Translations under genes and position numbers: made by a program
Shown: positions 1 to 64,000 of the stretch, in pieces
How the letters are laid out: every line of letters starts with the position of its first letter
How positions within the stretch are numbered: position 1 is the stretch's first letter
The notes under the pieces: model-generated
What the model saw: only the letters and a program-made list of their open reading frames with translations
The model's database searches: none
Told to the model about the DNA's origin: nothing
Origin: an uncultured Spirochaetales bacterium
Lineage (GTDB): Bacteria > Spirochaetota > Spirochaetia > Sphaerochaetales > Sphaerochaetaceae
Assembly (NCBI GenBank): GCA_949297785.1
Contig: CASFTW010000003.1
Location: 1-64,000 of the forward strand
DNA: 64,000 nt
Direction of reading: 5' to 3'

Positions 1-1
1 T

Positions 2-67
2 GTTCCTGTTCCCAAGCCTGCTCCGAAGAGGAGGGGCAGACCTCCAAAGAGGAAGGTTGAGGATTAG
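2..67 (+). CDS. C-terminal tail of an AT-hook protein (partial)
   Basis: The reading frame that enters at base 2 is open to a TAG at 65-67 and encodes a proline- and basic-rich tail containing KRRGRPPKRK, a canonical AT-hook (GRP core flanked by Lys/Arg) that binds the minor groove of AT-rich DNA. The other plus frame in this stretch gives an acidic peptide with no recognisable motif. Everything upstream is outside the window, so the body of the protein is unknown. It could be a nucleoid-associated protein or any protein with an appended basic tail. The next gene is convergent, so this is the end of a rightward transcription unit. Confidence 0.6.
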   Translation, partial: VPVPKPAPKRRGRPPKRKVED

Positions 68-104
68 ACTATAGTCCCGCAAATTGAGGTTTCTTTATTT
101 TTTA

Positions 105-1256
105 TCAGCTTTGATTTATTGTTCGGTTGCTATGGTGTCTCATTGTCATTGAGGATTTGTAAATCTCATGTAATTTTTTTACAACATTATCCATTTCCCA
201 ATTTTCTAATCCATAGTATTCAATTGGGGTTTTACAAGATTTTAATGCTAGTATTTTTTCAGCCCAGTATTTTGGAGAAGTACTTAAGTCAAGATATTCT
301 ATATGATTTGATATACGAGTAGATTCTGGGACTACGTTAGATGCAATAGTCCAAAGACCCGAAATTTGAGCTTCAATTAAAACTATTCCAAGTCCTTCCC
401 ATTTTGAAGTTAGAATAAAAACATCCATTGCATTTAATAAGTCATTAATATCAGATCTATTATAGAGAATTGCAGTATCATCAATTAAATTATATTCAGC
501 CAGTCTTTTTTTTATACTATCTTCAAGTGGGCCACCTCCGCTGATTAGCAATAATTTTGAATCTGGATTGGTTTTATGAATTTCTTTAAAAATATCTATT
601 AAAAAAGTATGGTTTTTTAGTTCGACGAAACGACCTATATTACCAATTACAAAATCACCAGATTTAAAGCCTAATTTGGCACGGGTTTTTATTCTATCAG
701 CGCCTGATTTGAATTTTTTTATGTCAATGCCATTATTAAAAACAACTGAGTCATTTATATTGAAAAATTCGTTAGTTTTTTGTTGCATCATGGGGGTTAA
801 TGTAATAAGTTTTGAATTGTACTTTCTTTTTATAAGCTTAAAAAAATTAATATCATTGGGGTGTTTTGTTCTCCATATGTCAAAATCAGTGTGTAATGTA
901 TAAATAACAGATGTAGATTTTGGTAATCCAGCCATGAAAACATATTTGCTAATGTATAAGTGATAATGGAATATATCAGGTTTGAAAGTTTTTATAATCT
1001 TTCTTAATTTTGTTATATGCTTGGCCCCTGTGATTATTGCAGGTGTAGAGGTTTTGTGGAGTTTTGTTGTTTCGTCTAAAAACAATAAGTTTATACCATT
1101 GTCTTGTAAAGTTTTTTCCCATAATGAATTTGTCTTAAATACAACTACAACTAAAAGCTCTATGTCATCATAAGTATCCAATCGTAGGGCATAATCTTTT
1201 ACGATTGTTTCTGCTCCCGCCATAACTAAAGAAGGTATAAACTCGATAACTTTCAT
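105..1256 (-). CDS. GT4 family glycosyltransferase
   Basis: GT-B fold glycosyltransferase of family 4 (383 aa), expected to add a sugar to a lipid-linked polysaccharide intermediate at the cytoplasmic membrane. The N-terminal Rossmann half starts with MKVIEFIPSLVMAGAE, the usual GT4 entry strand and Gly/Ala loop. The C-terminal half has the nucleotide-sugar segment GNIGRFVELKNH and the acidic-Glu motif around SKWEGLGIVLIEAQ. The start is the ATG at 1256 rather than the TTG just before it, because AAAGGG lies at good spacing upstream. It follows the flippase gene with a 31-nt gap, so the two are probably co-transcribed. The base composition is clearly AT-richer than the RND gene upstream, as is common for polysaccharide genes gained by transfer. 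The acceptor and donor sugar cannot be read from the sequence. Confidence 0.85.
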   Translation of the reverse strand: MKVIEFIPSLVMAGAETIVKDYALRLDTYDDIELLVVVVFKTNSLWEKTLQDNGINLLFLDETTKLHKTSTPAIITGAKHITKLRKIIKTFKPDIFHYHLYISKYVFMAGLPKSTSVIYTLHTDFDIWRTKHPNDINFFKLIKRKYNSKLITLTPMMQQKTNEFFNINDSVVFNNGIDIKKFKSGADRIKTRAKLGFKSGDFVIGNIGRFVELKNHTFLIDIFKEIHKTNPDSKLLLISGGGPLEDSIKKRLAEYNLIDDTAILYNRSDINDLLNAMDVFILTSKWEGLGIVLIEAQISGLWTIASNVVPESTRISNHIEYLDLSTSPKYWAEKILALKSCKTPIEYYGLENWEMDNVVKKLHEIYKSSMTMRHHSNRTINQS

Positions 1257-1287
1257 CAATTTCCCTTTAAAACCTTTGATTTTCTTA

Positions 1288-2829
1288 TCAGTATTCTTTT
1301 TTGAATATAAATCTTCTTATTGCTTTTATCGATTGCTTTACATATGGATTTTTATGGAGAAATATAAATGCAATACAAATTGTTATTAAAAGTGGTACAA
1401 TTGTATGTGTTATTATCGCCATAATTCCAAACTTTGGAAGATAGTTTGTACATTTAAGAGTAACAAATATTACAACAATAACGAGTATTAACCTTGTCAA
1501 ATTGAAAAAAATATATTTTTTTGCACTAGCATGAAAGCCTCGATTCCAAATTACTAATGGCTCAACCCACATATCAATAGCAACTGATACCAAAATTGTG
1601 CCTAGCATGATACCGTCAAATCCCCAAAAATACCCTAATATAAAAGATAGAATAAAATTGGCAATCCCTGAAATAATGGCTCTTTTTCGATCGAACCAGT
1701 ACAATCCTAAGGAGGCTTTGTATGTATTATAGAGATATCTGTTACAACCTATATAAGAAACTAAACCTATAGCGATTGCAGAATGAAGAGGAAGACACCT
1801 TGCTTGGCCAAAAAAAGTGCCAATGATTGGATTTACAATATTTATCAGAATGATACTTAGTGGGCCATAGATCAAAAAAAAGGATATATCAATTGCCCAA
1901 AAACTATCTATAACTTTTGAAGAATCTTCAGTTGCGTTGATATTCCCTAATGATGCTGTTATGGCATTGGGTATTGCGCGGATAAAGCTCCGGACACCTA
2001 GATATATCATTTGATAATTTGAATATAACCCTAAAATTGAAGAGCCTACCAGAGCACTTATAAGAATGCTGTTTGTTGAGTCTGAAAAAACACCACCTAA
2101 TTTCCCTAAAATCAAACCCTTTATATTGTATATTATTTTCTCTTTGGTTTCAGATGATATCTTCTCTTTATTTCTCTTTTTTAAGAAGCAGTACTCCTTA
2201 TTTGCAATGTGGTTGATAAATGTACATCTGCCTAACATAAATAGTAAATTACACAACGCATATATAAGAAAATTATGTGTAAGTATAGATACGCTGATTT
2301 GTACTAAATACATCAATGCCCAAACTATATTTGTAATTAATGTAATGATATATTGTTTTTGATCTGCGTTGAAGAGAATTTGTTTATATGAAAAGTAATA
2401 TTCGAAAACTGTACTTAGAAGATATATTAGAAAATATACTTGTACATCTCTTATTGGGACTTCAGTTTTTGTAAAGTACTGTAGAAAAAAGGAAACAATT
2501 ATTCCTCCTATCAGAATAAGTGTTCCTATAGCTTTGTATAGACGTCTATAGAAATTCATTATTGCCCTGATTTCATCAAGGTTATCTTCAGCAAGTGGTT
2601 GATACAATGAATAGGCAATTGCAACGCTAAGTCCAAGTTCTGCAACAGACAATACAGAAATTACATTCTTAAACAGGCTATATAATCCAAGGTAATCAGG
2701 AATGAAACATTGATTGAATACCATTCGTTCTACAAAGCTGATTATTCCCATTACAATTTGGGTAATCATTGCAGTTGTTGCGTTGCGTGCTGAGTTTTTG
2801 AACCTGTATTCGTTTGTATTATTTGCCAT
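1288..2829 (-). CDS. wzx: Polysaccharide flippase, Wzx/MOP superfamily
   Basis: Integral membrane protein (about 513 aa) with 12-14 predicted hydrophobic helices and the RFKNSARNA N-terminal motif seen in oligosaccharide flippases of the MOP superfamily. It is expected to move undecaprenyl-linked repeat units across the inner membrane. The start is taken as the ATG at 2829 (MANNTNE). A longer open frame to 2895 would begin inside a strong terminator hairpin, and AGAAAGG lies upstream of 2829. It is AT-rich, like the GT4 gene that follows. With the Wzy-like gene at 5488 it gives the two membrane components of a Wzy-dependent pathway. The substrate is unknown. Confidence 0.85.
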   Translation of the reverse strand: MANNTNEYRFKNSARNATTAMITQIVMGIISFVERMVFNQCFIPDYLGLYSLFKNVISVLSVAELGLSVAIAYSLYQPLAEDNLDEIRAIMNFYRRLYKAIGTLILIGGIIVSFFLQYFTKTEVPIRDVQVYFLIYLLSTVFEYYFSYKQILFNADQKQYIITLITNIVWALMYLVQISVSILTHNFLIYALCNLLFMLGRCTFINHIANKEYCFLKKRNKEKISSETKEKIIYNIKGLILGKLGGVFSDSTNSILISALVGSSILGLYSNYQMIYLGVRSFIRAIPNAITASLGNINATEDSSKVIDSFWAIDISFFLIYGPLSIILINIVNPIIGTFFGQARCLPLHSAIAIGLVSYIGCNRYLYNTYKASLGLYWFDRKRAIISGIANFILSFILGYFWGFDGIMLGTILVSVAIDMWVEPLVIWNRGFHASAKKYIFFNLTRLILVIVVIFVTLKCTNYLPKFGIMAIITHTIVPLLITICIAFIFLHKNPYVKQSIKAIRRFIFKKEY

Positions 2830-2869
2830 ACCTTTTATTTGTAATCCTTTCTGGTCAGGTCTAATAAAT

Positions 2870-2903
2870 ATAAAACCGCAGTCTTTCTTTTGCAAGACTG
2901 CGG
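2870..2903 (-). terminator. Intrinsic terminator downstream of the RND gene
   Basis: Perfect 10-bp inverted repeat (CCGCAGTCTT at 2876-2885, AAGACTGCGG at 2894-2903) with an 8-nt loop. Read on the minus strand it is followed by TTTTATATTT. It lies 17 nt after the stop of the RND transporter and before the flippase start, so it separates their transcription units. Confidence 0.85.
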
Positions 2904-2919
2904 CATAATTGCTGGATTT

Positions 2920-5412
2920 TCAGTTTTTCTTGACAAGCTTTGCCAGTATTGCATCTCTTATTTTCACAGAGACAATCATCACTACCGGAAGAACGAATAT
3001 TGTGGCAAGCATTGCAACCGTAAGGGATATGCACATGAAGAGTCCGAAATACTGGATGGGGGTGAAGGAGGCAAGTGCGAGTACAATCATGCCTGCGACG
3101 ATTGATACTGTCGTCAGAATGATCGGTCTTCCAGTCTCATCAAGTGTTCTTGAAATGATTCCTTCAATCTTCTGTTCAGGGTATTTCTGTCTGTTGTATC
3201 TGTAGCGGAGCAGGAAGTGAAGGGCATCATCAATACCAGCACCGACTGTGACAGATGAGAATCCTACAGTAACAAGGTCAAAAGGAATGTTGCACACGTA
3301 CATGAATATGTAGTTGAACATGATTCCGATAACAACAGGAACAATTGAGACACAGCCTCTGAAAAATGAGAAAAGAGTGAATGAAGCAATGATGATGATG
3401 GCAATGATGGATATCCAGCTTGCCGTGTTCTGATCCTGCATTATCATGTCACTGGCACGGACGGTTTTCTCAATACCGCTCGAAAGCCTTGATGTGGTGC
3501 CTTCCGGCAGCATGTATCTGTAGTAATCAAGCACATTTGTCATTCTTCTGCCGCTGGCTGTTGTCTGGATGTTCTGCTCAAATGCATCATAGTTCCTCAT
3601 GGCAAGTGTCACCTGGGAACCGTCTTCACTGATGAGGGAATCAAGAATGCCGCCGTCAATATGTGCTTTCATCTGCTGCAGTGTCCTGTAGAGGAAGTTC
3701 AGCAGTCCGTTGTTTTCTGGAATTCCTTCTTCTCCGGAATATACTTTATTCAGGAATGCGACATACTGTGAGAAAGACAGGCTTTGTTCTATATCAGGGC
3801 AGGCGGCCATGACTGTTTCCTCATATTCATAAACTTTCTTGAGGTTTTCCCATTGCAGGAAGAATCCCGGTTCATTGTCCGGAGCGACAATGATCACATT
3901 ATACGGGTCTGTGCCGCCCATTGTCTGGGCAAAATAAATTGAATCCTGGACTAGGACGTCTTCCTGCGGGAAGTAGTCCATGTAATTTGAGTTGAAATCC
4001 ACTTTGTCATGAGTGAATGCAAAACCGAGTGTTATTGCCAGTACGATAATGAGAACAAGATACCAGTATTTTGTGACGGTTATACTGACAAATCTGATGA
4101 ATGCTCCCAGTATTTTTCCGTTCTCGATTTTTTCGACTTTCTTTTCCTTCGGCTGCGGCAGCAGTGACAGCACTGATGACAGATAGAGGATGGCAAGCAC
4201 CGCACAGCATGCAATGCCGATTGCTGCAGTCAATCCGAATTCACGGAACATCTTTGTTCTGCATACCATCATTGCAAGAAAGCCTACAACTGTTGTGAGA
4301 CTTGCAGAAAGGATTGTCTTTGAGATCCTTGCATATGCATTGACCGCTATCGCTGGGTCTTTTGCTTCTGCAAAATACTCAGAAAGCATATGAACAGAGT
4401 ATGAAGACCCCAGCGTCAGGACAAGACATGGCGTGAGAATTGTCACGATGGAAAGCTTATAGCCGAGAAGACTCATTATTCCCAGTGTCCATACAATACT
4501 TATCAAGGAGAGAGAAGAGGGTATGATGACTGCGCGGAGTGATTTGTATGAAAGGAAGTAAACAACCAGTATCACAAGGAAGCACATTGTCAGCAGCAGA
4601 CCGAGATCCTTGAATATATAATACGTGACGCGGTTTGTAATCGTACTTCCGCCATTCAGTGCCACACGTCCGTAATCTCTGAGCGGATCAATTACTGATG
4701 AAAGTACTTCCTGCTGTTCTGCATTATAGCTTCTTGTACGGTAATACAGCATGATTGTGTTTACATCATCGCTGTACAGGAAGTTTTTCGCCATATCGTC
4801 ATTTTCAAGTCTCTGACGGAAAATTTCTGCTGTTTCTTCCGTCCATTCTTCTCCGTCCTGGACAGGGGACATCGGAACAAGAGACAGCCTAGTTCCTTTT
4901 TTCTCAACCGTAACGAAATCAAATGGTGAAATGCAGTACCCTACAATATCTATTTCCTCCATTTCATCCATTACGTCGGAAATACAGTTGAGTACTTCCG
5001 GTGTATACATGAGTTCAGAAGAGAAGATAACTACAAAACCATCAGGAAATGAAGTATATTCCGTACCATCCAGAAATTCATCAGGAATGGCGATATGAAG
5101 TTTTTCATTTTCATCTCTATATGTATAGCCGTATTTTGGCAATTCAATGCCTTTAATTTCATCCGGAAGCTCATAGTATAATGGTTCATCTTCCGGAGCT
5201 TCTGCTGGAGTGAGAACGTATTCTGATGCCGGTACATCTGAAGTGAAACTGAATATTCCGGCATCAATCTGCAGATCTTTCAGCTGCCATGCAAAGAAAA
5301 GTGTCAGCGCTGCGATTATTATAAGTACCGGAATTCTGAAACGAAGGACATATTTGATAATTACTTCAAATATCCTCACGAAAAGGCTTTTTTTTACTTC
5401 ATTTTTTTCCAT
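2920..5412 (-). CDS. RND superfamily transporter (MMPL/HAE3 type)
   Basis: 830-aa inner-membrane protein of the RND superfamily, HAE3/MMPL branch (COG1033-like), members of which move hydrophobic or lipidic molecules without always needing a TolC partner. The layout is a duplicated unit: one N-terminal helix (about residues 24-44), a large extracytoplasmic domain, a bundle of five or six helices, then the same pattern again. The second bundle contains GAGIDDALHFLLRYRY, typical of these proteins. The first ATG with clear family start is at 5412; a TTG six codons upstream is less likely. There is no Shine-Dalgarno, and a TTTACC-17-TATACT promoter ends 8 nt before the ATG. It is less AT-rich than the polysaccharide genes on both sides, and has its own promoter and terminator, so it is probably an older resident. 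The cargo is unknown. Confidence 0.85.
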   Translation of the reverse strand: MEKNEVKKSLFVRIFEVIIKYVLRFRIPVLIIIAALTLFFAWQLKDLQIDAGIFSFTSDVPASEYVLTPAEAPEDEPLYYELPDEIKGIELPKYGYTYRDENEKLHIAIPDEFLDGTEYTSFPDGFVVIFSSELMYTPEVLNCISDVMDEMEEIDIVGYCISPFDFVTVEKKGTRLSLVPMSPVQDGEEWTEETAEIFRQRLENDDMAKNFLYSDDVNTIMLYYRTRSYNAEQQEVLSSVIDPLRDYGRVALNGGSTITNRVTYYIFKDLGLLLTMCFLVILVVYFLSYKSLRAVIIPSSLSLISIVWTLGIMSLLGYKLSIVTILTPCLVLTLGSSYSVHMLSEYFAEAKDPAIAVNAYARISKTILSASLTTVVGFLAMMVCRTKMFREFGLTAAIGIACCAVLAILYLSSVLSLLPQPKEKKVEKIENGKILGAFIRFVSITVTKYWYLVLIIVLAITLGFAFTHDKVDFNSNYMDYFPQEDVLVQDSIYFAQTMGGTDPYNVIIVAPDNEPGFFLQWENLKKVYEYEETVMAACPDIEQSLSFSQYVAFLNKVYSGEEGIPENNGLLNFLYRTLQQMKAHIDGGILDSLISEDGSQVTLAMRNYDAFEQNIQTTASGRRMTNVLDYYRYMLPEGTTSRLSSGIEKTVRASDMIMQDQNTASWISIIAIIIIASFTLFSFFRGCVSIVPVVIGIMFNYIFMYVCNIPFDLVTVGFSSVTVGAGIDDALHFLLRYRYNRQKYPEQKIEGIISRTLDETGRPIILTTVSIVAGMIVLALASFTPIQYFGLFMCISLTVAMLATIFVLPVVMIVSVKIRDAILAKLVKKN

Positions 5413-5420
5413 ACAGTATG

Positions 5421-5449
5421 AGTATAACAAGATTTAGAGCAGGGGTAAA
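5421..5449 (-). promoter_or_regulatory. Candidate sigma-70 promoter of the RND gene, short or no leader
   Basis: On the minus strand TTTACC (5444-5449) and TATACT (5421-5426) are separated by exactly 17 nt. The -10 box ends 8 nt before the ATG at 5412, so transcription would begin almost at the start codon, consistent with the missing Shine-Dalgarno. Confidence 0.5.
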
Positions 5450-5487
5450 TGTGCTTTTCTCAAGCAATAAGCTTGATAATATGGCGA

Positions 5488-6807
5488 TCATTCTTTCAAA
5501 GTTTTGTTGCCATACTTGCGTATATAGTTATAGAAAATCTGGCTTGTGTATCCAATCACTATTTGGAGTACGGCAAACATTGGAGGGCCTAATCTATTTA
5601 TTGTACCATTTTCGATTAAAGCATTAAAAACATAACCTGCCATAAAAGCTACGAAAAAGCATACCATTGTTTTTAGCTTGTTGTTATGAGTTTTAGAGTA
5701 GATAATTAAATTTTTTATTGCATAAAAAATGGAAGTGAATGAAAAAAACAGGAAAGGAATAAGTCCAAATAAGCCAGAAAATGAAAGAACCTCTAAAAAT
5801 GCATTATGTGTATGGCTAAATCCTGTTTGATCATAGAATTCCCTATTGTTAAATCCTAGAATTCTATTCCCTTTCCCATATGACCATGCTGTTTTGTAAA
5901 CCGTCAATCTATTGCTTCCATCGCTAAGTGATGAAACTCTTACAATCTTAGTTAAAACATAGTTTCTGAAAGAAGGAATAACAAGTAATAAGAGTATAAA
6001 TAAAATAATAAGTACAACAGTTACAAAAAGTATTTTGTAAAACGTTTTTTTATAATCATTTCTTTTTCTTTGAGCAACTAAGTAATAAGAAGTAATAAAC
6101 ACAATTGAAAAAGAGATAAAAGACAACATATTTGTCCTGCTTGCTGTTGCAATAAAAATGATATAAGCAGATAGACAAATATTTGAGATTGATAAAACCT
6201 TCCATGTTTTATTTGGTTTGTTGAATATCAGGTATATTGAAAATACGGCACCAATGTAACAAAAACAAGCGGTTGAATTTGCATTACCCGCTAATCCATT
6301 TATTCTCCCGCAAAGAGAGCCAGAACGTTTATTGATATAGTTGGAGATTTTACTAGGCAAAGAATTAATACATTCTGGAAAAAAGGTTACACTGATACTT
6401 AAAATTAATGACATAGTACAAACTATAAACCCAGCTGTGATCATTATCTTTGATATACTGATTATGTCATTTTCTAATTCATCTGTTTCTCTGTTAATAA
6501 AGCACAATAATAGAATTGCGAATAATTGTGCTATATGCGTACCGATTCGAGTAAATCCTCCGTTTATTAAGGGAGCAAGCAAAGCTATGATGTAATAAAC
6601 TATTCCAGAGTAAAATACAATCGACTTGCAAAAATGTTTTGACTTACCATTAATGATTATGCATGCTATTGCGTATAAAAAAATAATCCAATATACGATC
6701 AAACCCCAAAAACCGAATATGCCAAGTTGTAGTATTAATAACAATATAAATGTGATAATCAAGCAATTATGGATATCCCAAATGTTTGTTTTATCAGAAA
6801 TCTTCAT
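5488..6807 (-). CDS. O-antigen polymerase/ligase family protein (Wzy/WaaL)
   Basis: 439-aa polytopic membrane protein of the O-antigen ligase superfamily. About ten to twelve hydrophobic segments are visible. The signature region is present: a central LAGNANSTACF loop, ATASRTNML, and near residues 330-350 the HTHNAFLEVLSFSGL stretch that matches the conserved H-x-H-N-x-F/Y motif of Wzy and WaaL proteins. It would polymerise repeat units or ligate them to a lipid acceptor on the periplasmic face; sequence alone does not separate the two roles. AGGAT sits 8 nt before the ATG. It is strongly AT-rich. The sister gene wzx lies downstream beyond the RND gene. Confidence 0.85.
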   Translation of the reverse strand: MKISDKTNIWDIHNCLIITFILLLILQLGIFGFWGLIVYWIIFLYAIACIIINGKSKHFCKSIVFYSGIVYYIIALLAPLINGGFTRIGTHIAQLFAILLLCFINRETDELENDIISISKIMITAGFIVCTMSLILSISVTFFPECINSLPSKISNYINKRSGSLCGRINGLAGNANSTACFCYIGAVFSIYLIFNKPNKTWKVLSISNICLSAYIIFIATASRTNMLSFISFSIVFITSYYLVAQRKRNDYKKTFYKILFVTVVLIILFILLLLVIPSFRNYVLTKIVRVSSLSDGSNRLTVYKTAWSYGKGNRILGFNNREFYDQTGFSHTHNAFLEVLSFSGLFGLIPFLFFSFTSIFYAIKNLIIYSKTHNNKLKTMVCFFVAFMAGYVFNALIENGTINRLGPPMFAVLQIVIGYTSQIFYNYIRKYGNKTLKE

Positions 6808-6896
6808 CTTTTATCCTGTTTTTATTTCAAATCTAGCTATATGTATTAATGTGCTTCTATATGCGTGGAAATATTTTTAATAAAAAACAATCTTTT

Positions 6897-7802
6897 TCAA
6901 GATTCAAGAAAATGGATCCCAACTGTTTCAATACTCTTACACTCTGGCAGTTTTGCTGCCTTCCAGTTTAGTTTCTGGATTTCATTGTCTTTGATCATTG
7001 AATCCCATTCTTCTTTGTTGAAAGGTTTGTCCCAGTTCTTTTGGATATAGTTTATATCAGGATTCCCATCTGGAAGACTGTCAATAAGCTGCTTTGCCCA
7101 GTCAAAGTATGTGTATGCATACAACCACGTATAGTCAAACTGGAAGTAGTCAAAGTGCCAGTCATAACGCTTATAATATTCAACAAGTGTATCATAGAGA
7201 AAAGATGTTATCGGGTTGCCGATTCCTCCGCCGGTAAAGAAGCCTGTCCATTTGCCTTTCCCGAAATGCCAGTCCATGAAATGTTTTACACTGTAGAATG
7301 GTTTATCCTGAATGCGTGAGATAATGTCTTTATGAGGCATGTACACAGTTGCATCACACCACAATCCGCCATGCCGGGTTATAAGCTGGGTTCTCATTAT
7401 GTTTGTAAGCTTTACAAGTGGGATGCTGCCGTTCTGGAATAATTCCCTTATATTGCTTTCAAAAGTAAAATAATCTTCAAAATTGTTTTTATCCAGCAAT
7501 ACAAGATCTATGCCTTTTACTTTTTTTGCTTCTTCCAAGCATTTTTTCACAAGAGGCGGGGCCGTTTCAAATCCTGTATACCAGAACATCCATACTCTGT
7601 TGCCTGTCGGATTGAGTTTTGAAATATCTATATTACTGTATTTTTCTTTCAAACCGCTTTCTGTTACAGCTTTGTCCAGAATTTTCATCGCACCTGCTGT
7701 CTTTACTTTATCAACTTTATAGAAAAGTGATTTGAATCCCGGATAATTACGCAGAGCTTTGAAGACTACAGTTGAGTTATACAGATAATAGATACCTTTC
7801 AT
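6897..7802 (-). CDS. Capsular polysaccharide synthesis protein (GT32-like glycosyltransferase)
   Basis: About 301 aa, of the Caps_synth/GT32 type. The catalytic-site landmarks are visible: WMFWYTGFETAP at the N-terminal nucleotide-binding region, and LVKLTNIMRTQLITRHGGLWCDATVY, in which the GGLWCDATV portion corresponds to the DxD-containing segment of this family (here W-C-D-A-T). Such enzymes transfer hexoses in capsule or O-antigen synthesis. The start is the ATG at 7802, with GGGAG seven nt upstream; an upstream in-frame ATG at 7838 has no ribosome site. It precedes the Wzy-like gene by 89 nt, so they are likely one leftward unit. Donor sugar unknown. Confidence 0.8.
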   Translation of the reverse strand: MKGIYYLYNSTVVFKALRNYPGFKSLFYKVDKVKTAGAMKILDKAVTESGLKEKYSNIDISKLNPTGNRVWMFWYTGFETAPPLVKKCLEEAKKVKGIDLVLLDKNNFEDYFTFESNIRELFQNGSIPLVKLTNIMRTQLITRHGGLWCDATVYMPHKDIISRIQDKPFYSVKHFMDWHFGKGKWTGFFTGGGIGNPITSFLYDTLVEYYKRYDWHFDYFQFDYTWLYAYTYFDWAKQLIDSLPDGNPDINYIQKNWDKPFNKEEWDSMIKDNEIQKLNWKAAKLPECKSIETVGIHFLES

Positions 7803-7941
7803 GGTTGCTCCCAAATTTTTAGTCTGTATATTATGCATTACTTGCTATATTAGTACAAGATTGACTTCTGGTTTGCGCATTGCAGACTTATTGGATATTA
7901 GGTTAAGATTTTACTGACAATAATAGTCTGGAGAGTGATAC
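7803..7941. promoter_or_regulatory. Divergent intergenic region with promoter-like boxes
   Basis: The 139-nt gap between the leftward GT32-like gene and the rightward epimerase must hold both promoters. On the minus strand TTGTAC lies 18 nt before CATAAT, a fair match to sigma-70 boxes. On the plus strand TTGACT at 7861-7866 has no good -10 partner. No operator-like repeat is evident. Confidence 0.3.
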
Positions 7942-9021
7942 GTGAATAATAAAAACATACTGGTTACCGGATCAGGAGGTTTTATAGGATCCAATCTTTG
8001 TCTGGAGCTTTTAAGAAGATTTGATTCAATAAGCATTGTAGGAATAGATAACCTCAATGATTACTATGATGTGTCAATCAAAAAGTGGAGACTCAAGCAG
8101 ATTGAAGAAGAAGTCGGAAAGCATGAGGGCTCTTCGTTCAGCTTTGTAAAGGGAAGCATTGCAGATAAAGCACTGATTGATAAGCTTTTCGCTGAGAATG
8201 GTTTTGATATTGTTGTAAATCTTGCAGCACAGGCAGGGGTGAGGTATTCAATAACAAATCCCGATGCATATATAGAGTCCAATATAATAGGCTTTTATAA
8301 CATTCTTGAAGCCTGCCGTCATTCTTATGACAATGGTAAGAAGGGTGTTGATCATCTGGTATATGCATCCTCTTCATCAGTATACGGCTCAAACAAGAGG
8401 GTTCCTTATTCGACAGATGACAAAGTTGACAATCCTGTATCATTGTATGCGGCAACAAAGAAAAGCAATGAGCTTATGGCTCATGCATATTCAAAACTGT
8501 ACAACATACCTTCCACAGGATTGAGGTTCTTTACTGTTTATGGACCTGCAGGACGTCCTGATATGGCGTATTTCGGCTTTACAAACAAGCTTGTGAAAGG
8601 TGAGAAGATACAGATCTTCAATTACGGAAACTGCAAGAGGGATTTCACATACATAGATGATATAGTTGAAGGTGTCATAAGAGTAATGGAAAAGGCACCG
8701 GAGAGAAAGAGGGGAGAAGACGGACTTCCTGTACCTCCGTATGCACTGTATAACATAGGCAATAATAGCCCTGAGAATTTGATGGAGTTTGTGAAGATTC
8801 TCTCGGAAGAGCTTGTAGAAGCAGGAGTGCTTCCATCTGATTATGATTTTGACTCGCATATGGAGCTTGTTCCCATGCAGCCGGGAGATGTACCGGTAAC
8901 ATATGCAGATACCATACCGCTTGAAAGAGATTTCGGTTTCAAGCCCGACACATCATTGAGAGACGGGCTCAGAAAGTTTGCTCAGTGGTATAAAGAGTTT
9001 TATAATTTAAGAGATTGTTGA
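7942..9021 (+). CDS. UDP-glucuronate 4-epimerase
   Basis: 359-aa extended SDR epimerase that interconverts UDP-glucuronate and UDP-galacturonate. It shows the NAD-binding GSGGFIGS loop, the GIDNLNDYYDVSIK segment characteristic of the CapI/UGlcAE group, the YASSSSVYG active-site Ser/Thr strand, and the catalytic Y-x3-K in SLYAATKKS. The downstream RFFTVYGPAGRPDMA and RDFTYIDDIVEG blocks also match UDP-glucuronate epimerases closely. It starts at a GTG with GGAGAG seven nt upstream. It complements ugd (19368), which makes its substrate. The following ATPase gene starts 41 nt after its stop. Confidence 0.9.
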   Translation: MNNKNILVTGSGGFIGSNLCLELLRRFDSISIVGIDNLNDYYDVSIKKWRLKQIEEEVGKHEGSSFSFVKGSIADKALIDKLFAENGFDIVVNLAAQAGVRYSITNPDAYIESNIIGFYNILEACRHSYDNGKKGVDHLVYASSSSVYGSNKRVPYSTDDKVDNPVSLYAATKKSNELMAHAYSKLYNIPSTGLRFFTVYGPAGRPDMAYFGFTNKLVKGEKIQIFNYGNCKRDFTYIDDIVEGVIRVMEKAPERKRGEDGLPVPPYALYNIGNNSPENLMEFVKILSEELVEAGVLPSDYDFDSHMELVPMQPGDVPVTYADTIPLERDFGFKPDTSLRDGLRKFAQWYKEFYNLRDC

Positions 9022-9062
9022 GCTATATAACATCAGACTATATTGTTGGGAGCTTAAAAAGG

Positions 9063-10154
9063 ATGAGTATTAATTGGAGTATAAATAATATCTCGATAAA
9101 GGGCTTTAAATCCTTAAAAGAAATAAACAGGTTTGAACTTGGAAATCTGAATATAATCATAGGTGCGAACGGATCAGGTAAGAGTAATTTTATTCAGATT
9201 TTTCACATGCTCTCTGCAATAGCTCAGAAGGGGTTTTCAAAGTTCATCCTTGAAAGAGGAGGTGCTGATAATTTCCTTTTCAATGGGCCTAAAGTGACAT
9301 CTGAACTGGAGATGGAAATTAATTTCCAGACTGATGCCATTGGAATTCATTCTTATAGAGCAGTGTGCTCTCCGACTGCCGATGAAAGATTTCTATTGTC
9401 GGAAAGCGTAAAGCATGGACAGTCCGGATGGACTTCGTGTGGAGCAGTTTCAGAAGAAAGCAGGATTTCAGAAATCCGTGATGAAGACTGTATTTATGAT
9501 TTGATTTCCAACATTGTTGTTTATCATTTTCATGATACAAGTGCAAATGCTCCGATGCGAAGGTCTGAGATAGCTGAGGACAATAAAAGACTGCGAGGTA
9601 ATGCTTCGAATATAGCTCCGTTCCTTTTAGGGCTCAGGGAAAATAACCAAAAAGAGTATGAAGAAATCAGGAACGCTGTCAGACTTGTAATGCCTTTTTT
9701 TGATGATTTCATTCTTGATGTTGTCAAAATGGGTGAAGCTGAGAAGGTAAGGCTTTCCTGGAAACAGAAAGGAGCTGACTTTCCGATGCAACCATATCAT
9801 TTTTCTGATGGTTCTATACGTTTTATATGTCTTGCCACCGCTTTACTGCAGCCTGTTCTTCCTTCAATTATTGTCATAGACGAGCCAGAGCTTGGGCTCC
9901 ATCCTGCTGCTGTCTCAATTCTGGCTGAACTTATTCAGGCTGCATCTCATAAGGTTCAAGTCATTATTGCAACTCAGTCTCCTATGCTTATTGATCATTT
10001 CAGTATAAATGACATCATTGTTATGGGCAGGGAGAATGGGGCTTCTGCTATGAAGAGACTTGATCCTGATGACTTCTCGCTATGGCTTGAAGATTATTCA
10101 GTTGGTGAATTATGGGCAAAGAATGTCATTGAAGGAGGCCCTGTGAATGAATAA
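9063..10154 (+). CDS. AAA/SMC-like ATPase of an ATPase-DUF4276 two-gene module
   Basis: 363-aa P-loop ATPase of the AAA_21/OLD-like ABC class. The N-terminus reads SIKGFKSL, then Walker A GANGSGKS at residues 34-41; Walker B IIVIDEPELGLHP begins at 269 and a sensor-like IIATQSPML follows. There is no room for a TOPRIM domain on the same chain; that role seems to fall to the next gene, which overlaps this one by 8 nt. This arrangement (ABC-type ATPase plus TOPRIM-like partner) resembles OLD, Gabija and PARIS defence systems in logic; a defence role here is an inference. The start is the ATG at 9063, preceded by AAAAAGG and GGGAGC, rather than a longer frame overlapping the epimerase. It sits as a pair inside a polysaccharide locus, which suggests insertion. 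Confidence 0.85.
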   Translation: MSINWSINNISIKGFKSLKEINRFELGNLNIIIGANGSGKSNFIQIFHMLSAIAQKGFSKFILERGGADNFLFNGPKVTSELEMEINFQTDAIGIHSYRAVCSPTADERFLLSESVKHGQSGWTSCGAVSEESRISEIRDEDCIYDLISNIVVYHFHDTSANAPMRRSEIAEDNKRLRGNASNIAPFLLGLRENNQKEYEEIRNAVRLVMPFFDDFILDVVKMGEAEKVRLSWKQKGADFPMQPYHFSDGSIRFICLATALLQPVLPSIIVIDEPELGLHPAAVSILAELIQAASHKVQVIIATQSPMLIDHFSINDIIVMGRENGASAMKRLDPDDFSLWLEDYSVGELWAKNVIEGGPVNE

Positions 10155-10833
10155 CTATGCTACTGTGATGGCTATTGTAGAAGGGGCTACTGAAGAGAAT
10201 TTTATCAATACCGTTCTTGCACCATATCTGGGATATAAGAATATATGGATGCATGCTACGCAAATTTCAAAGCCGGGACAAAAAGGCGGGGATGTAAGAT
10301 TTGATAGAGTCAAGAATGATATAATGCGTCATCTGAAACAACGGAAAGATACGATTGTCACTTTGTTCCTCGATTTCTATGGATTAGCAGAATGGCCGGG
10401 ACTTGAATCTGTGTCTTTCAATTCTTCTCCTGCACAAATTGAACAGATATTATGTTATGCAACTAAACTTGAAATCAAAGGATTTCTTCCTGATGTTGAT
10501 GTAGAAGGGCGGTTTATTCCTTTCTTTATTGTACATGAATTTGAAACTCTGCTTTTCAGTAATTCTGCAGTTCTTGCAGATGGTCTTGGCATAAAAAAGC
10601 AAAAAATAGATAAAACGTTAAGAGAATTTAACGGCGATCTGGAAAGAATCAATAACAGCAGGGAAACTGCACCATCAAAACGTATTGAGAAATGGATGCC
10701 TTCATACAAGAAAACTGTGAATGGAATCCCAATCGCAGCAAAAATTGGTGTAGAGCAGATGCGGCGCTCTGTTCCATTATTCGATGAATGGATCACAAAA
10801 ATAGAACGAGTAAATTCTAAATGTACTGGATGA
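10147..10833 (+). CDS. DUF4276 family protein, TOPRIM-like partner of the ATPase
   Basis: 228 aa. The first strand carries IVEGATEENF (Glu12, Glu16, Glu17) and the next acidic element is TLFLDFYG (Asp76), followed by FFIVHEFETLLFSN. This is the pattern of DUF4276, whose fold is regarded as TOPRIM-like, with the Glu and Asp as likely metal ligands of a nuclease or phosphotransfer site. The start ATG has GGAGG ten nt upstream inside the end of the ATPase gene, so the two are translationally coupled and almost certainly act together. No membrane segment or DNA-binding motif is evident. Function in vivo is unknown; nuclease activity triggered by the ATPase is the simplest guess. Confidence 0.8.
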   Translation: MNNYATVMAIVEGATEENFINTVLAPYLGYKNIWMHATQISKPGQKGGDVRFDRVKNDIMRHLKQRKDTIVTLFLDFYGLAEWPGLESVSFNSSPAQIEQILCYATKLEIKGFLPDVDVEGRFIPFFIVHEFETLLFSNSAVLADGLGIKKQKIDKTLREFNGDLERINNSRETAPSKRIEKWMPSYKKTVNGIPIAAKIGVEQMRRSVPLFDEWITKIERVNSKCTG

Positions 10834-10857
10834 TTTGAAATTAGTTAGGGGATTCAT

Positions 10858-12621
10858 ATGAAATTGAAGAAGACTTTAGTTGTTTTATTACTACTGATCA
10901 TTTCTGCATCATTTGCATGGGCAGTCAATTATCAGAAGACATATCAGATGAGTGATGAAGTATGGGTCAGGACAAACAGGCTTTGTGTGTCTGCGGGATA
11001 TCTAGGGCCGGCTCCGGTTTCTCCTATCAGCGGAGCTGAGATAATGAATGCACTTGAAAGACTGGATTACTCAAGTCTTTCTTCATGGCAGAAGGAGGAA
11101 TACGATTATCTTGTTTCAAAGCTTTCCAATCCTACTGAAGGCGTGGCTTTTACAGGTAAGAACATAATATTTGATCCTCAGCTGTTCATAGGAATTGAAG
11201 GATATGCTTTCAATAATCTGAAGGATACGCCAGTCGATGAATTCTTTATCCCTTATCGTGACAGGATTCCTTTCTTCTATGCCGGTATCGATTCATATTT
11301 CGGAGATCTGGCTTATATCAACATGCAGGCATTGTATAAGGACGGTTTGAGAAGTTTTGAACTTGATGACGGAAAGGTTACAAGTGTGCCGGATGGCAAC
11401 TTCTATAACTTCTCAAACTTCAGTTTTCTCATGAGCCCTGTATATGGTGGGGGATGGTCTTTCCTGAACTCAAAAGACGGTGCCAATTACGGGATTCAGA
11501 GTTTCCAGCCGGTCAAGGCCGGTGGTTCTTTCGGTAATGAATTCATGAATCTGTTCATCGGCCGTGACAGGCAGGCATTCGGAAACGGAATTACCGGAAA
11601 TATGGTCATCGGAGATAATTTCTCATTCCAGGAGATTGTGAAGCTTTCATTCTTCTCCGATATATTCTCATACTACATTTCCCTTACACATTTTGATAAT
11701 GTTGAAAATGATCAGCCTTTTTCCTTTAACGGTTTTCATCAGAACAGGCTTATCCACAGATTTGACATAAACCTCTTCAACAAGTTCCGCATAGCAGTGA
11801 ATGTCGGAGCTCATATGCTTACAGATTCACCATTCGATTTCAGAATGCTGAATCCCATGATGCTCGTTCATAACTGGCGGAATAATAAGGAAGCAACCGA
11901 ATGGGATCCGTCAAAACAGGATGAGCTGAACAACATTCTCGGCTTTGAATTCGAATATGCCTTCTATCCGGGATTTATCGCTTCTGCCCAGATTGTGATT
12001 GATCAGTTCCGGCTGTCAGTTGAAAAGGATTCTCAGGTTCCATCGGCCTTAGGATTCCTTGGCAATCTGAAACATGTTGCCAAGGTCGGAGATGGGTACC
12101 TTGAGTCATGGTTTGAAGCGGCATATACATCTCCATATCTGTATCTGAATTACAAAACTTTCAATGGAGATGCCATGTTTGGGCTTGATCACATTGTCGG
12201 TTACAGTTATGGAGCCAATGTACCTGGAGAAGTTAGCTATACAGGGTATATTTACGGTCCTGATGCTATAGTCCTGGCAGCAGGAAGTGAATATGCTTCT
12301 TTTGATTCATGGACAATTGGCGGAAAGCTTTTATACATGGCACATGGCGAATACGGATATAAGAGTTATCTGGATCCGGAAAAAGATAAAGATAAGTATG
12401 AAAGTGGATTGAACAATATGGATAAAGCAGATCCGTCAACTCCTTCCGGTGTTGTCGAATATACGCTGGCGCTGACTGTTGAAGGTTCTTATCATATTCT
12501 TGATAATCTTGAGCTGACCGGTGCTGTTTATGCTTCCTATAAATGGAACTATCATAACGAGAAAAATGTGAACAGAGGAGATGTGCAGGCTGCCATAGGA
12601 CTGTCCTGGACCATTATTTGA
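10858..12621 (+). CDS. Outer-membrane capsule-assembly protein, Wzi-like (copy 1)
   Basis: 587 aa with a clear Sec signal peptide (KLKKTLVVLLLLIISASFAWA) and a long run of alternating aromatic/polar strands ending in LSWTII, as in an outer-membrane beta-barrel. The domain order (short helical N-terminal part with LERLDYSSL, then barrel strands with FIGRDRQAFGNGITGNM and FRMLNPMMLVHNW) fits the Caps_assemb_Wzi group, which anchors or exports surface polysaccharide. A paralogue with the same layout (GRGQLSLGNGMMGNL, FRVFNPLLIMHGF) lies at 23437-25155. It starts 24 nt after the DUF4276 gene; AGGGG precedes the ATG. The exact polymer it handles is not known. Confidence 0.75.
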   Translation: MKLKKTLVVLLLLIISASFAWAVNYQKTYQMSDEVWVRTNRLCVSAGYLGPAPVSPISGAEIMNALERLDYSSLSSWQKEEYDYLVSKLSNPTEGVAFTGKNIIFDPQLFIGIEGYAFNNLKDTPVDEFFIPYRDRIPFFYAGIDSYFGDLAYINMQALYKDGLRSFELDDGKVTSVPDGNFYNFSNFSFLMSPVYGGGWSFLNSKDGANYGIQSFQPVKAGGSFGNEFMNLFIGRDRQAFGNGITGNMVIGDNFSFQEIVKLSFFSDIFSYYISLTHFDNVENDQPFSFNGFHQNRLIHRFDINLFNKFRIAVNVGAHMLTDSPFDFRMLNPMMLVHNWRNNKEATEWDPSKQDELNNILGFEFEYAFYPGFIASAQIVIDQFRLSVEKDSQVPSALGFLGNLKHVAKVGDGYLESWFEAAYTSPYLYLNYKTFNGDAMFGLDHIVGYSYGANVPGEVSYTGYIYGPDAIVLAAGSEYASFDSWTIGGKLLYMAHGEYGYKSYLDPEKDKDKYESGLNNMDKADPSTPSGVVEYTLALTVEGSYHILDNLELTGAVYASYKWNYHNEKNVNRGDVQAAIGLSWTII

Positions 12622-12641
12622 AGATTTTCAGAGGAAGAGAG

Positions 12642-13876
12642 ATGTATTTGCTGAAGCACAAGGATGACACAGTTGCTGTAATAGATATTGTTGGCAGTGA
12701 TGCGTCCGGTATCAGGATCAATGAGATAGTGAATAATCATCTGCTTCCTCTTTGTGCCCAGCATGATATATCAAAATATAGCACTGGTGGAAGAGAAGGG
12801 CAGTGCCGGCTTCCCGGCCGGGTATAAGGCAGCTTCTGAGTGAGAGGCATATTGCATCTGTGCATCAGTTTCTGCTTGAGAACCTTGCATTGAATGTTAC
12901 AGACTGTTACTGGATATGTCCTCAGTCCTGGAATATTTCATGGGACAGTGTTTCATTTCATAAGAATGAATTCAAAGATGATCTTCCTTTCAACAGTACT
13001 GGAAACAGTTCTGATATTTTTGCAGGATCTTCATACAATCCTTCTGCTTCGCTTGGCGGTGATCTCGATAAACGGTGGATAAAAAAGAAAGGCAGGATGT
13101 TCCTTGTAAAAGGAAACATGCCCTGCAACTCTTTCCAGCAGTCGCTGAATGAGGTGTTTGCATCATAGCTTCACAGGAAACAGAAATTTGTCAATCATGT
13201 TGAATATAAGTTGGTGAAGTTGAAGGACGGTACTATTGGCTGTATATCGCCGTGTTTCACAAGCGATGATGTCGACTCCGCCTGGGAGATATTCGATAAA
13301 TACGGATATGACAAAAACAGTTCCTATATGGAGCAGTATGTTTTGCATTGTGCTGAGGAAGGAGCCGATCCTGCCTGCATCCGGAATTTTCTTGATTATC
13401 AGGCAATGACAGATTTCCTTATGACCAACAAGGACCGTCATCTGGCAAATTTCGGTCTGCTGAGAGATTCCAATACACTTGAGTGCATCGGTCCTGCTCC
13501 GATATTTGATACCCGCAACAGCATGTTCTATGATGGCGTTGCCGTTGTGAATTACCGTACAATGCTTGATGTGAGAATACAGAGTCTGTATTCGACAGAA
13601 CGGAAAACCATGGAGAATGTTATTAGCCAAGGTGTAGTACATCTGGATAAAGTGCCTGATACCGCTTCAGTCAGAGAGTTTTATGAGCAGGATCCGACTC
13701 TCGTTTCATTTGCATCCAGAATTGCCGACAGTTTCGAATTCAAGTGTGCAATGGCAAAAGAACTTCAGGACGGAAAATCCTTCAGCCAGATAGCAAGAGA
13801 AATCATCTCCTTCTATTCCGGCAGGGGGAAGGAAGAGAAGGAGTCGCTTGCTTTGTATTCCAGAAGCATTTTATAG
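12642..13876 (+). pseudogene. HipA-like Ser/Thr kinase, broken by a frameshift and an in-frame stop
   Basis: Three collinear pieces make one HipA-like protein. The first (from ATG 12642, after AGAGGAAGAGAG) reads MYLLKHKDDTVAVIDI, the usual N-terminus of the short-N HipA group. Near 12783-12786 the frame shifts by one base, after which WWKRRAVPASRPGIR and CYWICP follow in the new frame, both family hallmarks. At 13166-13168 a TAG interrupts this same frame between NEVFAS and LHRKQKFVNHVEYKL. The rest is intact and includes the kinase catalytic region FLMTNKDRHLANFGLL and the metal-binding IFDTRNS. With two lesions it is almost certainly inactive. No homopolymer tract lies at the frameshift, so phase variation is unlikely. 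No partner antitoxin (HipB) is seen beside it. Confidence 0.8.
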
Positions 13877-13884
13877 AATATCTT

Positions 13885-15054
13885 TCACTCGCCAAGCAGC
13901 TTGTCGGCTACATCTCTGAGCACGCCATGTCCGCCAGCATATGGTGAAATATAATCCACAACTGAACGCACTGCCTCAACCGCATCTGCCGGGCAGCAGC
14001 TGTATCCGGCAGCCTTGAGCAATGGCAGATCGATCAGGTCATCACCTATATAGAGCACATTGTCCAATGTCATGTTCTCAGTCTTGCACAGTTCCTTCAC
14101 ATATGAAAGCTTGTCACTGCATCCCGGCTTGTAGAAATCAAGTCTGAGCTTTTCAACCCTGCGACGATTCAGGTCGACATTCTCGCCTGTCACAATTCCG
14201 GTGAGGAATCCTTTTTCTCTGAGCAGGGCGAAGCCTTTGCCGTCTTTGGTGTTGAATTTCTTGAGCTCATCTCCTTTTTCGGAGTAATACATACCTCCGT
14301 CCGTAAGACATCCGTCACAGTCAGTGAGCACCATTTTTATGTTTCTGAAGTCTTTCTGTCCTGCAAGGCCTTTCTTTTTCATGAGCATTTCGATGATCAC
14401 CCAGTCGGACGGCTCATCAATTTCAAAGAAAGAATCTTCATCCATTTCGACAGCCCTGATATTTCCGCTCACTCTGTTCTTTGTTTTCAGAAGATCAGCT
14501 TTTGATGTGATGTAGAATGCTCCATTTTCCACCAGATATCCGTCAAATTCCTGCCTTCTTGGGCGGTGGAACACATCATAGTTTGTAGGATGCACAATGC
14601 CATTTTCATCACAGGCCCAGTTGAAACGTTTCTGACGGACTACAGACAGCACGCTGTCAGTACCTGGCTGCGAGAAAAGTTCAAAACCTTTATCAAGGTC
14701 GGCTGCTGTCAGTAGGGGAGAGGTTGCCTGCACCAGCGCGATATTGTCAAATTCGTATGATGGTGCGAATTCAAGCATTGCAGATTCCGTAGATGCCGTA
14801 TCTGATGCTGATTGTGCAGATCTTCCAATAACTCTCAGTTTTGAAAAGCACGGTGCTTCAGCTTTAAACTTCTCTGCTGTTTCCTTTATTGCCTCACTGT
14901 CTGTGGCTACATAGACGGTGTCAATGTATCTGCACTCGCATGCGGCCTTTACTGTCCAGTAGACAAGCGGTTTACCGCAGATAGGTTTTATATTTTTTAG
15001 CGGAATTGACTTACTTCCTCCGCGCACCGGAATGAAAGCTGCATTCATTTTCAT
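13885..15054 (-). CDS. Fused CMP-nonulosonate synthetase and KdsC-like HAD phosphatase
   Basis: 389 aa in two domains. Residues 1-230 are an acylneuraminate/KDN cytidylyltransferase: FIPVRGGSKSIPLKNI is the CTP-binding loop, and VQATSPLL and EIDEPSDW follow as in NeuA. Residues 239-389 are a HAD phosphatase of the KdsC type with nucleophile motif LTDCDGCLTDGG (Asp245, Asp247), IVTGEN and IGDDLIDLPLLK. Fusion of these two activities suggests a route in which NeuB makes a 9-phosphate intermediate that is dephosphorylated and then activated with CTP, as in animals and in Bacteroides KDN synthesis. The gene overlaps the CBS-cupin gene by an ATGA, with GGAGA before the start. Whether the product is CMP-Neu5Ac or CMP-KDN cannot be read directly. 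Confidence 0.85.
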   Translation of the reverse strand: MKMNAAFIPVRGGSKSIPLKNIKPICGKPLVYWTVKAACECRYIDTVYVATDSEAIKETAEKFKAEAPCFSKLRVIGRSAQSASDTASTESAMLEFAPSYEFDNIALVQATSPLLTAADLDKGFELFSQPGTDSVLSVVRQKRFNWACDENGIVHPTNYDVFHRPRRQEFDGYLVENGAFYITSKADLLKTKNRVSGNIRAVEMDEDSFFEIDEPSDWVIIEMLMKKKGLAGQKDFRNIKMVLTDCDGCLTDGGMYYSEKGDELKKFNTKDGKGFALLREKGFLTGIVTGENVDLNRRRVEKLRLDFYKPGCSDKLSYVKELCKTENMTLDNVLYIGDDLIDLPLLKAAGYSCCPADAVEAVRSVVDYISPYAGGHGVLRDVADKLLGE

Positions 15055-15809
15055 ATTCTCCCATATTTATCTTCATAGCGGATTATATCATCTTCACCAA
15101 GATATTCTCCGATCTGCACTTCTGTGATGATGAGCGACTGTTTTCCATCTGTATTGATGAGTCTGTGCTTGGCGCCTTTGGGGATGTAGATATAGCTGCC
15201 GCAGCTGATTTCCTTTATATCATCCTCAAGCTGGACACGGCCACTGCCGTGCACCACTATCCAGTATTCCTCCCTGTGCTCATGAGACTGCAGGCTCAGC
15301 TCTTCTTCCGGTTTTACGCTTATCACTTTTGACTGATAGTATTTGTTCAGCACCGTGGTTTTATAAAAGCCCCAGGGGCGCATGAATATCTCACTGTCGA
15401 TGACACTTGTGTCAAGAGAGAGAAAATCGAAGCAGAGATCAGCCGGAATATCCTGAAGGAGCATGGTATGAAACTGGGCTTTTGTTATTATGTTTTCCAG
15501 TTTTCCATCATCTCCCAGTATGGGCAGGAACTTAATTGCCTGGCTTTTGAAAAGCTCGCTGACAATGTCAAAAGTATCTGTTACCTTGACAGCCTTTGCG
15601 TTTTGAGTGCAGATATTCATGACTTTATCAGAAAGCAGATGGCCGGAAAGCAGGGCACGGCGGACATCACCGTCCGTAAGGACACCTGCAACATGTTCTT
15701 CATCATCGATGACGATGAGAAAGCCCTGTTTGTTACGGTCTATCTTATGCAGAGCCTGTGAAAGCTCTGCCTCTTTGCTTATGATGAATGGTACAAGGTT
15801 CTCTTTCAT
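15051..15809 (-). CDS. CBS-domain pair fused to a type II mannose-6-phosphate isomerase cupin
   Basis: 252 aa. Residues 1-118 hold two CBS repeats (FLIVIDDEEHVAGVLTDGDVRR is the first core; KFLPILGDDGKLENIITK the second), modules that usually sense adenine nucleotides. Residues 140-252 form a cupin with RPWGFYKTT, SLQSHEHREEYWIVVHGSG, YIPKGAKHRLIN and EVQIGEYLGEDDIIRYEDKYGR, closely matching the isomerase domain at the C-terminus of ManC-type enzymes. The His/Glu metal ligands (HEHREE) are present. No nucleotidyltransferase domain is attached. Between neuB (7 nt upstream) and the NeuA-HAD fusion (4-nt overlap), its likely job is to make mannose-6-phosphate for NeuB, perhaps under nucleotide control. 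It might alternatively bind a sugar phosphate without catalysis. Confidence 0.8.
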   Translation of the reverse strand: MKENLVPFIISKEAELSQALHKIDRNKQGFLIVIDDEEHVAGVLTDGDVRRALLSGHLLSDKVMNICTQNAKAVKVTDTFDIVSELFKSQAIKFLPILGDDGKLENIITKAQFHTMLLQDIPADLCFDFLSLDTSVIDSEIFMRPWGFYKTTVLNKYYQSKVISVKPEEELSLQSHEHREEYWIVVHGSGRVQLEDDIKEISCGSYIYIPKGAKHRLINTDGKQSLIITEVQIGEYLGEDDIIRYEDKYGRI

Positions 15810-15816
15810 TTCTGTT

Positions 15817-16689
15817 TCAGTGCTTTCTGTATTTCAGCTTGTCTCTCTGTACCTGCTCAATCGGAAGAATTTCTTCTTTTTTATAGGTCAGCGCTTCATA
15901 CACATTGTTGAGATCCCTTACCAGACTCTTGATTCCGTACGGTTCAAGGGATGCTGCATGGTCGGTTCCTTTCCATGTTCTGTCCAGCGTGTAGTGACGC
16001 TCTATTATATGTGCACCCAGCGTGTATGCTGCAACATCAACTGCAATGCCGAGGTGATGGCCGGAGAAGCCTATCGCCTTTACTCTGGATTCATACTTCT
16101 CCCTCAGCCTCTTGATTTCAAGCAGACATATGTCCTGATATGGAACAGGATAGCCTGATGTGCAGTCGAATATGACAAGATCTTTTGCTTTTCCGTTGGC
16201 TTCAAAGAGAGAGACAATCTTCTCTTCTTCCTCATGCGTTGTCATTCCGAATGAAAGCTGGATCTCTCCTTTATAGTTGTCACAGAGCCACTGCAGCATT
16301 TCATAATGGGTATTGCAGGCTGATGGGATTTTAATGAACTGCGGCTTGAGGGATGCGATTTCCTTTGCACTTGTCATATCCCAGACAGAAGTGGAGTAGA
16401 TTATTCCGACCTGTTCGCACCATTCCTTGAGCTGGGCATGCTGGTCAACTGTGAATTCAAGAGCCTCCCTGTGTTCTCCATATGTCTTTCCATATGAGTT
16501 TTCCGGATGGGGGTGCGGTGCGTTGTACTGCTCCGGGGTCAGCAGTTCTTTCGGACATCTTTTCTGAAATTTTATCGCATCCGCCTTGCAGTATATCGCG
16601 GCGGTGTTTATGAGTTCATGTGCAATTTCCATTTCACCTTTGTGGTTGCACCCGGCTTCAGCTATGACAAATGGTTTCCTGTATTCCAT
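15817..16689 (-). CDS. neuB: NeuB-type nonulosonate (9-phosphate) synthase, no SAF domain
   Basis: 290-aa TIM-barrel enzyme that condenses phosphoenolpyruvate with a mannose-type sugar or its 6-phosphate. The start of the barrel reads FVIAEAGCNHKGEMEIA, with AIKFQKR, IKIPSACNTHY, LSFGMTT and GFSGHHLGIAVDVAAYTLGAHIIERHYTLD all typical of NeuB (metal ligands in GHH and ERHYTLD). The C-terminal SAF (antifreeze-like) domain of most NeuB proteins is absent, making it about 50-60 aa shorter. The start is the ATG at 16689 with AAAAGG nine nt upstream; an open in-frame extension to 16992 has no family similarity and runs through a terminator-like hairpin. First gene of a three-gene leftward operon. 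Confidence 0.9.
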   Translation of the reverse strand: MEYRKPFVIAEAGCNHKGEMEIAHELINTAAIYCKADAIKFQKRCPKELLTPEQYNAPHPHPENSYGKTYGEHREALEFTVDQHAQLKEWCEQVGIIYSTSVWDMTSAKEIASLKPQFIKIPSACNTHYEMLQWLCDNYKGEIQLSFGMTTHEEEEKIVSLFEANGKAKDLVIFDCTSGYPVPYQDICLLEIKRLREKYESRVKAIGFSGHHLGIAVDVAAYTLGAHIIERHYTLDRTWKGTDHAASLEPYGIKSLVRDLNNVYEALTYKKEEILPIEQVQRDKLKYRKH

Positions 16690-17185
16690 CTTTTCAATCC
16701 TTTTCCTGATTAAAGAGAAATAAACAGAAGGCATACCTTCTGTTTTGACTATAACATGAAGAGTGATGTTTAAAGAAGTATGAAATTTACTGTGCGTTGA
16801 GTGGTCCTGTTTTCTGCAGGTGCTTTGTTTGTTGAATGTATTTAGAAAATAAAAGGCTGAAATCTGAAAAGAGATCATCTCTTTTATCAAAAAACCTCCA
16901 CACAGGGAGGTTCCCAACGGGGCCGCGTACAGAAACAGTACGCTTAAAAACAAAGCTGGCATCCCGCCGGTGAGCAGTCCATATAAAAACATATGTCTGC
17001 GTTACAATAATAAACAGAAGAAGGTGATTTCGTCAAAGTCCGCATCGTATATCAAACACGGTATGAATTTGCTCGTCCGGTATCGTGTCGTCAGATGAAC
17101 CTTTCAGGAGAAGGAGATGTGCAAAAATGTAAATTATAGAATATGATAGATCATGCATTACTTACTATGCAGCAATAGGAATGAT
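16690..17185. other. 496-nt gap holding a structured element and no intact gene
   Basis: Between neuB and the XRE-like remnant. Bases 16867-16885 form an almost perfect palindrome (AAAAGAGAT, one base, ATCTCTTTT). Bases 16885-16990 contain three consecutive hairpins (listed separately). The part nearest neuB (16690-16866) should hold its promoter and leader but no convincing boxes stand out. From about 17020 to 17140 one plus frame reads KVRIVYQTRYEF and LSGEGDVQKCKL, which vaguely resembles a HigB-like toxin remnant; this is weak. Confidence 0.4.
16885..16990 (-). ncRNA. Candidate structured RNA or attenuator upstream of neuB
   Basis: Read on the minus strand, three hairpins follow each other: ACCGGC/GCCAGC around 16954-16973, GCGTAC/GTACGC (perfect 6 bp, 7-nt loop, 16925-16943), and AACCTCC/GGAGGTT around 16893-16912 followed directly by a T run. 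The last is an intrinsic terminator. The element lies about 200 nt upstream of the neuB start in the same orientation, so it could be a stand-alone small RNA of about 110 nt or a leader that controls read-through into the operon. It does not match tmRNA, SRP RNA, 6S or a riboswitch I recognise. Confidence 0.4.
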
Positions 17186-17420
17186 ATGGCTGAACATGTT
17201 TTTAAATCAGGATACAGCATTGAGAAAATTGAGAACGATTTCAGGAACGCTGATTTCTTCAGTGGCATTGAAGAAGGGCTCAGGGAAGCCATTGCCTATG
17301 AAAGGAACAGTGCAAATGCAAGGACTTTTTCCAGAAAAGGAGCCTTCCAGAAATAAATGCCAGGCAGAAGTGCAATCGCTGCAATGATACAGCAGACAGG
17401 GAATGCTGATTGAGGTATTT
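17186..17420 (+). pseudogene. Remnant of an XRE-family antitoxin (HigA-like)
   Basis: The ATG at 17186 (AGG eight nt upstream) opens a frame whose product, MAEHVFKSGYSIEK then FFSGIEEGLREAIAYERN and ARTFSRK, looks like the N-terminal helical part found before the helix-turn-helix in HigA-type antitoxins. It stops at 17356 after about 57 residues, before any HTH. A neighbouring frame continues with SLPEINARQ and then degenerate codons, matching the linker that should follow, so a frameshift near 17340 plus further decay is the likely cause. No clear toxin gene remains. The similarity is from memory of the family pattern, not a search. Confidence 0.4.
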
Positions 17421-17507
17421 GGTAATTCAGTTTAATCAAAATAGCGCATATTTGCTTATTTGAAATTATCAGTGTTAATTAAACATTACATCATGTGTTT
17501 GTGAGAT

Positions 17508-18344
17508 TCATCTTTTCGGCTGGTTTTTCAATACATCTTCAAGATTCTTTCTATCAAATACCTCAAGTGCACCGCCTCTGGTGCAGTTATAGATCCTGAA
17601 ATCAAGATTCTTTTCCTTTATGTCCTCATCCATGCTTTCGTAGTCGATTATGAATTTCTCCATGTCATCATTCGGTTTCAGGGCACTCTTAGCTGTTTCT
17701 ATTCCCTGTGCATGCCGTGCATTCTTTGAGTAGGTGCAGTCTGTTCCTATGAGATAGACTTCAGAAAAGCCCATGTAATATGCTGCCTGTATTATTGAAT
17801 GAACACAGGTGTGACCGTCATATATGAAAGATCCTGCGTCCGGACTCATCTTACAGTAATGACCTTTCTTCTGGTAATGCTTGTATGTCGAATTCATCAT
17901 TATGAAGTGATTGTATCTGGCTTTATAATATATTGCTTCTTTCGGCATTTTCCTGATCTGAAGACGGCTGTAAATGACTGTTGTTCCGTTTTTCAGCATT
18001 TCATCAATTGCTTCCATGGTTGGAGGGGTACATGCTTTACCATCTGAAATGAAATAGCAGTCAGGACGCCATTCTGTCCTGCCGAAAAGCTGATAACATC
18101 TGTTCATTGAGAATGTGTATTCACCGTTCTTTGTAAGCAGATCCAGATCTGCTGTTGTCAAGCTGGGACCCAAGCCTACGATGAAGCATCGTCTACCTTT
18201 GTACTTGTTTTTGAGTGCGGAAAAACGCTTATCCGGCTTCGTGAGGCGGAAACTTATATTCGTGTAAAGCAGACTCAGCGGTGTGCAGTATTTAACCAGA
18301 AAGTCCAGTGTCGGTGTGAATATTTCCTGAATTGTTTTTTTCAT
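17508..18344 (-). CDS. DUF115/MAF-like protein, candidate nonulosonate transferase
   Basis: 278 aa with the Rossmann-type start FIVGLGPSLTTADLDLL, then FSMNRCYQLF, RPDCYFISDG, and a conserved later block SIIQAAYYMGFSEVYLIGTDCTYS. This is the pattern of DUF115 (MAF/PF01973-related), with resemblance to GT42 sialyltransferases, which share the GxGPSL loop and a later aliphatic-G-x-D segment. DUF115 proteins in other bacteria are linked to transfer of pseudaminic or legionaminic acid. Its place about 0.8 kb upstream of the nonulosonate cassette makes it a reasonable transferase for the CMP-sugar; that is inference. It follows the GT2 gene by 4 nt and has no clear Shine-Dalgarno. Confidence 0.7.
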   Translation of the reverse strand: MKKTIQEIFTPTLDFLVKYCTPLSLLYTNISFRLTKPDKRFSALKNKYKGRRCFIVGLGPSLTTADLDLLTKNGEYTFSMNRCYQLFGRTEWRPDCYFISDGKACTPPTMEAIDEMLKNGTTVIYSRLQIRKMPKEAIYYKARYNHFIMMNSTYKHYQKKGHYCKMSPDAGSFIYDGHTCVHSIIQAAYYMGFSEVYLIGTDCTYSKNARHAQGIETAKSALKPNDDMEKFIIDYESMDEDIKEKNLDFRIYNCTRGGALEVFDRKNLEDVLKNQPKR

Positions 18345-18348
18345 AGTT

Positions 18349-19347
18349 TTACTTTTGAAATTTCTTTACAAAATAGAATGCTATTCTATAAGGTGTTTCT
18401 CCAACACTTAAAGCGTAATATAGGATGATCCCCGTGAGTCCTTTATAAGTTTTCCTTGCATCATTTCTGAGCTTGTTTCTTATATGTTTGAAAAAAGGTT
18501 TGTTTTTTTTCTTTCGTGTTGAATATCGATCCATCAGACCAAGATCTGCTCTGAAACAGCGTTCGTAGTATGCATCAATCAGATCAGCATCTCCTCCTGC
18601 ATTCATGATGTGTTTTTTCATATCGTTGAGTGCCAGATATTGGAATTTGGCTCTTTCTTCAAGATTCAGGCTTTTTGATCCTCCAAGACGTATTCTATAA
18701 CTTTGTTTAACACCATGGCCTTTTGCAATCAGTCTTGCTTGTAGAAGAGTATGGATCGTGAAATCCTGATCCTGTCCTATTCTTCTGCCTTCTTCAAAGA
18801 AAGGAAGGATTTCTCTTTTGAAAAGGCCGTTCCAGACATACATCTGGAATCCTTTTCTTGCTCTTAGACAATTTATTGTTGCTTCTTTACTGTTAAATAA
18901 TTCCACATGGTCTGGATTGGAATTTTTTGGCTGAGAGATAAATTGTCCATTATCATCAACTTTTCTGAATGAGCAGTATGCTATATCTGGTTTCATGTCA
19001 TTTATTTTCATGATAGAAAGCAAATAGTCATAAAAATCCGGATCAATATAATCATCTGCATCAATAAAAGAAACAAGTTCTCCAGTTGCATTGATAATTC
19101 CCGTATTGCGCACACCGCTTAAACACTCATTCTTTTTATGGTGAATGACTTTTATTCTGGAATCTTTTTCTGCATAATTGTCACAAATTTGTCCGCTTTT
19201 ATCTGTACTACAGTCATCCACAAGGATGATTTCAAGATTCTTGTATGTTTGATTTAGAATGCTGTCAATACACTGTCTAAGATATTGTTCAACATTATAG
19301 ACAGCAACAAGAACAGATATTAATGGAGTCCCATTATTGTATGGCAT
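18349..19347 (-). CDS. GT2 family glycosyltransferase
   Basis: About 332 aa, GT-A fold. The N-terminal domain has SVLVAVYNVEQYLRQCIDSIL, ILVDDCSTDKSG (nucleotide-binding Asp pair), LSGVRNTGI and the DxD-type FIDADDYIDPDFY. These are standard for inverting family 2 enzymes that use UDP-sugars on lipid-linked acceptors. The start is the ATG at 19347 with AAAGGAAA about ten nt upstream; the longer frame begins at a TTG. It follows ugd with a 20-nt gap and leads into the DUF115 gene, so the three form one leftward unit. The C-terminal region is basic and probably contacts the membrane. Sugar specificity unknown. Confidence 0.85.
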   Translation of the reverse strand: MPYNNGTPLISVLVAVYNVEQYLRQCIDSILNQTYKNLEIILVDDCSTDKSGQICDNYAEKDSRIKVIHHKKNECLSGVRNTGIINATGELVSFIDADDYIDPDFYDYLLSIMKINDMKPDIAYCSFRKVDDNGQFISQPKNSNPDHVELFNSKEATINCLRARKGFQMYVWNGLFKREILPFFEEGRRIGQDQDFTIHTLLQARLIAKGHGVKQSYRIRLGGSKSLNLEERAKFQYLALNDMKKHIMNAGGDADLIDAYYERCFRADLGLMDRYSTRKKKNKPFFKHIRNKLRNDARKTYKGLTGIILYYALSVGETPYRIAFYFVKKFQK

Positions 19348-19367
19348 TTTCTGTTTCCTTTTGTCTT

Positions 19368-20624
19368 TCAATCATTTCCGAACAGATCTCTTGTGTATAC
19401 TTTATCCTTCACATCGTCAAGGACATTACTGTATCTGTTAGCTATTATTGCCTGACAGCGTGACTTGAATTTATCAAGATCATTCACGACCTTGCTTCCG
19501 AAGAAAGTAGATCCGTCTTCAAGAGTCGGTTCGTAGATTATTACAGTTGCGCCTTTTGCCTTTATCCTTTTCATCACACCTTGAATGGATGACTGCCGGA
19601 AGTTATCGCTGTTGCTCTTCATGGTCAGACGGTACACCCCGATGACACATTCCTTCTCCTGTGTAGCACTGTAATCGCCCCTGTTGTAATAGTTGTAGTA
19701 ACCGGCAAGAGTGAGGATCCTGTCTGCTATGAAGTCTTTTCTTGTCCTGTTTGACTCAACTATGGCTTCAATGAGGTTTTCAGGAACATCCTTATAATTT
19801 GCAAGCAGCTGTTTTGTATCTTTGGGAAGACAGTATCCTCCGTAACCGAAGGAAGGATTGTTGTAGAAATCTCCGATCCTCGGATCCAGACATACACCTC
19901 TTATTATGGACTGCGAATCAAGGTTCTTCATTTCCGCATATGTATCCAGTTCATTGAAGAAAGAAACCCTGAGTGCAAGATATGTGTTTGCAAAGAGCTT
20001 TACGGCTTCAGCTTCGGTAAAGCCCATGAACAGCGTTTCTATGTTTTCCTTTACGGCACCTTCTTTCAGAAGAGAGGCGAATTCCTCAGCGCTTTTCATG
20101 AGGTCAGAATCATCCGGATCCGTTCCGACAATTATGCGGCTGGGATAGAGGTTGTCATACAATGCCTTTGATTCCCTGAGAAATTCCGGGCTGAAAAGGA
20201 TTCTGCCGCAGTTGTACTTTTCCCTTATTGACTTGGTATAACCTACAGGGATGGTACTCTTGATCACTATGATTCCGTTTCTGTTTACGGATAATATCTG
20301 TTCAAGTGCGGCTTCGACTGCACTGGTGTCAAAGAAATTCTGTTTTGAATCATAATTTGTCGGAGTTGCTATGATTATGTAGTCAGCATCTTTGTAGGCA
20401 GAATTTCCGTCAAGAGTGGCTTTCAGGCTGAGATCTCTTTTGCCTTCCTTTGCTTCCTGAAAATATTTTTCTATATATTCATCCTGAATCGGAGATGTGA
20501 AAGAGCTTATTTTCCTGACCTTGTCTTCAATTATGTCAACAGCGGTCACTTCATTGTGCTGGGAAAGAAGCACTGCCAGCGAAAGGCCGACATACCCTGT
20601 ACCTGCTACTGCAATTTTCTTCAT
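19368..20624 (-). CDS. ugd: UDP-glucose 6-dehydrogenase
   Basis: 418 aa. Oxidises UDP-glucose to UDP-glucuronate with two NAD+. Visible signatures are the NAD-binding GTGYVGLS near the N-terminus, IIATPTNYD, the STIPVGYT strand, FSPEFLRE, the hinge-helix [15 protein letters not shown], and the catalytic cysteine in [11 protein letters not shown] at about residue 262. The length fits the short bacterial class. The start at the ATG 20624 is preferred over the GTG two codons earlier. There is no good Shine-Dalgarno, and a TTCACT-17-TATGAT promoter ends 6 nt before this ATG. It supplies the epimerase at 7942 and possibly a glucuronosyltransferase nearby. Confidence 0.93.
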
Positions 20625-20630
20625 ACCCAC

Positions 20631-20659
20631 ATCATAGCATGAAAAAAACGCTAAGTGAA
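20631..20659 (-). promoter_or_regulatory. Candidate promoter of ugd, near-leaderless
   Basis: On the minus strand TTCACT (20654-20659) and TATGAT (20631-20636) are 17 nt apart; the -10 box ends 6 nt before the ugd ATG. Confidence 0.45.
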
Positions 20660-20670
20660 TAAATCATGTT

Positions 20671-21807
20671 TTACTCTTCGGCGGCATCCTCAGTGATCAT
20701 CTGAGCAAGTTCCCTTGCGCTGTATTTTATCGGAATGTCATCGAAGTTTCTGTCGATTTCATCGAGCAGGGAAGGGGTTTTTGCATATTCTGCGACTATC
20801 CTGAGCTGCTTCTCGCTATCATGGTCGGCGTTCCAGCCCACCTTGTATTTTTCCACATAGGCTGCAGATGATATCACGGTATACACAAGCTCGGTGATGA
20901 GGAAGGGGCGGCGGAGGTAGAAAGCCTCTACCAGCGTGTTGATACCGCTGCGCCCGGCTATTATGTCGGATGCCAGGATATAATCATTGACATTTGACAC
21001 ATATCCTATAAGGTGGACTTCTATGTTGGAAGGAAGGCTCTCCATGATTTTCTCAAGTTCCTTCCGTGTTTTATCCTCAATGCCGCCTATGAGTACAACC
21101 TGCATCGGACACGGAATGTCCTTGAGACTTTTCAGAAGAGATGTGGCACCGACTCCTTCTCCGCCGAAATTTATCTGAAGTGTGAAAAGGTCTTCTTTCA
21201 GGCCGAGCAGTGAGCGGGCTTCTTTCTTTGTAAGCCTCCGGCTGTTCATGCAGCTTTTCTGAAGAGGAAAGGGGCACAGCCTGAGGGTTTCCTTCTTCTG
21301 ACCTCTTTCAAGTGCCGAGTCATAACCTTCCTGCGTCGCGACATAAAGCCTTTTAAGATTATTGCTGACAGCCGACATCGGAACTGTGAAGACATCAGTC
21401 GCGTAATATGTGACCGGGACAGACGAGCCTGTTTTCACAGCAAGGGATGAGAGGAAATAATCGGGATAGGGGTGTGTCGTGAAAATCATGTCAGGCTGGT
21501 ATTTTTCGATCATCCTGAGGAAACGTTTCTTTCTTGTCACGTTGAGAATACGTGCAACACTTTCAATTTCCTTTGTGTTCTGATCGTTTTTCTTTGAGAA
21601 TTTCATTTCGATGGAGGAGTGCTCTAGGAGTTTTCTCCATACATATTTGTTGACCTTGCCTATAAACTTTATGTTGAGAAATTCAAAGAAATCCACAAGG
21701 ATCGCATTATGTCCCATCTCCAGGAGCTGTTCCTGCACCGCACGTGCCGGAATGTAATGTCCTTTGCCGCCATCCACGTAGACACAGAGTATGTTCAACC
21801 CTTTCAC
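20671..21807 (-). CDS. GT28 glycosyltransferase, MGDG synthase/UgtP-like
   Basis: 378-aa GT-B protein of the diacylglycerol glycosyltransferase group (MGDG synthase and UgtP). The N-terminus reads ILCVYVDGGKGHYIPARAVQEQL, where GKGH is the lipid-acceptor-side motif. The C-terminal half has INFGGEGVG, VVLIGGIEDKT and the donor-binding SDIIAGRSGINTLVEAF, matching the K-x-G-G-x-T-x-x-E position of family 28 with R-S-G-I-N-T replacing it. It should glycosylate diacylglycerol or a monoglycosyl lipid on the inner face of the membrane. It sits 3 nt downstream of a GT4 gene of the glucosyl-diacylglycerol synthase type, so the pair could make mono- and diglycosyl lipids in sequence. Confidence 0.8.
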   Translation of the reverse strand: MKGLNILCVYVDGGKGHYIPARAVQEQLLEMGHNAILVDFFEFLNIKFIGKVNKYVWRKLLEHSSIEMKFSKKNDQNTKEIESVARILNVTRKKRFLRMIEKYQPDMIFTTHPYPDYFLSSLAVKTGSSVPVTYYATDVFTVPMSAVSNNLKRLYVATQEGYDSALERGQKKETLRLCPFPLQKSCMNSRRLTKKEARSLLGLKEDLFTLQINFGGEGVGATSLLKSLKDIPCPMQVVLIGGIEDKTRKELEKIMESLPSNIEVHLIGYVSNVNDYILASDIIAGRSGINTLVEAFYLRRPFLITELVYTVISSAAYVEKYKVGWNADHDSEKQLRIVAEYAKTPSLLDEIDRNFDDIPIKYSARELAQMITEDAAEE

Positions 21808-21810
21808 CTC

Positions 21811-23079
21811 TCAGTCCTTGGTCTTATCGTAATAGCTCTTCAATTCTCTCTCAAACTTGTAGGCTTTCCTTTCACCTTCATATACATAGAAGCCGTTTTT
21901 CTTCATCTCAAGCAGTTCATGGTAGATGGATTCAAACTGCTTTGCGATTTTCTTCCCGTCATACAGCTCCATGTATTTAAGTGCGTTGTTTCCTTTCTCG
22001 TTCCTTTCCGCCTCATTATCGAAAACGTGTACAAGGGTTTTCGCGAGACTGTCAGGATTCTGACCTTCAAAGAACCAGCCGGCATCGTCTTTCACGATTT
22101 CCTTCATGTTGAAGACATCCGGGCAGATTACAGGACATCCGGAACAGATGGCCTCAATAACTGTGATCGCCTGATTTTCGGAAAGCGAGGAAGTCACGAA
22201 TGAATTCACTTTCTTGAGTATGCCGCTTCTCATCAGTATATGGTTGTCAATCTTTCCGGTGAAAAGGACTTTGTCTGCAATGCCCAGCCTGTGGGCGATG
22301 CCTATGAGTTCCTTATGGGCAGGACCGTCACCTATGATGATGAGTTTCATTTCCGGTCTCAGCTGCAGTGCCTTTGCAAAGCCTTCAAGTGTTATGTCTA
22401 TTGCTTTTTCAAATCCCAGACGTCCTATGAAGAGGAAAGAGTTGCGGTTGATCCATGATTCCGGGATCTGCTTTATCGGCTCCGATGTTGTCTGTTTTTT
22501 GAACTGTTCTATGTCGATTCCGTTTGAGACATAGCGCACATCAATACCGCTCACATGTTCCTTCACTGTTTTGCATGTTTCCTTGTTGGGAGCTGTGACC
22601 ATCCATACAAGGCGGAAGAAAGGGTTGAAGACAATTGACCAGATAGGCTTCTGGGCCGCTTCCGCAAGTGTTTTGCTCTTGAGTGCGTACTTTATGTAAA
22701 TCGGATTGTCGATTAGGGTGTGATGAGTTGCAAGAACCGGAATATGCATTTTTCTTGCAGCATGATTCATCGCCTGACAGATAAGCCAGGGTGATGTATC
22801 GTGAATCACATCGAACTTGTACTTCATGAAATACTTTCTGAGGTACCAGCTCTGTATTGGGAGCAGTTTTATTCCCTTGTATATGAAAGAGGGAAGGGCT
22901 TTTACCCTTATTATGTGAATGCCTTTTTCGATTGTTGTTTCCCTGAAACCTCTGTCTGCCGGAACGAAGAAATAAACTTCATGTCCCATCTCAATGAGGT
23001 TGTTTGCCAAGTTTATTGTTGTAGTTATGACCCCGTTGCTTTCAGGGTAGAATATATCAAAACCAAAGGCTATTCTCAT
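21811..23079 (-). CDS. GT4 glycosyltransferase, glycosyl-diacylglycerol synthase-like
   Basis: 422 aa, GT-B fold. The N-terminal half shows FGFDIFYPESNGVITTTINLA, the usual acceptor-side loop of diacylglycerol 3-glucosyltransferases, and DTSPWLICQAMNHAARK and ATHHTLIDNPIYI. The C-terminal half has FIGRLGFEKAIDITLEGFA and SSLSENQAITVIEAICSGCP (the E-x7-E motif of retaining GT4 enzymes). Its start overlaps the stop of a small membrane-protein gene by ATGA. A related but distinct GT4 is at 31686-32903. It would make the first glycosyl lipid, extended perhaps by the GT28 downstream. The long charged C-terminus may bind membrane. Confidence 0.8.
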   Translation of the reverse strand: MRIAFGFDIFYPESNGVITTTINLANNLIEMGHEVYFFVPADRGFRETTIEKGIHIIRVKALPSFIYKGIKLLPIQSWYLRKYFMKYKFDVIHDTSPWLICQAMNHAARKMHIPVLATHHTLIDNPIYIKYALKSKTLAEAAQKPIWSIVFNPFFRLVWMVTAPNKETCKTVKEHVSGIDVRYVSNGIDIEQFKKQTTSEPIKQIPESWINRNSFLFIGRLGFEKAIDITLEGFAKALQLRPEMKLIIIGDGPAHKELIGIAHRLGIADKVLFTGKIDNHILMRSGILKKVNSFVTSSLSENQAITVIEAICSGCPVICPDVFNMKEIVKDDAGWFFEGQNPDSLAKTLVHVFDNEAERNEKGNNALKYMELYDGKKIAKQFESIYHELLEMKKNGFYVYEGERKAYKFERELKSYYDKTKD

Positions 23080-23390
23080 GTCAGTTTTTTCTTCCCGCTC
23101 CCAGTGCGTTGTCTCATTATATCTGTTTTCCCGAATTTGTAACAGAAGTATTTTTTTATTTTATTGAAAACGATCATGAGGTGATGAATCATACTAGAAA
23201 CTGACAGACAGAAAATCAGGAATACAATGGCGTCATGGCCTATGTATGTGCTCAAATCTTCAGTATTTACCGTTGAACAGGTAATTGTTGTGCAACAGGC
23301 AGACAGCAGAAAAAGTATTGCAGACACCACGGCAGACATATCTGACTGCCGGTATGCTTCCACACCTCTGATATCTTCTGTGACTGTCAT
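23076..23390 (-). CDS. Small membrane protein, unknown
   Basis: 104 aa with two hydrophobic stretches (AVVSAILFLLSACC and AIVFLIFCLSVSSMIHHLMIVF) and a strongly basic C-terminus (KTDIMRQR and GSGKKKLT). I do not recognise the family. Support for it being real is the ATGA overlap with the GT4 gene. The ATG at 23390 lacks a Shine-Dalgarno, but TACAAT sits 6 nt before it, as at other genes here; an ATG two codons earlier is also possible. A 7-bp inverted repeat (TAACTAT/ATAGTTA, 23405-23429) lies just upstream. It might be a membrane anchor or helper for the glycosyltransferases, but this is a guess. Confidence 0.45.
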   Translation of the reverse strand: MTVTEDIRGVEAYRQSDMSAVVSAILFLLSACCTTITCSTVNTEDLSTYIGHDAIVFLIFCLSVSSMIHHLMIVFNKIKKYFCYKFGKTDIMRQRTGSGKKKLT

Positions 23391-23436
23391 AAGCATATTG
23401 TATATAACTATTTTGTCTTACGATAGTTACAGACTG

Positions 23437-25155
23437 TCAGAAGATATTGTATTTCACTGCCAGAGTGAACTGGATGTCCTGTCTGCTGTTTCCTGCTATG
23501 TTGTCCATATTGGCAACATAGATGAAATCGACAGCAGCATTGAGTGAGAGATTTCTTGTAAGATAGCACCCTGCATTGAAGCCTATGTCAAAGGTATATG
23601 AAATTGAGTTCTTTCCATCATCTTCAAACGGATTTTTGTCTGAGATCCAGCCGGGAACTTCTGTCATTTCACCGTCATATCGCTTTGCTGTGCTGTCGAT
23701 ATCAGTGGTGCCGTGCATCATTGCGAATATGTTCATGCCGAGCGACCACTTCATAGGGTTGGTGTATTTGACATCAAGCAGGGCCGCCAGAGCATCGGAG
23801 CCGAACGGGAAACTCAGATACTGTCTGTTGTATGATTCTCCCATGTTATGGCGTATGGATCCTATGAAATCAAGGGAATGCGCTGTTGCATCGTTGTAGG
23901 TCTCTTTATGATACATGAACGGGCTGGTGTACACAGCTTCAAGGCCCAGTGTGAAGTAGCCTTTCTTTGCCGGAACAGATACTCTCATCCCTCCCATGAC
24001 ACCCCACATGTTCAGGGTTGAGTTTTCCTCAGGGACTTTCGGTTCTCCGAAAACAGACAAGTCGTCAATTACGAAGGAAGCGTACAGCTGGAGATTTTTC
24101 GCCGGGGCAAACTCAAGTTCAATGGAAGCAAGCGAATTTGCATTGGCGGAAATATAGAATCCGTGCATGATGAGGAGAGGATTGAATACTCTGAAATCAA
24201 TGGTGTTGTCTTCAGACTGATACATGGTTGCCTCATTCAGCGTTATGCGCAGCTTGTCGCTGAACATCCTCATTTCAAAGCGGTGTGCGATGAACATCTG
24301 TATGCCGTTTATATCTGATTCCTTTCCGCTTGGTCTGTGTTCAATGTAATTCATAGGATGAGGGAAAAAACTCATCAGCATTGTGTAATCGAACCATGTG
24401 TTGTTTGATGCCGATATGCTCAGGTAGTCATGGTATGGCAGGGTGTTGCCGAGTATAAGATTTCCCATCATGCCGTTGCCGAGTGACAGCTGGCCTCTTC
24501 CGAGTGAAAGGGAGATGTAGGGAACACCGACTGAGACATAGGAATTGTCCGTGACATCAACATCTATGTCTCCTGACGAAAGGAATGGAATGTTTGATGC
24601 CATCCGTTCGGAGAAACGGTCTTCATGTACTGATTTATACCATTTATCATCTTTTTCCGGGTTTTTCCCTGTATTGTATGCTTGAACTGAGTTCATAAGG
24701 CCTACGGAAAGTCCCATATCCGCCGCAAAATAATCATAGACGTAAAGAGATCCGTTGAGGTGGAGAAGCTTGTCGTTAAGAACTTTTGAGCGCCATTTGC
24801 CGCTTTCGTCAAAATCTGTGTTGTTGATGTGAAGTCCGATGGAAGGTGTGAGGGACATGTCCACATCTACCTTGACGTCTTTTTCATCTTCCTTGTCTGT
24901 GTATTCACTGAGTATGTCATACAGGTTCTGAGCCGGGACGCTGGTCGGTGTGATCCTGTCAAGCTGCTGTTTCACATCCGCGACAGTCCACGGCTTGGCG
25001 CCCTGGGGTGCCGCCTTGCCTTCAAGCACATACAGGCTTTCCATATATTCGTACACAGGCGATGAGAGAGGAATAATTTCCATATCATGGCTTGCGCTTA
25101 AAGCTGAAGTAAGAATTGCCGCGAGAATCAGAAGCAGCAGAAACCTTTTTTTCAT
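23437..25155 (-). CDS. Outer-membrane capsule-assembly protein, Wzi-like (copy 2)
   Basis: 572 aa from the ATG at 25155, chosen because the signal peptide KKRFLLLLILAAILTSALSA starts there and AGGATGG lies about nine nt upstream; the longer frame adds a basic stretch unlike a leader. The protein has a short helical N-terminal domain (VADVKQQLDRI) then many barrel strands, with GRGQLSLGNGMMGNLILGN and FRVFNPLLIMHGF aligning in order with copy 1 at 10858, and a terminal LAVKYNIF suited to BAM-dependent insertion. The two proteins are diverged, so they may serve different polymers or different steps. The upstream neighbour is a broken HicB gene. Confidence 0.75.
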   Translation of the reverse strand: MKKRFLLLLILAAILTSALSASHDMEIIPLSSPVYEYMESLYVLEGKAAPQGAKPWTVADVKQQLDRITPTSVPAQNLYDILSEYTDKEDEKDVKVDVDMSLTPSIGLHINNTDFDESGKWRSKVLNDKLLHLNGSLYVYDYFAADMGLSVGLMNSVQAYNTGKNPEKDDKWYKSVHEDRFSERMASNIPFLSSGDIDVDVTDNSYVSVGVPYISLSLGRGQLSLGNGMMGNLILGNTLPYHDYLSISASNNTWFDYTMLMSFFPHPMNYIEHRPSGKESDINGIQMFIAHRFEMRMFSDKLRITLNEATMYQSEDNTIDFRVFNPLLIMHGFYISANANSLASIELEFAPAKNLQLYASFVIDDLSVFGEPKVPEENSTLNMWGVMGGMRVSVPAKKGYFTLGLEAVYTSPFMYHKETYNDATAHSLDFIGSIRHNMGESYNRQYLSFPFGSDALAALLDVKYTNPMKWSLGMNIFAMMHGTTDIDSTAKRYDGEMTEVPGWISDKNPFEDDGKNSISYTFDIGFNAGCYLTRNLSLNAAVDFIYVANMDNIAGNSRQDIQFTLAVKYNIF

Positions 25156-25251
25156 AGATAAGACCATCCTTTTACGTTTCCCTTTAATCATAGAGGATGG
25201 AAATGAGTTTGTGAAGGATTTCATTCTTTGTATGGGAGCCAGAGCGCAAAG

Positions 25252-25496
25252 CTATGGCTTGCGTTTCTGCTCATCATCCGGTTCCGGTATTGCAATTCCC
25301 CGTGTCAAAGCTGTAGTTAACCATTCTCTTTTCGCGTCTTCAAGATTGGTGAGCGTCTGAATCATGTCATCACCGCATGTCATGTCAGACATCCCTTAAG
25401 CTGGGGTATGCTGGCTGTGTATCCATTTGTGTCCGCATCTCTTTCAAGTTCAATCTTGTATGGAAGTGCCATGTAATATCCCAGAGTCTTTTCCAT
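25252..25496 (-). pseudogene. HicB-family antitoxin broken by a 5-bp tandem duplication
   Basis: From the ATG at 25496 (GGGAGG eight nt upstream) the frame encodes LPYKIELERDADTNGYTASIPQ and LKGCLT, then a TGA. In a second frame the protein resumes exactly where it should: TCGDDMIQTLTNLEDAKREW, then IAIPEP, to a TAG at 25254-25252. On the coding strand the sequence at the break is ACATGACATG; removal of one ACATG copy restores GCLTCGDD and a full-length HicB. So a single recent slippage-type duplication (plus-strand 25376-25385) disabled it. The 180 nt upstream, where HicA would be expected, has only a hint of HicA-like codons (LRQI) and no intact frame. Confidence 0.85.
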
Positions 25497-25676
25497 TTCA
25501 GTCCTCCCCGGTTTTATCTGCCGCAGTTTCTTTTTAACTGTCCATTTCCGTTTGATGTTTTGTTTCTTGATATTTTCCTGATTAAGAAACTGTTCTCACA
25601 CAAAATACTCCATGTATCCATCGTCAGTCAAAACATTCCGTGTGCATCAGGAATATTTAAAACGAGCTAAAACGGG

Positions 25677-27323
25677 ATGAATGAAATATTTCACGGGGAT
25701 TATTGCTATCGGCGCCGCTTATTGAGTATCTTTTCCATTATGGATGGCAGGATTGTTTACATTTCACTCGGCGATGAGACCATAAGGGAAGAGAAAGCAG
25801 AGGAAGACTTCTCCATCCCATCGCTTTATACCCTTGCGGGGGATTCATCTTTTGTTCTTGCCTTCCCATGCAATGATTTCAACCTGTGCGGCATGGTTGC
25901 CGTATATAAAAACGCAAAAGGGAAAATCTGCCGCGACAATGCCCAGCCGGTTCTTTCCCGCCATATGAAGAAAGCAGGCATAAAAGCTGTTGTGGTGAGC
26001 GGAGTTGCCTCAAAACTCTCATATCTTTACATGAGTGACGATAACATTGCCGTGTATCACTGCGAGAACATAAGGTTCTGCTCCCCATACCGCTTTGCCG
26101 AGGTCCTGCTTTCTTCTCCTGATGACGCTTTCATTGCAATAGGAGAAGCGGGCGAGAAACTCAGTCCTCTTTCAATCTGCTGCTGTGACAGCGGCATAAC
26201 AACAGGCCGGGGTGGTCTTGCGTCCATGATGGGAAAGATGAACTTCAAAGGGATCATCTCTCATACCGTGCTTGAAGATGATGAGAAGCTGCAGTACAGA
26301 ATAAGAAGAAAGAACAGGACAGCCCTGATGAGCGATATGTCCCTTTACGGTTCGGCTGTCTTTCTGGATTACGGGGCGTCCTGCGGATGGGCTCCTAAAA
26401 ATGAATTCAGTCCTTATTATGATCCCCGTCTCAAGGCTCTTGACGGCAGAAGCCAGAGCCGTGAATACAAAGTGGAAAAGAGCGGCTGTCCTCTCTGTCC
26501 TGTTCCATGTTCCCTTGTCGATACCGCTACGGGGATGAGGCTTCCTTCCTGGATGGAGGCCATGTGTCTTGGAAGCAATCTGGGAATATTCTCAACAGGG
26601 AAAGTCTCACGGCTGCTGCATCATTGTCTCTCGCTCGGGCTTGACCCGTGTGCCGCCGGGGAGATGCTTTCATTCCTGAACACTCTTGACAACCCTGACT
26701 ATACGATTCCAACTGTGAAGGACACCTCACTTGAAGAGAAATGCAGGATTCTTTCGCTCATTGCATCCCGGAAGGGGGCAGGCGAGATCGTGTCGGGAGG
26801 CTTTGATGCGCTTCCCGATGCTCCTTCAATTGACGGAGGAGCCTGCATCTATGACTTGCGCGGTGCACATGCACAGGCGCTTTTTTCTGTATACGGGGAG
26901 AATACACCGTGCTATGTTGATCTTGTCAGAAACCTCAAGGGCAGACTGCCTGCAGAGCTTACAGGACGTGCTGCTGCATATCTGAGGATATACACACACG
27001 CGATGGAGAATATGGGCATTCCTTCATTCTTCATGCTTCCTATTTATTTTGATACTGTGCCGTTTCTTTTTGCGGGTAACCTTTCTGTTCTGAGGCTGAT
27101 CATGAGAGGTTTTACGGTGGGGAAGCTGAAGAACAGGGAACTGCTTGAAAGCGGGCTTGAATCAGTCCTTCTTTTTGACAGCCTGCACGGAGAAGCCGCC
27201 ACTCTTCCATCCGTTTTCCTTCTTCCCGGAAGGTGCGGGTACACCGATGAAGTGAACATGGTGAAACTTATGAGTGGATACCTTTCGGAAATGGAGTATA
27301 TTAAAAGAAAGGCAGGTAAGTAA
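25677..27323 (+). CDS. Divergent aldehyde:ferredoxin oxidoreductase family protein
   Basis: 548 aa, similar in layout to AOR-family tungsten/molybdenum enzymes that oxidise aldehydes to acids with ferredoxin. N-terminal AOR region: KKAGIKAVVVSG and AIGEAGEKLSPLS followed by TTGRGGLASMMGKMNFKGI, the pterin-binding glycine run. The iron-sulfur cluster ligands are present as C271-x2-C274-x3-C278 (CPLCPVPC) and probably C520. SWMEAMCLGSNLGIF and GLDPCAAGEML match later AOR blocks. It is shorter and more divergent than usual AOR proteins (about 600 aa), so substrate and activity are open. ThiS/MoaD-like partner genes are not adjacent. The ATG has only a weak ribosome site. Glf begins 5 nt after its stop. 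Confidence 0.7.
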   Translation: MNEIFHGDYCYRRRLLSIFSIMDGRIVYISLGDETIREEKAEEDFSIPSLYTLAGDSSFVLAFPCNDFNLCGMVAVYKNAKGKICRDNAQPVLSRHMKKAGIKAVVVSGVASKLSYLYMSDDNIAVYHCENIRFCSPYRFAEVLLSSPDDAFIAIGEAGEKLSPLSICCCDSGITTGRGGLASMMGKMNFKGIISHTVLEDDEKLQYRIRRKNRTALMSDMSLYGSAVFLDYGASCGWAPKNEFSPYYDPRLKALDGRSQSREYKVEKSGCPLCPVPCSLVDTATGMRLPSWMEAMCLGSNLGIFSTGKVSRLLHHCLSLGLDPCAAGEMLSFLNTLDNPDYTIPTVKDTSLEEKCRILSLIASRKGAGEIVSGGFDALPDAPSIDGGACIYDLRGAHAQALFSVYGENTPCYVDLVRNLKGRLPAELTGRAAAYLRIYTHAMENMGIPSFFMLPIYFDTVPFLFAGNLSVLRLIMRGFTVGKLKNRELLESGLESVLLFDSLHGEAATLPSVFLLPGRCGYTDEVNMVKLMSGYLSEMEYIKRKAGK

Positions 27324-27328
27324 GTCTC

Positions 27329-28423
27329 ATGTATGATTATGTGATAGCAGGTTCCGGATTGTTTGCTTGTGTCTTTGCCCATGAAGCGGTGAAGATGGGG
27401 AAGAAGTGTCTTGTCATTGAAAGACGGGATCATATCGGCGGGAATATATTCACATATGAGAAGGATGGTATAAACATCCATAAATACGGAGCGCATATAT
27501 TCCACACTTCAGACAAGACTGTATGGGATTACATCACTCAGTTTGCCAGTTTCAACAACTTCATCAATGCTCCCATAGCTTCATACAAAGGCGAGATCTA
27601 CAATATGCCTTTCAACATGAATACTTTTTCGAGGATGTGGGGTATAAGCACTCCCTCCCAGGCAAAGGCGATAATAGAGGAGCAGAGAAAGGATGTTGAG
27701 CCTCCCATCGACAATCTTGAAAAGCAGGCTGTCTCCCTTGTCGGCCGTGATATATTCAACAAACTTGTAAAGGGATACACTGAGAAACAGTGGGGAAGGG
27801 ATTGCAGTCAGCTGCCGCCGGAAATAATCAGAAGACTGCCTGTACGCTATACTTACGACAACAATTACTTCAATGATACGTATCAGGGGATACCGGAGGG
27901 AGGTTATACGCAGATAGCAGAAAAACTGCTTGAAGGCTGCGATGTGGAGCTTTCCTGCGATTTCAACAAAGACAGGGATCACTATAGAAGCATTGCACGC
28001 AATGTGCTTTATACCGGTGCGCTTGATGAGTATTTCGATTTCTCTCTCGGTCACCTGCAGTACAGAAGCCTGCGCTTTGAGAATGAGAGAATCGAATGCG
28101 AAAACTGGCAGGGCAATGCAGTTGTCAATTATACGGACAGCCAGACGCCGTATACCCGGATCATTGAGCATAAGCATTTCGAGAAGGGCAATTCCTCTCC
28201 CGTCACCTGGATAAGCCGTGAATACCCTGTGGATTACAAGGTAACAGGCGAGCCTTACTATCCTGTAAACGACAGTGTGAACACAAGACTTTATGCTTCC
28301 TACAGGGCTCTTGCCGAAAAGGAAGGCATACTCATCGGCGGACGTCTGGCACAGTATGCCTATTTCGATATGGACAAGACCGTAAAGGAAGCCCTCTCGC
28401 TTGCCGCCAGATCCATTCACTGA
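27329..28423 (+). CDS. glf: UDP-galactopyranose mutase
   Basis: 364-aa FAD enzyme that converts UDP-galactopyranose to UDP-galactofuranose for surface polysaccharide. Signatures are the dinucleotide-binding start YVIAGSGLFACVFAHEAVKMG with the acidic end of the second strand (VIERRDHIGGN), then YGAHIFHTSDKTVW, the long helix YTEKQWGRDCSQLPPEII with substrate-contact residues RLPVRYTYDNNYFNDTYQGIP, and the C-terminal IGGRLAQYAYFDMD. The length is that of bacterial Glf. It follows the AOR-like gene closely, probably as the second gene of a unit, and its 3' end overlaps the convergent phosphoesterase by 7 nt. A Galf transferase is not obvious nearby. Confidence 0.95.
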   Translation: MYDYVIAGSGLFACVFAHEAVKMGKKCLVIERRDHIGGNIFTYEKDGINIHKYGAHIFHTSDKTVWDYITQFASFNNFINAPIASYKGEIYNMPFNMNTFSRMWGISTPSQAKAIIEEQRKDVEPPIDNLEKQAVSLVGRDIFNKLVKGYTEKQWGRDCSQLPPEIIRRLPVRYTYDNNYFNDTYQGIPEGGYTQIAEKLLEGCDVELSCDFNKDRDHYRSIARNVLYTGALDEYFDFSLGHLQYRSLRFENERIECENWQGNAVVNYTDSQTPYTRIIEHKHFEKGNSSPVTWISREYPVDYKVTGEPYYPVNDSVNTRLYASYRALAEKEGILIGGRLAQYAYFDMDKTVKEALSLAARSIH

Positions 28424-28953
28424 ATGTCGAGGTGAAAGATTTTCTTCCAGTCTTTTATCCTGTGTATATTGATTTCATCTTTCCTGATTACGGCACATGT
28501 CGCGCCGTCCATGCTCCGCGGGCGTGAAGGGGACCCCGGGTTGAGGTGGATTATTCCTTCCTCATCTGTGAAAAGGGATGGAACATGGGAGTGCCCCTGT
28601 ATGAAAATGTCGCCTTTTTCAAGAGGGAACGGAAAAGCTCCGGGTGTGTAAATGCTGTGACCGTGTGTCATGCCTATGTGACGCCCATCCGGCATTTCAA
28701 AATAAACGCTTTCCTTTGGAACAGCCAGTCCGCTGTCAGTGAAATCCCACAGACTGTCGCAGTTGCCCTTCACCGCAATGTATGGAAATGGGGCATTGTG
28801 AAGCCTCAGGGCGAAAGACGGATTTTCCGGGCAGAGATCCCCCGCAATGAAAAGCCTGTCCGCTTTTTCTTTTTTTGCAAGACGTATTATTTCATCAAGA
28901 GCCTGAATGTTTCCATGTATGTCCGATGCGGCAAAATATGTGAAATTCTCCAT
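28417..28953 (-). CDS. YfcE/MJ0936-type metallophosphoesterase
   Basis: 178-aa calcineurin-like phosphodiesterase. The metal-binding motifs appear in order: AASDIHGN at the start (D-x-H), AGDLCPE (G-D), KGNCDS (G-N-x-D), MTHGHS (G-H) and QGHSHVPS (G-H-x-H). YfcE-type enzymes cleave phosphodiesters with Mn2+; the natural substrate is not known. It is divergent from the alpha/beta hydrolase gene and shares an AT-rich 57-nt promoter gap. GAGGACGGG precedes the ATG. Transcription converges on glf. Confidence 0.88.
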   Translation of the reverse strand: MENFTYFAASDIHGNIQALDEIIRLAKKEKADRLFIAGDLCPENPSFALRLHNAPFPYIAVKGNCDSLWDFTDSGLAVPKESVYFEMPDGRHIGMTHGHSIYTPGAFPFPLEKGDIFIQGHSHVPSLFTDEEGIIHLNPGSPSRPRSMDGATCAVIRKDEINIHRIKDWKKIFHLDIQ

Positions 28954-28978
28954 TGCCCGTCCTCTGTTTTTCCGATAC

Positions 28979-28988
28979 TATAATTATA
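28979..28988. promoter_or_regulatory. Overlapping divergent -10 boxes
   Basis: CTATAATTATAT contains TATAAT on the plus strand (28979-28984) and on the minus strand (28983-28988), serving the alpha/beta hydrolase and the YfcE-like gene respectively. No convincing -35 box is seen on either side. Confidence 0.4.
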
Positions 28989-29010
28989 TCAGAATTCAAG
29001 GGGTTTTCAT

Positions 29011-29940
29011 ATGCTTGAGCGCTATTTGGAAATGAAGGACGGACACCGTCTTTTTGTCAGGATCTGGAATGATGTTGAAAAGCCTGCAGGCACCCTGCAT
29101 ATAAACCACGGCATGGCCGAGCATTCGCTCCGCTATGACGAGTTTGCCCGGTACATGAATTCTCTTGGCTTCATAGTTTACGCACAGGACCACAGGGGAC
29201 ACGGATTCACTATGGAAGAGGAGGAAAGAGGCTGGTTCTCTCATTCCGGCGGCTGGGATATTGTCGTGAAGGACTCAATTGCCGTTGACCAGTTCATCAT
29301 GAAGGAGAATGAGATGCTTCCGCATTTCATTCTGGGACACTCGATGGGATCTTTCATCACCCGCTGCGAGATAACCCGTGTTCCGGATTATTTCTCCGCC
29401 GCTGTCATCATTGGAACGGGAGCGGGGAAAGGAATTGCCGGTACCATAGGTAAGGCCCTGGCCCGCAGGAATGCTGCCAGAAACGGCTCGAAGATGCCGG
29501 ACCATCTTCTCAACAAACTCAGCTTCGGTTCATACAACAAACGTTTTTCTCCGGTCAGAACCGGATTTGAGTGGCTCTCAAGAGATGAAGCTGAAGTGAA
29601 GAAATACATTGATGACCCGCTGTGCGGTTTTGTATGCTCCTCACAGTTCTTCATTGATCTGATAACCCTCATCGAGAAAGCCAATGACAGGGATGAAGCA
29701 AGGAAGATAGGACCTGACCTCCCTATGCTTATCGTCTCAGGCGATGCCGATCCGGTTGGCGGATACGGCAAAGGTGTGATGAAGGTCGCTGACATGTACC
29801 GCAAGGCCGGAGTAAGGGAAGTGAAGGTCAGGCTTTTCAAGGATGGCCGCCATGAGATTCTCAACGAGCTTGACAAGAAAGATGTCTATGACTGCATCGG
29901 CACCTATCTTAGTGAAATTGCAAAAAGATACGAATCATGA
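29011..29940 (+). CDS. Alpha/beta hydrolase (monoacylglycerol lipase/lysophospholipase type)
   Basis: 309 aa. The oxyanion segment INHGMAEHSLRYDEFA is typical of the serine-aminopeptidase S33/PldB group, and the nucleophile elbow LGHSMGSF carries the catalytic serine. Later SGDADPVGGYG holds the acid and DGRHEILNE the histidine. These enzymes hydrolyse monoglycerides or lysophospholipids. AAGGGG lies before the ATG and the gene overlaps the following YihY gene by 4 nt (ATGA), suggesting an envelope-lipid operon. No signal peptide, so it acts in the cytoplasm. Confidence 0.88.
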   Translation: MLERYLEMKDGHRLFVRIWNDVEKPAGTLHINHGMAEHSLRYDEFARYMNSLGFIVYAQDHRGHGFTMEEEERGWFSHSGGWDIVVKDSIAVDQFIMKENEMLPHFILGHSMGSFITRCEITRVPDYFSAAVIIGTGAGKGIAGTIGKALARRNAARNGSKMPDHLLNKLSFGSYNKRFSPVRTGFEWLSRDEAEVKKYIDDPLCGFVCSSQFFIDLITLIEKANDRDEARKIGPDLPMLIVSGDADPVGGYGKGVMKVADMYRKAGVREVKVRLFKDGRHEILNELDKKDVYDCIGTYLSEIAKRYES

Positions 29941-31232
29941 ATGACAATACAGACACCGTTCACGGTGAAAATGAACACAGGAGTGAACCTAAGGGAAGGT
30001 TCATGGACCTGATGGAGGACATCGGGTTTGTAATAATAAGGGCCGTGCAGGGCATCGGCCAGAGCAATGTCACGATAATGGCATCGGGCCTCGTCTATTC
30101 CACTCTGGTTGCAATAGTTCCATGCATCACTTTCTTTGTGGCTTTCCTTACGGTATTTGACCTGCTTCAGCCTTTCATGGCGGTGCTTGAGGCACTGCTT
30201 GAGGACATTTTCGGCTCAACCATCGGCGATCAGCTGCTGGTTTTCATCCAGCAGTTCTCGACCAATGCCATGGGCCTTGGCGTTTTCGGCCTTGTCTCGT
30301 TCATCATAACGGCGACGCTTCTTGTAAACAAGGTCTACATGGTGATCAATCAGATTTTCAGGACAGAGCCGAGCAGCGGAAATTTCAGACGCTTCACCAC
30401 ATTCCTCACGTTCCTGCTGGTCGGAGTGGTGTTCCTCGCCCTTATAATCTCATTCAACACTTCTCTGATGAGCTATGCGACAAGCATAGTCTACAATGAA
30501 GGCAGCAGGCCCGCAAACGTTCTGAAGGATATGATCTCATCATTAATGAGTTTCATCGGAATAACTGCGGTTCTCTTCCTTCTTTATTATTTCGTTCCGA
30601 ATACAAAGATACGCACGCGCTCGGCCCTGCTGGGCTCAATAACAGGCAGCATCTGTCTTGTAGTCCTTTTCGCGGTATTCAAGACCATAGTCTCGCGGTC
30701 TGTCGGGTATTCAGTGATCTACGGCTCACTGGCCGCAGTGCTTTTCCTGCTTGTTTTCCTGTATGCCTGCTGGTACATCATTCTTGTAAGTGCCGAGATT
30801 ATTTATGTTCACCAGTTCAAGCCGGAATCAAGCCAGCTGGCGGGAGAGGCGGAGACGCCGTCCAGACAGATTACAGATGCAGTGAATATGATGATGGTGA
30901 TCGGAGACAGCTATAAAAACGGAAAAGGTTCGATAAGCCGCAAGAACCTTTCCCGAAAACTTGCGATCACGCCCTCGGTACTGGGCGGATACATCGGCCT
31001 TCTGAGTGAAAAGCACCTGATAATCGAGATAAGCAAGGGAAAGAGTGCAAGCTATGTGCCTGCACGTCCGCTTGACAAGATTTATCTCAAGGAAATATTC
31101 GAGGCCATATACGGCTTTGACGAACACAGCGATATAACCACTGCCGGACAGGCGGTGGCCGAGCAGGTAAAGACCTGCTCCGAGGAGGCATTCGCTTCCC
31201 TTACACTGGAAAACCTTCTGGAGCGTGTGTAA
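29937..31232 (+). CDS. YihY/BrkB family membrane protein with C-terminal winged-helix-like region
   Basis: 431 aa. The first 300 residues are the YihY/virulence-factor BrkB domain with six hydrophobic helices, including the typical GLVYSTLVAIVPCITFF and YGSLAAVLFLLVFLYACWY segments. After about residue 320 a soluble region (ISRKNLSRKLAITPSVLGGYIGLLSEKHLI) looks like a winged helix of the kind seen appended to some YihY proteins. The family was once annotated as RNase BN, which is wrong; its true role is unsettled and may concern envelope transport. It is coupled to the hydrolase upstream and to a small unknown gene downstream. Confidence 0.88.
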   Translation: MNDNTDTVHGENEHRSEPKGRFMDLMEDIGFVIIRAVQGIGQSNVTIMASGLVYSTLVAIVPCITFFVAFLTVFDLLQPFMAVLEALLEDIFGSTIGDQLLVFIQQFSTNAMGLGVFGLVSFIITATLLVNKVYMVINQIFRTEPSSGNFRRFTTFLTFLLVGVVFLALIISFNTSLMSYATSIVYNEGSRPANVLKDMISSLMSFIGITAVLFLLYYFVPNTKIRTRSALLGSITGSICLVVLFAVFKTIVSRSVGYSVIYGSLAAVLFLLVFLYACWYIILVSAEIIYVHQFKPESSQLAGEAETPSRQITDAVNMMMVIGDSYKNGKGSISRKNLSRKLAITPSVLGGYIGLLSEKHLIIEISKGKSASYVPARPLDKIYLKEIFEAIYGFDEHSDITTAGQAVAEQVKTCSEEAFASLTLENLLERV

Positions 31233-31233
31233 T

Positions 31234-31689
31234 ATGCTTATCGATATTTCTTCCTGCATTTCCCTGACACGTCATGATTTCTCTTCCCTTCCGAAAGAAG
31301 GGGTGAATGTCGTGAAACGTTTCACTGCCGGCGCAATTCAGATACTTTTCGAGAAAACCCCTCCTTCGGCATCAGGTGAGGATCTTGTATACATACACTA
31401 TTCCCTCATTGCGAAATCAGGTGATGATACCGTGTGCGTTGTGTCAATCGAATCGCTTGATCTGCGCTCTCTCGCCTCATCGCTTGGTGAGTCAGTCAAG
31501 GAGATCCAGAGGGAGTACGGTACAAGAGGCTTCATATCGTCTCCGCGGCTTGTTGTCTACGGCAACGGGGAAAAAGAGGAGATGGAAGGCCTTTCAATCG
31601 AACTCAGGGACGAATACGTCCTTCCTTATATGATGGATTTCCTGCTTGATGCACTTGACTGTGCGGATGATGTCGTTCCTCTTAATTAA
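31234..31689 (+). CDS. Hypothetical protein
   Basis: 151 aa, beginning at the ATG one nt after the YihY stop with GGAG about ten nt upstream. No signal peptide or membrane helix. It is mixed alpha/beta with a central SLASSLGESVKEIQREYGTRGF helix and an acidic C-terminus. I do not recognise the family. Its tight spacing makes it part of the hydrolase-YihY operon, and its last four bases overlap the convergent GT4 gene. Confidence 0.7.
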   Translation: MLIDISSCISLTRHDFSSLPKEGVNVVKRFTAGAIQILFEKTPPSASGEDLVYIHYSLIAKSGDDTVCVVSIESLDLRSLASSLGESVKEIQREYGTRGFISSPRLVVYGNGEKEEMEGLSIELRDEYVLPYMMDFLLDALDCADDVVPLN

Positions 31690-32903
31690 ACCCAGGGAAG
31701 CGTTTCTGCGAACTTGATGTAGAGAAAATGGAGAAGGCTTGGTTTGTATGGTCTGAAATCCCGTACAGCCTCTTCATACAGAGAGTGCATGTCGGATGCA
31801 AATTTCGCGGCGCCGAATTTCTCTATGACTTTATTCTGAGCTTTCTTTTTCAGTGACGGCCATTCTTCCCTGTGGCTGAAGAAGTATTCGATCTTGGTGC
31901 AGAATTCATCTCCGCTTTCAAAAAGGAAGCTGTTCTTTCCGTCTTCAACGACACCGTCAAGACACTTGTCCCTGCGGCACAGCAGAGGGGTTCCCGAGGC
32001 CATCGCCTCTATGTAGGTAAGTCCCTGTGTCTCGCTGGTCGATGCAGAGAGGAAAAGATTGCCCAGCTGGTAGTATATTCCGATTTCCTCCTGTCTTATC
32101 ATGCCGGTGAAGATTGTCTTGGAGGCGATCCTGCTGTTTTTCACATGGGCTTCTATTTCGGCTCTGTCGGGACCGTCTCCGACAATGATGAACTGGAAAT
32201 CCTTCTCCTCATAGCGTGAGAGGAAGTCCACGATTTCCGTCAGGTTCTTCTCCTTTCCGAGTCTGCCTACGTAGATGAGGGTCGGGACATCTTTCTTTAT
32301 GCCGTGAAGGTTTCTTATCCTGTCAAGTTCCTCTTCTTTTCTCACAGGGGTGAAGCGTTCAAGATCAAGACCTGTGGGAATCACCCTGATAGGGGAAGGA
32401 ATATTGTAGTTCCTAAGTATTTCAGCTGTTTTCTCTGTCGGGGAGATGACGCGTGTCATGTATTTGCAGACATAGCGTATGTAATGCATGACGAGCTTGC
32501 GGCCGAATTTGCGGCTCAGGGCGACGTAATGGACATAGTCTTCATAATCGGTATGATATGTGAGAACCATAGGACACCGGCAGGCTCTGTATATGTGCTT
32601 TGCCAGAAAGAATGTCGAGAATTCCGTATGACAGTGGATTATGTCGGGAGACCACTGTATGAGCGAGTCGAGATAGGCTTTGTTCACCGGATGCTTTATC
32701 CTGACATCGGGATAGATCTTCTCCGCATCGAAACTTCCTATGTATACGATGTCTCCGCTTACATGAGAGGCTATGGTATCGGAAAGAGTGAGGATGCGTG
32801 TTTCATGTCCGGCCGCCTCAAGGTATTTCTTGAGTGTCATTACTGAAGTGACAACTCCGCTTATTGCGGGGTAATAACGGTCAGTGCAGAGAAGTATCTT
32901 CAT
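31686..32903 (-). CDS. GT4 glycosyltransferase, 1,2-diacylglycerol 3-glucosyltransferase-like
   Basis: 405 aa, GT-B fold. The start ILLCTDRYYPAISGVVTSVMTLKK is the G-V-V-T-S acceptor loop of glucosyl-diacylglycerol synthases and phosphatidylinositol mannosyltransferases. HTEFSTFFLAKHIYR and YHTDYEDYVHY are also typical. The C-terminal half has YVGRLGKEKNL and the retaining-enzyme motif SETQGLTYIEAMASGTPL. It probably uses a nucleotide sugar to glycosylate a membrane lipid. A second protein of the group is at 21811. No obvious partner lies beside it except a small gene upstream on the same strand. Confidence 0.82.
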   Translation of the reverse strand: MKILLCTDRYYPAISGVVTSVMTLKKYLEAAGHETRILTLSDTIASHVSGDIVYIGSFDAEKIYPDVRIKHPVNKAYLDSLIQWSPDIIHCHTEFSTFFLAKHIYRACRCPMVLTYHTDYEDYVHYVALSRKFGRKLVMHYIRYVCKYMTRVISPTEKTAEILRNYNIPSPIRVIPTGLDLERFTPVRKEEELDRIRNLHGIKKDVPTLIYVGRLGKEKNLTEIVDFLSRYEEKDFQFIIVGDGPDRAEIEAHVKNSRIASKTIFTGMIRQEEIGIYYQLGNLFLSASTSETQGLTYIEAMASGTPLLCRRDKCLDGVVEDGKNSFLFESGDEFCTKIEYFFSHREEWPSLKKKAQNKVIEKFGAAKFASDMHSLYEEAVRDFRPYKPSLLHFLYIKFAETLPWV

Positions 32904-32950
32904 AAACTATCATTCCGGCATTACTGTTTCTCTATCTGCTGATTTTACCC

Positions 32951-32986
32951 TGAAAAACAGGTTTTGTAGAATAGAAAAACACCTGT
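32951..32986 (-). terminator. Terminator after the 77-aa gene
   Basis: On the minus strand ACAGGT and TTTT pair with AAAA and CCTGT around a short AT-rich loop, followed by TTTTC. It lies just after the stop at 32999 and before the GT4 gene. Confidence 0.5.
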
Positions 32987-32998
32987 TCTTCCTTGTTT

Positions 32999-33232
32999 TT
33001 ATTTTTCATGCACCTCTTTGTGCAGTCTCATGAGTTCCGCTTCAAGTTCTTTTCTGTCGTTTTCTCTTTTTTCGATTGCCGCTTTGAGCCTGTCCGCTTT
33101 TTCCATATCACCTTCCAGAAGAGCGGCATGGTATTCAAGCAGCACGGGATCAACGCCATTATCCAAAGCGGTTCCGATGACATCAAGATGGTTTTTCACG
33201 ACATCTTTGGCAATTTTCTCAATATTTGTCAT
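32999..33232 (-). CDS. Small helical hypothetical protein
   Basis: 77 aa, highly charged, predicted to be almost all helix, with the second half (ADRLKAAIEKRENDRKELEAEL) suited to a coiled coil. No cysteines, no signal peptide. The family is not recognised. The antisense frames here are low-complexity and less credible. There is no Shine-Dalgarno; an extended -10 (TGCTAGAAT) ends 6 nt before the ATG, so the mRNA may be leaderless. It is divergent from the MFS gene and followed by its own terminator. Confidence 0.6.
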   Translation of the reverse strand: MTNIEKIAKDVVKNHLDVIGTALDNGVDPVLLEYHAALLEGDMEKADRLKAAIEKRENDRKELEAELMRLHKEVHEK

Positions 33233-33238
33233 TGTTTC

Positions 33239-33247
33239 ATTCTAGCA
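33239..33247 (-). promoter_or_regulatory. Extended -10 promoter of the 77-aa gene
   Basis: TGCTAGAAT on the minus strand, six nt before the start codon. No recognisable -35 box, as allowed for extended -10 promoters. Confidence 0.4.
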
Positions 33248-33261
33248 TAAGAAAGTGGAAA

Positions 33262-33276
33262 AGCGTACAGTACGCT
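33262..33276. promoter_or_regulatory. Palindrome at the MFS start, possible operator
   Basis: AGCGTAC, one base, GTACGCT: a perfect 7-bp inverted repeat two nt before the ATG at 33279. It is placed to block transcription or translation start if bound by a regulator. No regulator gene is adjacent. Confidence 0.35.
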
Positions 33277-33278
33277 CT

Positions 33279-34469
33279 ATGAAAGAAAGAGAAGAGAAGG
33301 CTCAGTTCTGGGCGCTGAATGCCGCATCGCTGCTGGGGCAGCTGACTATAAGCATGGTGAACCTTGCGCTTGTTTATTATCTGCGTTATACGCTTGAGGC
33401 ATCTGCATCTGTTGTCGGTGCGGCCGCAAGCACATATACAAGTGTCTATCTGATTTGCTGTCTTGCACTGGGCGGTTTCTATCAGAGATTCCGACCGTAT
33501 AAGGTTGTGACTGTTTCAGTGCTCGGGATGGCATTGTCATCTTTTCTGGTCACAAGGACTGCAAGCATTCCACTTGTCTTCTCTTTTCTCATCCTTTACG
33601 GATTTTTCATGAGCATGCTGTGGCCCCAGATCGAGGCCTGGATTACAAGGGGCGCGGAAGGAAGCCGGCTGAACAGGCTTACAGGCGCATTCAATTTCTC
33701 ATGGTCTTTCGGCACCGGTATATCTCCTTATGTGACAGCTTTCCTTGTTACTTATTCGCCTTCTGCCGCACTTGCGGGTGCCGTGGTGCTTTTTGTGATC
33801 ATTGCCATTGTTTTTCAGCTGCTGGCTGCCTCATGCCAGTCAGTCAGGGCGCTTGTGCCGGAGAGGGAATACATAAAGACGAAGGAAAAAGCTGAAAAGA
33901 AAAGCGATCACAGCACGCCGCTGCGCTATGATTCATGGATTGCGGTGTTCATCGTCTATTCGGCACTTTCAGTTGTCCTGAATATTTTCCCGATGTATGC
34001 ACAGGAGGAGCTTTGTCTGACAGAGAGGACAAGTGGTTTTCTTCTTCTGTTGAGAGGCCTTGCAACCTGTTTTGCCTTCATGGCACTGGGAAGAGTGCGC
34101 TTCTGGCAGTTCAAGGCGTGGTACATTTATCTTTGTCAGGCGCTTTTTGTTGTGCTTGCACTTTTCTTCTCTGCCGGCAGAAGCGTTTTCTCAATTGCGC
34201 TTTTCTTCATCCTTTTCGGAGTGCTTTTCGCACAGTGCTACAGCTTTTCCATCTTCCACAGTGCGGCAGGTGCGCTTGACAGGGGAAGAAGAATGGTCAT
34301 CCATGAGTGTGTCCTCACTGTAGGGCAGGTCATTGGTGCATCCTTCGGTGGCGGAATATACCAGAAGCTGGGCTACTCAAATGTTCTTGTTTTCCTTGCC
34401 GCTCTTGCATTTATTCTTCTTGTGATACAGATTTGTGTACATGCGGTGAGAAAAAAACGGCAGAGGTAA
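33279..34469 (+). CDS. Major facilitator superfamily transporter
   Basis: 396 aa from the ATG at 33279 (a GTG at 33255 would add eight residues). Twelve hydrophobic segments are visible with a central cytoplasmic loop (EYIKTKEKAEKKSDHS). The loop between helices 2 and 3 (GGFYQRFRPYKVV) resembles the conserved G-x3-D/R-R motif of MFS proteins in weakened form. Substrate cannot be inferred; the sequence resembles drug/H+ or sugar MFS members generally. It stands alone between the small gene and a bidirectional terminator shared with ftsH. Confidence 0.8.
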   Translation: MKEREEKAQFWALNAASLLGQLTISMVNLALVYYLRYTLEASASVVGAAASTYTSVYLICCLALGGFYQRFRPYKVVTVSVLGMALSSFLVTRTASIPLVFSFLILYGFFMSMLWPQIEAWITRGAEGSRLNRLTGAFNFSWSFGTGISPYVTAFLVTYSPSAALAGAVVLFVIIAIVFQLLAASCQSVRALVPEREYIKTKEKAEKKSDHSTPLRYDSWIAVFIVYSALSVVLNIFPMYAQEELCLTERTSGFLLLLRGLATCFAFMALGRVRFWQFKAWYIYLCQALFVVLALFFSAGRSVFSIALFFILFGVLFAQCYSFSIFHSAAGALDRGRRMVIHECVLTVGQVIGASFGGGIYQKLGYSNVLVFLAALAFILLVIQICVHAVRKKRQR

Positions 34470-34482
34470 TCAGAAAAAACGG

Positions 34483-34519
34483 AGAGACTGCCGTCAGCAT
34501 AGCTGAAACAGTCTCTTTT
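34483..34519. terminator. Bidirectional terminator between MFS and ftsH
   Basis: AGAGACTG (34483-34490) pairs with CAGTCTCT (34509-34516); an inner AGC/GCT extends the hairpin. TTTT follows on the plus strand and CCGTTTTTT follows on the minus strand, so it can end both convergent units. Confidence 0.75.
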
Positions 34520-34536
34520 AATGATGTTGTTGAAAA

Positions 34537-36534
34537 TCAGTCCTGTTCGATTTCCCTGATGACGAGTTCGTCTGCCATTTTTGCAAAGTCATCACCTTCA
34601 ATGACTTCTTCCTTCAGCAGCTTCTTTGCAATCTCATCAAGAGCCTTCCAGTTCTTTTTCAGATTTCCAAGTACATGTTCATACCGTTCATTGATGATCT
34701 TCTCAGCTTCCTCGTCAATGTATTTCTGGGTATCCTCGGAATAGTTCCGGCTTCCGCCGATACCGTCAATTCCTGAATTCTGACGGGGAAGGGTGAGATT
34801 CCTAAATTTATCTGACATGCCGTATTCGCATATCATCTTTCTGACCTCATCGGATGCCCGGGAAATATCGTTGGAGGCACCGGTTGAAATGCTGTTGAAT
34901 GTGACCTCTTCCGCAGCCCGTCCGCCAAGCAGCACATCGATCTCTCCGAGAAGCTCATCCTGGGACAGCAGGAATCTGTCTTCCGTCGGATACTGCAGTG
35001 TATAGCCGAGTGCTCCGAAACCTCGCGGAACGATGCTGATCTTGCTGACAGGAGATGAGCCTTTTGTCATATAGGCGGTAAGCGCATGTCCTGTCTCATG
35101 ATAGGCAACACGCGTTCTTTCCTTTTCATTCATCACACGGCTTTTTCTTTCAAGTCCTGCGATTGATTTCTCAATTGCCTCCTCGAAATCCTGCTGGCTT
35201 ACTTTTGTCCTGCCGCCTCTTACGGCGAGCAGTGCCGCCTCGTTGCAGATATTCGCAAGGTCTGCACCTGCAAGACCCGCGCTGCCCTGTGCGATTTTCC
35301 TTAAATCAACCGAGTTGTCCATCTTGAGATTCTTCGCATGTATTTTAAGAATCTCATAACGTCCGTTGAGATCCGGCTTGTCCACAAGCACCTGTCTGTC
35401 GAAGCGGCCCGGCCTGAGAAGGGCGGGGTCCAGAATTTCCGCTCTGTTGGTTGCTGCAAGTATGATGACGCCGCTTCTTGAGTCAAATCCGTCCATCTCG
35501 ACAAGCAGCTGGTTGAGTGTCTGCTCCCTTTCATCGTTTCCACCGATTCCGGCAGAGGAACGCTGCCGTCCTATGGCATCAATCTCATCAATGAAGATGA
35601 TGCACGGGGCTTTCTCCCTTGCCTGTTTGAAAAGATCCCTCACACGTGCCGCACCGACACCTACGAACATTTCGACAAAGTCGGCACCCGACATCTTGAA
35701 GAACGGTACTCTCGCTTCTCCTGCGACTGCACGTGCAAGCAGTGTCTTACCTGTTCCCGGGGGACCGACGAGCAGAACGCCTTTCGGGATCTTGGCACCG
35801 ATGGCTGTGTATTTGTCGCTGTTTTTCAGAAAGTCGACGACCTCCTCGAGTTCCATCTTGCTTTCATCACATCCGGCAACATCCGAAAAATGCACGCCTG
35901 TGTCTCCCTCCGCTATGATCTGGCTTTTGTTCTGGTTGAATGAGAGAACCCCGTTTCCTCCCGCATTGAGTCTCTTGCTCATCCAGCGGAAGAAGAATAT
36001 GAAGATTATGAGGGGAAGGAAGGTGTAAAGCAGTGAGAGCAGCACTGACGGCTGGGCCGGTGCCGTTGCATAATACTCGACATTCTTCTCATCAAGAAGA
36101 GGTACGAATGAAGGGTCATTTATGATATATGTCGAGTATGGTATCACCATGCTCGTGTCTATATCGTGCGGTATCTGTCTTGTCTGCGCATACTCCTGCA
36201 GAAGACTCACTGCATCCTCTCTTGTCACTGAATAGCCGATATACTGATCCTCTGTGAATGCCACCTGCTGGATCTGACCATTTGATATCATGTCCTTGAA
36301 GGTGCTGTATTCAACTTCAACCGGCTCGATATTGCTTGTGAACAGCATTGAATTTATAAATAAAATTATGAGAAGCATGATCACGAAATAGAGAATGGAG
36401 AACTGCCATTTCTTCTTCGTGTTGGGATTCATGCCTCCGCTGCTGTTATTGTGTACGCCGGGCTTTTTGTCGGGATCTTCTTTCCTGTGCGATTCAAGCA
36501 TGGCGTTTTTATTCTCTTCGTTGTCTGTGCTCAT
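34537..36534 (-). CDS. ftsH: ATP-dependent zinc metalloprotease FtsH
   Basis: 665 aa. Membrane-anchored hexameric AAA+ protease that degrades misfolded and regulatory membrane proteins. Two transmembrane helices (about 47-66 and 165-183) flank a periplasmic domain; then the AAA module with Walker A GPPGTGKT at 257-264, Walker [12 protein letters not shown] near 312-322 and the second region of homology [20 protein letters not shown]; then the M41 protease with HETGH at 479-483. The N-terminal 40 residues are unusually long, polar and Asn/Lys/Gly-rich. GAGGT lies before the ATG. It is a single-gene unit with its own promoter and the terminator downstream. Confidence 0.97.
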
Positions 36535-36570
36535 GGAATTTACCTCGCATAAAAACTTTCATTTAAGATA

Positions 36571-36598
36571 AGATTACAAGGGTACCGGCAAGAGTCAA
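36571..36598 (-). promoter_or_regulatory. Candidate ftsH promoter
   Basis: On the minus strand TTGACT (36593-36598) and TAATCT (36571-36576) are separated by 16 nt; the start codon is about 37 nt downstream with a good ribosome site. The rest of the 291-nt gap to the tolC-like gene includes TTGCCC-18-TAAATT on the plus strand (36690-36719), a weak candidate for that operon. Confidence 0.45.
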
Positions 36599-36825
36599 GG
36601 AAAACTTTTCCGTGCCGGATCGGTGTGTGTGTTGCATGTGGCTGGAATAGGGAAAGGTAAAAACATCACACAAAATACAAATTTTTCAATTGCCCTTCTG
36701 GCAAATGAAATTGTAAATTAAATGAGGATTTGATTTTCATTTTGTCACATTTATGTGTTTTATCTGAAAAACAGTCCTGTTACGTGAAATTCCTGATACC
36801 TCACGGTATTGCAAAAGGAGATTTT

Positions 36826-38259
36826 ATGAAGAAAAAACTGACTATACTGACTGTTCTGCTTGCCTGCGGCAGCCTGCTTTCTGCGGCAACGGCATACAGC
36901 ACGATACTTTCAAGTGCGAAGGCCAACAGCCCGCAGATGCAGAATGCAGAGCTGACTTACCAGAACAGTCTTCTCACCCAGCAGCAGAATGATCTGGATG
37001 ATGTGGTGCAGGTGACGGTATCAAGCGGAACCGTTTCAGTTCTTCCGGCAGATAATGGTTTCAATCCTCAAACTGGTCGGAAAACAGTGAATGAAGATCT
37101 TTCACTTGAACCAAGTGTGGAAATTGTCCTCCCAAATGACGGGCAGACTACCATTACGGCATCAACCGGACTTGGTTTTGAATATGGAGATAAGGATTAT
37201 TACAGTGTTTCACCATCTGTCTCCGCAAAACACACTTTCGACCTGACCGGTTATGATTCAGACATTGCCGTGTCACTGAGTAATTCAAGAACCGCGCTGC
37301 AGAGCGAGATGACATACAGGATGGCCCACCTTTCCTTTGAGAGTCAGGTTCTCAGTTCAATCAAGGCGATTCTTCAGGCTGAACAGCAGCTGGATGAAGC
37401 GAAGTGGAATCTTTCCAAAGCAGAGAAGATTTTCTCCGATTCACTTGAGCTTGGCAATATGAGTGAAGGCTCGATCTCATATCTTCAGACTGTTAACCAG
37501 ATCAATCTCCAGAAGAACAGCATTGCAGCACTTGAAAAGCAGATTGCGACGGCATGCGAGCAGTATACGACGCTTACCGGACTTACCTGGGATGGTGTTG
37601 ATGATCTGCCTTCACCGGATCTGACACTCAACATCCTGCCCAGCGGCAATACCGATGTGGTTCTTGCGGGCATTGATGTTGAGATTGCCACTCAGAACAT
37701 AGAAGCCAAGAATGCTTCCGTCAGCCCTTCCTCTATTGTTGTCAATGGGGGAGTGAACGGGCAGATCAGCTCATCCGGAAAAGCTATCGAAGGCAGTGCC
37801 GGAGTTACATATAATGCCGGAAACTGGTCAATCGGCACCGGCTTCAGTGCCTCTAAAGTTCAGGGCAGCAATGATCTTAATCCATCTCTCACTTTCGCCG
37901 GTTCATGGACAAACAAGACAACAAAGAGAAGTGATGATCTTGAGCTTCAGAAGCTGAACAATGATCTGATCAGCGCCCAGAACGACCTTACAGATGCAAG
38001 AACGGAGTACGTGCAGAGTGCACAGAATCTCCGGCTTGAGATTCTCAATTATACATACACACTTCAGAACCAGGATGCGCAGAACAGCTATCTTGCTTCC
38101 AATCTTGAGTACCTCAACCGGCTTTACGAGGCGGGACTGTGTTCCCATGATGAAATCGAGGATGCACAGAAGGAGCTCGAATGGGCTGAATACGATAACA
38201 CGATCAATATAATTGACGGACTTATAATTGAAAACAAGATTGCACAGCTGAACGTATAA
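36826..38259 (+). CDS. TolC-family outer-membrane efflux protein
   Basis: 477 aa from the ATG at 36826, picked because AAGGAG lies upstream and the signal peptide KKKLTILTVLLACGSLLSAATA begins there. Internally it has two OEP-type repeats of long amphipathic helices (NSLLTQQQNDLDD, QAEQQLDEAKWNLSKAEK; later LELQKLNNDLISAQNDLTDARTEY and YNTINIIDGLI-like end) separated by barrel strands. It would form the trimeric outer-membrane and periplasmic duct for the MacAB-type pump encoded immediately downstream (12-nt gap). Confidence 0.85.
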   Translation: MKKKLTILTVLLACGSLLSAATAYSTILSSAKANSPQMQNAELTYQNSLLTQQQNDLDDVVQVTVSSGTVSVLPADNGFNPQTGRKTVNEDLSLEPSVEIVLPNDGQTTITASTGLGFEYGDKDYYSVSPSVSAKHTFDLTGYDSDIAVSLSNSRTALQSEMTYRMAHLSFESQVLSSIKAILQAEQQLDEAKWNLSKAEKIFSDSLELGNMSEGSISYLQTVNQINLQKNSIAALEKQIATACEQYTTLTGLTWDGVDDLPSPDLTLNILPSGNTDVVLAGIDVEIATQNIEAKNASVSPSSIVVNGGVNGQISSSGKAIEGSAGVTYNAGNWSIGTGFSASKVQGSNDLNPSLTFAGSWTNKTTKRSDDLELQKLNNDLISAQNDLTDARTEYVQSAQNLRLEILNYTYTLQNQDAQNSYLASNLEYLNRLYEAGLCSHDEIEDAQKELEWAEYDNTINIIDGLIIENKIAQLNV

Positions 38260-38271
38260 AGAGAGGACTAT

Positions 38272-39390
38272 ATGAGCGATAACGGAAATAAAATCAATGA
38301 AGAAGTCGTTATGACTGAAAGCGAGAAGCAGGAGAAAATCCTGAGGGAACAGTTCAAGGCGAAGAAGAGAAAGAAGAGAATCAGGAAGATCATAACATGG
38401 ATTGTCGTGATAGCCGTGATTGTCGTCGGTTATATGCTGTATGCCGATTACCGCGCGGAACTTCAGGCTCAGCAGGAAGCCATGATGAACCAGAACCGGA
38501 GGATTGAGGCGAAGGTTACACGCAATGTATATACTGCGACAATCGATCTTTCCGGTTATGTTGAGGCTTACGACATTCAGGAAGCACGTTTCAGGGCCAC
38601 AGGTCCTATAACGGCCGTGAACGTGGAAGAAGGTGATACCGTAAAAGAAGGCGATATTCTCGCAACAATCGACAATACAAGCCAGACATACAATGTCGAG
38701 AATATTAAAAGACAGATAAAAGAAGCAGAGCTTGCCGGAACACAGTCACAGCTTGAACTTCTCAATCTGCAGTTGATTACTGCCGAGAACAATCTTGAAT
38801 ATACAAACCTTGTTGCCAATTTTGACGGTACTGTCGCCGATGTGAATATCACGGAGGGTGATTATTTTGAAGCCGGCGCCACAGAGGCTGCCGTTACGAT
38901 CGCAGATCTCTCAAGGCTCAAGGCCACTGTCGAGATTGATGAGATTGACATGCAGTATGTCACTCTGGGACAGAAGGCATACCTCACATTCGACTCAATC
39001 CCCGGCCAGACCGTTGAAGCCTATGTGTCATATATCCCGACACTCGGAACCTATTCAAGCCAGGGTATCGGTGTTGTTGAAGTCGAACTTACCATAGACA
39101 ATCCACCCTCCAGCCTCAAGCCGGGATACAGTTTTGAAGGAACAATCGCGTCAGAGGGAGAAGTGGAGATGCTTCTCATTCCTCAGGCTGCTGTCACAAC
39201 AGGCCGCGGCGGAGCAACATCAGTGCAGAAACTGAATGCCGACGGTTCGACAGAAACCGTGAACGTCATGGTCAAGTATCTTGGAGAAGGAACCTGTCAG
39301 CTTGTCTCCGGCAATCTTGCAGAAGGGGATACCCTGGTCTACGAAAGATCTACAGGCGGCATGATGGGAATGGGCATGATGAGGTTTTAA
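38272..39390 (+). CDS. Periplasmic adaptor (membrane fusion protein), MacA/HlyD family
   Basis: 372 aa. One N-terminal membrane helix (about 38-60, IITWIVVIAVIVVGYML) after a long basic cytoplasmic tail. A biotinyl-lipoyl domain split by a short coiled-coil hairpin: GPITAVNVEEGDTVKEGDILATIDN before it and VANFDGTVADVNITEGDYFE after it; then the beta-barrel (VEIDEIDMQYVTLGQKAYL) and membrane-proximal domains. This matches MacA-like adaptors that link an ABC inner-membrane pump to TolC. The C-terminus is Met/Gly-rich (GGMMGMGMMRF), which might bind metal, though this is only an observation. Three nt separate it from the ATPase gene. Confidence 0.9.
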   Translation: MSDNGNKINEEVVMTESEKQEKILREQFKAKKRKKRIRKIITWIVVIAVIVVGYMLYADYRAELQAQQEAMMNQNRRIEAKVTRNVYTATIDLSGYVEAYDIQEARFRATGPITAVNVEEGDTVKEGDILATIDNTSQTYNVENIKRQIKEAELAGTQSQLELLNLQLITAENNLEYTNLVANFDGTVADVNITEGDYFEAGATEAAVTIADLSRLKATVEIDEIDMQYVTLGQKAYLTFDSIPGQTVEAYVSYIPTLGTYSSQGIGVVEVELTIDNPPSSLKPGYSFEGTIASEGEVEMLLIPQAAVTTGRGGATSVQKLNADGSTETVNVMVKYLGEGTCQLVSGNLAEGDTLVYERSTGGMMGMGMMRF

Positions 39391-39393
39391 TGT

Positions 39394-40074
39394 ATGAGTG
39401 AGAATGTTATCGAACTTGTGAACGTACGCCGTTACTACATTGTCGGTGATTTCTGCGTCAAGGCGCTTGACGGGGTTTCCTGTGCGATAAAAAAAGGCTC
39501 GTTCACTGCCATCATGGGCCCTTCCGGCTCAGGCAAAAGCACGATGATGAATCTCATCGGATGCCTTGATACTCCGACAAGCGGTTTCATAAAGATAGGC
39601 GGCGAGTATACTAACAACATGAATGAAAATGAGCTTGCCGATATCCGCAACAGGAGAGTTGGCTTTGTCTTCCAGCAGTTCAACCTTCTTGGTAAGCAGA
39701 ATGCACTGGAGAATGTCATGACGCCTCTGCTTTATGCCGGTGTCAGCGGCAGGGAAAGAAAGGAAAGAGCGGAGGCTCTGCTTGAACGTGTCGGGCTGAA
39801 GGAGAGAATGAAACATCTTCCAAGCGAGCTTTCCGGTGGTCAGAAACAGAGAGTCGCCATTGCGCGTGCCCTTGTGAACAATCCGGATATCCTGCTTGCT
39901 GATGAGCCTACAGGCGCGCTTGACAGTAAAACCGGAGATCAGATCATGGAGCTTTTCCAGGATATAAATGATGAGGGAAGGACAGTTGTCTTCGTCACAC
40001 ACGACAGGGGGCTGGGAATGAGATGCAAGGATCAGATATACATCCATGACGGAAAGATAGTGGAGGGTTATTGA
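39394..40074 (+). CDS. ABC transporter ATP-binding protein, MacB/LolD type
   Basis: 226 aa. All ABC motifs are intact: Walker A GPSGSGKST near residue 43, Q-loop FVFQQFNLL, signature LSGGQKQR, Walker B ILLADEPTGALD, and the H-loop VFVTHD. It is the size and type of the stand-alone ATPase of the MacB/LolCDE class (EXT3 exporters). It ends 1 nt before the permease gene, so the pump is split into ATPase and permease chains, unlike E. coli MacB where they are fused. Confidence 0.95.
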   Translation: MSENVIELVNVRRYYIVGDFCVKALDGVSCAIKKGSFTAIMGPSGSGKSTMMNLIGCLDTPTSGFIKIGGEYTNNMNENELADIRNRRVGFVFQQFNLLGKQNALENVMTPLLYAGVSGRERKERAEALLERVGLKERMKHLPSELSGGQKQRVAIARALVNNPDILLADEPTGALDSKTGDQIMELFQDINDEGRTVVFVTHDRGLGMRCKDQIYIHDGKIVEGY

Positions 40075-40075
40075 G

Positions 40076-41257
40076 ATGATCTGGGAAAACATAAAAATCG
40101 CACTTACCTCAATGGTTCACAACAAGCTGAGAACCCTTCTTTCCCTGCTTGGCATCATAATAGGTGTTGCCTCTGTTGTCGCGATTCTCAATCTCGGGCA
40201 GTCTGTGACCGAGTCCATCACTGAAAGCATGAATGTCGGCGGCATCGACATGGTGAATATCTTTCCTACCGGATCATCAAGAGAACTTAATGTCTTTGAT
40301 GAATCATTCGGGGATACCCTGATGGCTAATGTGGATGGCATTGAGGCTGTCCTGCCGACAGCCTCTTCCTCAAGCAGGGTCAGAAGCGGACAGGACATTC
40401 TCGCCGTGACCATCAACGGTGTCACTTCCGATTTCTTCAATGTCAACAACGCCGAGCTGCTTTACGGAGAATATTTCACCGCACTGGACAACATAAACAG
40501 AAGACAGGTCGTTGTCCTTGGCAAGGATGTTGCGGATGAACTGTTTCCTGTCGGCAATGCGGTGGGCTCCTACGTATCGATTTTCCGCCAGTCATCAAAG
40601 CGTTATCTTGTTGTCGGTGTTCTTGATGAGAAGGAAGCGACTCTCGGCAACAGTTTCGACAGCACCATTTTCATGCCTCTCAATACATACGATCAGCGTT
40701 TCAGAAGCGTGAGAACCATGTCCAGCTATACCTGCAAGGTGGCTGAAGGCTATGACGCCATCACTGTCGGAGACAGCATAGAGGATTATCTGACAGAACT
40801 GATCGGCAGCGACTATTTCACTGTTTTTTCCGCCGCTTCCATTGTCGAAATGGCAGGTGAAGTCACAAGCACGCTTTCCAGTTTCCTTGCCGCCATTGCC
40901 GCCATATCATTGCTGGTCGGCGGTATCGGAATCATGAACATAATGCTGGTCTCCGTTGCGGAGAGAACAAGGGAGATCGGTATAAGAAAGGCTCTGGGCG
41001 CATCTCCCCGCGTGATTATGTGGCAGTTCCTCATAGAAGCGCTGACGCTTACCGTGATCGGCGGCCTGATAGGAATACTTATCGGCTCCCTTATCAGTTT
41101 TGCCATTGTCAATCTGGTGGGATGGAAATTATATTTCAGTTATGCGGCGATTGTGATCTCGCTTGGTTTCAGCATGTTCGTCGGTGTATTCTTCGGATGG
41201 TATCCGGCGGCAAAGGCTTCCAGACTGGATCCTATCGAATCTTTGAGTTACGAGTAG
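40076..41257 (+). CDS. ABC transporter permease, MacB/FtsX family
   Basis: 393 aa with the class topology: one N-terminal helix (LSLLGIIIGVASVVAIL, about 22-38), a periplasmic MacB_PCD domain of about 230 residues, then three C-terminal helices in the FtsX domain. The mechanotransmission loop VAERTREIGIRKALGASP is exact for the family. These pumps move substrates from periplasm through TolC rather than across the inner membrane, or extract lipids and peptides. The rest of the operon supplies all partners. Substrate unknown. Confidence 0.93.
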   Translation: MIWENIKIALTSMVHNKLRTLLSLLGIIIGVASVVAILNLGQSVTESITESMNVGGIDMVNIFPTGSSRELNVFDESFGDTLMANVDGIEAVLPTASSSSRVRSGQDILAVTINGVTSDFFNVNNAELLYGEYFTALDNINRRQVVVLGKDVADELFPVGNAVGSYVSIFRQSSKRYLVVGVLDEKEATLGNSFDSTIFMPLNTYDQRFRSVRTMSSYTCKVAEGYDAITVGDSIEDYLTELIGSDYFTVFSAASIVEMAGEVTSTLSSFLAAIAAISLLVGGIGIMNIMLVSVAERTREIGIRKALGASPRVIMWQFLIEALTLTVIGGLIGILIGSLISFAIVNLVGWKLYFSYAAIVISLGFSMFVGVFFGWYPAAKASRLDPIESLSYE

Positions 41258-41267
41258 TGGTATAAAA

Positions 41268-42629
41268 GTGGACAGGAGTGAAGGCAAGGCAAAAAGAAAA
41301 CGTTTTACAGGCTGGCTTTCTCAGGAAAAAAGAGAAAGCTATCTTGTGAACATCATGATAAGCCTTGCCTTTCTCATTCTTGCGCTGCTGGTGGTGCTTA
41401 TCGCATCCGTCATGGGCAGGACCGAGCGGCTTCAGTTTGAGAACATGGTTGAGCGGAGTTTCAATGATGTTGTCTTTGACCTCCAGCAGAATTCATACTC
41501 GGGCTATTCCCCCTCATTCACCGAAGATGTCGTAGGCGTAGGCCTTTACGATGCATCGGGCAGTCTCATTCAGGGCTGGGGCAGCATGTACAACATGCTC
41601 CCGGTGTCTTCCATAGCAAGCCGTTCGACAGAAGGCGGCAGCAATACACTTATTTCATATAATTCATCGACGGATGTTCTTGAGTATATCCGTTTCCTGC
41701 GTCAGCCGCTTGCCCTGAATTCGATCAGCTTCCTGACTGGCGGTCCCGCATTCTCAGATGATTCCATGATAATGTACATGGCTTTTGACGGTTCACATTA
41801 CATGGACCGTCAGAAGGCAATATATTTCATTGCATTTCTCGTTCTGATCGGAATAATCCTGCTTTTCCTGTTCGTCATGAAGCTTATGCAGCAGAACCGC
41901 GATTATAAGGATCAGATGGCAAAGCAGGGCAACCTTGTGAATCTCGGTCAGGCTGCGAGGACTCTTACTCATGAGATAAAGAATCCGCTCAGTGCGATAA
42001 CAATTCAGATCGCGCTTCTCAAGCGTCAGCTCAGGGACAGTGAATATCTTGATGAGGTCGCCCTTATCGAAAACGAGTGCCAGCGTCTCATAAATCTCAC
42101 GAACCGTGTCTCCGATTTCCTGCGCAATCCGGAGGGACAGCCGGAGCAGATCGATGTTGCCGCCATGATAAACAGCCTGATCCCGCTTTTCGCATATCCG
42201 ATAAAGGTTCTTGAATCCAGTGAGAAGCAGGCATACATACTCTTTGATCCGGACAGACTGAGATCCGTTGTGGAGAATATACTGAAGAATGCAGTTGAAA
42301 GCTGCAGCGGCAGGGATCCCCAGGTCGAGGTGGAAGTTGTGCTCGGACGCAGGGGAATGTATCATATCTACGTGAGAGACAGGGGAGACGGAATACAGGG
42401 AGACGTGGAGAAACTGTTTGATCCTTTCTATACGACGAAGATTCACGGCTCGGGTATAGGTCTTTCCATTTCAAGGCAGTTCCTGCGTGCCCGCGGCGGG
42501 GACATAAGGATATACAGCCGTTCCGGCGGTGGAACTGTCGTTGAGCTCATTGTCGCGCGCTATTCATATGTTCAGGAACTTGTGGTAAGCGGAGCGGGTA
42601 ACAGTAAAGGCAGGAGAGGCAGAAATTGA
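41268..42629 (+). CDS. Sensor histidine kinase (NtrB/AtoS-like)
   Basis: 453 aa. Two membrane helices (about 27-47 and 184-203) bracket a sensory domain of about 135 residues exposed to the periplasm. Then HisKA with TLTHEIKNPLSAI (phospho-acceptor His) and HATPase_c with NILKNAVES (N box), DRGDGIQ (G1) and GSGIGLSISRQF (G2). The first codon is GTG at 41268; there is little ribosome-site support, so the start is uncertain by a few codons. It overlaps the response-regulator gene by 4 nt, and lies ten nt after the exporter permease, so it probably senses an envelope signal linked to the exporter. Confidence 0.9.
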   Translation: MDRSEGKAKRKRFTGWLSQEKRESYLVNIMISLAFLILALLVVLIASVMGRTERLQFENMVERSFNDVVFDLQQNSYSGYSPSFTEDVVGVGLYDASGSLIQGWGSMYNMLPVSSIASRSTEGGSNTLISYNSSTDVLEYIRFLRQPLALNSISFLTGGPAFSDDSMIMYMAFDGSHYMDRQKAIYFIAFLVLIGIILLFLFVMKLMQQNRDYKDQMAKQGNLVNLGQAARTLTHEIKNPLSAITIQIALLKRQLRDSEYLDEVALIENECQRLINLTNRVSDFLRNPEGQPEQIDVAAMINSLIPLFAYPIKVLESSEKQAYILFDPDRLRSVVENILKNAVESCSGRDPQVEVEVVLGRRGMYHIYVRDRGDGIQGDVEKLFDPFYTTKIHGSGIGLSISRQFLRARGGDIRIYSRSGGGTVVELIVARYSYVQELVVSGAGNSKGRRGRN

Positions 42630-43978
42630 AAGTTCTTATTGTTGATGACGAGATAAATATCAGACTGACAATGCAGAAGTTCTTCGCAATCGAGGACATC
42701 GACTCAGATGGTGCTGAAAACGGCTTTTCAGCACAGCGCATGCTGGGTGAGAACCCATATGATGCCGTTCTAGTGGATCTCAGAATGCCCGGAATGGACG
42801 GACTGAGCCTTATCCGCTGGATCAGGAGCGAAGGTTTCCGCATGCCTGTCATAATGATAAGCGCGCACGGGGAAATCGCGGATGCCGTCACGGCACTCAA
42901 GGAAGGCGCACAGGATTACATCGTCAAGCCTTTCGATCCCGAGGAACTGTGCATCAAGATAAAAAGCCTTGTCGAGTCTTCCAATCTGCGAAGCATAGTT
43001 GAGAATGCAAAAGCCAGTGAGGAGGACAAGAGTTCGTTCATCGGTGAAAGTCCCCAGATCACACATATAAAGGAGCTGATCAGGAAGATCGCGCCGTCCG
43101 GTGCAACGGTTCTCATTACCGGCGAATCAGGAACCGGAAAGGAAGTCGTCGCCCGCGAAATACATTCCTTCTCATCGGTCTCATCCGGACCGTTTGTCGC
43201 CATCAACATAGGCGGGGTTCCCGAAAACCTGCTTGAGTCGGAGCTTTTCGGTTACGAGAAGGGGGCCTTCACCGGTGCAACCGGAAGGAAGAACGGCATG
43301 TTCGAACTCGCTGGAGGCGGGACTCTTTTTCTGGATGAAATAGGGGATATGCCTCTCTCCCTTCAGGTCAAGATACTGCGTGTTCTTCAGGACAGGAAGA
43401 TAACCAGACTCGGCGGAACTACACCTATGCCGATAAATGCCCGCATAATAGCTGCAACAAACAAGAATCTTGAGAAAATGGTCAGGGAAGGTACGTTCAG
43501 GGAAGATCTGTTTTACCGTCTCAATGTCGTCAGGATAGAGCTTCCTCCGCTTCGCGAGAGAAGCGAGGACATACCATTGCTTGCGGCGAACATAATTTCC
43601 CGCTACAACAGGACGATGGGAACGAGGATCACCGGATTCACTCCCGAAGCGCTTGACATGCTGAAAAAACACAGTTTCTACGGCAATGTCAGGGAACTTG
43701 AGAATATTCTTGAGCGCACCATGATCTTCGCTGAAGGCAGCATCATAAGGGTTGAGGATCTCGATCTGCGTTTCTCTGTCTCCCGTCCGGGAGATGAGAG
43801 GGTGAACCATCATGACGAGACACATGAGAATGCTGTCACCCTGAAGGATATAGAGAAGAGTGCAATAATCCGTTCGCTCCAGAGATGGGAAGGCAACCGC
43901 ACGCATGCCGCAGAGGAACTGGGAATAAGCCGCAGAACGCTCATAACCAAGATCGCAGAGTACGGTATTCAGATGTGA
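42626..43978 (+). CDS. Sigma-54-dependent response regulator (NtrC family)
   Basis: 450 aa. Receiver domain with VDDE and phospho-acceptor Asp51 in VLVDLRMPG; AAA+ domain with Walker A GESGTGKE, the GAFTGA loop that contacts sigma-54 (EKGAFTGATG), Walker B GGTLFLDEIGDM and the arginine finger region FREDLFYRLNV; C-terminal Fis-type helix-turn-helix (NRTHAAEELGISRRTLITKI). The first codon is TTG with AGGAGAGG upstream, in a TTGA overlap with the kinase gene. It should activate sigma-54 promoters when phosphorylated, the own operon being the obvious target, but no good -24/-12 site was found upstream of the tolC-like gene. Confidence 0.95.
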   Translation: MKVLIVDDEINIRLTMQKFFAIEDIDSDGAENGFSAQRMLGENPYDAVLVDLRMPGMDGLSLIRWIRSEGFRMPVIMISAHGEIADAVTALKEGAQDYIVKPFDPEELCIKIKSLVESSNLRSIVENAKASEEDKSSFIGESPQITHIKELIRKIAPSGATVLITGESGTGKEVVAREIHSFSSVSSGPFVAINIGGVPENLLESELFGYEKGAFTGATGRKNGMFELAGGGTLFLDEIGDMPLSLQVKILRVLQDRKITRLGGTTPMPINARIIAATNKNLEKMVREGTFREDLFYRLNVVRIELPPLRERSEDIPLLAANIISRYNRTMGTRITGFTPEALDMLKKHSFYGNVRELENILERTMIFAEGSIIRVEDLDLRFSVSRPGDERVNHHDETHENAVTLKDIEKSAIIRSLQRWEGNRTHAAEELGISRRTLITKIAEYGIQM

Positions 43979-44030
43979 AGTCCCAGATGGGAGTGAAATA
44001 ATTGCTTGAAATGGGGATTTTGTTTGTGTT

Positions 44031-44645
44031 ATGCTCATTCCTGCCATGCAGGAATTCTTAGAGCGTCTGTTGACTTATCCCATAGATGGAATGACAAGCA
44101 TCACCCTCAAAAAAGGAAGGAGGGCCGATGATGTATATTCAGACGGAAGGATGATTGTCATCATAGAGTGCGGAACTCTCGAGGTCAGAAGCAGCAGCGG
44201 CGGACTTGTGAATATTCTTCATGAAGGCGATGCCTTCGGTATTTCAAACCTGTTCTGTGATGAGAATCTGAAAACGAGACTCATTGCCAGAAGTGACTGC
44301 CGTCTCACTCTTCTGCCGAAAAATGCCGTCAGGGCCCTTATGGATGAGAATGTCGGTCTTTATCATGCATACTGCGCGACAGTCAACCGGAAACTCGCCT
44401 TTCTCCTGTCAAGAGTGAGCCTGCTTTCGATTAAATCGAACAGGAAGAGAGTGGCGGCTTTCCTGCTGGGTGACGAGAGTCCGTCGTTTTCCTCAAGGGA
44501 GGAAATGGCCTCTTATCTCTGTCTTGGCAAATCAGCGCTTTTCAGGGAACTGAAATTCCTCAGTGAGTGCGGTGCCGTTGAATGGAATAATCATGAAATA
44601 AGAGTTCTGGACAGATCCGGACTCAAGGAGGTGCTTGATGCTTAA
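44031..44645 (+). CDS. Crp/Fnr family transcriptional regulator
   Basis: 204 aa (or 199 from the ATG at 44046). An N-terminal cyclic-nucleotide-binding-type beta-roll (VIIECGTLEVRSSSGGLVNILHEGDAFGI), a dimer helix, and a C-terminal winged helix (SREEMASYLCLGKSALFRELKFLSECG). The N-terminus has no Cys cluster, so an oxygen-sensing Fnr iron-sulfur centre is not supported, and the cAMP-contact residues of Crp are not obvious. No Shine-Dalgarno precedes either ATG; TTGAAA-18-TATGCT would place transcription start just before 44046. Its stop overlaps the next gene by 8 nt, so it likely regulates the ABC importer it is joined to. Confidence 0.85.
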   Translation: MLIPAMQEFLERLLTYPIDGMTSITLKKGRRADDVYSDGRMIVIIECGTLEVRSSSGGLVNILHEGDAFGISNLFCDENLKTRLIARSDCRLTLLPKNAVRALMDENVGLYHAYCATVNRKLAFLLSRVSLLSIKSNRKRVAAFLLGDESPSFSSREEMASYLCLGKSALFRELKFLSECGAVEWNNHEIRVLDRSGLKEVLDA

Positions 44646-45618
44646 ACGTATTTGTCTGGCATTGCTTGTATTATGTATCTCATTCACTCTCTGTGCACAG
44701 AGTGTGGATGAAGTGACTTCTGCCGAGGGCAATACTGCCGTGAATGTCGCAGCCCTCAAAGGCCCGACTGCGATGGGGCTTGTCCGCCTTATGGACAGGG
44801 CTGAGAATTCAGCCGTGAACGGAAATGACTACAGTTTCACAATTGTCGGAAGTCCGGCCGAGATCACTCCGCTGCTTGTCAGGGGAGAGGTTGATATCGC
44901 GGCTCTTCCTGCCAATCTGGCAAGCGTGATATACAACAATACCGACGGCAAAGTGGAAGTCCTTGCCGTAAACACACTGGGAGTGCTTTACATTGTCGAG
45001 AACGGAGATAGCATCCATTCTCTTGCAGATCTTGCAGGAAAGACTGTTTATGCAAGCGGCAAGGGATCGACGCCCGAATTCTCACTTGACTACATTCTCA
45101 CACAGGCAGGTCTTAAGGACAGTGTCTCAGTCGAATGGATGAGCGAGCACAGTGAATGTGTCGCGGCTCTTGTCAATGATGATAACTCCGCGGCTCTTCT
45201 CCCGCAGCCGTTTGTCACCACAGCCATAATGCAGAATCCTGCCATAAGGGTTGCCATTGACCTGAATGACGCCTGGGACGAGGTCAGTCCGGACTCAAGT
45301 CTGATCACAGGTGTGATTGTTGCCCGCAAGGCTTTCATTGATGAACATAAGGATGCCGTGGATGCCTTCCTTGCCGATTACAAAGAGTCAACGGATTTCA
45401 CTTCCACCAATCTGGAGGAAGCTGCGACTCTTGTGGGAAAGTATGATATCGTGCCGGAGAAAGTTGCCCTCAAGGCTCTTCCTGAATGCAATATCGTATG
45501 TATCACCGGAGATGAGATGAAGAATGATCTCTCGCTTTATCTTGAGGTGCTTTACAATGCAAATCCGGCATCTGTCGGCGGCGCACTGCCGGGTGGGGAT
45601 TTCTATTATCAGTTCTAA
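44638..45618 (+). CDS. ABC transporter substrate-binding protein (NitT/TauT/SsuA-like)
   Basis: 326 aa from ATG 44638, with AAGGAGG seven nt upstream. Signal peptide LKRICLALLVLCISFTLCA; cleavage is likely at CAQ-S, and the cysteine lacks a normal lipobox, though spirochaetal lipoboxes are relaxed. The body is a periplasmic binding fold of the NMT1/THI5-like kind: VAALKGPTAMGLVRLM, VRGEVDIAALPANLASV, LADLAGKTVYASGKGSTPEF and VIVARKAFIDEHKDAVDAFL. Such proteins bind small anions, sulfonates or pyrimidines; the ligand is not determinable. Permease and ATPase follow. Confidence 0.9.
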   Translation: MLKRICLALLVLCISFTLCAQSVDEVTSAEGNTAVNVAALKGPTAMGLVRLMDRAENSAVNGNDYSFTIVGSPAEITPLLVRGEVDIAALPANLASVIYNNTDGKVEVLAVNTLGVLYIVENGDSIHSLADLAGKTVYASGKGSTPEFSLDYILTQAGLKDSVSVEWMSEHSECVAALVNDDNSAALLPQPFVTTAIMQNPAIRVAIDLNDAWDEVSPDSSLITGVIVARKAFIDEHKDAVDAFLADYKESTDFTSTNLEEAATLVGKYDIVPEKVALKALPECNIVCITGDEMKNDLSLYLEVLYNANPASVGGALPGGDFYYQF

Positions 45619-46354
45619 AGTTGTCAAAGCGGCGGCAATACTTTTCTGGCTTCTTGTCTGGCATATTGCCGCCATCGTGATCGGAGAGAGGATACTTCTT
45701 GTATCTCCTGTTACAGTTGTCGTACGTCTTCTTGAACTTCTGGGGGATGCGGAAGTCTGGCATGCCGCGGCTTTTTCCACACTGAGGATATGCTGCGGTT
45801 TCCTTCTCTCCCTTGTCCTTGCCGTAATACTGTCTGCTGCAGCCTCATGCATCAGGTGGGTGAGAATCGCACTGGAGCCGCTTGTGCAGGCATTCAAGGT
45901 GGTGCCTGTCGCATCAATTGTAATTGTCGTTCTCATCTGGGTCTCATCAAGAAATCTTTCGGTGATAATCTCATTCATGATGGTATTTCCCGTTCTCTAT
46001 ACCAATCTGCTCAGTGCCATAGACTCGACAGACAGGGACATGCTCGAGATGAGCCGGGTTTTCCGTCTTTCCAGATACAGGAAGTTCCGTCTTGTATACC
46101 TTCCGCAGGTATATCCGTACTTTCTCTCATCCTCATCTCTTTCCCTCGGCCTTGCATGGAAAAGCGGTGTTGCCGCCGAGGTTATAGGGATCCCGTCCGG
46201 CAGCATGGGCGATCTTCTGTATGAGGCGAAGGTATTCTTCGCCACTGCCGATGTCTTTGCATACACACTCCTCATAGTCATGTTATCCGTCGGTTTTGAG
46301 TTTGTCATGAAGAGAGTGATCAGGGCTGTAGGGCGTCATCTGGAGGCTGTATGA
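45593..46354 (+). CDS. ABC transporter permease (BPD/SsuC-like)
   Basis: About 253 aa from the GTG at 45593; an open frame further upstream overlaps the binding-protein gene and looks non-coding. Six hydrophobic helices and the EAA loop (MLEMSRVFRLSRYRKFRLVYLPQVYPY) characteristic of NitT/TauT permeases, later ASGVAAEVIG-like segment KSGVAAEVIGIPSGSMGDLLYEA. The start codon is uncertain because no strong ribosome site is seen, and translation coupling to the binding-protein stop at 45618 is likely. It overlaps the ATPase gene by an ATGA. Confidence 0.88.
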   Translation: MGISIISSKVVKAAAILFWLLVWHIAAIVIGERILLVSPVTVVVRLLELLGDAEVWHAAAFSTLRICCGFLLSLVLAVILSAAASCIRWVRIALEPLVQAFKVVPVASIVIVVLIWVSSRNLSVIISFMMVFPVLYTNLLSAIDSTDRDMLEMSRVFRLSRYRKFRLVYLPQVYPYFLSSSSLSLGLAWKSGVAAEVIGIPSGSMGDLLYEAKVFFATADVFAYTLLIVMLSVGFEFVMKRVIRAVGRHLEAV

Positions 46355-46905
46355 AAGCTGTTTTCACCAAGCATTTTGACGGCAGGACCATATTTGAAAA
46401 TTATTCCCTCGAGCTTGAAAAAGGAAAGACATATGTGCTTAAAGGACCTTCCGGAAGAGGCAAGACCACGCTGTTGCGTATGATTTCTGGACTTGAGGGG
46501 AATGAAGCGGGAGAAAACGGTGATTTTTCCTCCCTGAAATTCTCCTGGGTGTTTCAGGAGGACCGGCTCTGCAGCACAATGAGTGCGTTTGGCAATGTGT
46601 ATCACGCACTTGGCGGCAGCTGTGATAAAACCGCAATCCTGGAGGCTTTCAATGAGCTCTCTCTTGACGAGCCTTACAAGAAGATAAGGGAATACTCAGG
46701 TGGCATGAAGAGGCGTGTGAGCCTGATCCGTGCAATGCTGGCCCAAAGCGATATGGTTCTTCTCGATGAGCCTTTCACGGGTCTGGACGGCAGGAGCATT
46801 TCACTTGCCTGCAGCTTCATCGAAGCTCACCGGAAGGGAAGGACAGTAATACTTGTCACGCATGAAAATGCGCCTTCCATTGCTGATAGTCAGATTGAAC
46901 TGTGA
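46351..46905 (+). CDS. ABC transporter ATP-binding protein, short
   Basis: 184 aa, about 50-70 residues shorter than usual NitT/TauT ATPases. It still has Walker A GPSGRGKTT (Arg where Gly/Ser is usual), Q-loop SWVFQEDRL, signature YSGGMKRR, Walker B MVLLDEPFTGLD and H-loop VTHEN. The missing part is the C-terminal helical extension after the H-loop, so it should still be able to hydrolyse ATP. It is the last gene of the regulator-importer operon and ends 40 nt before the peptidase gene. Confidence 0.9.
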   Translation: MKAVFTKHFDGRTIFENYSLELEKGKTYVLKGPSGRGKTTLLRMISGLEGNEAGENGDFSSLKFSWVFQEDRLCSTMSAFGNVYHALGGSCDKTAILEAFNELSLDEPYKKIREYSGGMKRRVSLIRAMLAQSDMVLLDEPFTGLDGRSISLACSFIEAHRKGRTVILVTHENAPSIADSQIEL

Positions 46906-46945
46906 ATCGTTTCACTTTCATCCATTTTCTGATAAACTTCAGAGC

Positions 46946-48670
46946 ATGATTGACCGAACACTCCCGAACTGGGATCTCAGTACCATATTCTCATCAGTGC
47001 ACGGCGATGATTTCAAGGCTGCGCTTTCCTCCGTTTCTTCCCTGTGCTGCAGTGTGAAGAACATGATCAGGGAGGTCCGTCCTCTGGGCGAAGTGATTGA
47101 CACCTACAACAGGCTGCTGGAGCTTTACGAGACTCTTGGCTCTTATGCCAGCGCACTTTATACGACTGACACTTCCAATTCAGAATACGTGCGTGCCATA
47201 GGTGATGTAGAGGCATACAGTGCTGAAGTGAGCGAATGCGAGAATCTTTTCCTTTCCTTCCTCATGGAAAGAAAAGATGAGATAAACTCTCCGGACCTGA
47301 AAGACTACGCCTATGTGCTTTCCCATATGCTTGAGGATGCACGGCACAAGATGAGCATCGCAGAGGAAAGCCTTGCCGCTGATCTTGCAAGAAGCGGATC
47401 TTCCGCCTTCTCGCGTCTTTTCGATTCCATGACCAGTAGCATGAATGATGACAGCCGTACGCTGACACAGCTGCGCAGCGACGCATACAGTCCTGACAGG
47501 AATGTCAGGAAGACTTCTTATGAAAGGGAGAAAAAGATTCTTCATGAGAACAGAACTGTTCTGGCTGCAGCCCTTAACGGAATAAAGGGAACATGTCTGA
47601 CGATTGAAAAAAGACAGGGATGGTCCGATCCGCTTGATCACAGTCTTTTTATCTCAAGACTGTCACGGAAAGCTTTTGACGCCCTGCTTGAAGCTCTTGA
47701 GAAAGGGCTTCCGGTTTTCAGACGGTATTTCAGGACAAAAGCGGAGCTTCTGGGACTTGATGTGCTTGAATGGTATGATCTTTTTGCTCCCCTTGAGCTG
47801 GGAAATGAACATAAGGAATATTCATTTCCGGATGCAAGGGAGATCATAGTCAGGTGTTATTCAGCATTTTCTCCTGAGATGGGGGATTTCGCACAGAAAG
47901 CCTTTGACCGGAGATGGATCGACGCACCGCCGCACAGCGGAAAAAGCGGAGGTGCATATGACAGCGCATTTCCTCTTGTGAAGGAAAGCCGCATTTTCAC
48001 CAATTTCTCGTTCGACTATTCATCTGTCTCGACTCTTGCACATGAGCTCGGGCATGCATACCATGACTCGCTTGTGATGTCGAAACCGTCACTGCTTGCG
48101 TCTTATCCTATGACGCTTGCAGAGACTGCCAGCATATTCGCCGAGCAGATCGTTTTCCGTGAAATACTGAAAGAGAGTGATGAAAGGGAAGCGGTAAGCA
48201 TTATCGAGACATTCGTTTCAGATGCCGCACAGGTCTGTGTGGACATCCTGTCACGTTTTTATTTCGAGAGAAGCCTTTTTGAGAAAAGAAGAGAAGGCGA
48301 GGTGAGTGCCGATGAGCTCTCGCTTCTTATGAAGGATGCTCAGGACAGAAGCTACGGCGATGCTGTGAGAGACAAGCATGAACTCATGTGGGCAGTCAAG
48401 AGTCATTACTATTCAGCTGATTTCAGCTACTACAATTATCCATATGCTTTCGGTCAGCTGTTTGCTCTCTCCCTCTTCAACCGCAGCTGTGCCGATGCAT
48501 CTTTTGCGTCAAAATACAGAAAGCTCCTTTCCATAACCGGGATGTGCAGTGCCGATGATGCGGCACTGAGCATAGGATGCGATATCAGGGATGTATCGTT
48601 CTGGATGGAGGGCATTGAGCTTATTGAAAAATATGTAGAGAGGCTTGAAGACTTTGCGCGTAAGATGTGA
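46946..48670 (+). CDS. pepF: Oligoendopeptidase F, M3 family
   Basis: 574 aa from the ATG at 46946 (a longer frame extends back into the ATPase gene and is not coding). Thermolysin-like zinc peptidase that trims short cytosolic peptides. The zinc site is STLAHELGHAYHDS (H-E-x-x-H with E-x-x-H later in LAETASIFAEQIVF). The N-terminus WDLSTIF and the C-terminal NYPYAFGQLFALSLF are typical of PepF/M3B proteins. There is no signal peptide. TAAACT lies 7 nt before the ATG and there is no Shine-Dalgarno. The methyltransferase gene starts inside its 3' end. Confidence 0.92.
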   Translation: MIDRTLPNWDLSTIFSSVHGDDFKAALSSVSSLCCSVKNMIREVRPLGEVIDTYNRLLELYETLGSYASALYTTDTSNSEYVRAIGDVEAYSAEVSECENLFLSFLMERKDEINSPDLKDYAYVLSHMLEDARHKMSIAEESLAADLARSGSSAFSRLFDSMTSSMNDDSRTLTQLRSDAYSPDRNVRKTSYEREKKILHENRTVLAAALNGIKGTCLTIEKRQGWSDPLDHSLFISRLSRKAFDALLEALEKGLPVFRRYFRTKAELLGLDVLEWYDLFAPLELGNEHKEYSFPDAREIIVRCYSAFSPEMGDFAQKAFDRRWIDAPPHSGKSGGAYDSAFPLVKESRIFTNFSFDYSSVSTLAHELGHAYHDSLVMSKPSLLASYPMTLAETASIFAEQIVFREILKESDEREAVSIIETFVSDAAQVCVDILSRFYFERSLFEKRREGEVSADELSLLMKDAQDRSYGDAVRDKHELMWAVKSHYYSADFSYYNYPYAFGQLFALSLFNRSCADASFASKYRKLLSITGMCSADDAALSIGCDIRDVSFWMEGIELIEKYVERLEDFARKM

Positions 48671-49793
48671 GTACCTGAAAGCGGGAGGGGCCGGAGTCTG
48701 CCGGATTGATGAAAAGACCGTTTATGTGCCTTCCCTCCTGCCGGGGGAGGAAGCTGAGGTCATTTCTTCAAGAGAGAAGAAAAATCATATTGAAGTGCTG
48801 GAAGCACAGCGCCTTACGGACAGCCCGCTGAGGATAAAGCCTTCCTGTCCTTATTCCGGGAGCTGCGGGGGATGTGACTTTGACTATGTCAGTGAGGAAT
48901 CTTCTGCATTTCTCAAGAAAGATATCGTAATAAACACAGTCCGAAAAAGCACAGGTGAAGACATATCTTCAGTGATGCTGCCTCCGGTATGGGGCAGAAA
49001 GGATGGCTACAGGGCCCGCTGCCGCATTCATGTCTCACTCAGGGACAGAAAACTGGGGTTCCTGTCAAAAAAATCCAATTCACTTGTCGATGTGACATCC
49101 TGTCCGCTTCTCACACCCCGGCTCAATGAAATCCTGTCAGACCCAGCTCTGGTGTTTACCCGTGCGCAGAGCTATCTTTTCAGCAAGGGCGTGAATCCGA
49201 AAACCGGTTTCATCGAACTGTCCCTTTTCGATGCGGATGACAGGGTGCTTATTGAAAAGGATGAGGGGGTCAGAACAATAGGAACGCATGTTTTCCATCT
49301 TTCCGCCAATGTGTTTTTCCAGTCAAATCCGCATCTTCTGCCTGAGCTTTTCAGTTTTGTGAAGGAGAATGCAGAAGGGCATGCTATAATGGATCTTTAC
49401 AGCGGGGTGGGAACATTCTCTGCTCTTTTTGAGAAAGATGGAAAGGATGTCACAGCAGTTGAAAGGGACAGATACTGCCTCTCTCTTGCACGTAGAAACG
49501 CCCCGTCTGCAGCTTTCTATACCGATGATGTTTCATCGTGGGCAAGAAAAGTCAGGAAAAGCGTTGATACAGTCATAGTGGATCCTCCGCGTACCGGACT
49601 CGGAAAAGATACCTCTGAGCTCATTGCATCATGGAATGCAGAAAGGATCATATATGTTTCATGCAACAGCGTCACTCTTGCATCGGATCTGAGGGAACTG
49701 ACCCGGCGTTACAGAATCGTAAAGGCGCAGGTTTTCGACTTCTATCCGTCTTCAAGCCATGAGGAAAGTGCAGTGCTGCTGGTAAGGAAATGA
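48645..49793 (+). CDS. TrmA/RlmD-type RNA uracil-C5 methyltransferase
   Basis: 382 aa. N-terminal TRAM-like beta segment, then the iron-sulfur ligands in CPYSGSCGGCDFDY with a fourth Cys in VTSCPLL; SAM-binding LYSGVGTFSALFEKDG; VDPPRTGL; and the catalytic cysteine in YVSCNSVTLASDLREL. This is the RumA/RlmD/TrmA group that methylates uridine C5 in rRNA or tRNA; the exact target (U1939, U747 or U54) cannot be set from sequence. The start is a TTG with GAGAGG upstream, overlapping pepF by 26 nt. It converges closely on rlmN. Confidence 0.9.
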   Translation: MKTLRVRCEYLKAGGAGVCRIDEKTVYVPSLLPGEEAEVISSREKKNHIEVLEAQRLTDSPLRIKPSCPYSGSCGGCDFDYVSEESSAFLKKDIVINTVRKSTGEDISSVMLPPVWGRKDGYRARCRIHVSLRDRKLGFLSKKSNSLVDVTSCPLLTPRLNEILSDPALVFTRAQSYLFSKGVNPKTGFIELSLFDADDRVLIEKDEGVRTIGTHVFHLSANVFFQSNPHLLPELFSFVKENAEGHAIMDLYSGVGTFSALFEKDGKDVTAVERDRYCLSLARRNAPSAAFYTDDVSSWARKVRKSVDTVIVDPPRTGLGKDTSELIASWNAERIIYVSCNSVTLASDLRELTRRYRIVKAQVFDFYPSSSHEESAVLLVRK

Positions 49794-49795
49794 TG

Positions 49796-50818
49796 TCACT
49801 CTGCGTTTCTCCTCGTGCTGGTTGCAAGCTGGCCGCAGGCACCGCTTATTCCCCTTCCTTTCGGAAGTCTCAGCGTGTAACTTATATGATATGAATCCAG
49901 CATTCGGGTGAATGCTTTGATCTCGTCACGGGAAGGTGTTTCCCATTCCAGTCCGTCAATCCTGTTCCACGGGATCAGGTTCACATTCACCGAAAGGCCC
50001 TGCGTGAAATTGAAAAGTGCCTTTGCACTTTCCCTTGTGGTGTTAACTCCGCTGAGGAGACAGTATTCCAGCGTGATTCTCTTGTCGCAGGTATGCTGGA
50101 AAGATATGAGAGCCTTTTTCAGTTCAGAGAGCGGATAACGGCGGTTTATTTTCATTATGCGGCTTCTGGTCTCGTCTTCCGCGCTTACCAGCGAGAGTGC
50201 AAGACGCACACCGAGGTTGAGCTCAGCAAGCTGCCTGATGCCCGGGACGAGTCCGCAGGTGGAAACGGTCATCTTCCTGTATGAGATATTGAAAGTCGCC
50301 GGATTGTGGAAATACGTTACCGCACTCATGAGGGCTGAGAAATTGTGAAGGGGTTCCCCCATGCCCATGAATACGATATGTCCGATATGCGGATCAAGGG
50401 TGTGCAGGTGGATCATCTGCTCGACTATTTCGTAATCTCTCAGGTTTCTCACAAGCTCCATGGTGCCGGTCTTGCAGAAGGCACATCCCATTGCACAGCC
50501 GACCTGTGATGAAATACATGCGGTTTTCCGTCCTTCCCCGTCAGAGAGCATCACGCATTCTATGAGGCATTTGTCTTCAAGCTCTATGAGGAGCTTGACG
50601 GCGCTTCTGTCATCCTGTCTTCCTGCTATTCTTGATGAGATTATCTGTATGTTCTCATCCTTGAGCCGGTTTCGCAGACTGAGAGGCAGATTGCTCATCT
50701 CATCCCAGGTTGATACCCCTTTCATGAGCCATGAGATGATCTGTTTTGCCTGAAACGGTTTGTCCAGCTTCAGTTCATTTATGAGTTCTTCTTCGCTTTT
50801 CACATATAGACTCGGCAT
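49796..50818 (-). CDS. rlmN: 23S rRNA/tRNA adenine-C2 methyltransferase RlmN
   Basis: 340 aa. Radical SAM enzyme that methylates A2503 of 23S rRNA (and A37 of some tRNAs). It has the cluster motif C-x3-C-x2-C in GCAMGCAFCKTGTM, GMGEPLHNF for SAM binding, and the catalytic C-terminal Cys in GISGACGQLA. The N-terminal domain (FQAKQIISWLMKGV) is the RNA-binding part. The start is the ATG at 50818 with AAGGAAAG eight nt upstream, and a TATAAT (50842-50847) on the same strand suits its promoter. A TTG six codons upstream is less likely. Confidence 0.95.
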   Translation of the reverse strand: MPSLYVKSEEELINELKLDKPFQAKQIISWLMKGVSTWDEMSNLPLSLRNRLKDENIQIISSRIAGRQDDRSAVKLLIELEDKCLIECVMLSDGEGRKTACISSQVGCAMGCAFCKTGTMELVRNLRDYEIVEQMIHLHTLDPHIGHIVFMGMGEPLHNFSALMSAVTYFHNPATFNISYRKMTVSTCGLVPGIRQLAELNLGVRLALSLVSAEDETRSRIMKINRRYPLSELKKALISFQHTCDKRITLEYCLLSGVNTTRESAKALFNFTQGLSVNVNLIPWNRIDGLEWETPSRDEIKAFTRMLDSYHISYTLRLPKGRGISGACGQLATSTRRNAE

Positions 50819-51028
50819 CAGCTCTTTCCTTATCAAAGGAGATTATAGCAGGAAGGTGCTGTTTTTTGTAAGGTGTCCGGCGTGTGATGATTGCCTTTCC
50901 CGGGACGCTTTGAAGTGAGGACACGGCCGATGAAAAGCCACTTTCATGCAAAGTTTTGCAAAATACATGTAACTTTCATCGTAATTTTGGTTATATTAAA
51001 TATATACTTTATCAAGGAGATGACGCAG

Positions 51029-51538
51029 ATGAAGAAAAAAATTGCGATTATAGCTGTTGTTTTCGCACTTATCGTGACACCGGTATTCGCAGCCGGCGGA
51101 GTAAGCGAGGACAATTCAATAGGAGTAGGACTTAACCTCGGTACCAATACAGGTGTGGCTCTCCGCTTCGGGCTTGGAGACTTTGACGTGCTTGCAAATC
51201 TCGGTTTCGATATGCTCAATATATTCAACGGCGATTTCACTCTTGCAGGAGATGCCGCCGCATCATGGAACTTCTATACAATTGACGGCGGACGCGGTCT
51301 TGAGTTCCCTCTCACAGTCGGTGCAGGTGTCAATACCGCGATTTCCTTCAATGACGGTGTGAAGACAGACCTCAGCGTGATAGTACCGGTCGGAATTGAA
51401 TACAACTTCAACCAGATCAGCGATGTTCCAATAACAATGTATCTCCGCCTTGCTCCGGGCATGCAGATGCTCAAGGCAAACAAGTGGGATCCTTCTTTCG
51501 ATTTCGCATTCTATCTGGGAGCACTCTGGAATTTCTGA
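51029..51538 (+). CDS. Small outer-membrane beta-barrel protein
   Basis: 169 aa. Signal peptide KKKIAIIAVVFALIVTPVFA, followed by about eight amphipathic strands (GVGLNLGTNTGVALRFGL, FAFYLGALWNF) and a terminal Phe, as in OmpW/OmpA-size barrels. The start is the ATG at 51029 with AAGGAGATGACGCAG before it, an unusually strong ribosome site; longer frames are not supported. A monocistronic unit with a strong terminator. No specific family recognised. Confidence 0.8.
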   Translation: MKKKIAIIAVVFALIVTPVFAAGGVSEDNSIGVGLNLGTNTGVALRFGLGDFDVLANLGFDMLNIFNGDFTLAGDAAASWNFYTIDGGRGLEFPLTVGAGVNTAISFNDGVKTDLSVIVPVGIEYNFNQISDVPITMYLRLAPGMQMLKANKWDPSFDFAFYLGALWNF

Positions 51539-51562
51539 TTGCACACATGATGCTCATTCAGG

Positions 51563-51592
51563 AGACAGCCCTTCGCGGCTGTCTTTATTTTT
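51563..51592 (+). terminator. Intrinsic terminator after the small barrel gene
   Basis: AGACAGCC (51563-51570), 6-nt CTTCGC loop, GGCTGTCT (51577-51584), then TTATTTTT. Perfect 8-bp GC-rich stem 25 nt after the stop. Confidence 0.88.
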
Positions 51593-51606
51593 GCATTTTT
51601 CTTTTG

Positions 51607-51612
51607 TACAAT
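51607..51612 (+). promoter_or_regulatory. Candidate -10 box of the HAD gene
   Basis: TACAAT ends 6 nt before the ATG at 51619 and no ribosome site is present. The -35 region falls in the terminator T-tract and is weak (TTTATT at 17 nt). Confidence 0.35.
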
Positions 51613-51618
51613 CTGAAC

Positions 51619-52401
51619 ATGTCAGATATAAAAGCTCTCTTTTTCGACATTGACCACACATTGTTCTCACATTCACAGAACTGCGTTCCTCCTGCATTAT
51701 GGAAAACGCTTGAGGAATTGAAATGGAAGGGGATGAAGCTCTTCATAGCAACAGGACGGCAGTATGAGGATATGAAGAAGCTGCCTGTCGACTGGTCTTT
51801 GTTTGACGGTTTCGTCACGCTGAACGGTGCAGTCAATCTTGATAAGGATCTGAACATCATCAGTGCATTTCCAATTACGGGAAAGCCAAGGGAGAATGCC
51901 TGCAGGCTTTTTGACGAATGCAGGATACCTTTTGTGGTTGTTGAAAGAAATCGGATGTATGCGAATTTCTATGATGACGGTGTGTATGAGACGCAGAAAC
52001 AGTTCGGCACCCCGCTGCTTCCTCCGGTCGGAAAGATAACAGATGAAGATATTTTCCAGCTTATATTCTTCATAGACCGCGACAGGGAAGACCTTGTCGC
52101 CAATGCTCTGGAAGGCTGTGTTCTCAGCCGCTGGAATGACAGTGCCGTTGATGCCACGAGCCCGCTGGCCGGTAAGGACAGGGGAGTGAAGGCACTTCTT
52201 GAAAAATTTGGATATGGTGATGAGAACTGCATTGTCTTCGGAGACGGAGGTAATGATATCCCGATGCTCAGAGCATTTGAAAATTCAGTTGCAATGGGAA
52301 ATGCCAGTGATGAAGTCAGGGAAGCTGCAGGCTTTGTGACAAGTCACATCGATGAAGACGGTGTCCTGAATGCGCTCAGACATTTTGGTGTGATTTCCTG
52401 A
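51619..52401 (+). CDS. HAD superfamily hydrolase, Cof type
   Basis: 260 aa. Class IIB HAD phosphatase with motif I FFDIDHTLF (DxD), motif II IATGRQYED, Lys of motif III in DKG-like AGKDRGVKALLEKFG, and motif IV VFGDGGNDIPML. Cof-type enzymes dephosphorylate sugar phosphates or cofactors such as PLP, FMN; the substrate is unassigned. The start is the ATG at 51619; longer frames run into the terminator of the previous gene. No Shine-Dalgarno precedes it, consistent with a near-leaderless transcript. Confidence 0.92.
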   Translation: MSDIKALFFDIDHTLFSHSQNCVPPALWKTLEELKWKGMKLFIATGRQYEDMKKLPVDWSLFDGFVTLNGAVNLDKDLNIISAFPITGKPRENACRLFDECRIPFVVVERNRMYANFYDDGVYETQKQFGTPLLPPVGKITDEDIFQLIFFIDRDREDLVANALEGCVLSRWNDSAVDATSPLAGKDRGVKALLEKFGYGDENCIVFGDGGNDIPMLRAFENSVAMGNASDEVREAAGFVTSHIDEDGVLNALRHFGVIS

Positions 52402-52418
52402 TTCTTCCATTAAAGAAA

Positions 52419-52446
52419 AACACTCCGGCTTTCCATGCGGAGTGTT
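52419..52446. terminator. Bidirectional terminator between HAD gene and tRNA-Pro
   Basis: AACACTCCG (52419-52427) and CGGAGTGTT (52438-52446) form a perfect 9-bp stem. On the minus strand it is followed by TTTTCTTT, good for ending the tRNA transcript; on the plus strand the T run is poorer. Confidence 0.8.
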
Positions 52447-52468
52447 CTCATTGTTTTGTCTATGCTGA

Positions 52469-52541
52469 TCGGGCAGAGAGGATTTGAACCTCCGACCCCT
52501 TGGTCCCGAACCAAGTGCGCTAGCCCCTGCGCTACTACCCG
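52469..52541 (-). tRNA. tRNA-Pro(CGG)
   Basis: 73-nt cloverleaf on the minus strand: acceptor stem CGGGTAG/CTGCCCG, D arm GCGC/GCGC, anticodon arm CTTGG-TTCGGGA-CCAAG with anticodon CGG, and T arm GGAGG-TTCAAAT-CCTCT, discriminator A. The 3' CCA is not encoded and must be added. It follows its own promoter and precedes a strong terminator. Confidence 0.95.
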
Positions 52542-52555
52542 TTTGTGACTTATCT

Positions 52556-52584
52556 ATTCTCTTTATCTTTGCCGTTTATGTCAA
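52556..52584 (-). promoter_or_regulatory. tRNA-Pro promoter
   Basis: TTGACA (52579-52584) and GAGAAT (52556-52561) on the minus strand are exactly 17 nt apart; the tRNA 5' end is 14 nt after the -10 box. The -35 box is a perfect consensus. Confidence 0.7.
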
Positions 52585-52587
52585 CCT

Positions 52588-53781
52588 CTAAATTGAGAAA
52601 TAAGCACCAATATTCCAGTCGAAGAAGTTTCCGTAATTCACAATGTTGCTGAGTGTGTAGCTGACTTCTCCGAAAACATGCAGCGCACCGAGCAATTCGA
52701 AGTGCAGATTCACTCCGATTTCCATGTAAAGGAAATTCTCCCAGTCGACATTTGAAGTGCTGTTGCTGGGCCTTCCGGAGGCGAGTCCCAGATCTATGAA
52801 GAGGTATCCGTAGGGGATTGTGTTGTCGGAGAGGAAGTTCGGTCCGTAGACATAGAATTTGAACTGGTTCTGTATGACGAATGGAAGATTTGTATAACCC
52901 AGTCCCGGGAATGAGATTGTGTCGGCAAGTTTGGGGACGGCATCACCGAGCAGCAACTGTGCATAAAGACGGTCCTCGATCACGAGTGAAAGCCTGTTCC
53001 ATCTCTTCCAGTCTTCCCTGTTGTAGATAACCTTTGCATATGTGACATCGGCCGCCAGCTTGTAGTAGTCGACTTTGGTATCGAAGAATTTTGGAAGTTT
53101 GTTGGCAAGGAACCATGGAGCAAGGGTGATGGATGCATTGCCGTTGATTCCTTCCCTGTAGATTTTGTTCTTTTCCTGATACATATTGTCGAATGCGGCG
53201 GAGAAGCTTATTGAGTTTGCAAGAAGGTATGCGCTTCCGTTGATATCGGGCAGTGCTATGTAGTTTCTGGACTGTGCATCCCAGTATTTTTCCCCGCCAA
53301 GATTTGGATATCCTTCAAGGAATGTCTTTCCATTTCGTATATTGCTGAAAGAATCGAAAGCCTGTTCAAAGCGCACGTTTAATCCAGCATCCAGAGTCAG
53401 CAGATTCCTGTCGGTCTTGTGGTTGTAAATCATGCTGTTGCGGAAAATATAGCTTATTCCCGAATAGAAGCTTGAATAGTAGTACATGCTCTTCGTCATC
53501 TCACTGCCGTCAAGATAAGCACCGGTAACCGGATCCTGCACGACTCTTCTTTCCGTCAGCCCGAAGTTGATGTCCATGAACATTGATGTGTCTACACCGT
53601 CAAACCAGCCGAGATCGTTCACTCCCTGCTGTATTCTTGCAGAAGAGGGGAATGATGTGGTGCTGCCTCCTGCGAAGTCTGACAGATAGCCCATGCCGGC
53701 AAGAGCCGAGAACGACGAAGCCGCTGCCAGATTCATTGCCGGCAGCAGCAACAGCCATAAGAATATTTTTCCAAGTTTCAT
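52588..53781 (-). CDS. Outer-membrane beta-barrel protein, unknown
   Basis: 397 aa. Signal peptide KLGKIFLWLLLLPAMNLAAA, then alternating aromatic strands throughout (SMYYYSSFYSGISYIF, ENFLYMEIGVNLHFEL) and a terminal GAYFSI, consistent with a large outer-membrane barrel of perhaps 16 strands. No plug or TonB box. It overlaps the rlmKL stop by ATGA, so it is co-transcribed with hslO and rlmKL, an odd association with RNA modification. It does not match the Wzi-like proteins in the key blocks. The family is not recognised. Confidence 0.72.
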   Translation of the reverse strand: MKLGKIFLWLLLLPAMNLAAASSFSALAGMGYLSDFAGGSTTSFPSSARIQQGVNDLGWFDGVDTSMFMDINFGLTERRVVQDPVTGAYLDGSEMTKSMYYYSSFYSGISYIFRNSMIYNHKTDRNLLTLDAGLNVRFEQAFDSFSNIRNGKTFLEGYPNLGGEKYWDAQSRNYIALPDINGSAYLLANSISFSAAFDNMYQEKNKIYREGINGNASITLAPWFLANKLPKFFDTKVDYYKLAADVTYAKVIYNREDWKRWNRLSLVIEDRLYAQLLLGDAVPKLADTISFPGLGYTNLPFVIQNQFKFYVYGPNFLSDNTIPYGYLFIDLGLASGRPSNSTSNVDWENFLYMEIGVNLHFELLGALHVFGEVSYTLSNIVNYGNFFDWNIGAYFSI

Positions 53782-55997
53782 TTCTTAACTCTGATCACCT
53801 TGCGTTTTTCCGGACGCACTTTTATCTTGTGTCTGATGAGATAGCACTTGTGGATCTTCATATCTCTGGCAAAGTCGTCTCCGATCGTCCTTTCGCTTAT
53901 ATCTTCAACGGAATACTTGTCAAGAATATATTCATCCATTTTGAAACGCCTGAAATTGTTGCTGAAGATCATGAGACCGTCTTTCTCAAGATGCATCATT
54001 GCCGCATCAATGAGTCTTGCATGATCCTTCTGCACATCAAACGGGCGGCGTCCCTTGCTGTTGGAGAACGTCGGAGGATCGCAGAAGATGAGATCATAAC
54101 GGTCAAAGGTATCCCACAGGTATTCGATCGCATCGCTTTTATAGAAGAAGTTCTCGATGCTTGTCGGATAGCCGTTGAGCTTGAAATTCTCCATTGCCCA
54201 GTCAAGATATGTTGTCGACGTGTCGATGTTGGTTGTACTGACGGCACCTCCTTTCACTGCGTTGAGTGATGCGGTTGCCGTGTAGCAGAAAAGATTGAGG
54301 AATCTCTTTCCTTTTGCGTTTTCCTGAATGAGTGCCCTCACCGGTCTGTGATCAAGGAATATGCCGGTGTCGAGGTAATCCGTGAAGTTGACAAGGAAAT
54401 CCACTCCGTTTTCGTGGGCGACATAGAATTTGCCTTTGTTGTCCAGCTTGTTGTACTGGTCGCTTCCTTTCTGTTCCTTTCTCTGCTTCACGAAAATGTT
54501 TTCCATGTCGATTCCGGTTGCACGCTCTGTGGCAAGCACGAGTTCCTCAAGCCTTCTTTGCGCAGCTTCCCTGTCAACCGTCGCAGGAGGTGCATATTCT
54601 GCGAGATTTATGAACCTGCCGTCATACATGTCGATTGCGGCTGAATACTCAGGCATGTCGGCATCATATATGCGGTAGCAGGTGACACCCTGTTCTTCCA
54701 TCGGTTTTTTCAGGGCCTCAAGATTCTTGACCAGCCTGTTGTATGCCATCTGGGCGCCTGCTGAAAGCGGGGCGGCAAGTCTTTCTTCCTTTTTCCTGAC
54801 GGCTCTTTCAATGAGGGCCTGCTTCTCTTCATCCGTATAGACAGAGTAGTGGGCGAGCTGGCATAGAAGTCCTCCGTTGTAGAGACTGTTGGTCCTCTCC
54901 GGTTTCATGTCGATATAGCTGAGAAGATTGCTGTTTGCACACAGGAGGGAAACTTTCCAGCCTTTGAAGAAAGTCTGAAGTATTTCACCTGTTCTGCCGT
55001 AAAGCTTCTGGCAGTCAGTTTCCTTCATCCTCACGCCGTATGGAGGATCCGTGACGATGAAACCCGGACCCTGCGGAACATCTTCTTCCGCTGTTCTGGT
55101 GAAGTCTCTCACGCTGAATGTTATATAGTCATAGACACCTGCCTTGAGTGCTGCAGCCTTGGCGCTTTCAACACATTTCCGGCTTATGTCCGATGCGTAT
55201 ATCCTGATGTCCCTTGAACGTGCAGCTTCCGCCCTGTCGCTCAGTTCATCAAGCACTTTGCTGTATGTCTCCTCATCGAAGTTGAACAGCTTCTCAAATG
55301 CATAAGGCTCCTTCCTTGTCAGGCCCGGTGCAATGTCGGCTGCTATCTGGGCTGCCTCCACGGGAATTGTTCCGATTCCGCAGAACGGGTCAAGCAGAGG
55401 GGCAGGGGAACCGTCGAGCACGCTTTTATACCATTCACTTCTGTAAAGCACTGCGGATGCGAGATGTTCTTTGAGCACGGCCTCATTGTCTCCTGAGCGG
55501 TATCCTCTTCTGTAAAGACCTTCGCCGGAGAAGTCCGCATAGATGATGGCATTCCTCCCCTTGATGTGAAGATGGAAAGTGCAGTCGCTGTCTTCCTTGT
55601 CGACATCAGGACGGCTGCCTCCTGTTTCCTCCTTGATCCTGTCCACAATGGCATCCTTGAGCTTGAGTGCCGCAAAATGGCTGTTTTTCAGCCAGTTGCA
55701 TGCCTGAACCGTCTGTGTGATCTGGAATGTCATCTCAGGTGTGAGGTATTCATGCCATGGAACCTGCCTGCATGACTCATAAAGCTTTTCCGGGCTGTCG
55801 ATATTGTCGTCAAAATAAAGCGCAAGAAGAACCCTGCTTGCGATGCGGGTCGTCATGGTGAATCTGTAGCCCGTCTCAAGAGAGGCGGAGAACTGCACGC
55901 CTGAAGCTGTCGCCTTGACGTTTTCCGCTCCTGCCCTGAGGGCTTCCTTTACAACCAGGTCACTCTGGTTTGCTGCTGTCTGTGCAAAGAATATCAT
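53778..55997 (-). CDS. rlmL: Bifunctional 23S rRNA G2445-N2/G2069-N7 methyltransferase RlmKL
   Basis: 739 aa, the full length of RlmKL. N-terminal THUMP-type start (FFAQTAANQSDLVVKEAL), then the RlmL methyltransferase with LDPFCGIGTIPVEAAQ and catalytic DPPYGVRM (D-P-P-Y), then from about residue 490 the RlmK domain with FLNLFCYTATASLNAV for SAM and FCDPPTFSNSKG. It modifies helix 74 of 23S rRNA. Its start overlaps the end of hslO by 38 nt, so translation is coupled. The N-terminus used is the family one. Confidence 0.93.
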   Translation of the reverse strand: MIFFAQTAANQSDLVVKEALRAGAENVKATASGVQFSASLETGYRFTMTTRIASRVLLALYFDDNIDSPEKLYESCRQVPWHEYLTPEMTFQITQTVQACNWLKNSHFAALKLKDAIVDRIKEETGGSRPDVDKEDSDCTFHLHIKGRNAIIYADFSGEGLYRRGYRSGDNEAVLKEHLASAVLYRSEWYKSVLDGSPAPLLDPFCGIGTIPVEAAQIAADIAPGLTRKEPYAFEKLFNFDEETYSKVLDELSDRAEAARSRDIRIYASDISRKCVESAKAAALKAGVYDYITFSVRDFTRTAEEDVPQGPGFIVTDPPYGVRMKETDCQKLYGRTGEILQTFFKGWKVSLLCANSNLLSYIDMKPERTNSLYNGGLLCQLAHYSVYTDEEKQALIERAVRKKEERLAAPLSAGAQMAYNRLVKNLEALKKPMEEQGVTCYRIYDADMPEYSAAIDMYDGRFINLAEYAPPATVDREAAQRRLEELVLATERATGIDMENIFVKQRKEQKGSDQYNKLDNKGKFYVAHENGVDFLVNFTDYLDTGIFLDHRPVRALIQENAKGKRFLNLFCYTATASLNAVKGGAVSTTNIDTSTTYLDWAMENFKLNGYPTSIENFFYKSDAIEYLWDTFDRYDLIFCDPPTFSNSKGRRPFDVQKDHARLIDAAMMHLEKDGLMIFSNNFRRFKMDEYILDKYSVEDISERTIGDDFARDMKIHKCYLIRHKIKVRPEKRKVIRVKK

Positions 55998-56928
55998 CGG
56001 TCTTCTCCTTCTTGAAAAGCGTTTCCGTTTCGCTTTCCGTAAATGAATATATCGTTCCGCAGTTAAAGCATTCGAGATTCAATGGGAAGGTACCTGAGAG
56101 AATCTCATCTTTTTCTTTCTGCGGCAGATTTGCTAAATAATCCTCAAAACCCTTTCTTGAACAGGGACAGGAGAATGCGACAAAGCTGTTTGCAAGATGC
56201 TGCGGCTTGTAATCCCGGAATTCAGCATCCACATACTCCCTGCCGCTTACCCCGCGGCTGAGGGCTTCGCCGAGGTTCGTGAAGTGTCCCGCTTTTTCAC
56301 TCAGACTGTCAAGCAGCGTGCTGCTGCACTGCGGCATGGCCTGAATGAACAGTCCTCCGGCACCTGTCACGTTTCCGTTTCTGTCAAAATGGATCGAAAT
56401 ATAGAAAAGGGTAGGTGTCTGCTCGCTCTCATCGAAATAGAGGGCAAGATCCTTTGCTATATTTCCATATTGCAGCATCACTGTGCCGCTTACCGGTTCC
56501 TTGCTGCCTTCAAGTATTTTGCTGACCGTGATGAAGCCGGGTCCGAAGAGAGGGGAAGTATCGAGGCTCTCAAGAGGTTTTGAGAGCTTGATCGGGTTTT
56601 CAAGAAGGTATCCCCTGACAGCTCCGACTGCCCATGCTTCCACGCTGATTCCCTTTATCGGGCCTCCGCATTCTATCATCAGCTGCACCCTGTCATTGCC
56701 TTTTACTGTCGAGGAAAGCAGAAGTCCGGCAATGTAAGCCTGTCCGAGTACATATGTCTCAAGAAGACCCAGCCTGTGGTTTGCCTTCATCTGGTTGACA
56801 AGATGTGTTGCGTTGACCGCCGTAAGGCGTACCTCTCCTTCCTGGAGAAGGAATACATCCTTGGAGTCTTCGCAGACCGTTTCCAGATGTTTCAGAAGTT
56901 CCTGATTTTCAATTTTAGTCTTAATCAT
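55960..56928 (-). CDS. hslO: Redox-regulated chaperone Hsp33
   Basis: 322 aa. Hsp33 holdase activated by oxidation. The N-terminal domain reads LLETYVLGQAYIAGLLLSSTVKG and the GFITVSK region; the zinc-binding switch near the C-terminus has C-x-C (SCPCSRKG) and, about 30 residues on, C-x2-C (ECFNCGTI), the four redox Cys. The protein is about 30 residues longer at the C-terminus than E. coli Hsp33. The start codon lacks a ribosome site, while a perfect TATAAT (56943-56948) lies 14 nt before it. First gene of the hslO-rlmKL-barrel operon. Confidence 0.93.
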   Translation of the reverse strand: MIKTKIENQELLKHLETVCEDSKDVFLLQEGEVRLTAVNATHLVNQMKANHRLGLLETYVLGQAYIAGLLLSSTVKGNDRVQLMIECGGPIKGISVEAWAVGAVRGYLLENPIKLSKPLESLDTSPLFGPGFITVSKILEGSKEPVSGTVMLQYGNIAKDLALYFDESEQTPTLFYISIHFDRNGNVTGAGGLFIQAMPQCSSTLLDSLSEKAGHFTNLGEALSRGVSGREYVDAEFRDYKPQHLANSFVAFSCPCSRKGFEDYLANLPQKEKDEILSGTFPLNLECFNCGTIYSFTESETETLFKKEKTDDILCTDSSKPE

Positions 56929-56942
56929 AGTCTTACAGATGA

Positions 56943-56948
56943 ATTATA
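56943..56948 (-). promoter_or_regulatory. -10 box of hslO
   Basis: TATAAT on the minus strand, 14 nt before the ATG, so the leader would be about 7 nt. The matching -35 box is poor. Confidence 0.45.
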
Positions 56949-56996
56949 TGTAATTAGCCTCAGAGCGAAAAGGGGATTTTCCTGTACTTGTTTTTC

Positions 56997-57008
56997 ATCC
57001 GTACGGAT
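56997..57008. promoter_or_regulatory. 12-bp perfect palindrome in the hslO/lipoprotein intergenic region
   Basis: ATCCGTACGGAT reads the same on both strands and sits in the 193-nt divergent gap. It may be an operator; no regulator is known. The rest of the gap is AT-rich with several TATA-like boxes and no assigned promoter for the lipoprotein operon. Confidence 0.3.
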
Positions 57009-57121
57009 CCGCTTTCGTAAAAATAACAGACAAAATAATGATAAAATGTTCGATAACTTATATAAATAATTCTTTTAAACTGTTAGTCTTTGCGCATTCC
57101 TGCCTTTTTTAAGAGGTGTAA

Positions 57122-60100
57122 ATGTTCCTATCTGTAAAAGAATTACTTTTTTCTATCCTTATTTTGTCCGTGTTGTGTTCATGTCCGGTGACTCCACCGG
57201 TAGTTCCTCCTAGTGCATTGAACCCTCATCAGCAGCCGGATGTACCGCAAAATGTCAATGTTGTCAGCGGTTTGAATAACAGAATACGTATCTCCTGGGA
57301 CAGGGTATCCAATGCGGATTCTTATCAGGTCTGGTTTTCCGAAGCAGGAAATCCTTCAGGCAGGGAAAACACCCTTTTACAGCATAATGTGACAGTTCCC
57401 AGTGCAATTGTCGATTTGTCATCTTCTTTCGCTCCTGTCATTGATTCCGGAAAAAGCTATGATTTTTATGTAGTTGCATACCGGAGTTTTAATGGCAAAG
57501 GTTATTATTCTGAACCTTCAGATCAGGTTGAAGGTGCAATTGCCCCGCATCCTGAAGATATTTATCATCATGGGTATATTAAAGATACAGAAGTCAATAT
57601 TTATTGGAACTGTCCGACGGTTTTTTCAGTTTATGATGATGACAGGACGTTATATGCATCTGATTTTACGCTTCAATACAGTGAAGATGACGGAATTACA
57701 TGGATGGATGCTGAAAGAGATTCCGGCACGGAAGAACCTTACCTTTATCATGTGATGGATCTCAACCAGTGGCCGCAGGGGACTGTGGTGCAATTCCGCA
57801 TTCTCATGCAGATCACCGCATCTGACGGAAGTACTGTAACAGCTATCACCAGTGAACAGTTTTCCCTGCTGATTTCAAACGATATGACTCCATCCCCGGT
57901 TGAGAATGTTGAATTCACTCAGGGAAATTCTGCGGGCTCCATAAAATTGTCCTGGACTGTTCCTTTATGGACAGGGGGAGATGTAAACAGGACGAATTCA
58001 TTTTTCAAAATAGAAAGAGCAGAGTCCGGTACAGATGATTATGAAGTGCTTGTGGATGAAATCGGAAATATGAGCTGTTCTGATTCAATACTGGAGCGAG
58101 ATGGGAAGTTTGTGTTTTCAGATACAAGTGCTGAAGCTGGCAAATCTTATGATTACCGAATACTCAATGCAGCTGTAGATACTGAAAACATGCTTTGTTA
58201 CAGTCAGAATGAAACAGATGCTTATGTCGTCACGGATGCATATTTGTATCAGGGGCCAGTCATAAATGATGGTATTTCAGCACTTGTCAGCGGAAGTTTG
58301 CCGAATAGTGCTGAAATAAATTTTTCCTGGGATTATGAAAATGCTATCCCGTCAGATCTTGAGTGGAAGATAGAAAGAACGGTCATCCATCCGGATAAAG
58401 GTGAGAAAGAAGAAAAGTCATTTATCGATGCTCAGATATCACTTTCAGGGGAAGATACATATCATGCTGAAATTTATTCCTATCAGGAAAGTCTTTCATG
58501 TATGGGCTGTTTTTATACTCGGCATGAATATGTTTACCGGCCTGTTCTGGTGTTCTGTGATGGCGGAGAAATCTTCGCTTCTGCAGAAGATTATCCGGCA
58601 TTTGAAATCAGCGGTGTGCAAGATTATGTATCTCCGGATGACAGCACTCATCTTATTCTCGCTTCAGAAAACCTGATTTCAGATCTGGAAGTTGTTGAAC
58701 GCATAAACAAGCTTGAACTTAACTGGGTTGCAGATGAGCAGGCTCTGAATTCAGAATATTTCTTCATCATAGACGATGGGGAACAGCAGCCATTGACAAA
58801 TGTTATTTCAGGTGAAGGCGGTAAATGCCAGAGTGTGATCACAATGAATGACAGCAGGCATCATAAAATAACACTGGTCGGGTCTGCGGATGGAGGTTAC
58901 AGAAACATTCTGGTTCAGGATGATGTCAATGCAATCGGCTTCAGAAGCGATTTCACTTTAACTGCATCAGCCGGCAATACCCAATCATATATCGATAGGA
59001 TTTCTGTATCTTGGGCCGGCCCTTATGATGAGAATGATGGAATTATATATACTCTGCAGGTAGCGGAAGAGGGATCTGAAAACTGGTCAGATCTTGCCGT
59101 AATTCAGATGGACAGATTGTCATATGATGTGACATCTCTTGATATTTCAAAGGATTATCATTTCAGGATCAAGCTTTCAGATGAAAAGCATACAGAAGAT
59201 GAACCTGTCTTCTCATCGTCCGTATATGGCGAATTTGCCAAAGTTGCTGATATTACGGCAAGCAAAGGCATTGCCGGCAAAATAGAAATAACCTGGAATG
59301 AAGTTGAAAATGCCCAAAGTTATAATGTATACAGGTTTGAAGCGGATGCATCTGATGCTGATCCTGTAAAATTTACCTCTTCATCTGGCTCTTATATTGA
59401 CACAGTATCAGGTGACAATCCTGTAATTGCCGGTAAGAAATACATATATCTTGTTACAGCCGTTTACAATAATGACGAAACTGCTTTTGCCGATAATCCT
59501 GCATCAGCAAGTGTCAGTAATCAGTTTGAAATGGAAGAAGCAGGAAATCTCGGATATGTATACAGAGATATTGAAGTTGAAGATTTTTCTGTGACTGAGT
59601 CGTTTGAAACAGAGAACACACTGTCGCCTTATTTCAAAATAGTTTTCAAGATGGATGAGACCAACTCCGTTTATAAGATCACTGCGCAAAACGATACAGC
59701 CGGTATTATTGTGAAACTGTCTGATCTGACTGATAGAAATGGGAACATATGGACAAACGGACTTGCAGAAGATCAGAGCGGATATATTTCTCTTGATACA
59801 GAGTCTCTGATGGCGGTTGTTAATGCTGATATTGGTGTCATAGATGAAAGTTATGCAATTTCAAGCTTTTCCATTCAGGCATGGCAGTCAGAAGATAGTG
59901 ATGTGAATACTACGAAAGTACAGACTGTTGATGAAAGTCATTATAAAGATCTTGGTGTTTATGATTATCTTTTCCTGGTAAATACGGCTTTGTCATTAGA
60001 GATTAAAAAGGCTGATGAGCAGTTTCATTCGGATTGGTGGTGTACAACTGGTTGGTTTGACCCTGACCCTCAAGTGTATCATGGTGATAAAATAACAATC

Positions 60101-60487
60101 ACAAATAGTTCAGAAGCTAGTCAAAAACAAGGCTCAATAAAGCTTGATGAATATCAATATAATGGAATCCTTTTGTCATCAAATTATATCTCGACATGGG
60201 CACAAGACGATGGTGGTGTGTTTAATTCTGGTTATCGTGGTACAGATGTATTGTATAGCATTGGAAATGATTCAACAAATTGCTCTGTGAAAATTGATGT
60301 GATTAAAACTATAGATATCTCAGGAAAGAATATCAGCTTCAAAGATGCTGAAATAAAATTCATAAACATTTGTGTTGATAAAAATAATAATAGCGGATCT
60401 TATGATGTAGAGATAGTAGATGGTGTTTCAGCAACAGGAATACTGAAAACCGATCCTAAAGTCATTAAAAATATTGCCATAGGTTAA
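57122..60487 (+). CDS. Large fibronectin type III lipoprotein
   Basis: 1121 aa. The signal peptide (FLSVKELLFSILILSVLC) ends at a probable lipobox LCSC, so it should be an acylated surface or periplasmic protein. After a Pro-rich linker come about six or seven fibronectin-III-like modules, recognisable by repeats of ISWDRVSNADSYQVWFSE, LSWTVPLWTGG, ITWNEVENAQSYNVYRF and similar W-x4-D/N-A-x-S-Y-x-V strands. The last part after about residue 960 is a different beta domain (KTIDISGKNISFKDAE, NNSGSYDVEIVDG) that resembles the end of the next protein. AGAGGTG lies before the ATG. First gene of a four-gene operon. Adhesion or glycan binding is possible but not shown. Confidence 0.8.
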   Translation: MFLSVKELLFSILILSVLCSCPVTPPVVPPSALNPHQQPDVPQNVNVVSGLNNRIRISWDRVSNADSYQVWFSEAGNPSGRENTLLQHNVTVPSAIVDLSSSFAPVIDSGKSYDFYVVAYRSFNGKGYYSEPSDQVEGAIAPHPEDIYHHGYIKDTEVNIYWNCPTVFSVYDDDRTLYASDFTLQYSEDDGITWMDAERDSGTEEPYLYHVMDLNQWPQGTVVQFRILMQITASDGSTVTAITSEQFSLLISNDMTPSPVENVEFTQGNSAGSIKLSWTVPLWTGGDVNRTNSFFKIERAESGTDDYEVLVDEIGNMSCSDSILERDGKFVFSDTSAEAGKSYDYRILNAAVDTENMLCYSQNETDAYVVTDAYLYQGPVINDGISALVSGSLPNSAEINFSWDYENAIPSDLEWKIERTVIHPDKGEKEEKSFIDAQISLSGEDTYHAEIYSYQESLSCMGCFYTRHEYVYRPVLVFCDGGEIFASAEDYPAFEISGVQDYVSPDDSTHLILASENLISDLEVVERINKLELNWVADEQALNSEYFFIIDDGEQQPLTNVISGEGGKCQSVITMNDSRHHKITLVGSADGGYRNILVQDDVNAIGFRSDFTLTASAGNTQSYIDRISVSWAGPYDENDGIIYTLQVAEEGSENWSDLAVIQMDRLSYDVTSLDISKDYHFRIKLSDEKHTEDEPVFSSSVYGEFAKVADITASKGIAGKIEITWNEVENAQSYNVYRFEADASDADPVKFTSSSGSYIDTVSGDNPVIAGKKYIYLVTAVYNNDETAFADNPASASVSNQFEMEEAGNLGYVYRDIEVEDFSVTESFETENTLSPYFKIVFKMDETNSVYKITAQNDTAGIIVKLSDLTDRNGNIWTNGLAEDQSGYISLDTESLMAVVNADIGVIDESYAISSFSIQAWQSEDSDVNTTKVQTVDESHYKDLGVYDYLFLVNTALSLEIKKADEQFHSDWWCTTGWFDPDPQVYHGDKITITNSSEASQKQGSIKLDEYQYNGILLSSNYISTWAQDDGGVFNSGYRGTDVLYSIGNDSTNCSVKIDVIKTIDISGKNISFKDAEIKFINICVDKNNNSGSYDVEIVDGVSATGILKTDPKVIKNIAIG

Positions 60488-60506
60488 TGAAAGAGGTTGA
60501 AGAGAA

Positions 60507-62882
60507 ATGAAAAAAACAATTTTTATGATTATGTCAGCAGTTATGCTTTTCCTTCTGGCCTCATGTAACTGGGATGTGTTATCCAATAAGGTTTCTGAGA
60601 TAAGCGGAGGAGATTATACATCAACTTCTTTCGATATTTTCACCGGAGAAGCTCCAAGAAATCTTGTTGCATCAAAGGCTGCGTCAACCACAGATATCGG
60701 CTTATCGTTTTCTCCCGTAAAAGGTGCGGATTATTATCTTGTTTACCGTGCAGATATTCCAAGAGAATATGATGATTCTGAAATAGATCCTGATTCTCTG
60801 AAATGGGCAAGAATCGGCAGGGTTGAGCCTGTTTCTTCTGCTGATAACAGAAAGCTTTCAATTGTTGACAGCATAACTGACGATTTTGAATCTTCAAATG
60901 GAGACGGCAAGGATTTTACAAAATTCCTTTACAGGGTGCAGGCCGGAAGCGTATATACAGATACTTACTATCCGATTGAAGGAAAAATGTCCGACATCGT
61001 AATAGGATATACTTTGGCTCCACCTTCCGGTATGACTTCTTCTGCTGGAGACTTTGAGGACAGAATTGAACTGACATGGCAGCAGAGCGATGGTGCCCAG
61101 TCATATGACCTTTATTATACGGATGACGTGACAAAAGATAATATTGATGACTGGAATCTGATCGCAAGAAACATTCCGTACAATGCCCAGAGTGATACGA
61201 TCGGCTATACCTTCAGACCAGCTGAAAATGAAAAAGGTAAAATACTTTATTTTACGACATTGTCTGTAGGCCGGAGCGGAAGAAGTGACAGGAGCAGCTA
61301 TAGCAGCGGTTATACTTTTGTTGCAGGTGCTCCTGAGGAACCTGAAAATGTGCAGGTTTCCATGTATGAATATCCGGACAGAATCAGTATTTCCTGGGAT
61401 AAATTTGATGTTGAAGATAAAACCGATGATCAGGGAAGAAGCTACGAATATGAATGGACAATATTGAGAACTGATGATAAAGGCGGTGACGAAATTCAGG
61501 TTCTCAATTTTAAAAGTGCGGACTTCGCTTCAGTACCCGGACTTGTTTTTGATGAATCGGCAAAAAAATACATATATTCTGATACCAGTAATATTGAGCC
61601 ATATGTAGTTTATACTTACACGATTTATGCCAGCTGTCTTGTTGATACAGCAGAGGGCCTGGTGCTTACCCCCGGGAAATCAAAAACAGATATTACAGGT
61701 GCTGTTATTGCTCCATCAAAGGATAATAACCTGACTGTTGATTTTGACACTGATGTATTCACATTGACACTGGGAACACCTGAAGGTTTTACCGCTGAGA
61801 AAGGCTGGGAATATGTGATTCAGGGCAGAATGAACAATGAATTGCAGTCTTATTCCGGTAACTGGGAAGAGCTTGCACGCATGGATGTCAGTGAGAATTC
61901 CGTATATGAATATACCTATGAAGAAGGCGTGTCTGCTTGCAATGAATTCAGAGTGGCAATCGCCAATCGTGAAGGTTATGTTTCTGTTTATACTGATACG
62001 ATTACAGCTTCGAACAAGCATTCAGCACCTGTATTCAATGTAACCAGAAATTATTACAGTTCTTCATTTGATACAGCTGACATGAATCTCAATCATGGTG
62101 GAATTTATCCGGTTCTGCTCAAGATTGACGATCAGGATTATCAGGGATATGAAGTGCAGGCAAACTATAATGGACTTGAAATAGGATCCTTTATTGATTT
62201 TGCTTCAGCCTTTGAAAATGCTGATTTGAATTTGAGTGAAAAAGATTTGGCGCCTGAACGCGTGTTTGAGCAGTATGAGTACAGAGTCCGCGGTGTTGAT
62301 AAATACGGATCTTACACACAGTGGTCTGATGTCCAGGTCGGATATGGTGCACTTACTCCGGACAAGTTCATCAAAACTTTCGAGGCATTTTCCCTCAAAC
62401 CATGGGAGTTTGTAAACAATGAAGAAATTGCAACATACTATCCCAATCTCATTTCGAAATGGCTTGCATCGGAAATATATAACAAGATCATTCAGAAAGG
62501 CACCGGAAGCCTTACAGATAGCAATCTGTTGGGAGGAAAGGAAAAGTTTATATACGAAAACACTGATTACCATGGCGGGACAATAGGCTATTCTTCGTAT
62601 GCAAGCGGATTATCCGGTGAGATCTCTTTTGTGTACAAAAATGCAGGTGAAACGGAAGGCATCCTGTCTAACGGACGGTACAACATGCACAGTGTCAATT
62701 CAAGCGGAAACGGTAATTCTGTTGACGGAACTGTTAGCGTAGAAGGAATGTACCCTGCAACAGTTTATTTCAATTCACTGGTTGTACGGGATTATGCTTT
62801 TTCTGGAAACTACAATGTAGTGCTTAAATACGATGGAGAGGAGGTGACAACGGATGTTGCTGCGACGACCAATGACTTTTAA
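60507..62882 (+). CDS. Fibronectin type III lipoprotein (second)
   Basis: 791 aa. A good lipoprotein signal (KKTIFMIMSAVMLFLLASC, lipobox L-A-S-C). Fibronectin-III-like modules follow: IGLSFSPVKGADYYLVYRA, IELTWQQSDGAQSYDLYYT, ISISWDKFDVEDK. The C-terminal domain (GTVSVEGMYPATVYFNSLVVRD, FSGNYNVVLKYDGEEV) corresponds in layout to that of the first lipoprotein, so the two are paralogues. It begins 19 nt after the first gene and overlaps the next by 29 nt. The ribosome site is AAGAGG about 11 nt upstream. Function unknown; probably part of a surface complex with its neighbours. Confidence 0.82.
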   Translation: MKKTIFMIMSAVMLFLLASCNWDVLSNKVSEISGGDYTSTSFDIFTGEAPRNLVASKAASTTDIGLSFSPVKGADYYLVYRADIPREYDDSEIDPDSLKWARIGRVEPVSSADNRKLSIVDSITDDFESSNGDGKDFTKFLYRVQAGSVYTDTYYPIEGKMSDIVIGYTLAPPSGMTSSAGDFEDRIELTWQQSDGAQSYDLYYTDDVTKDNIDDWNLIARNIPYNAQSDTIGYTFRPAENEKGKILYFTTLSVGRSGRSDRSSYSSGYTFVAGAPEEPENVQVSMYEYPDRISISWDKFDVEDKTDDQGRSYEYEWTILRTDDKGGDEIQVLNFKSADFASVPGLVFDESAKKYIYSDTSNIEPYVVYTYTIYASCLVDTAEGLVLTPGKSKTDITGAVIAPSKDNNLTVDFDTDVFTLTLGTPEGFTAEKGWEYVIQGRMNNELQSYSGNWEELARMDVSENSVYEYTYEEGVSACNEFRVAIANREGYVSVYTDTITASNKHSAPVFNVTRNYYSSSFDTADMNLNHGGIYPVLLKIDDQDYQGYEVQANYNGLEIGSFIDFASAFENADLNLSEKDLAPERVFEQYEYRVRGVDKYGSYTQWSDVQVGYGALTPDKFIKTFEAFSLKPWEFVNNEEIATYYPNLISKWLASEIYNKIIQKGTGSLTDSNLLGGKEKFIYENTDYHGGTIGYSSYASGLSGEISFVYKNAGETEGILSNGRYNMHSVNSSGNGNSVDGTVSVEGMYPATVYFNSLVVRDYAFSGNYNVVLKYDGEEVTTDVAATTNDF

Positions 62883-63405
62883 AATGATTGCCGTTTTGAT
62901 TGGGTTAATCCTTTCTGTCTGTGTGTCTTGTGACATGCCTTTTGATTTTGAAATTCCCTCTGATGAGATTCCTGCCTATATCGATGCTGATTACGTATTT
63001 GCTGTCAGTGAAGATATCGCAGCTGAAGGAAGCTATGCCTATTTAAGACTTAACCGTGATAAAACTTTTGTGCTGATTCAGGTGAATGTCAATCCGGAAC
63101 TTGTCTTCTGGGGAAAATACCGGTTTGAAACAAATGCATATGAGTTTTCCAGAGCAAGCGGCAGCTTGAGCTTTTATGATGTAGACAGCAATAATACAAA
63201 TGTTGCAAATGCACTTTTATCTGATGTGGAAGGGACCATTAACGAATATATTTATTACTGGTATTTAAATGAGACAGGTGCAAAACGGATTGAGCTTCAG
63301 TCTCTTGATCATTCTGTGTGTGAAAACCTGATGAATGGAAGACAGGTTCTTGAAACAGAGTTCGAATCTCATCTGCCTGAAGACTGGAGTGAAAAAATTA
63401 TATGA
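62854..63405 (+). CDS. Small probable lipoprotein, unknown
   Basis: 183 aa. N-terminal basic stretch then hydrophobic MIAVLIGLILSVCVSC, with Cys at VC and SC as possible lipidation points, neither a perfect lipobox. The mature part is acidic and beta-rich (YVFAVSEDIAAEGSYAYLRL, LVFWGKYRF) with SVCENLMNGRQ near the end. Not recognised. A strong GGAGAGGAGG precedes the ATG inside the previous gene, and it overlaps the next gene by 4 nt, so the operon is tightly coupled. Confidence 0.7.
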   Translation: MLLRRPMTFKMIAVLIGLILSVCVSCDMPFDFEIPSDEIPAYIDADYVFAVSEDIAAEGSYAYLRLNRDKTFVLIQVNVNPELVFWGKYRFETNAYEFSRASGSLSFYDVDSNNTNVANALLSDVEGTINEYIYYWYLNETGAKRIELQSLDHSVCENLMNGRQVLETEFESHLPEDWSEKII

Positions 63406-63965
63406 AAAAAATAGTTCTGGTACTGTTGATTGTTATTCTCTCTTTTAATCTGTATGCTGAAAGAACTTCACCGGATCCGCAGAGCTGGTGGGATGAATTA
63501 TGGAATGATGCTCATTTTTCATATGATCTGTATGTTCGTTCCACTCTCCTGCGTGGAGATTATTCTGTCGGTGGAGGATTATCTCTCGGAGTCACTACAG
63601 ACAGGTTCCGCTTTGAAGCATATGGCCAGGGTGATTACTTTTTTATTCCGATGGGCAATAGTTTTTATTCTCCTTTTGAAATGGATATCGAAGGCGGAAT
63701 AACTCTTGGATGGAAGATGCTTGAGGTTGGAATCTTTGATGTATATATTGCAGGAGATATCGGATATTTTTTCCAGTTCACAAAATATCATGAGCCAAAT
63801 GATCTGTTTATAAATGAGAACGGATTTATGCTGAGGGCCAAACTTATGACTGAGCTTCCTTTCTGGAAGTATTACGGAATTTCCCTTGGCGTTTACTATC
63901 AGACTCCTATTTCTCCGCAATACAACGATTATAGTGGTCTGGGAATTATGCTTTCAATTGCATAG
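63402..63965 (+). CDS. Small outer-membrane barrel-like protein
   Basis: 187 aa. Signal peptide KKIVLVLLIVILSFNLYA, then alternating strands (SVGGGLSLGVTTDRFRFEAYGQGDYFFI, GISLGVYYQTPISPQ) ending in GLGIMLSIA. It resembles a small outer-membrane barrel. With the two fibronectin-type lipoproteins and the small lipoprotein it would give the operon an outer-membrane anchor, an inference from context. Last gene of the operon, followed by a hairpin. Confidence 0.72.
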   Translation: MKKIVLVLLIVILSFNLYAERTSPDPQSWWDELWNDAHFSYDLYVRSTLLRGDYSVGGGLSLGVTTDRFRFEAYGQGDYFFIPMGNSFYSPFEMDIEGGITLGWKMLEVGIFDVYIAGDIGYFFQFTKYHEPNDLFINENGFMLRAKLMTELPFWKYYGISLGVYYQTPISPQYNDYSGLGIMLSIA

Positions 63966-63966
63966 T

Positions 63967-63990
63967 CCGGATTTGGATTTCCGGCTTTAT
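63967..63990 (+). terminator. Weak terminator-like hairpin at operon end
   Basis: CCGGA (63967-63971) and TCCGG (63980-63984) with an 8-nt loop, then a broken T run (CTTTATGATTTCTT). Short stem and imperfect tract. Confidence 0.35.
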
Positions 63991-64000
63991 GATTTCTTAA

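Follow-up and report, generated by a model that had tools for sequence, protein, structure and literature searches.

Why does a surface-sugar locus of a spirochaete carry two overlapping genes that resemble the parts of an anti-phage system, and what might their products do? The genes lie in the window, the whole 64,000-nucleotide stretch analysed, whose host genome comprises 2.2 Mb in 50 contigs. The first (9063–10154, + strand) opens with an ATG at 9063, closes with a stop codon ending at 10154 and encodes a 363-aa ATPase. The second (10147–10833, + strand) encodes a 228-aa DUF4276 protein, and the closest named relatives of this gene belong to uncultured Spirochaetaceae. The two reading frames share 8 bp, ATGAATAA (10147–10154, + strand), just as the original prediction had described, and Pfam assigns AAA_21 to the first protein (E = 9.8e-33) and DUF4276 to the second (E = 9.8e-46), both well outside what chance would give.

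An accessory pair in a surface-sugar locus

The immediate neighbours of the pair are an NAD-dependent epimerase gene upstream and a gene for a predicted outer-membrane protein downstream, within a surface-polysaccharide region. DUF4276 is present in one of the 16 genomes of the genus and absent from the other 15; at the family level, 12 of 139 genomes carry it. In particular, blastn synteny and the junction sequence indicate that a segment holding the epimerase gene and the pair (about 7865–10847) is missing at the corresponding site of a genus-mate (G013). A contig of that genome (C5) is collinear with window positions 2591–5450 and 10848–16802 at 91–92% identity, and at the junction about 105 bp separate its glycosyltransferase gene (72% identical) from the gene for the outer-membrane protein. 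Its epimerase gene is found on a different contig, adjoining a UDP-sugar dehydrogenase-like gene, and in G011 the epimerase gene is followed by other sugar genes. Similarity to relatives ends at 9007 and restarts at 10848. The sugar-locus insertion that had been proposed from the window agrees with this arrangement.

We saw no integrase or IS beside the pair, and the repeats at the site are short, imperfect and chance-like. Scanning for promoters and terminators returned sites no more numerous than in shuffled sequence, and the base composition of the pair is not distinct. At this surface-sugar locus, the pair is accessory cargo occupying a junction that varies between genomes.

The same position, with an epimerase on one side and an outer-membrane-protein-like gene on the other, could instead be that of a resident pair serving polysaccharide synthesis or variation, and polysaccharide genes are found close to a few further loci. 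We consider this hardly tenable, as the pair is lacking in 15 of the 16 genus genomes and at the site itself in the collinear genus-mate, and its relatives occupy unrelated contexts that include restriction operons and plasmids.

Other genes of the window were also read. The predicted outer-membrane protein (10858–12621, + strand) has no Pfam or NCBIfam match and is present in several genus-mates. Farther downstream, a HipA-like gene (12803–13876, + strand; HipA_C, a weak match at 1e-4) is split by an in-frame TAG stop, and the corresponding frame is unbroken in the collinear genome. A protein with aldehyde ferredoxin oxidoreductase domains is encoded at 25677–27323 (+ strand), and a UDP-galactopyranose mutase-like gene, read from sequence, adjoins it.

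The first protein is an ABC/OLD-type ATPase

The predicted structure of the ATPase (pLDDT 92.7) has an SMC/Rad50-like ABC head (Z 23–20); it also matches PtuA, and the Foldseek list includes GajA and TsOLD. The original prediction called the protein both ABC-type and AAA. The first term holds, in the sense of an ABC/OLD protein with the SMC/Rad50 fold, and agrees with the description of OLD ATPases as ABC-type (PMC12839542). The second does not, as the protein is not AAA+ despite the Pfam name. A Pfam label for the protein, 'putative AbiEii', raised a type IV toxin as a candidate, which was rejected, as the model is that of an SMC/Rad50-like ABC ATPase.

Its nucleotide-binding motifs were compared among 33 homologues. 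Walker A, GANGSGKS (G34–S41; 9162–9185, + strand), has invariant G34, N36, G39 and K40, and the ABC signature-like FSDGSI (residues 247–252; 9801–9818, + strand) has invariant S248 and G250. Walker B with the catalytic Glu, VIDEPE (to E276; 9867–9890, + strand), has invariant E274 and E276, so both Walker motifs are as intact as had been noted from the window. The H-loop reads ATQS (9969–9980, + strand), with Gln replacing the switch His according to the homologue comparison. This Gln occurs across HEC-01 proper, the group containing the pair, except in L073, and the sister clade has His.

The DUF4276 partner resembles a class 2 OLD catalytic region

Sequence searches of the PDB with DUF4276, using either the single sequence or a profile, returned no true relative, and the RqcH rows (E 0.4) are chance matches. 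The AlphaFold2 model of the partner (pLDDT 93.7, pTM 0.90) places helices at 132–226 after a TOPRIM core. Foldseek ranked the C-terminal regions of the Xanthomonas and Burkholderia OLD proteins first (E 5e-3 to 9e-3, probability 0.95–0.99). With VIA-align, the model matched BpOLD (6nk8) at Z 9.3 over 181 residues and 4.7 Å and XccOLD at Z 9.0–8.6, with OLD matches spanning 170–181 residues; AriB followed at Z 8.1 and 7.8, and the next row, an unrelated protein, scored 7.2. The margin of the predicted fold match is moderate, yet it extends over the entire protein, helical domain included. By hhalign, DUF4276 aligned to a spirochaete OLD TOPRIM profile at 58–70% probability, with VEGATEE on VEGSTEE, as compared to 0.3% for an ATPase-profile control.

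We then traced the active site. Among 32 DUF4276 homologues, D76, E133 and K189 do not vary, and E12 and E131 are almost invariant. The E12 and D76 of the original prediction are therefore at the positions given and are conserved. The BpOLD alignment starts at model residue 4 and chain residue 392, placing E12 on E400 and E16 on E404, and the AriB alignment starts at 3 and 17, placing E12 on E26, whose role in AriB has been described (PMC12409363). The remaining equivalences were drawn from the order and spacing of the motifs and the structural elements they occupy, with E-D, D-E and E-K spacings of 64, 57 and 56 residues in the partner versus 55, 53 and 54 in BpOLD.

Based on these alignments and the roles of the BpOLD residues in metal binding and catalysis (PMC6755086), E12 and E16 (10180–10194, + strand) would be the counterparts of E400 and E404, which serve metals A and B. 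D76-F-Y78 (10372–10380, + strand) would correspond to D455-x-D457, with the second Asp now aromatic. E131-F-E133, the HEFE motif at the first helical-domain helix (10537–10545, + strand; model helix 132–138), would correspond to T506 and E508. Finally, K189 (10711–10713, + strand) would take the place of the catalytic K562; it opens helix 189–200, the fifth of the helical domain, and K562 of BpOLD is likewise on the fifth helix of its helical domain. The class 2 catalytic region is thus represented by its fold and by equivalents of E400, E404, D455, T506/E508 and K562, with Y78 at the D457 position. On the predicted model and the alignments, the partner corresponds to the catalytic region of a class 2 OLD nuclease and keeps nearly all putative metal-binding and catalytic residues. 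This differs from the original prediction, which had assigned the partner to a different family from those of OLD, Gabija and PARIS; the profile comparison also relates it to OLD TOPRIMs.

Residue 78 is Tyr or Phe throughout HEC-01 proper, and DxD is retained in distant DUF4276 proteins such as L069, L084, L086 and L088. In these four, which form part of the sister clade, both DxD and the H-loop His are kept, and both are altered in HEC-01 proper.

The loss of the second DxD Asp makes the activity of the putative nuclease less than certain. The DUF4276 protein of HEC-01 proper could have become catalytically dead when DxD gave way to DxY, and could then only bind or signal; the aromatic residue throughout the group, the DxD of its distant relatives and the replacement of the H-loop His by Gln in nearly all of the ATPases would all suit such a change. 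A dead enzyme would have no need of E12, E16, D76, E131, E133 and K189, all of which are kept. Moreover, D457 of BpOLD contacts metal A via water only, and the single D457A substitution had no visible effect (PMC6755086). Loss of Asp at position 78 consequently need not mean an inactive enzyme, and we regard a dead partner as very unlikely.

The pair is the catalogued candidate HEC-01

The pair had been put forward as a candidate anti-phage module, and a catalogue of defence systems already lists it as one. The ATPase matches the PADLOC model for HEC-01A (PDLC04175) at 2.1e-131 over residues 6–360, and the DUF4276 protein matches the HEC-01B model at 2.5e-65 over residues 5–223, scores that are far above those for AriA, AbiLi, mad3 and GajA. 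Both proteins are matched, and their genes are adjacent on one strand with the 8-bp overlap. Because the matches are full-length for both proteins, the pair is not a new candidate system. HEC-01 in PADLOC-DB 2.0 has both genes full-length, adjacent and in the same order, with some relatives nested in restriction operons; we found no difference between it and the pair, and HEC-01 is itself a computed candidate. The genes can accordingly be annotated as HEC-01A, an ABC/OLD-type ATPase and putative sensor and regulator, and HEC-01B, a DUF4276 TOPRIM protein with a helical domain and a putative nuclease effector.

As cited in PMC12988326, HEC stands for 'Hma-embedded candidate', a term from guilt-by-embedding work (Payne et al. 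bioRxiv 2024), and several HECs, including HEC-06, showed antiviral activity according to this citing paper. In the literature searched, we found neither an antiviral statement or published phage test naming HEC-01 nor a mention of 'DUF4276' or 'PF14103'. Detection of HEC-01 in Desulfovibrio piger has been reported (PMC12724379), and the Pfam entry for DUF4276 assigns no function. What we add to the catalogue is that, judging from the predicted structure, DUF4276 looks like the catalytic region of a class 2 OLD nuclease, split off as a protein of its own and carrying a changed DxD motif.

The likeness to OLD, Gabija and PARIS that had been pointed out extends to all three, as the ATPase and TOPRIM pair is related to each of them. 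Class 2 OLD proteins and GajA share with the pair an ABC/OLD ATPase, a TOPRIM domain followed by a C-terminal helical domain, and the catalytic positions E, E, D, E and K, which follow one another in an identical order and fall on corresponding structural elements. They are single polypeptides, whereas the pair consists of separate ATPase and TOPRIM proteins, and Gabija has a UvrD-like GajB helicase alongside, where the pair has the epimerase and the predicted outer-membrane protein and no GajB. Compared to class 2 OLD, the second DxD Asp is replaced by Tyr or Phe, the T506 position by Glu and the H-loop His by Gln. PARIS (AriA and AriB, a proposed class 4 OLD) likewise encodes its ATPase and its TOPRIM protein in two neighbouring genes, and E12 is placed like E26 of AriB. 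The AriA models score 1.5e-31 against the ATPase, however, as opposed to 2.1e-131 for HEC-01A, and the AriB models do not match the DUF4276 protein at E up to 1, so that the likeness is in fold only (Z 8.1). In AbiL and MADS, the AbiLi and mad3 models give the ATPase moderate scores, but none of the models for their partners is matched by the DUF4276 protein. Around BREX and related systems, dyads of an OLD-ABC sensor ATPase and an exchangeable alternative nuclease have been described (PMC12839542), although the main text of that work does not name DUF4276.

The genes travel and evolve together

In nearly all of the spirochaete loci fetched, the ATPase gene is directly upstream of DUF4276, and the pair was found in all 11 plasmid loci opened, with the genes abutting or overlapping. 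The pairwise distances of the two proteins are strongly correlated (Mantel r 0.95 for 25 loci and 0.85 for the 20 loci of HEC-01 proper; 0 of 5000 permutations). In the tree, a single group (support 100/98) unites the ATPase of the window and the four spirochaete proteins nearest to it with ATPases from Aeromonas plasmids and that of one further spirochaete, and most spirochaete ATPase homologues fall outside this group. The grouping with Aeromonas plasmids indicates transfer between phyla. No relative was found in phage genomes, IMG/VR or complete E. coli genomes at the sensitivity used. Across the loci and trees compared, these gene comparisons show near-obligate adjacency, co-evolution, an accessory distribution and interphylum transfer of the pair.

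A neighbourhood survey had been suggested as a check for defence enrichment, and its outcome depends on the group surveyed. Several plasmids of Gammaproteobacteria and Betaproteobacteria show clear enrichment. On the Aeromonas plasmid pE31A, the pair lies between type III methylase (MTase_III, 6e-228) and nuclease (REase_III, E 0) genes; on the conjugative plasmid pHX3, it likewise lies between type III mod and res; on pMC64A, it is downstream of a DrmD-like helicase; and in Ideonella, it is flanked by a DNA methylase and an Mrr-like gene. The remaining plasmid copies are solitary, one of them adjoining VapBC and a tetracycline-resistance gene. In Spirochaetes, enrichment was not demonstrated, as 98 PADLOC models were matched among 124 neighbours versus 50 among 124 control genes from the same genomes, a difference that is not convincing when many of the models match one same protein. 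The window's copy is alone among sugar genes. As a separate observation, pHX3 encodes a fused OLD-type protein (L056:6797–8677) just upstream of the type III genes and the HEC-01 pair.

The plasmid copies bear on whether the pair could be an addiction module. In a few relatives (G046, G090 and G267; loci L003/L099, L068 and L091), the DUF4276 frame is broken and the adjacent ATPase frame intact, in a DUF4276-centred survey with small numbers and possible draft errors. Broken DUF4276 beside an intact ATPase might be expected of a costly effector. It would also suit a toxin-antitoxin module of plasmids and islands, in which the ATPase is an antitoxin-like restrainer and the main role is stabilisation of the element rather than defence; the pair occurs on both small and conjugative plasmids, and one AriA chain is titled 'AriA antitoxin' in the PDB. 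A large ATP-binding ATPase is nevertheless unlike the usual antitoxins, it repeatedly adjoins restriction genes, and the addiction mechanism itself overlaps with abortive infection. We consider such a module distinctly unlikely as the main explanation.

A proposed restrained effector and its possible target

We propose as moderately probable that the pair is a portable HEC-01 module, in effect an OLD nuclease split in two, in which the ATPase restrains a putative nuclease that acts by abortive infection. The ATPase and the DUF4276 protein would form a complex in which the nuclease is kept inactive. The trigger sensed could be either a product of the phage or an assault on the restriction defences of the host. 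A change in ATP state would then activate or release the nuclease, which would cut nucleic acid with Mg2+ and halt growth before phage maturation, as in PARIS. There, once the ATPase has sensed the trigger, AriB is set free as a dimer, which cuts tRNA (PMC12409363).

The target may be either nucleic acid. Were it DNA, as in Gabija and class 2 OLD, the effector gated by the ATPase would be a nonspecific DNA nickase or exonuclease and would destroy the DNA of the phage, a direct interference rather than suicide. The nearest solved folds are indeed class 2 OLD catalytic regions with a K562-equivalent lysine, the partner has a helical domain of the type for which DNA binding has been proposed in the class 2 enzymes (PMC6755086), and a location inside a type III restriction operon suits DNA cutting. 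Here, however, the halves are separate proteins and no GajB-type helicase adjoins them, and AriB, whose fold match is nearly equal (Z 8.1 versus 9.3), is a tRNA cutter. Direct destruction of phage DNA is thus a plausible but rather unlikely account. PrrC, a module nested in a restriction operon, is a tRNase, and AriB is the only TOPRIM effector made as a separate protein whose target is known. By analogy to these two tRNases, an ATPase-restrained nuclease acting on RNA, for example tRNA, is slightly favoured over one acting on DNA.

Reading the pair as a split class 2 OLD gives a widely scattered candidate defence system a testable active site and forms a bridge between DNases of the Gabija type and tRNases of the PARIS type. 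Such a reading would also help to decide how separating the nuclease from the ATPase alters the target and the mode of defence.

The effector may also be exchangeable. In one relative (G022; L132:1504–3442), a HEC-01A ATPase (8e-106) is followed, again with an 8-bp overlap, by an sce7726-family protein (3e-46) that replaces DUF4276 and whose sequence, on inspection, seems to resemble that of a PD-(D/E)XK nuclease. This partner swap fits the theme of an OLD-ABC protein with an exchangeable nuclease (PMC12839542). More tentatively, and with some doubt, HEC-01 could be an OLD class of its own, with a freed class 2-type catalytic region whose metal A site has been remodelled to D-x-aromatic, and with Gln in the H-loop of its ATPase; its ATP-gated control, trigger and target would then be unlike those of Gabija and PARIS, and one sensor family would be served by swappable effectors. 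The ATPase and sce7726 pair of L132 adjoins a UDP-sugar dehydratase-like gene.

Follow-up and report, generated by a model that had tools for sequence, protein, structure and literature searches.

A predicted CMP-KDN cassette with a CBS-cupin partner in an uncultured Spirochaetales bacterium

Introduction

KDN is a sialic acid that lacks the usual amino group. In Bacteroides thetaiotaomicron, BT1713-BT1715 comprise a KDN-9-phosphate phosphatase, synthase and cytidylyltransferase, for which we know of no phosphomannose isomerase (PMI) partner. As excerpted from the published account of the alga Prymnesium (PMC6200933), mannose-6-phosphate was the sole substrate among seven sugars to be converted by the Kdn-9-P synthetase, and the CMP-Kdn synthetase did not convert Neu5Ac. 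The KL1/KL2 capsule polysaccharide of Serratia marcescens contains KDN, with Neu5Ac at ~1:20, according to extracts of PMC9000132, and Kdn glycans are reported, in passages of PMC7845648 and PMC9000132, for Sinorhizobium fredii SVQ293, a strain different from those whose plasmids are considered here. A review records, in the portion available, the C domain of CMAS in vertebrates and some bacteria (PMC13214540), so the fusion of CMAS with a HAD domain is itself known.

Here we analyze a 64-kb window (the whole stretch of DNA under study) from an uncultured Spirochaetales bacterium, in which a NeuB-family synthase, a CMAS-HAD fusion and a protein joining a CBS pair to a PMI-type cupin form a compact cassette. 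Judging from sequence, the cassette probably makes CMP-KDN from fructose-6-P via mannose-6-P, KDN-9-P and KDN (rough probability 0.7). From families, folds, residues and neighbourhoods we infer the catalytic steps, the substrate and the CBS ligand as follows. The CBS-cupin would isomerize fructose-6-P to mannose-6-P, its CBS pair probably sensing a nucleotide; the synthase would convert mannose-6-P and PEP to KDN-9-P; the HAD domain would remove the 9-phosphate; and the cytidylyltransferase domain of the same HAD-bearing protein would join KDN to CTP. More speculatively, an upstream MptE-like protein would move KDN onto a surface glycan. Pathways to KDN have been described before, as has the CMAS-HAD fusion, and the CBS-PMI as their partner is a new variation; a literature search found no paper on a CBS-cupin in nonulosonate clusters.

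Results

The cassette consists of three intact open reading frames on the minus strand (13885-15054, 15051-15809 and 15817-16689 in window coordinates), with a 4-bp overlap between the first two and a 7-bp gap between the last two, in agreement with the leftward three-gene arrangement given in a preliminary description of this DNA. They encode, respectively, a protein of 389 aa that fuses a CMP-sialate synthetase to a HAD phosphatase, a CBS-pair/PMI-type cupin of 252 aa and a NeuB of 290 aa. The automatic ORF listing places the NeuB start further upstream (391 aa); the conserved start, as in relatives, is the ATG at 16689. Promoter and terminator scans returned 9 matches each, against 8.8 and 4.2 expected.

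The synthase (15817..16689, minus strand) matches PF03102 with 235.9 bits (cut-off 22.1) across the TIM-barrel domain, and profile search gave no match to the SAF domain of classical NeuB, which was detected in the NeuB of locus L209. Against the N-acetylneuraminate synthase equivalog TIGR03569 it scores 198.4 bits, under the curated cut-off of 399.65, and we annotate it as a predicted KDN-9-phosphate synthase. Two motif patterns, [FY]Gx[TAS]YGxH[RK] and [KR]G[TS]D[HQ]xxSL, are both present in this NeuB and in the HAD-linked control NeuBs L037 and L050, and missing in 9/9 NeuC-linked controls. The KGTD motif occurs in 80/80 relatives' NeuBs, which is little proof because the genome scan selected in part for this motif; it did not select for the other one. 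The window NeuB should not be named a BT1714 orthologue, since a BT1713-like operon (L209), whose HAD is 63% identical to BT1713, carries a SAF-bearing NeuB of another lineage, 36% identical to that of the window (entry G394). A PF03102 match on contig C10, considered as a second NeuB of the source genome, was set aside by eye as a DAHP synthase/prephenate dehydratase-like ORF. Searches found no NeuB in phage records at 1e-40 and no CBS-PMI on plasmids at 1e-30.

In the fusion protein, profile search identified a CTP_transf_3 domain (PF02348, 77 bits; 14359..15054, minus strand) and a C-terminal HAD domain of KdsC/YrbI-like type (13885..14349, minus strand). The domain searches thus agree with the preliminary description on a SAF-less NeuB, a CBS-PMI fusion and a cytidylyltransferase-phosphatase fusion, and the likeness in domain order to animal CMAS is borne out by the same order and by matches to 1qwj (133.7 bits) and 3ewi (72.8 bits). 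Among PDB matches of the CMAS domain, 9t4z 'PpNeuA' ranks first (186.6 bits), ahead of 1qwj and of the NeuAs 6ifd, 9ftb and 1eyr (60-67 bits), and similarity to 9t4z is the basis for predicting a CMP-KDN synthetase that uses KDN over Neu5Ac. Our guess is that 9t4z comes from Prymnesium (P. parvum); a literature search found no paper naming PpNeuA.

The HAD domain, a predicted KDN-9-P phosphatase, has as its best NCBIfam model the KDN-9-P phosphatase NF058599 (154.4 bits, below the curated cut-off of 180), and passes the broad YrbI/KdsC subfamily TIGR01670 (121.3 bits, cut-off 106.95). This pattern counts against CMP-KDN, as does the HAD of Flavobacterium L171, whose best model is KdsC/YrbI. 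The NF058599 cut-off is missed by the three relatives' HADs tested (109.9-173.9 bits), and TIGR01670 is passed by the likely KDN-9-P phosphatase of L209 too. The window HAD is 46% identical to BT1713 and retains both catalytic aspartates together with E56, R64 and K67, which we take to be the sugar-binding residues of BT1713; the three are present in 68/68 relatives' HADs, KdsC having R/R/D. Two BT1713 mutant chains differ at E56 (4hgq) and at E56/K67 (4hgr), and a literature search on the roles of these residues returned nothing. With these residues kept, the original argument from the HAD domain to a 9-phosphate intermediate retains its logic at the sequence level.

The middle gene (15051..15809, minus strand) encodes a CBS pair (~aa 1-120; PF00571, 46.1 bits) followed by a type II PMI-like cupin (~aa 140-252; MannoseP_isomer PF01050, 113.6 bits, cut-off 23.6; also Cupin_2), a predicted fructose-6-P/mannose-6-P isomerase, perhaps nucleotide-regulated. 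We aligned the window protein with 22 of the 26 relatives' CBS-PMIs, omitting L138, L140, L146 and L158. Across these 23 sequences the presumed metal ligands Q174, H176, E181 and H215 are invariant, and the tail EVQxGxYxGEDDIxRxxDxYGR is mostly invariant or nearly so. In fold searches the solved PMIs 7zvm/7zvy rank first (7zvm: Z 17.2, rmsd 1.4, 101 aligned), tied or nearly so with a CENP-C cupin (Z 16.4) and CapF (Z 16.2). The C-terminal PMI signature is also found in a GMP-PMI, and the bifunctional GMP-PMI model TIGR01479 gives 111.7 bits against a whole-protein cut-off of 372.95, matching the cupin part only.

The same contig carries a type I PMI domain (PF20511; G000:C3:91500-91922), which disposes of the notion that the cupin is the sole PMI of the genome; an earlier PF01238 search had missed it because that model spans the C-terminus only. 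The cupin is hence not needed to explain mannose-6-P, and of its proposed role as mannose-6-P maker the presumed ligands and the PMI-like fold, tied with other cupins, stand, and the status of sole source does not. The cupin might instead be a regulator or enzymatically dead sensor, with the type I PMI supplying mannose-6-P to a cassette proper of NeuB and CMAS-HAD that still yields CMP-KDN. Consistent with this view of step 1 are the type I PMI itself and the lack of the CBS-cupin in G415, from the same family, and in the fetched DNA of 54 of the best 80 named loci. The type I PMI and the 54/80 figure also count against CMP-KDN synthesis as proposed here. Since the four ligands and most of the tail are (near-)invariant, we regard a non-catalytic cupin as unlikely. 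A PMI domain of some kind exceeds its cut-off in 12/12 genomes with a window-type NeuB, though weakly in G014 and G254.

The proposed CMP-KDN route would require no NeuC, as the preliminary description held. Profile searches of the source genome (95% complete) returned no Epimerase_2 (NeuC-type) and no AGE, and a best NanE match of 21 bits, below cut-off; none of the NeuC, NanE and AGE families exceeds its cut-off in G012, G010, G415, G217 or G238. Over the 12 genomes with a window-type NeuB, Epimerase_2 exceeds its cut-off in 3, never within 5 kb of that NeuB, compared with 25 of 35 phylum genomes with other NeuBs (23 of the 35 have it no more than 5 kb from a NeuB), in a comparison that, like that of the loci, ignores kinship. 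Taking the epimerase match judged nearest or best, the closest to a window-type NeuB lies 13 kb away (G179); the distance for G161 refers to its second NeuB, its first, HAD-linked NeuB being ~40 kb off.

The best 80 named loci, four of which (L093, L095, L113 and L124) overlap the 12 genomes (as G008, G010, G014 and G415), include HAD in 68, fused to CMAS in 60, CBS-PMI in 26 and NeuC in none, the last by a profile that was built from 5 spirochaete-phylum matches, may not fit Bacillota and recovered 9/19 control loci (with smaller flanks). Alignment A2 omits fragments and long multidomain matches. The full fused trio of CBS-PMI, NeuB and CMAS-HAD co-occurs in 20 of these 80 loci, other phyla included, which argues that the cassette is not a product of chance, and in 20 of the 26 CBS-PMI loci this gene lies within 300 bp of the NeuB or HAD gene. 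Bearers of the cassette are cultured and uncultured members of several phyla, a number of them, judging by title, rumen, cecum or similar metagenome bins, and Sinorhizobium plasmids carry the window's NeuB clade with CMAS-HAD. Among the cultured bearers are Sedimentibacter hydroxybenzoicus DSM 7310 (L148) and Eubacterium oxidoreducens DSM 3217 (L140), both with CBS-PMI, and Butyrivibrio sp. XPD2002 (L120) and Nonlabens tegetincola (L159), whose loci show none.

These counts bear on whether the cassette makes CMP-Neu5Ac in the animal manner, with NeuB acting on ManNAc-6-P, the HAD domain on Neu5Ac-9-P, and the cupin feeding mannose-6-P elsewhere (e.g., to GDP-mannose). The domain logic of the animal route is the same, the motifs of NeuB have no known power to tell users of Man-6-P from users of ManNAc-6-P, Maritalea L217 has an AGE gene inside its cluster, and some clade genomes encode AGE (5/12) or Epimerase_2. 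These frequencies count against CMP-KDN, as do L217, Tritonibacter L216 (described below), G010 (a window-type NeuB without adjacent CMAS or HAD) and the human synthase, which, as quoted in PMC6200933, accepts ManNAc-6-P as well as Man-6-P. Against CMP-Neu5Ac stand the six genomes without an above-cut-off epimerase of these families, the 0/80 count for NeuC and the direct adjacency of CBS-PMI to the NeuB or HAD gene in 20/26 loci, and we consider it improbable. The preference for KDN, which the preliminary description had offered as an inference over Neu5Ac, is upheld by the missing epimerase route, the HAD residues, the PMI-like fold and the NeuC count, and keeps that inferential character.

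Still more doubtful is another nonulosonate, either a modified (acetylated, methylated) KDN or a C9 acid made from some other hexose-6-phosphate, on which the cupin would act as an epimerase. Such a product would fit an acyltransferase-3 gene between NeuB and CMAS-HAD in L097, the S. fredii 5-O-methyl-Kdn polysaccharide on record (a title cited in PMC9000132), the near-equal fold score of CapF cupins and a Tritonibacter locus (L216) with a window-type NeuB near pseB/pseC and no CMAS or HAD match, but conflicts with the C-terminal PMI signature that the cupin and a GMP-PMI have in common and with the first, if tied, rank of solved PMIs.

Returning to CMP-KDN, its candidate transferase is the MptE-like/DUF115 protein encoded upstream (17508..18344, minus strand; PF01973, 61.6 bits, cut-off 34.6). 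Its structure model (pLDDT 82.5) matches the Maf protein 5mu5 (Z 15.1, 220 aligned) and CstII (Z 10.7), as well as an archaeal HPPK structure (Z 12.3); the PF01973 family also includes the pterin enzyme MptE. An MptE-like gene adjoins a cassette gene in L023, L024, L058 and L119 and lies one gene from NeuB in L025. Going by the model, the protein may transfer KDN. The next gene upstream (18349..19371, minus strand) encodes a GT2 glycosyltransferase (PF00535), likely of the same glycan locus, and has the same neighbour in L023 and L025.

Discussion

The occurrence of the same gene set in other phyla suggests that bacterial surfaces may bear KDN more often than has been assumed. If the predicted function is right, many genes labelled 'N-acetylneuraminate synthase' would serve KDN synthesis, and neuB-only surveys of sialic acids in bacteria would be misread. 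More tentatively, one may picture a portable CMP-KDN module, made up of a SAF-less NeuB and a CMAS-KDN-9-phosphatase, often with its own CBS-gated PMI and a Maf-fold KDN transferase, that has spread widely among Bacillota, Spirochaetota and Bacteroidota of the gut; KDN would then be a common gut-bacterial surface sugar, with commitment to its synthesis falling at fructose-6-P and controlled by a nucleotide. KDN is reported, in the extract of PMC7845648, to resist most bacterial and viral sialidases, and such resistance would matter for gut surface glycans.

Among described systems, BT1713-BT1715 share with the cassette the logic Man-6-P to KDN-9-P to KDN to CMP-KDN, but the B. thetaiotaomicron enzymes are separate proteins, whereas the window has a CMAS-HAD fusion. 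Prymnesium offers the same synthase and CMP-KDN synthetase reactions and, if 9t4z is indeed from this genus, the best PDB match; according to the excerpts of its description, no homologue of a Kdn-9-P phosphatase turned up in the alga, and they describe neither a phosphatase fusion nor a CBS-PMI. The Serratia marcescens KL1/KL2 NeuB has an added sugar phosphate isomerase/epimerase domain, which, according to the same extracts of PMC9000132, is COG1082 within NeuB, whereas the window has a cupin joined to a CBS pair. The MptE-like protein resembles Maf flagellin glycosyltransferase and GT42 sialyltransferases in fold, but is short, single-domain and only 16-18% identical. Vertebrate CMAS likewise has an N-terminal synthetase and a C-terminal KdsC-like domain; the window HAD, however, keeps its catalytic aspartates, whereas humans have, as far as the consulted source text goes, a separate phosphatase, NANP, named for dephosphorylation. 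Finally, the bifunctional GMP-PMIs (ManC/AlgA, TIGR01479) share the cupin domain and its conserved signature with the CBS-cupin, but the window protein lacks their guanylyltransferase and carries a CBS pair in its place.

Cassette organization and surroundings

Pfam domains and coordinates bore out the three-gene leftward cassette (13885-16689) of the preliminary description: NeuB without an SAF domain (15817-16689, minus strand, 290 aa), a CBS-cupin with CBS and MannoseP_isomer domains (15051-15809, minus strand, 252 aa) and a CMAS-HAD fusion with CTP_transf_3 and HAD domains (13885-15054, minus strand, 389 aa). A 7 bp gap separates NeuB from the CBS-cupin gene, which overlaps the CMAS-HAD gene by 4 bp. 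The earlier reading of the product as CMP-KDN was upheld as a prediction from sequence, to which we assign a probability of about 0.7.

The window is the beginning of contig C3 of a 2.2 Mb genome (completeness 95%). No gene was called in the ~800 bp (16690-17507) between NeuB and an MptE-like gene (17508-18344, minus strand), where the related locus L025 carries a DUF3800 gene; a terminator-like hairpin (minus strand, 16722-16745) lies directly upstream of NeuB. On the plus strand, an AAA_21 ATPase and DUF4276 pair (9015-10154 and 10147-10833) strongly matches PADLOC HEC-01A/HEC-01B, a candidate defence system, and two ORFs (12803-13168 and 13211-13876) jointly resemble a single 411-aa ORF of L025 (12055-13290) with a weak HipA_C match, of which they are apparently a broken copy. 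The MptE-like protein model (pLDDT 82.5) matched the fold of Maf 5mu5 (Z 15.1, 220 aligned), archaeal HPPK (Z 12.3) and sialyltransferases including CstII and Cst-I (Z ~10); because of the Maf and sialyltransferase matches, a candidate role as transferase of a CMP-activated sugar is plausible.

Search for a ManNAc route

A complete NeuC/ManNAc route elsewhere in the genome, together with a cupin lacking isomerase activity, had been named as evidence against CMP-KDN, and a search for neuC or UDP-GlcNAc 2-epimerase proposed. Profile searches of the 95% complete genome found no Epimerase_2 (NeuC/WecB family), no AGE and no NanE over cut-off (a single match, 21 bits; cut-off 27).

Across the spirochaete phylum, a NeuB search at 1e-30 matched 46 of 392 genomes, 11 of them with the close form (≥63% identity); G008, found separately, brought the close-form set to 12. 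Over cut-off, these 12 held NanE in none, AGE in five, Epimerase_2 in three and a PMI (type I or PF01050 kind) in all, if barely in G014 and G254. Epimerase_2 exceeded cut-off in 25/35 genomes with other NeuBs, and a NeuB was no more than 5 kb from it in 23/35 of them (counting G161 by way of its second NeuB) versus 0/12 close-form genomes (Fisher p ~8e-5, relatedness ignored), the nearest among the 12 being 13 kb away in G179. Three arrangements count against a simple story: NeuB adjoining an IspD-like gene with no CMAS or HAD within the 20 kb read (G010), NeuB with a lone HAD (G014), and NeuB with CMAS-HAD and an MptE-like gene without the cupin (G415).

Enzyme domains

Residues Q174, H176, E181 and H215 of the cupin, which we take to be metal binders, and most of its EVQxGxYxGEDDIxRxxDxYGR tail are invariant in the 23 sequences aligned; much of this tail is common to a GMP-PMI. 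The CBS-cupin model (pLDDT 92.7, pTM 0.68) had its best fold matches among phosphomannose isomerases of Thermococcus (7zvm: Z 17.2, rmsd 1.4, 101 aligned), and cupins of CENP-C and CapF followed closely; since rows within 1 Z count as tied, fold alone is no proof of PMI. For the CBS part, the matches are structures of CBS pairs in complex with S-adenosylmethionine/methylthioadenosine or AMP. The catalytic domain of a type I PMI (73.9 bits), missed with the C-terminal model and found with the catalytic-domain model, lies on the same contig at 91500-91922, and mannose-6-P would therefore be available even without the cupin. The cupin proposed to start the route from fructose-6-P would not be the sole mannose-6-P source.

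The nearest NCBIfam model to the HAD domain is the KDN-9-P phosphatase model NF058599 (154.4 bits, under its cut-off of 180), ahead of KdsC (122.9 bits, cut-off 208); of the models listed, the fusion clears the cut-off of one alone, the YrbI/KdsC subfamily TIGR01670 (121.3 versus 106.95). Aligned to BT1713, the KDN-9-P phosphatase of Bacteroides thetaiotaomicron, the domain has E, R and K at positions 56, 64 and 67, as do 68/68 relatives; the same positions hold R, R, D in KdsC 1j8d and R, R, S in YrbI 3mn1. We take E, R and K there to mark KDN-9-P phosphatases; mutant BT1713 chains in the PDB are changed at E56 and K67. The HADs of four relatives (L057, L102, L148, L171) tell against this: all scored below the NF058599 cut-off, and that of L171 scored higher with KdsC/YrbI models. 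Locus L209, from a genome of the same class, carries an operon of cytidylyltransferase, SAF-bearing NeuB and HAD (8396-10738), the HAD being 63% identical to BT1713 and passing NF058599 with 243 bits.

The CMAS domain best matched PDB 9t4z 'PpNeuA' (186.6 bits), followed by CMAS 1qwj (133.7) and 6ifd, 9ftb and 1eyr (60-67). Neu5Ac was not converted by a Prymnesium synthetase, according to PMC6200933; if 'PpNeuA' is that enzyme, the best match would be to a synthetase that did not convert Neu5Ac.

Distribution among relatives

The named loci were the best 80 of at least 588 matching stretches, with flanks of up to 8 kb often ending at contig ends; counts are not independent, because near-copies occur among the loci (L153 and L158). 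The nearest named NeuB relatives among matches listed were uncultured Spirochaetales MAGs, and hosts of these best 80 included Lachnospiraceae, Oscillospiraceae, Butyrivibrio, Flavobacteriaceae, Bacteroidales, Coriobacteriia, a verrucomicrobial MAG and Spirochaetales. Six-frame profile searches of the 80 found HAD in 68, fused CMAS-HAD in 60, CBS-PMI in 26 (all fused), an MptE-like gene in 16 and the full trio in the window's fused form in 20. All 68 HAD genes share the NeuB strand, 45 within 300 bp. The 26 CBS-PMI loci were ordered NeuB/CBS-PMI/CMAS-HAD (11) or NeuB/CMAS-HAD/CBS-PMI (10), lacked HAD (2) or had mixed strands (3), and in 20 of them CBS-PMI lies no more than 300 bp from either NeuB or the HAD gene. 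NeuC was detected in none of these best 80 by a profile built on five Epimerase_2 hits from the spirochaete phylum, which may miss NeuC in Bacillota; the same profile detected it in 9/19 control loci around other NeuBs, with flanks of only 1.5 kb, where CBS-PMI occurred in 0/19 and HAD in 3/19.

Close NeuB relatives in L056 (10421-11197) and L057 (11881-12783) have IspD-like cytidylyltransferases and a gene resembling an epimerase nearby in place of CMAS, and these clusters perhaps make a different activated sugar. In 36 viral contigs with NeuB relatives (L173-L208), cytidylyltransferase occurred in 27 and HAD in two. A peptide repeat, TRPDQ, is common to several ORFs of L062 (8615-9349, 11538-12056, 13051-14226) and may reflect a DNA repeat crossing gene ends.

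Two NeuB motifs, [FY]Gx[TAS]YGxH[RK] and [KR]G[TS]D[HQ]xxSL, were present in control loci L037 and L050 (HAD, no NeuC), in none of the nine control loci with NeuC, and not in L039, which has HAD. A NeuB tree (FastTree, 143 rows) split with local support of 99 into the window's side (108 rows; HAD 51, CBS-PMI 30, NeuC 0) and a side of 35 rows containing all nine NeuC loci. CBS-PMI required 12 changes on this tree, so that it is repeatedly gained or lost. The small clade that holds the window sits among Bacillota sequences, with weakly supported surrounding forks, a placement that suggests horizontal transfer; deep forks are unsure because of many long viral branches.

Comparison with known systems

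In Sinorhizobium meliloti and S. fredii NXT3, plasmids encode a NeuB 60-61% identical to that of the window, followed by a 389-aa CMAS-HAD frame. Passages of PMC7845648 and PMC9000132 report Kdn glycans for S. fredii SVQ293, a different strain from the NXT3 in which this plasmid gene pair was seen. Some plasmid relatives depart from the pattern: in Maritalea (L217) the cluster includes a gene of the AGE family, and Tritonibacter (L216) has NeuB near pseB/pseC with no CMAS or HAD match. PMC9000132 describes KDN in the KL1/KL2 capsules of Serratia, where Neu5Ac is present at about 1:20, and fourfold lower sialic acid in a colour assay for neuB mutants. For some bacteria, PMC13214540 already notes a CMAS that is fused to a KdsC-like domain. 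The joining of a PMI-type CBS-cupin to the predicted KDN pathway, and its breadth, are new to us, and our searches of open-licence papers brought up none that describes it. Loci L102, L103 and L138 keep HAD and cytidylyltransferase as separate proteins, as in B. thetaiotaomicron.
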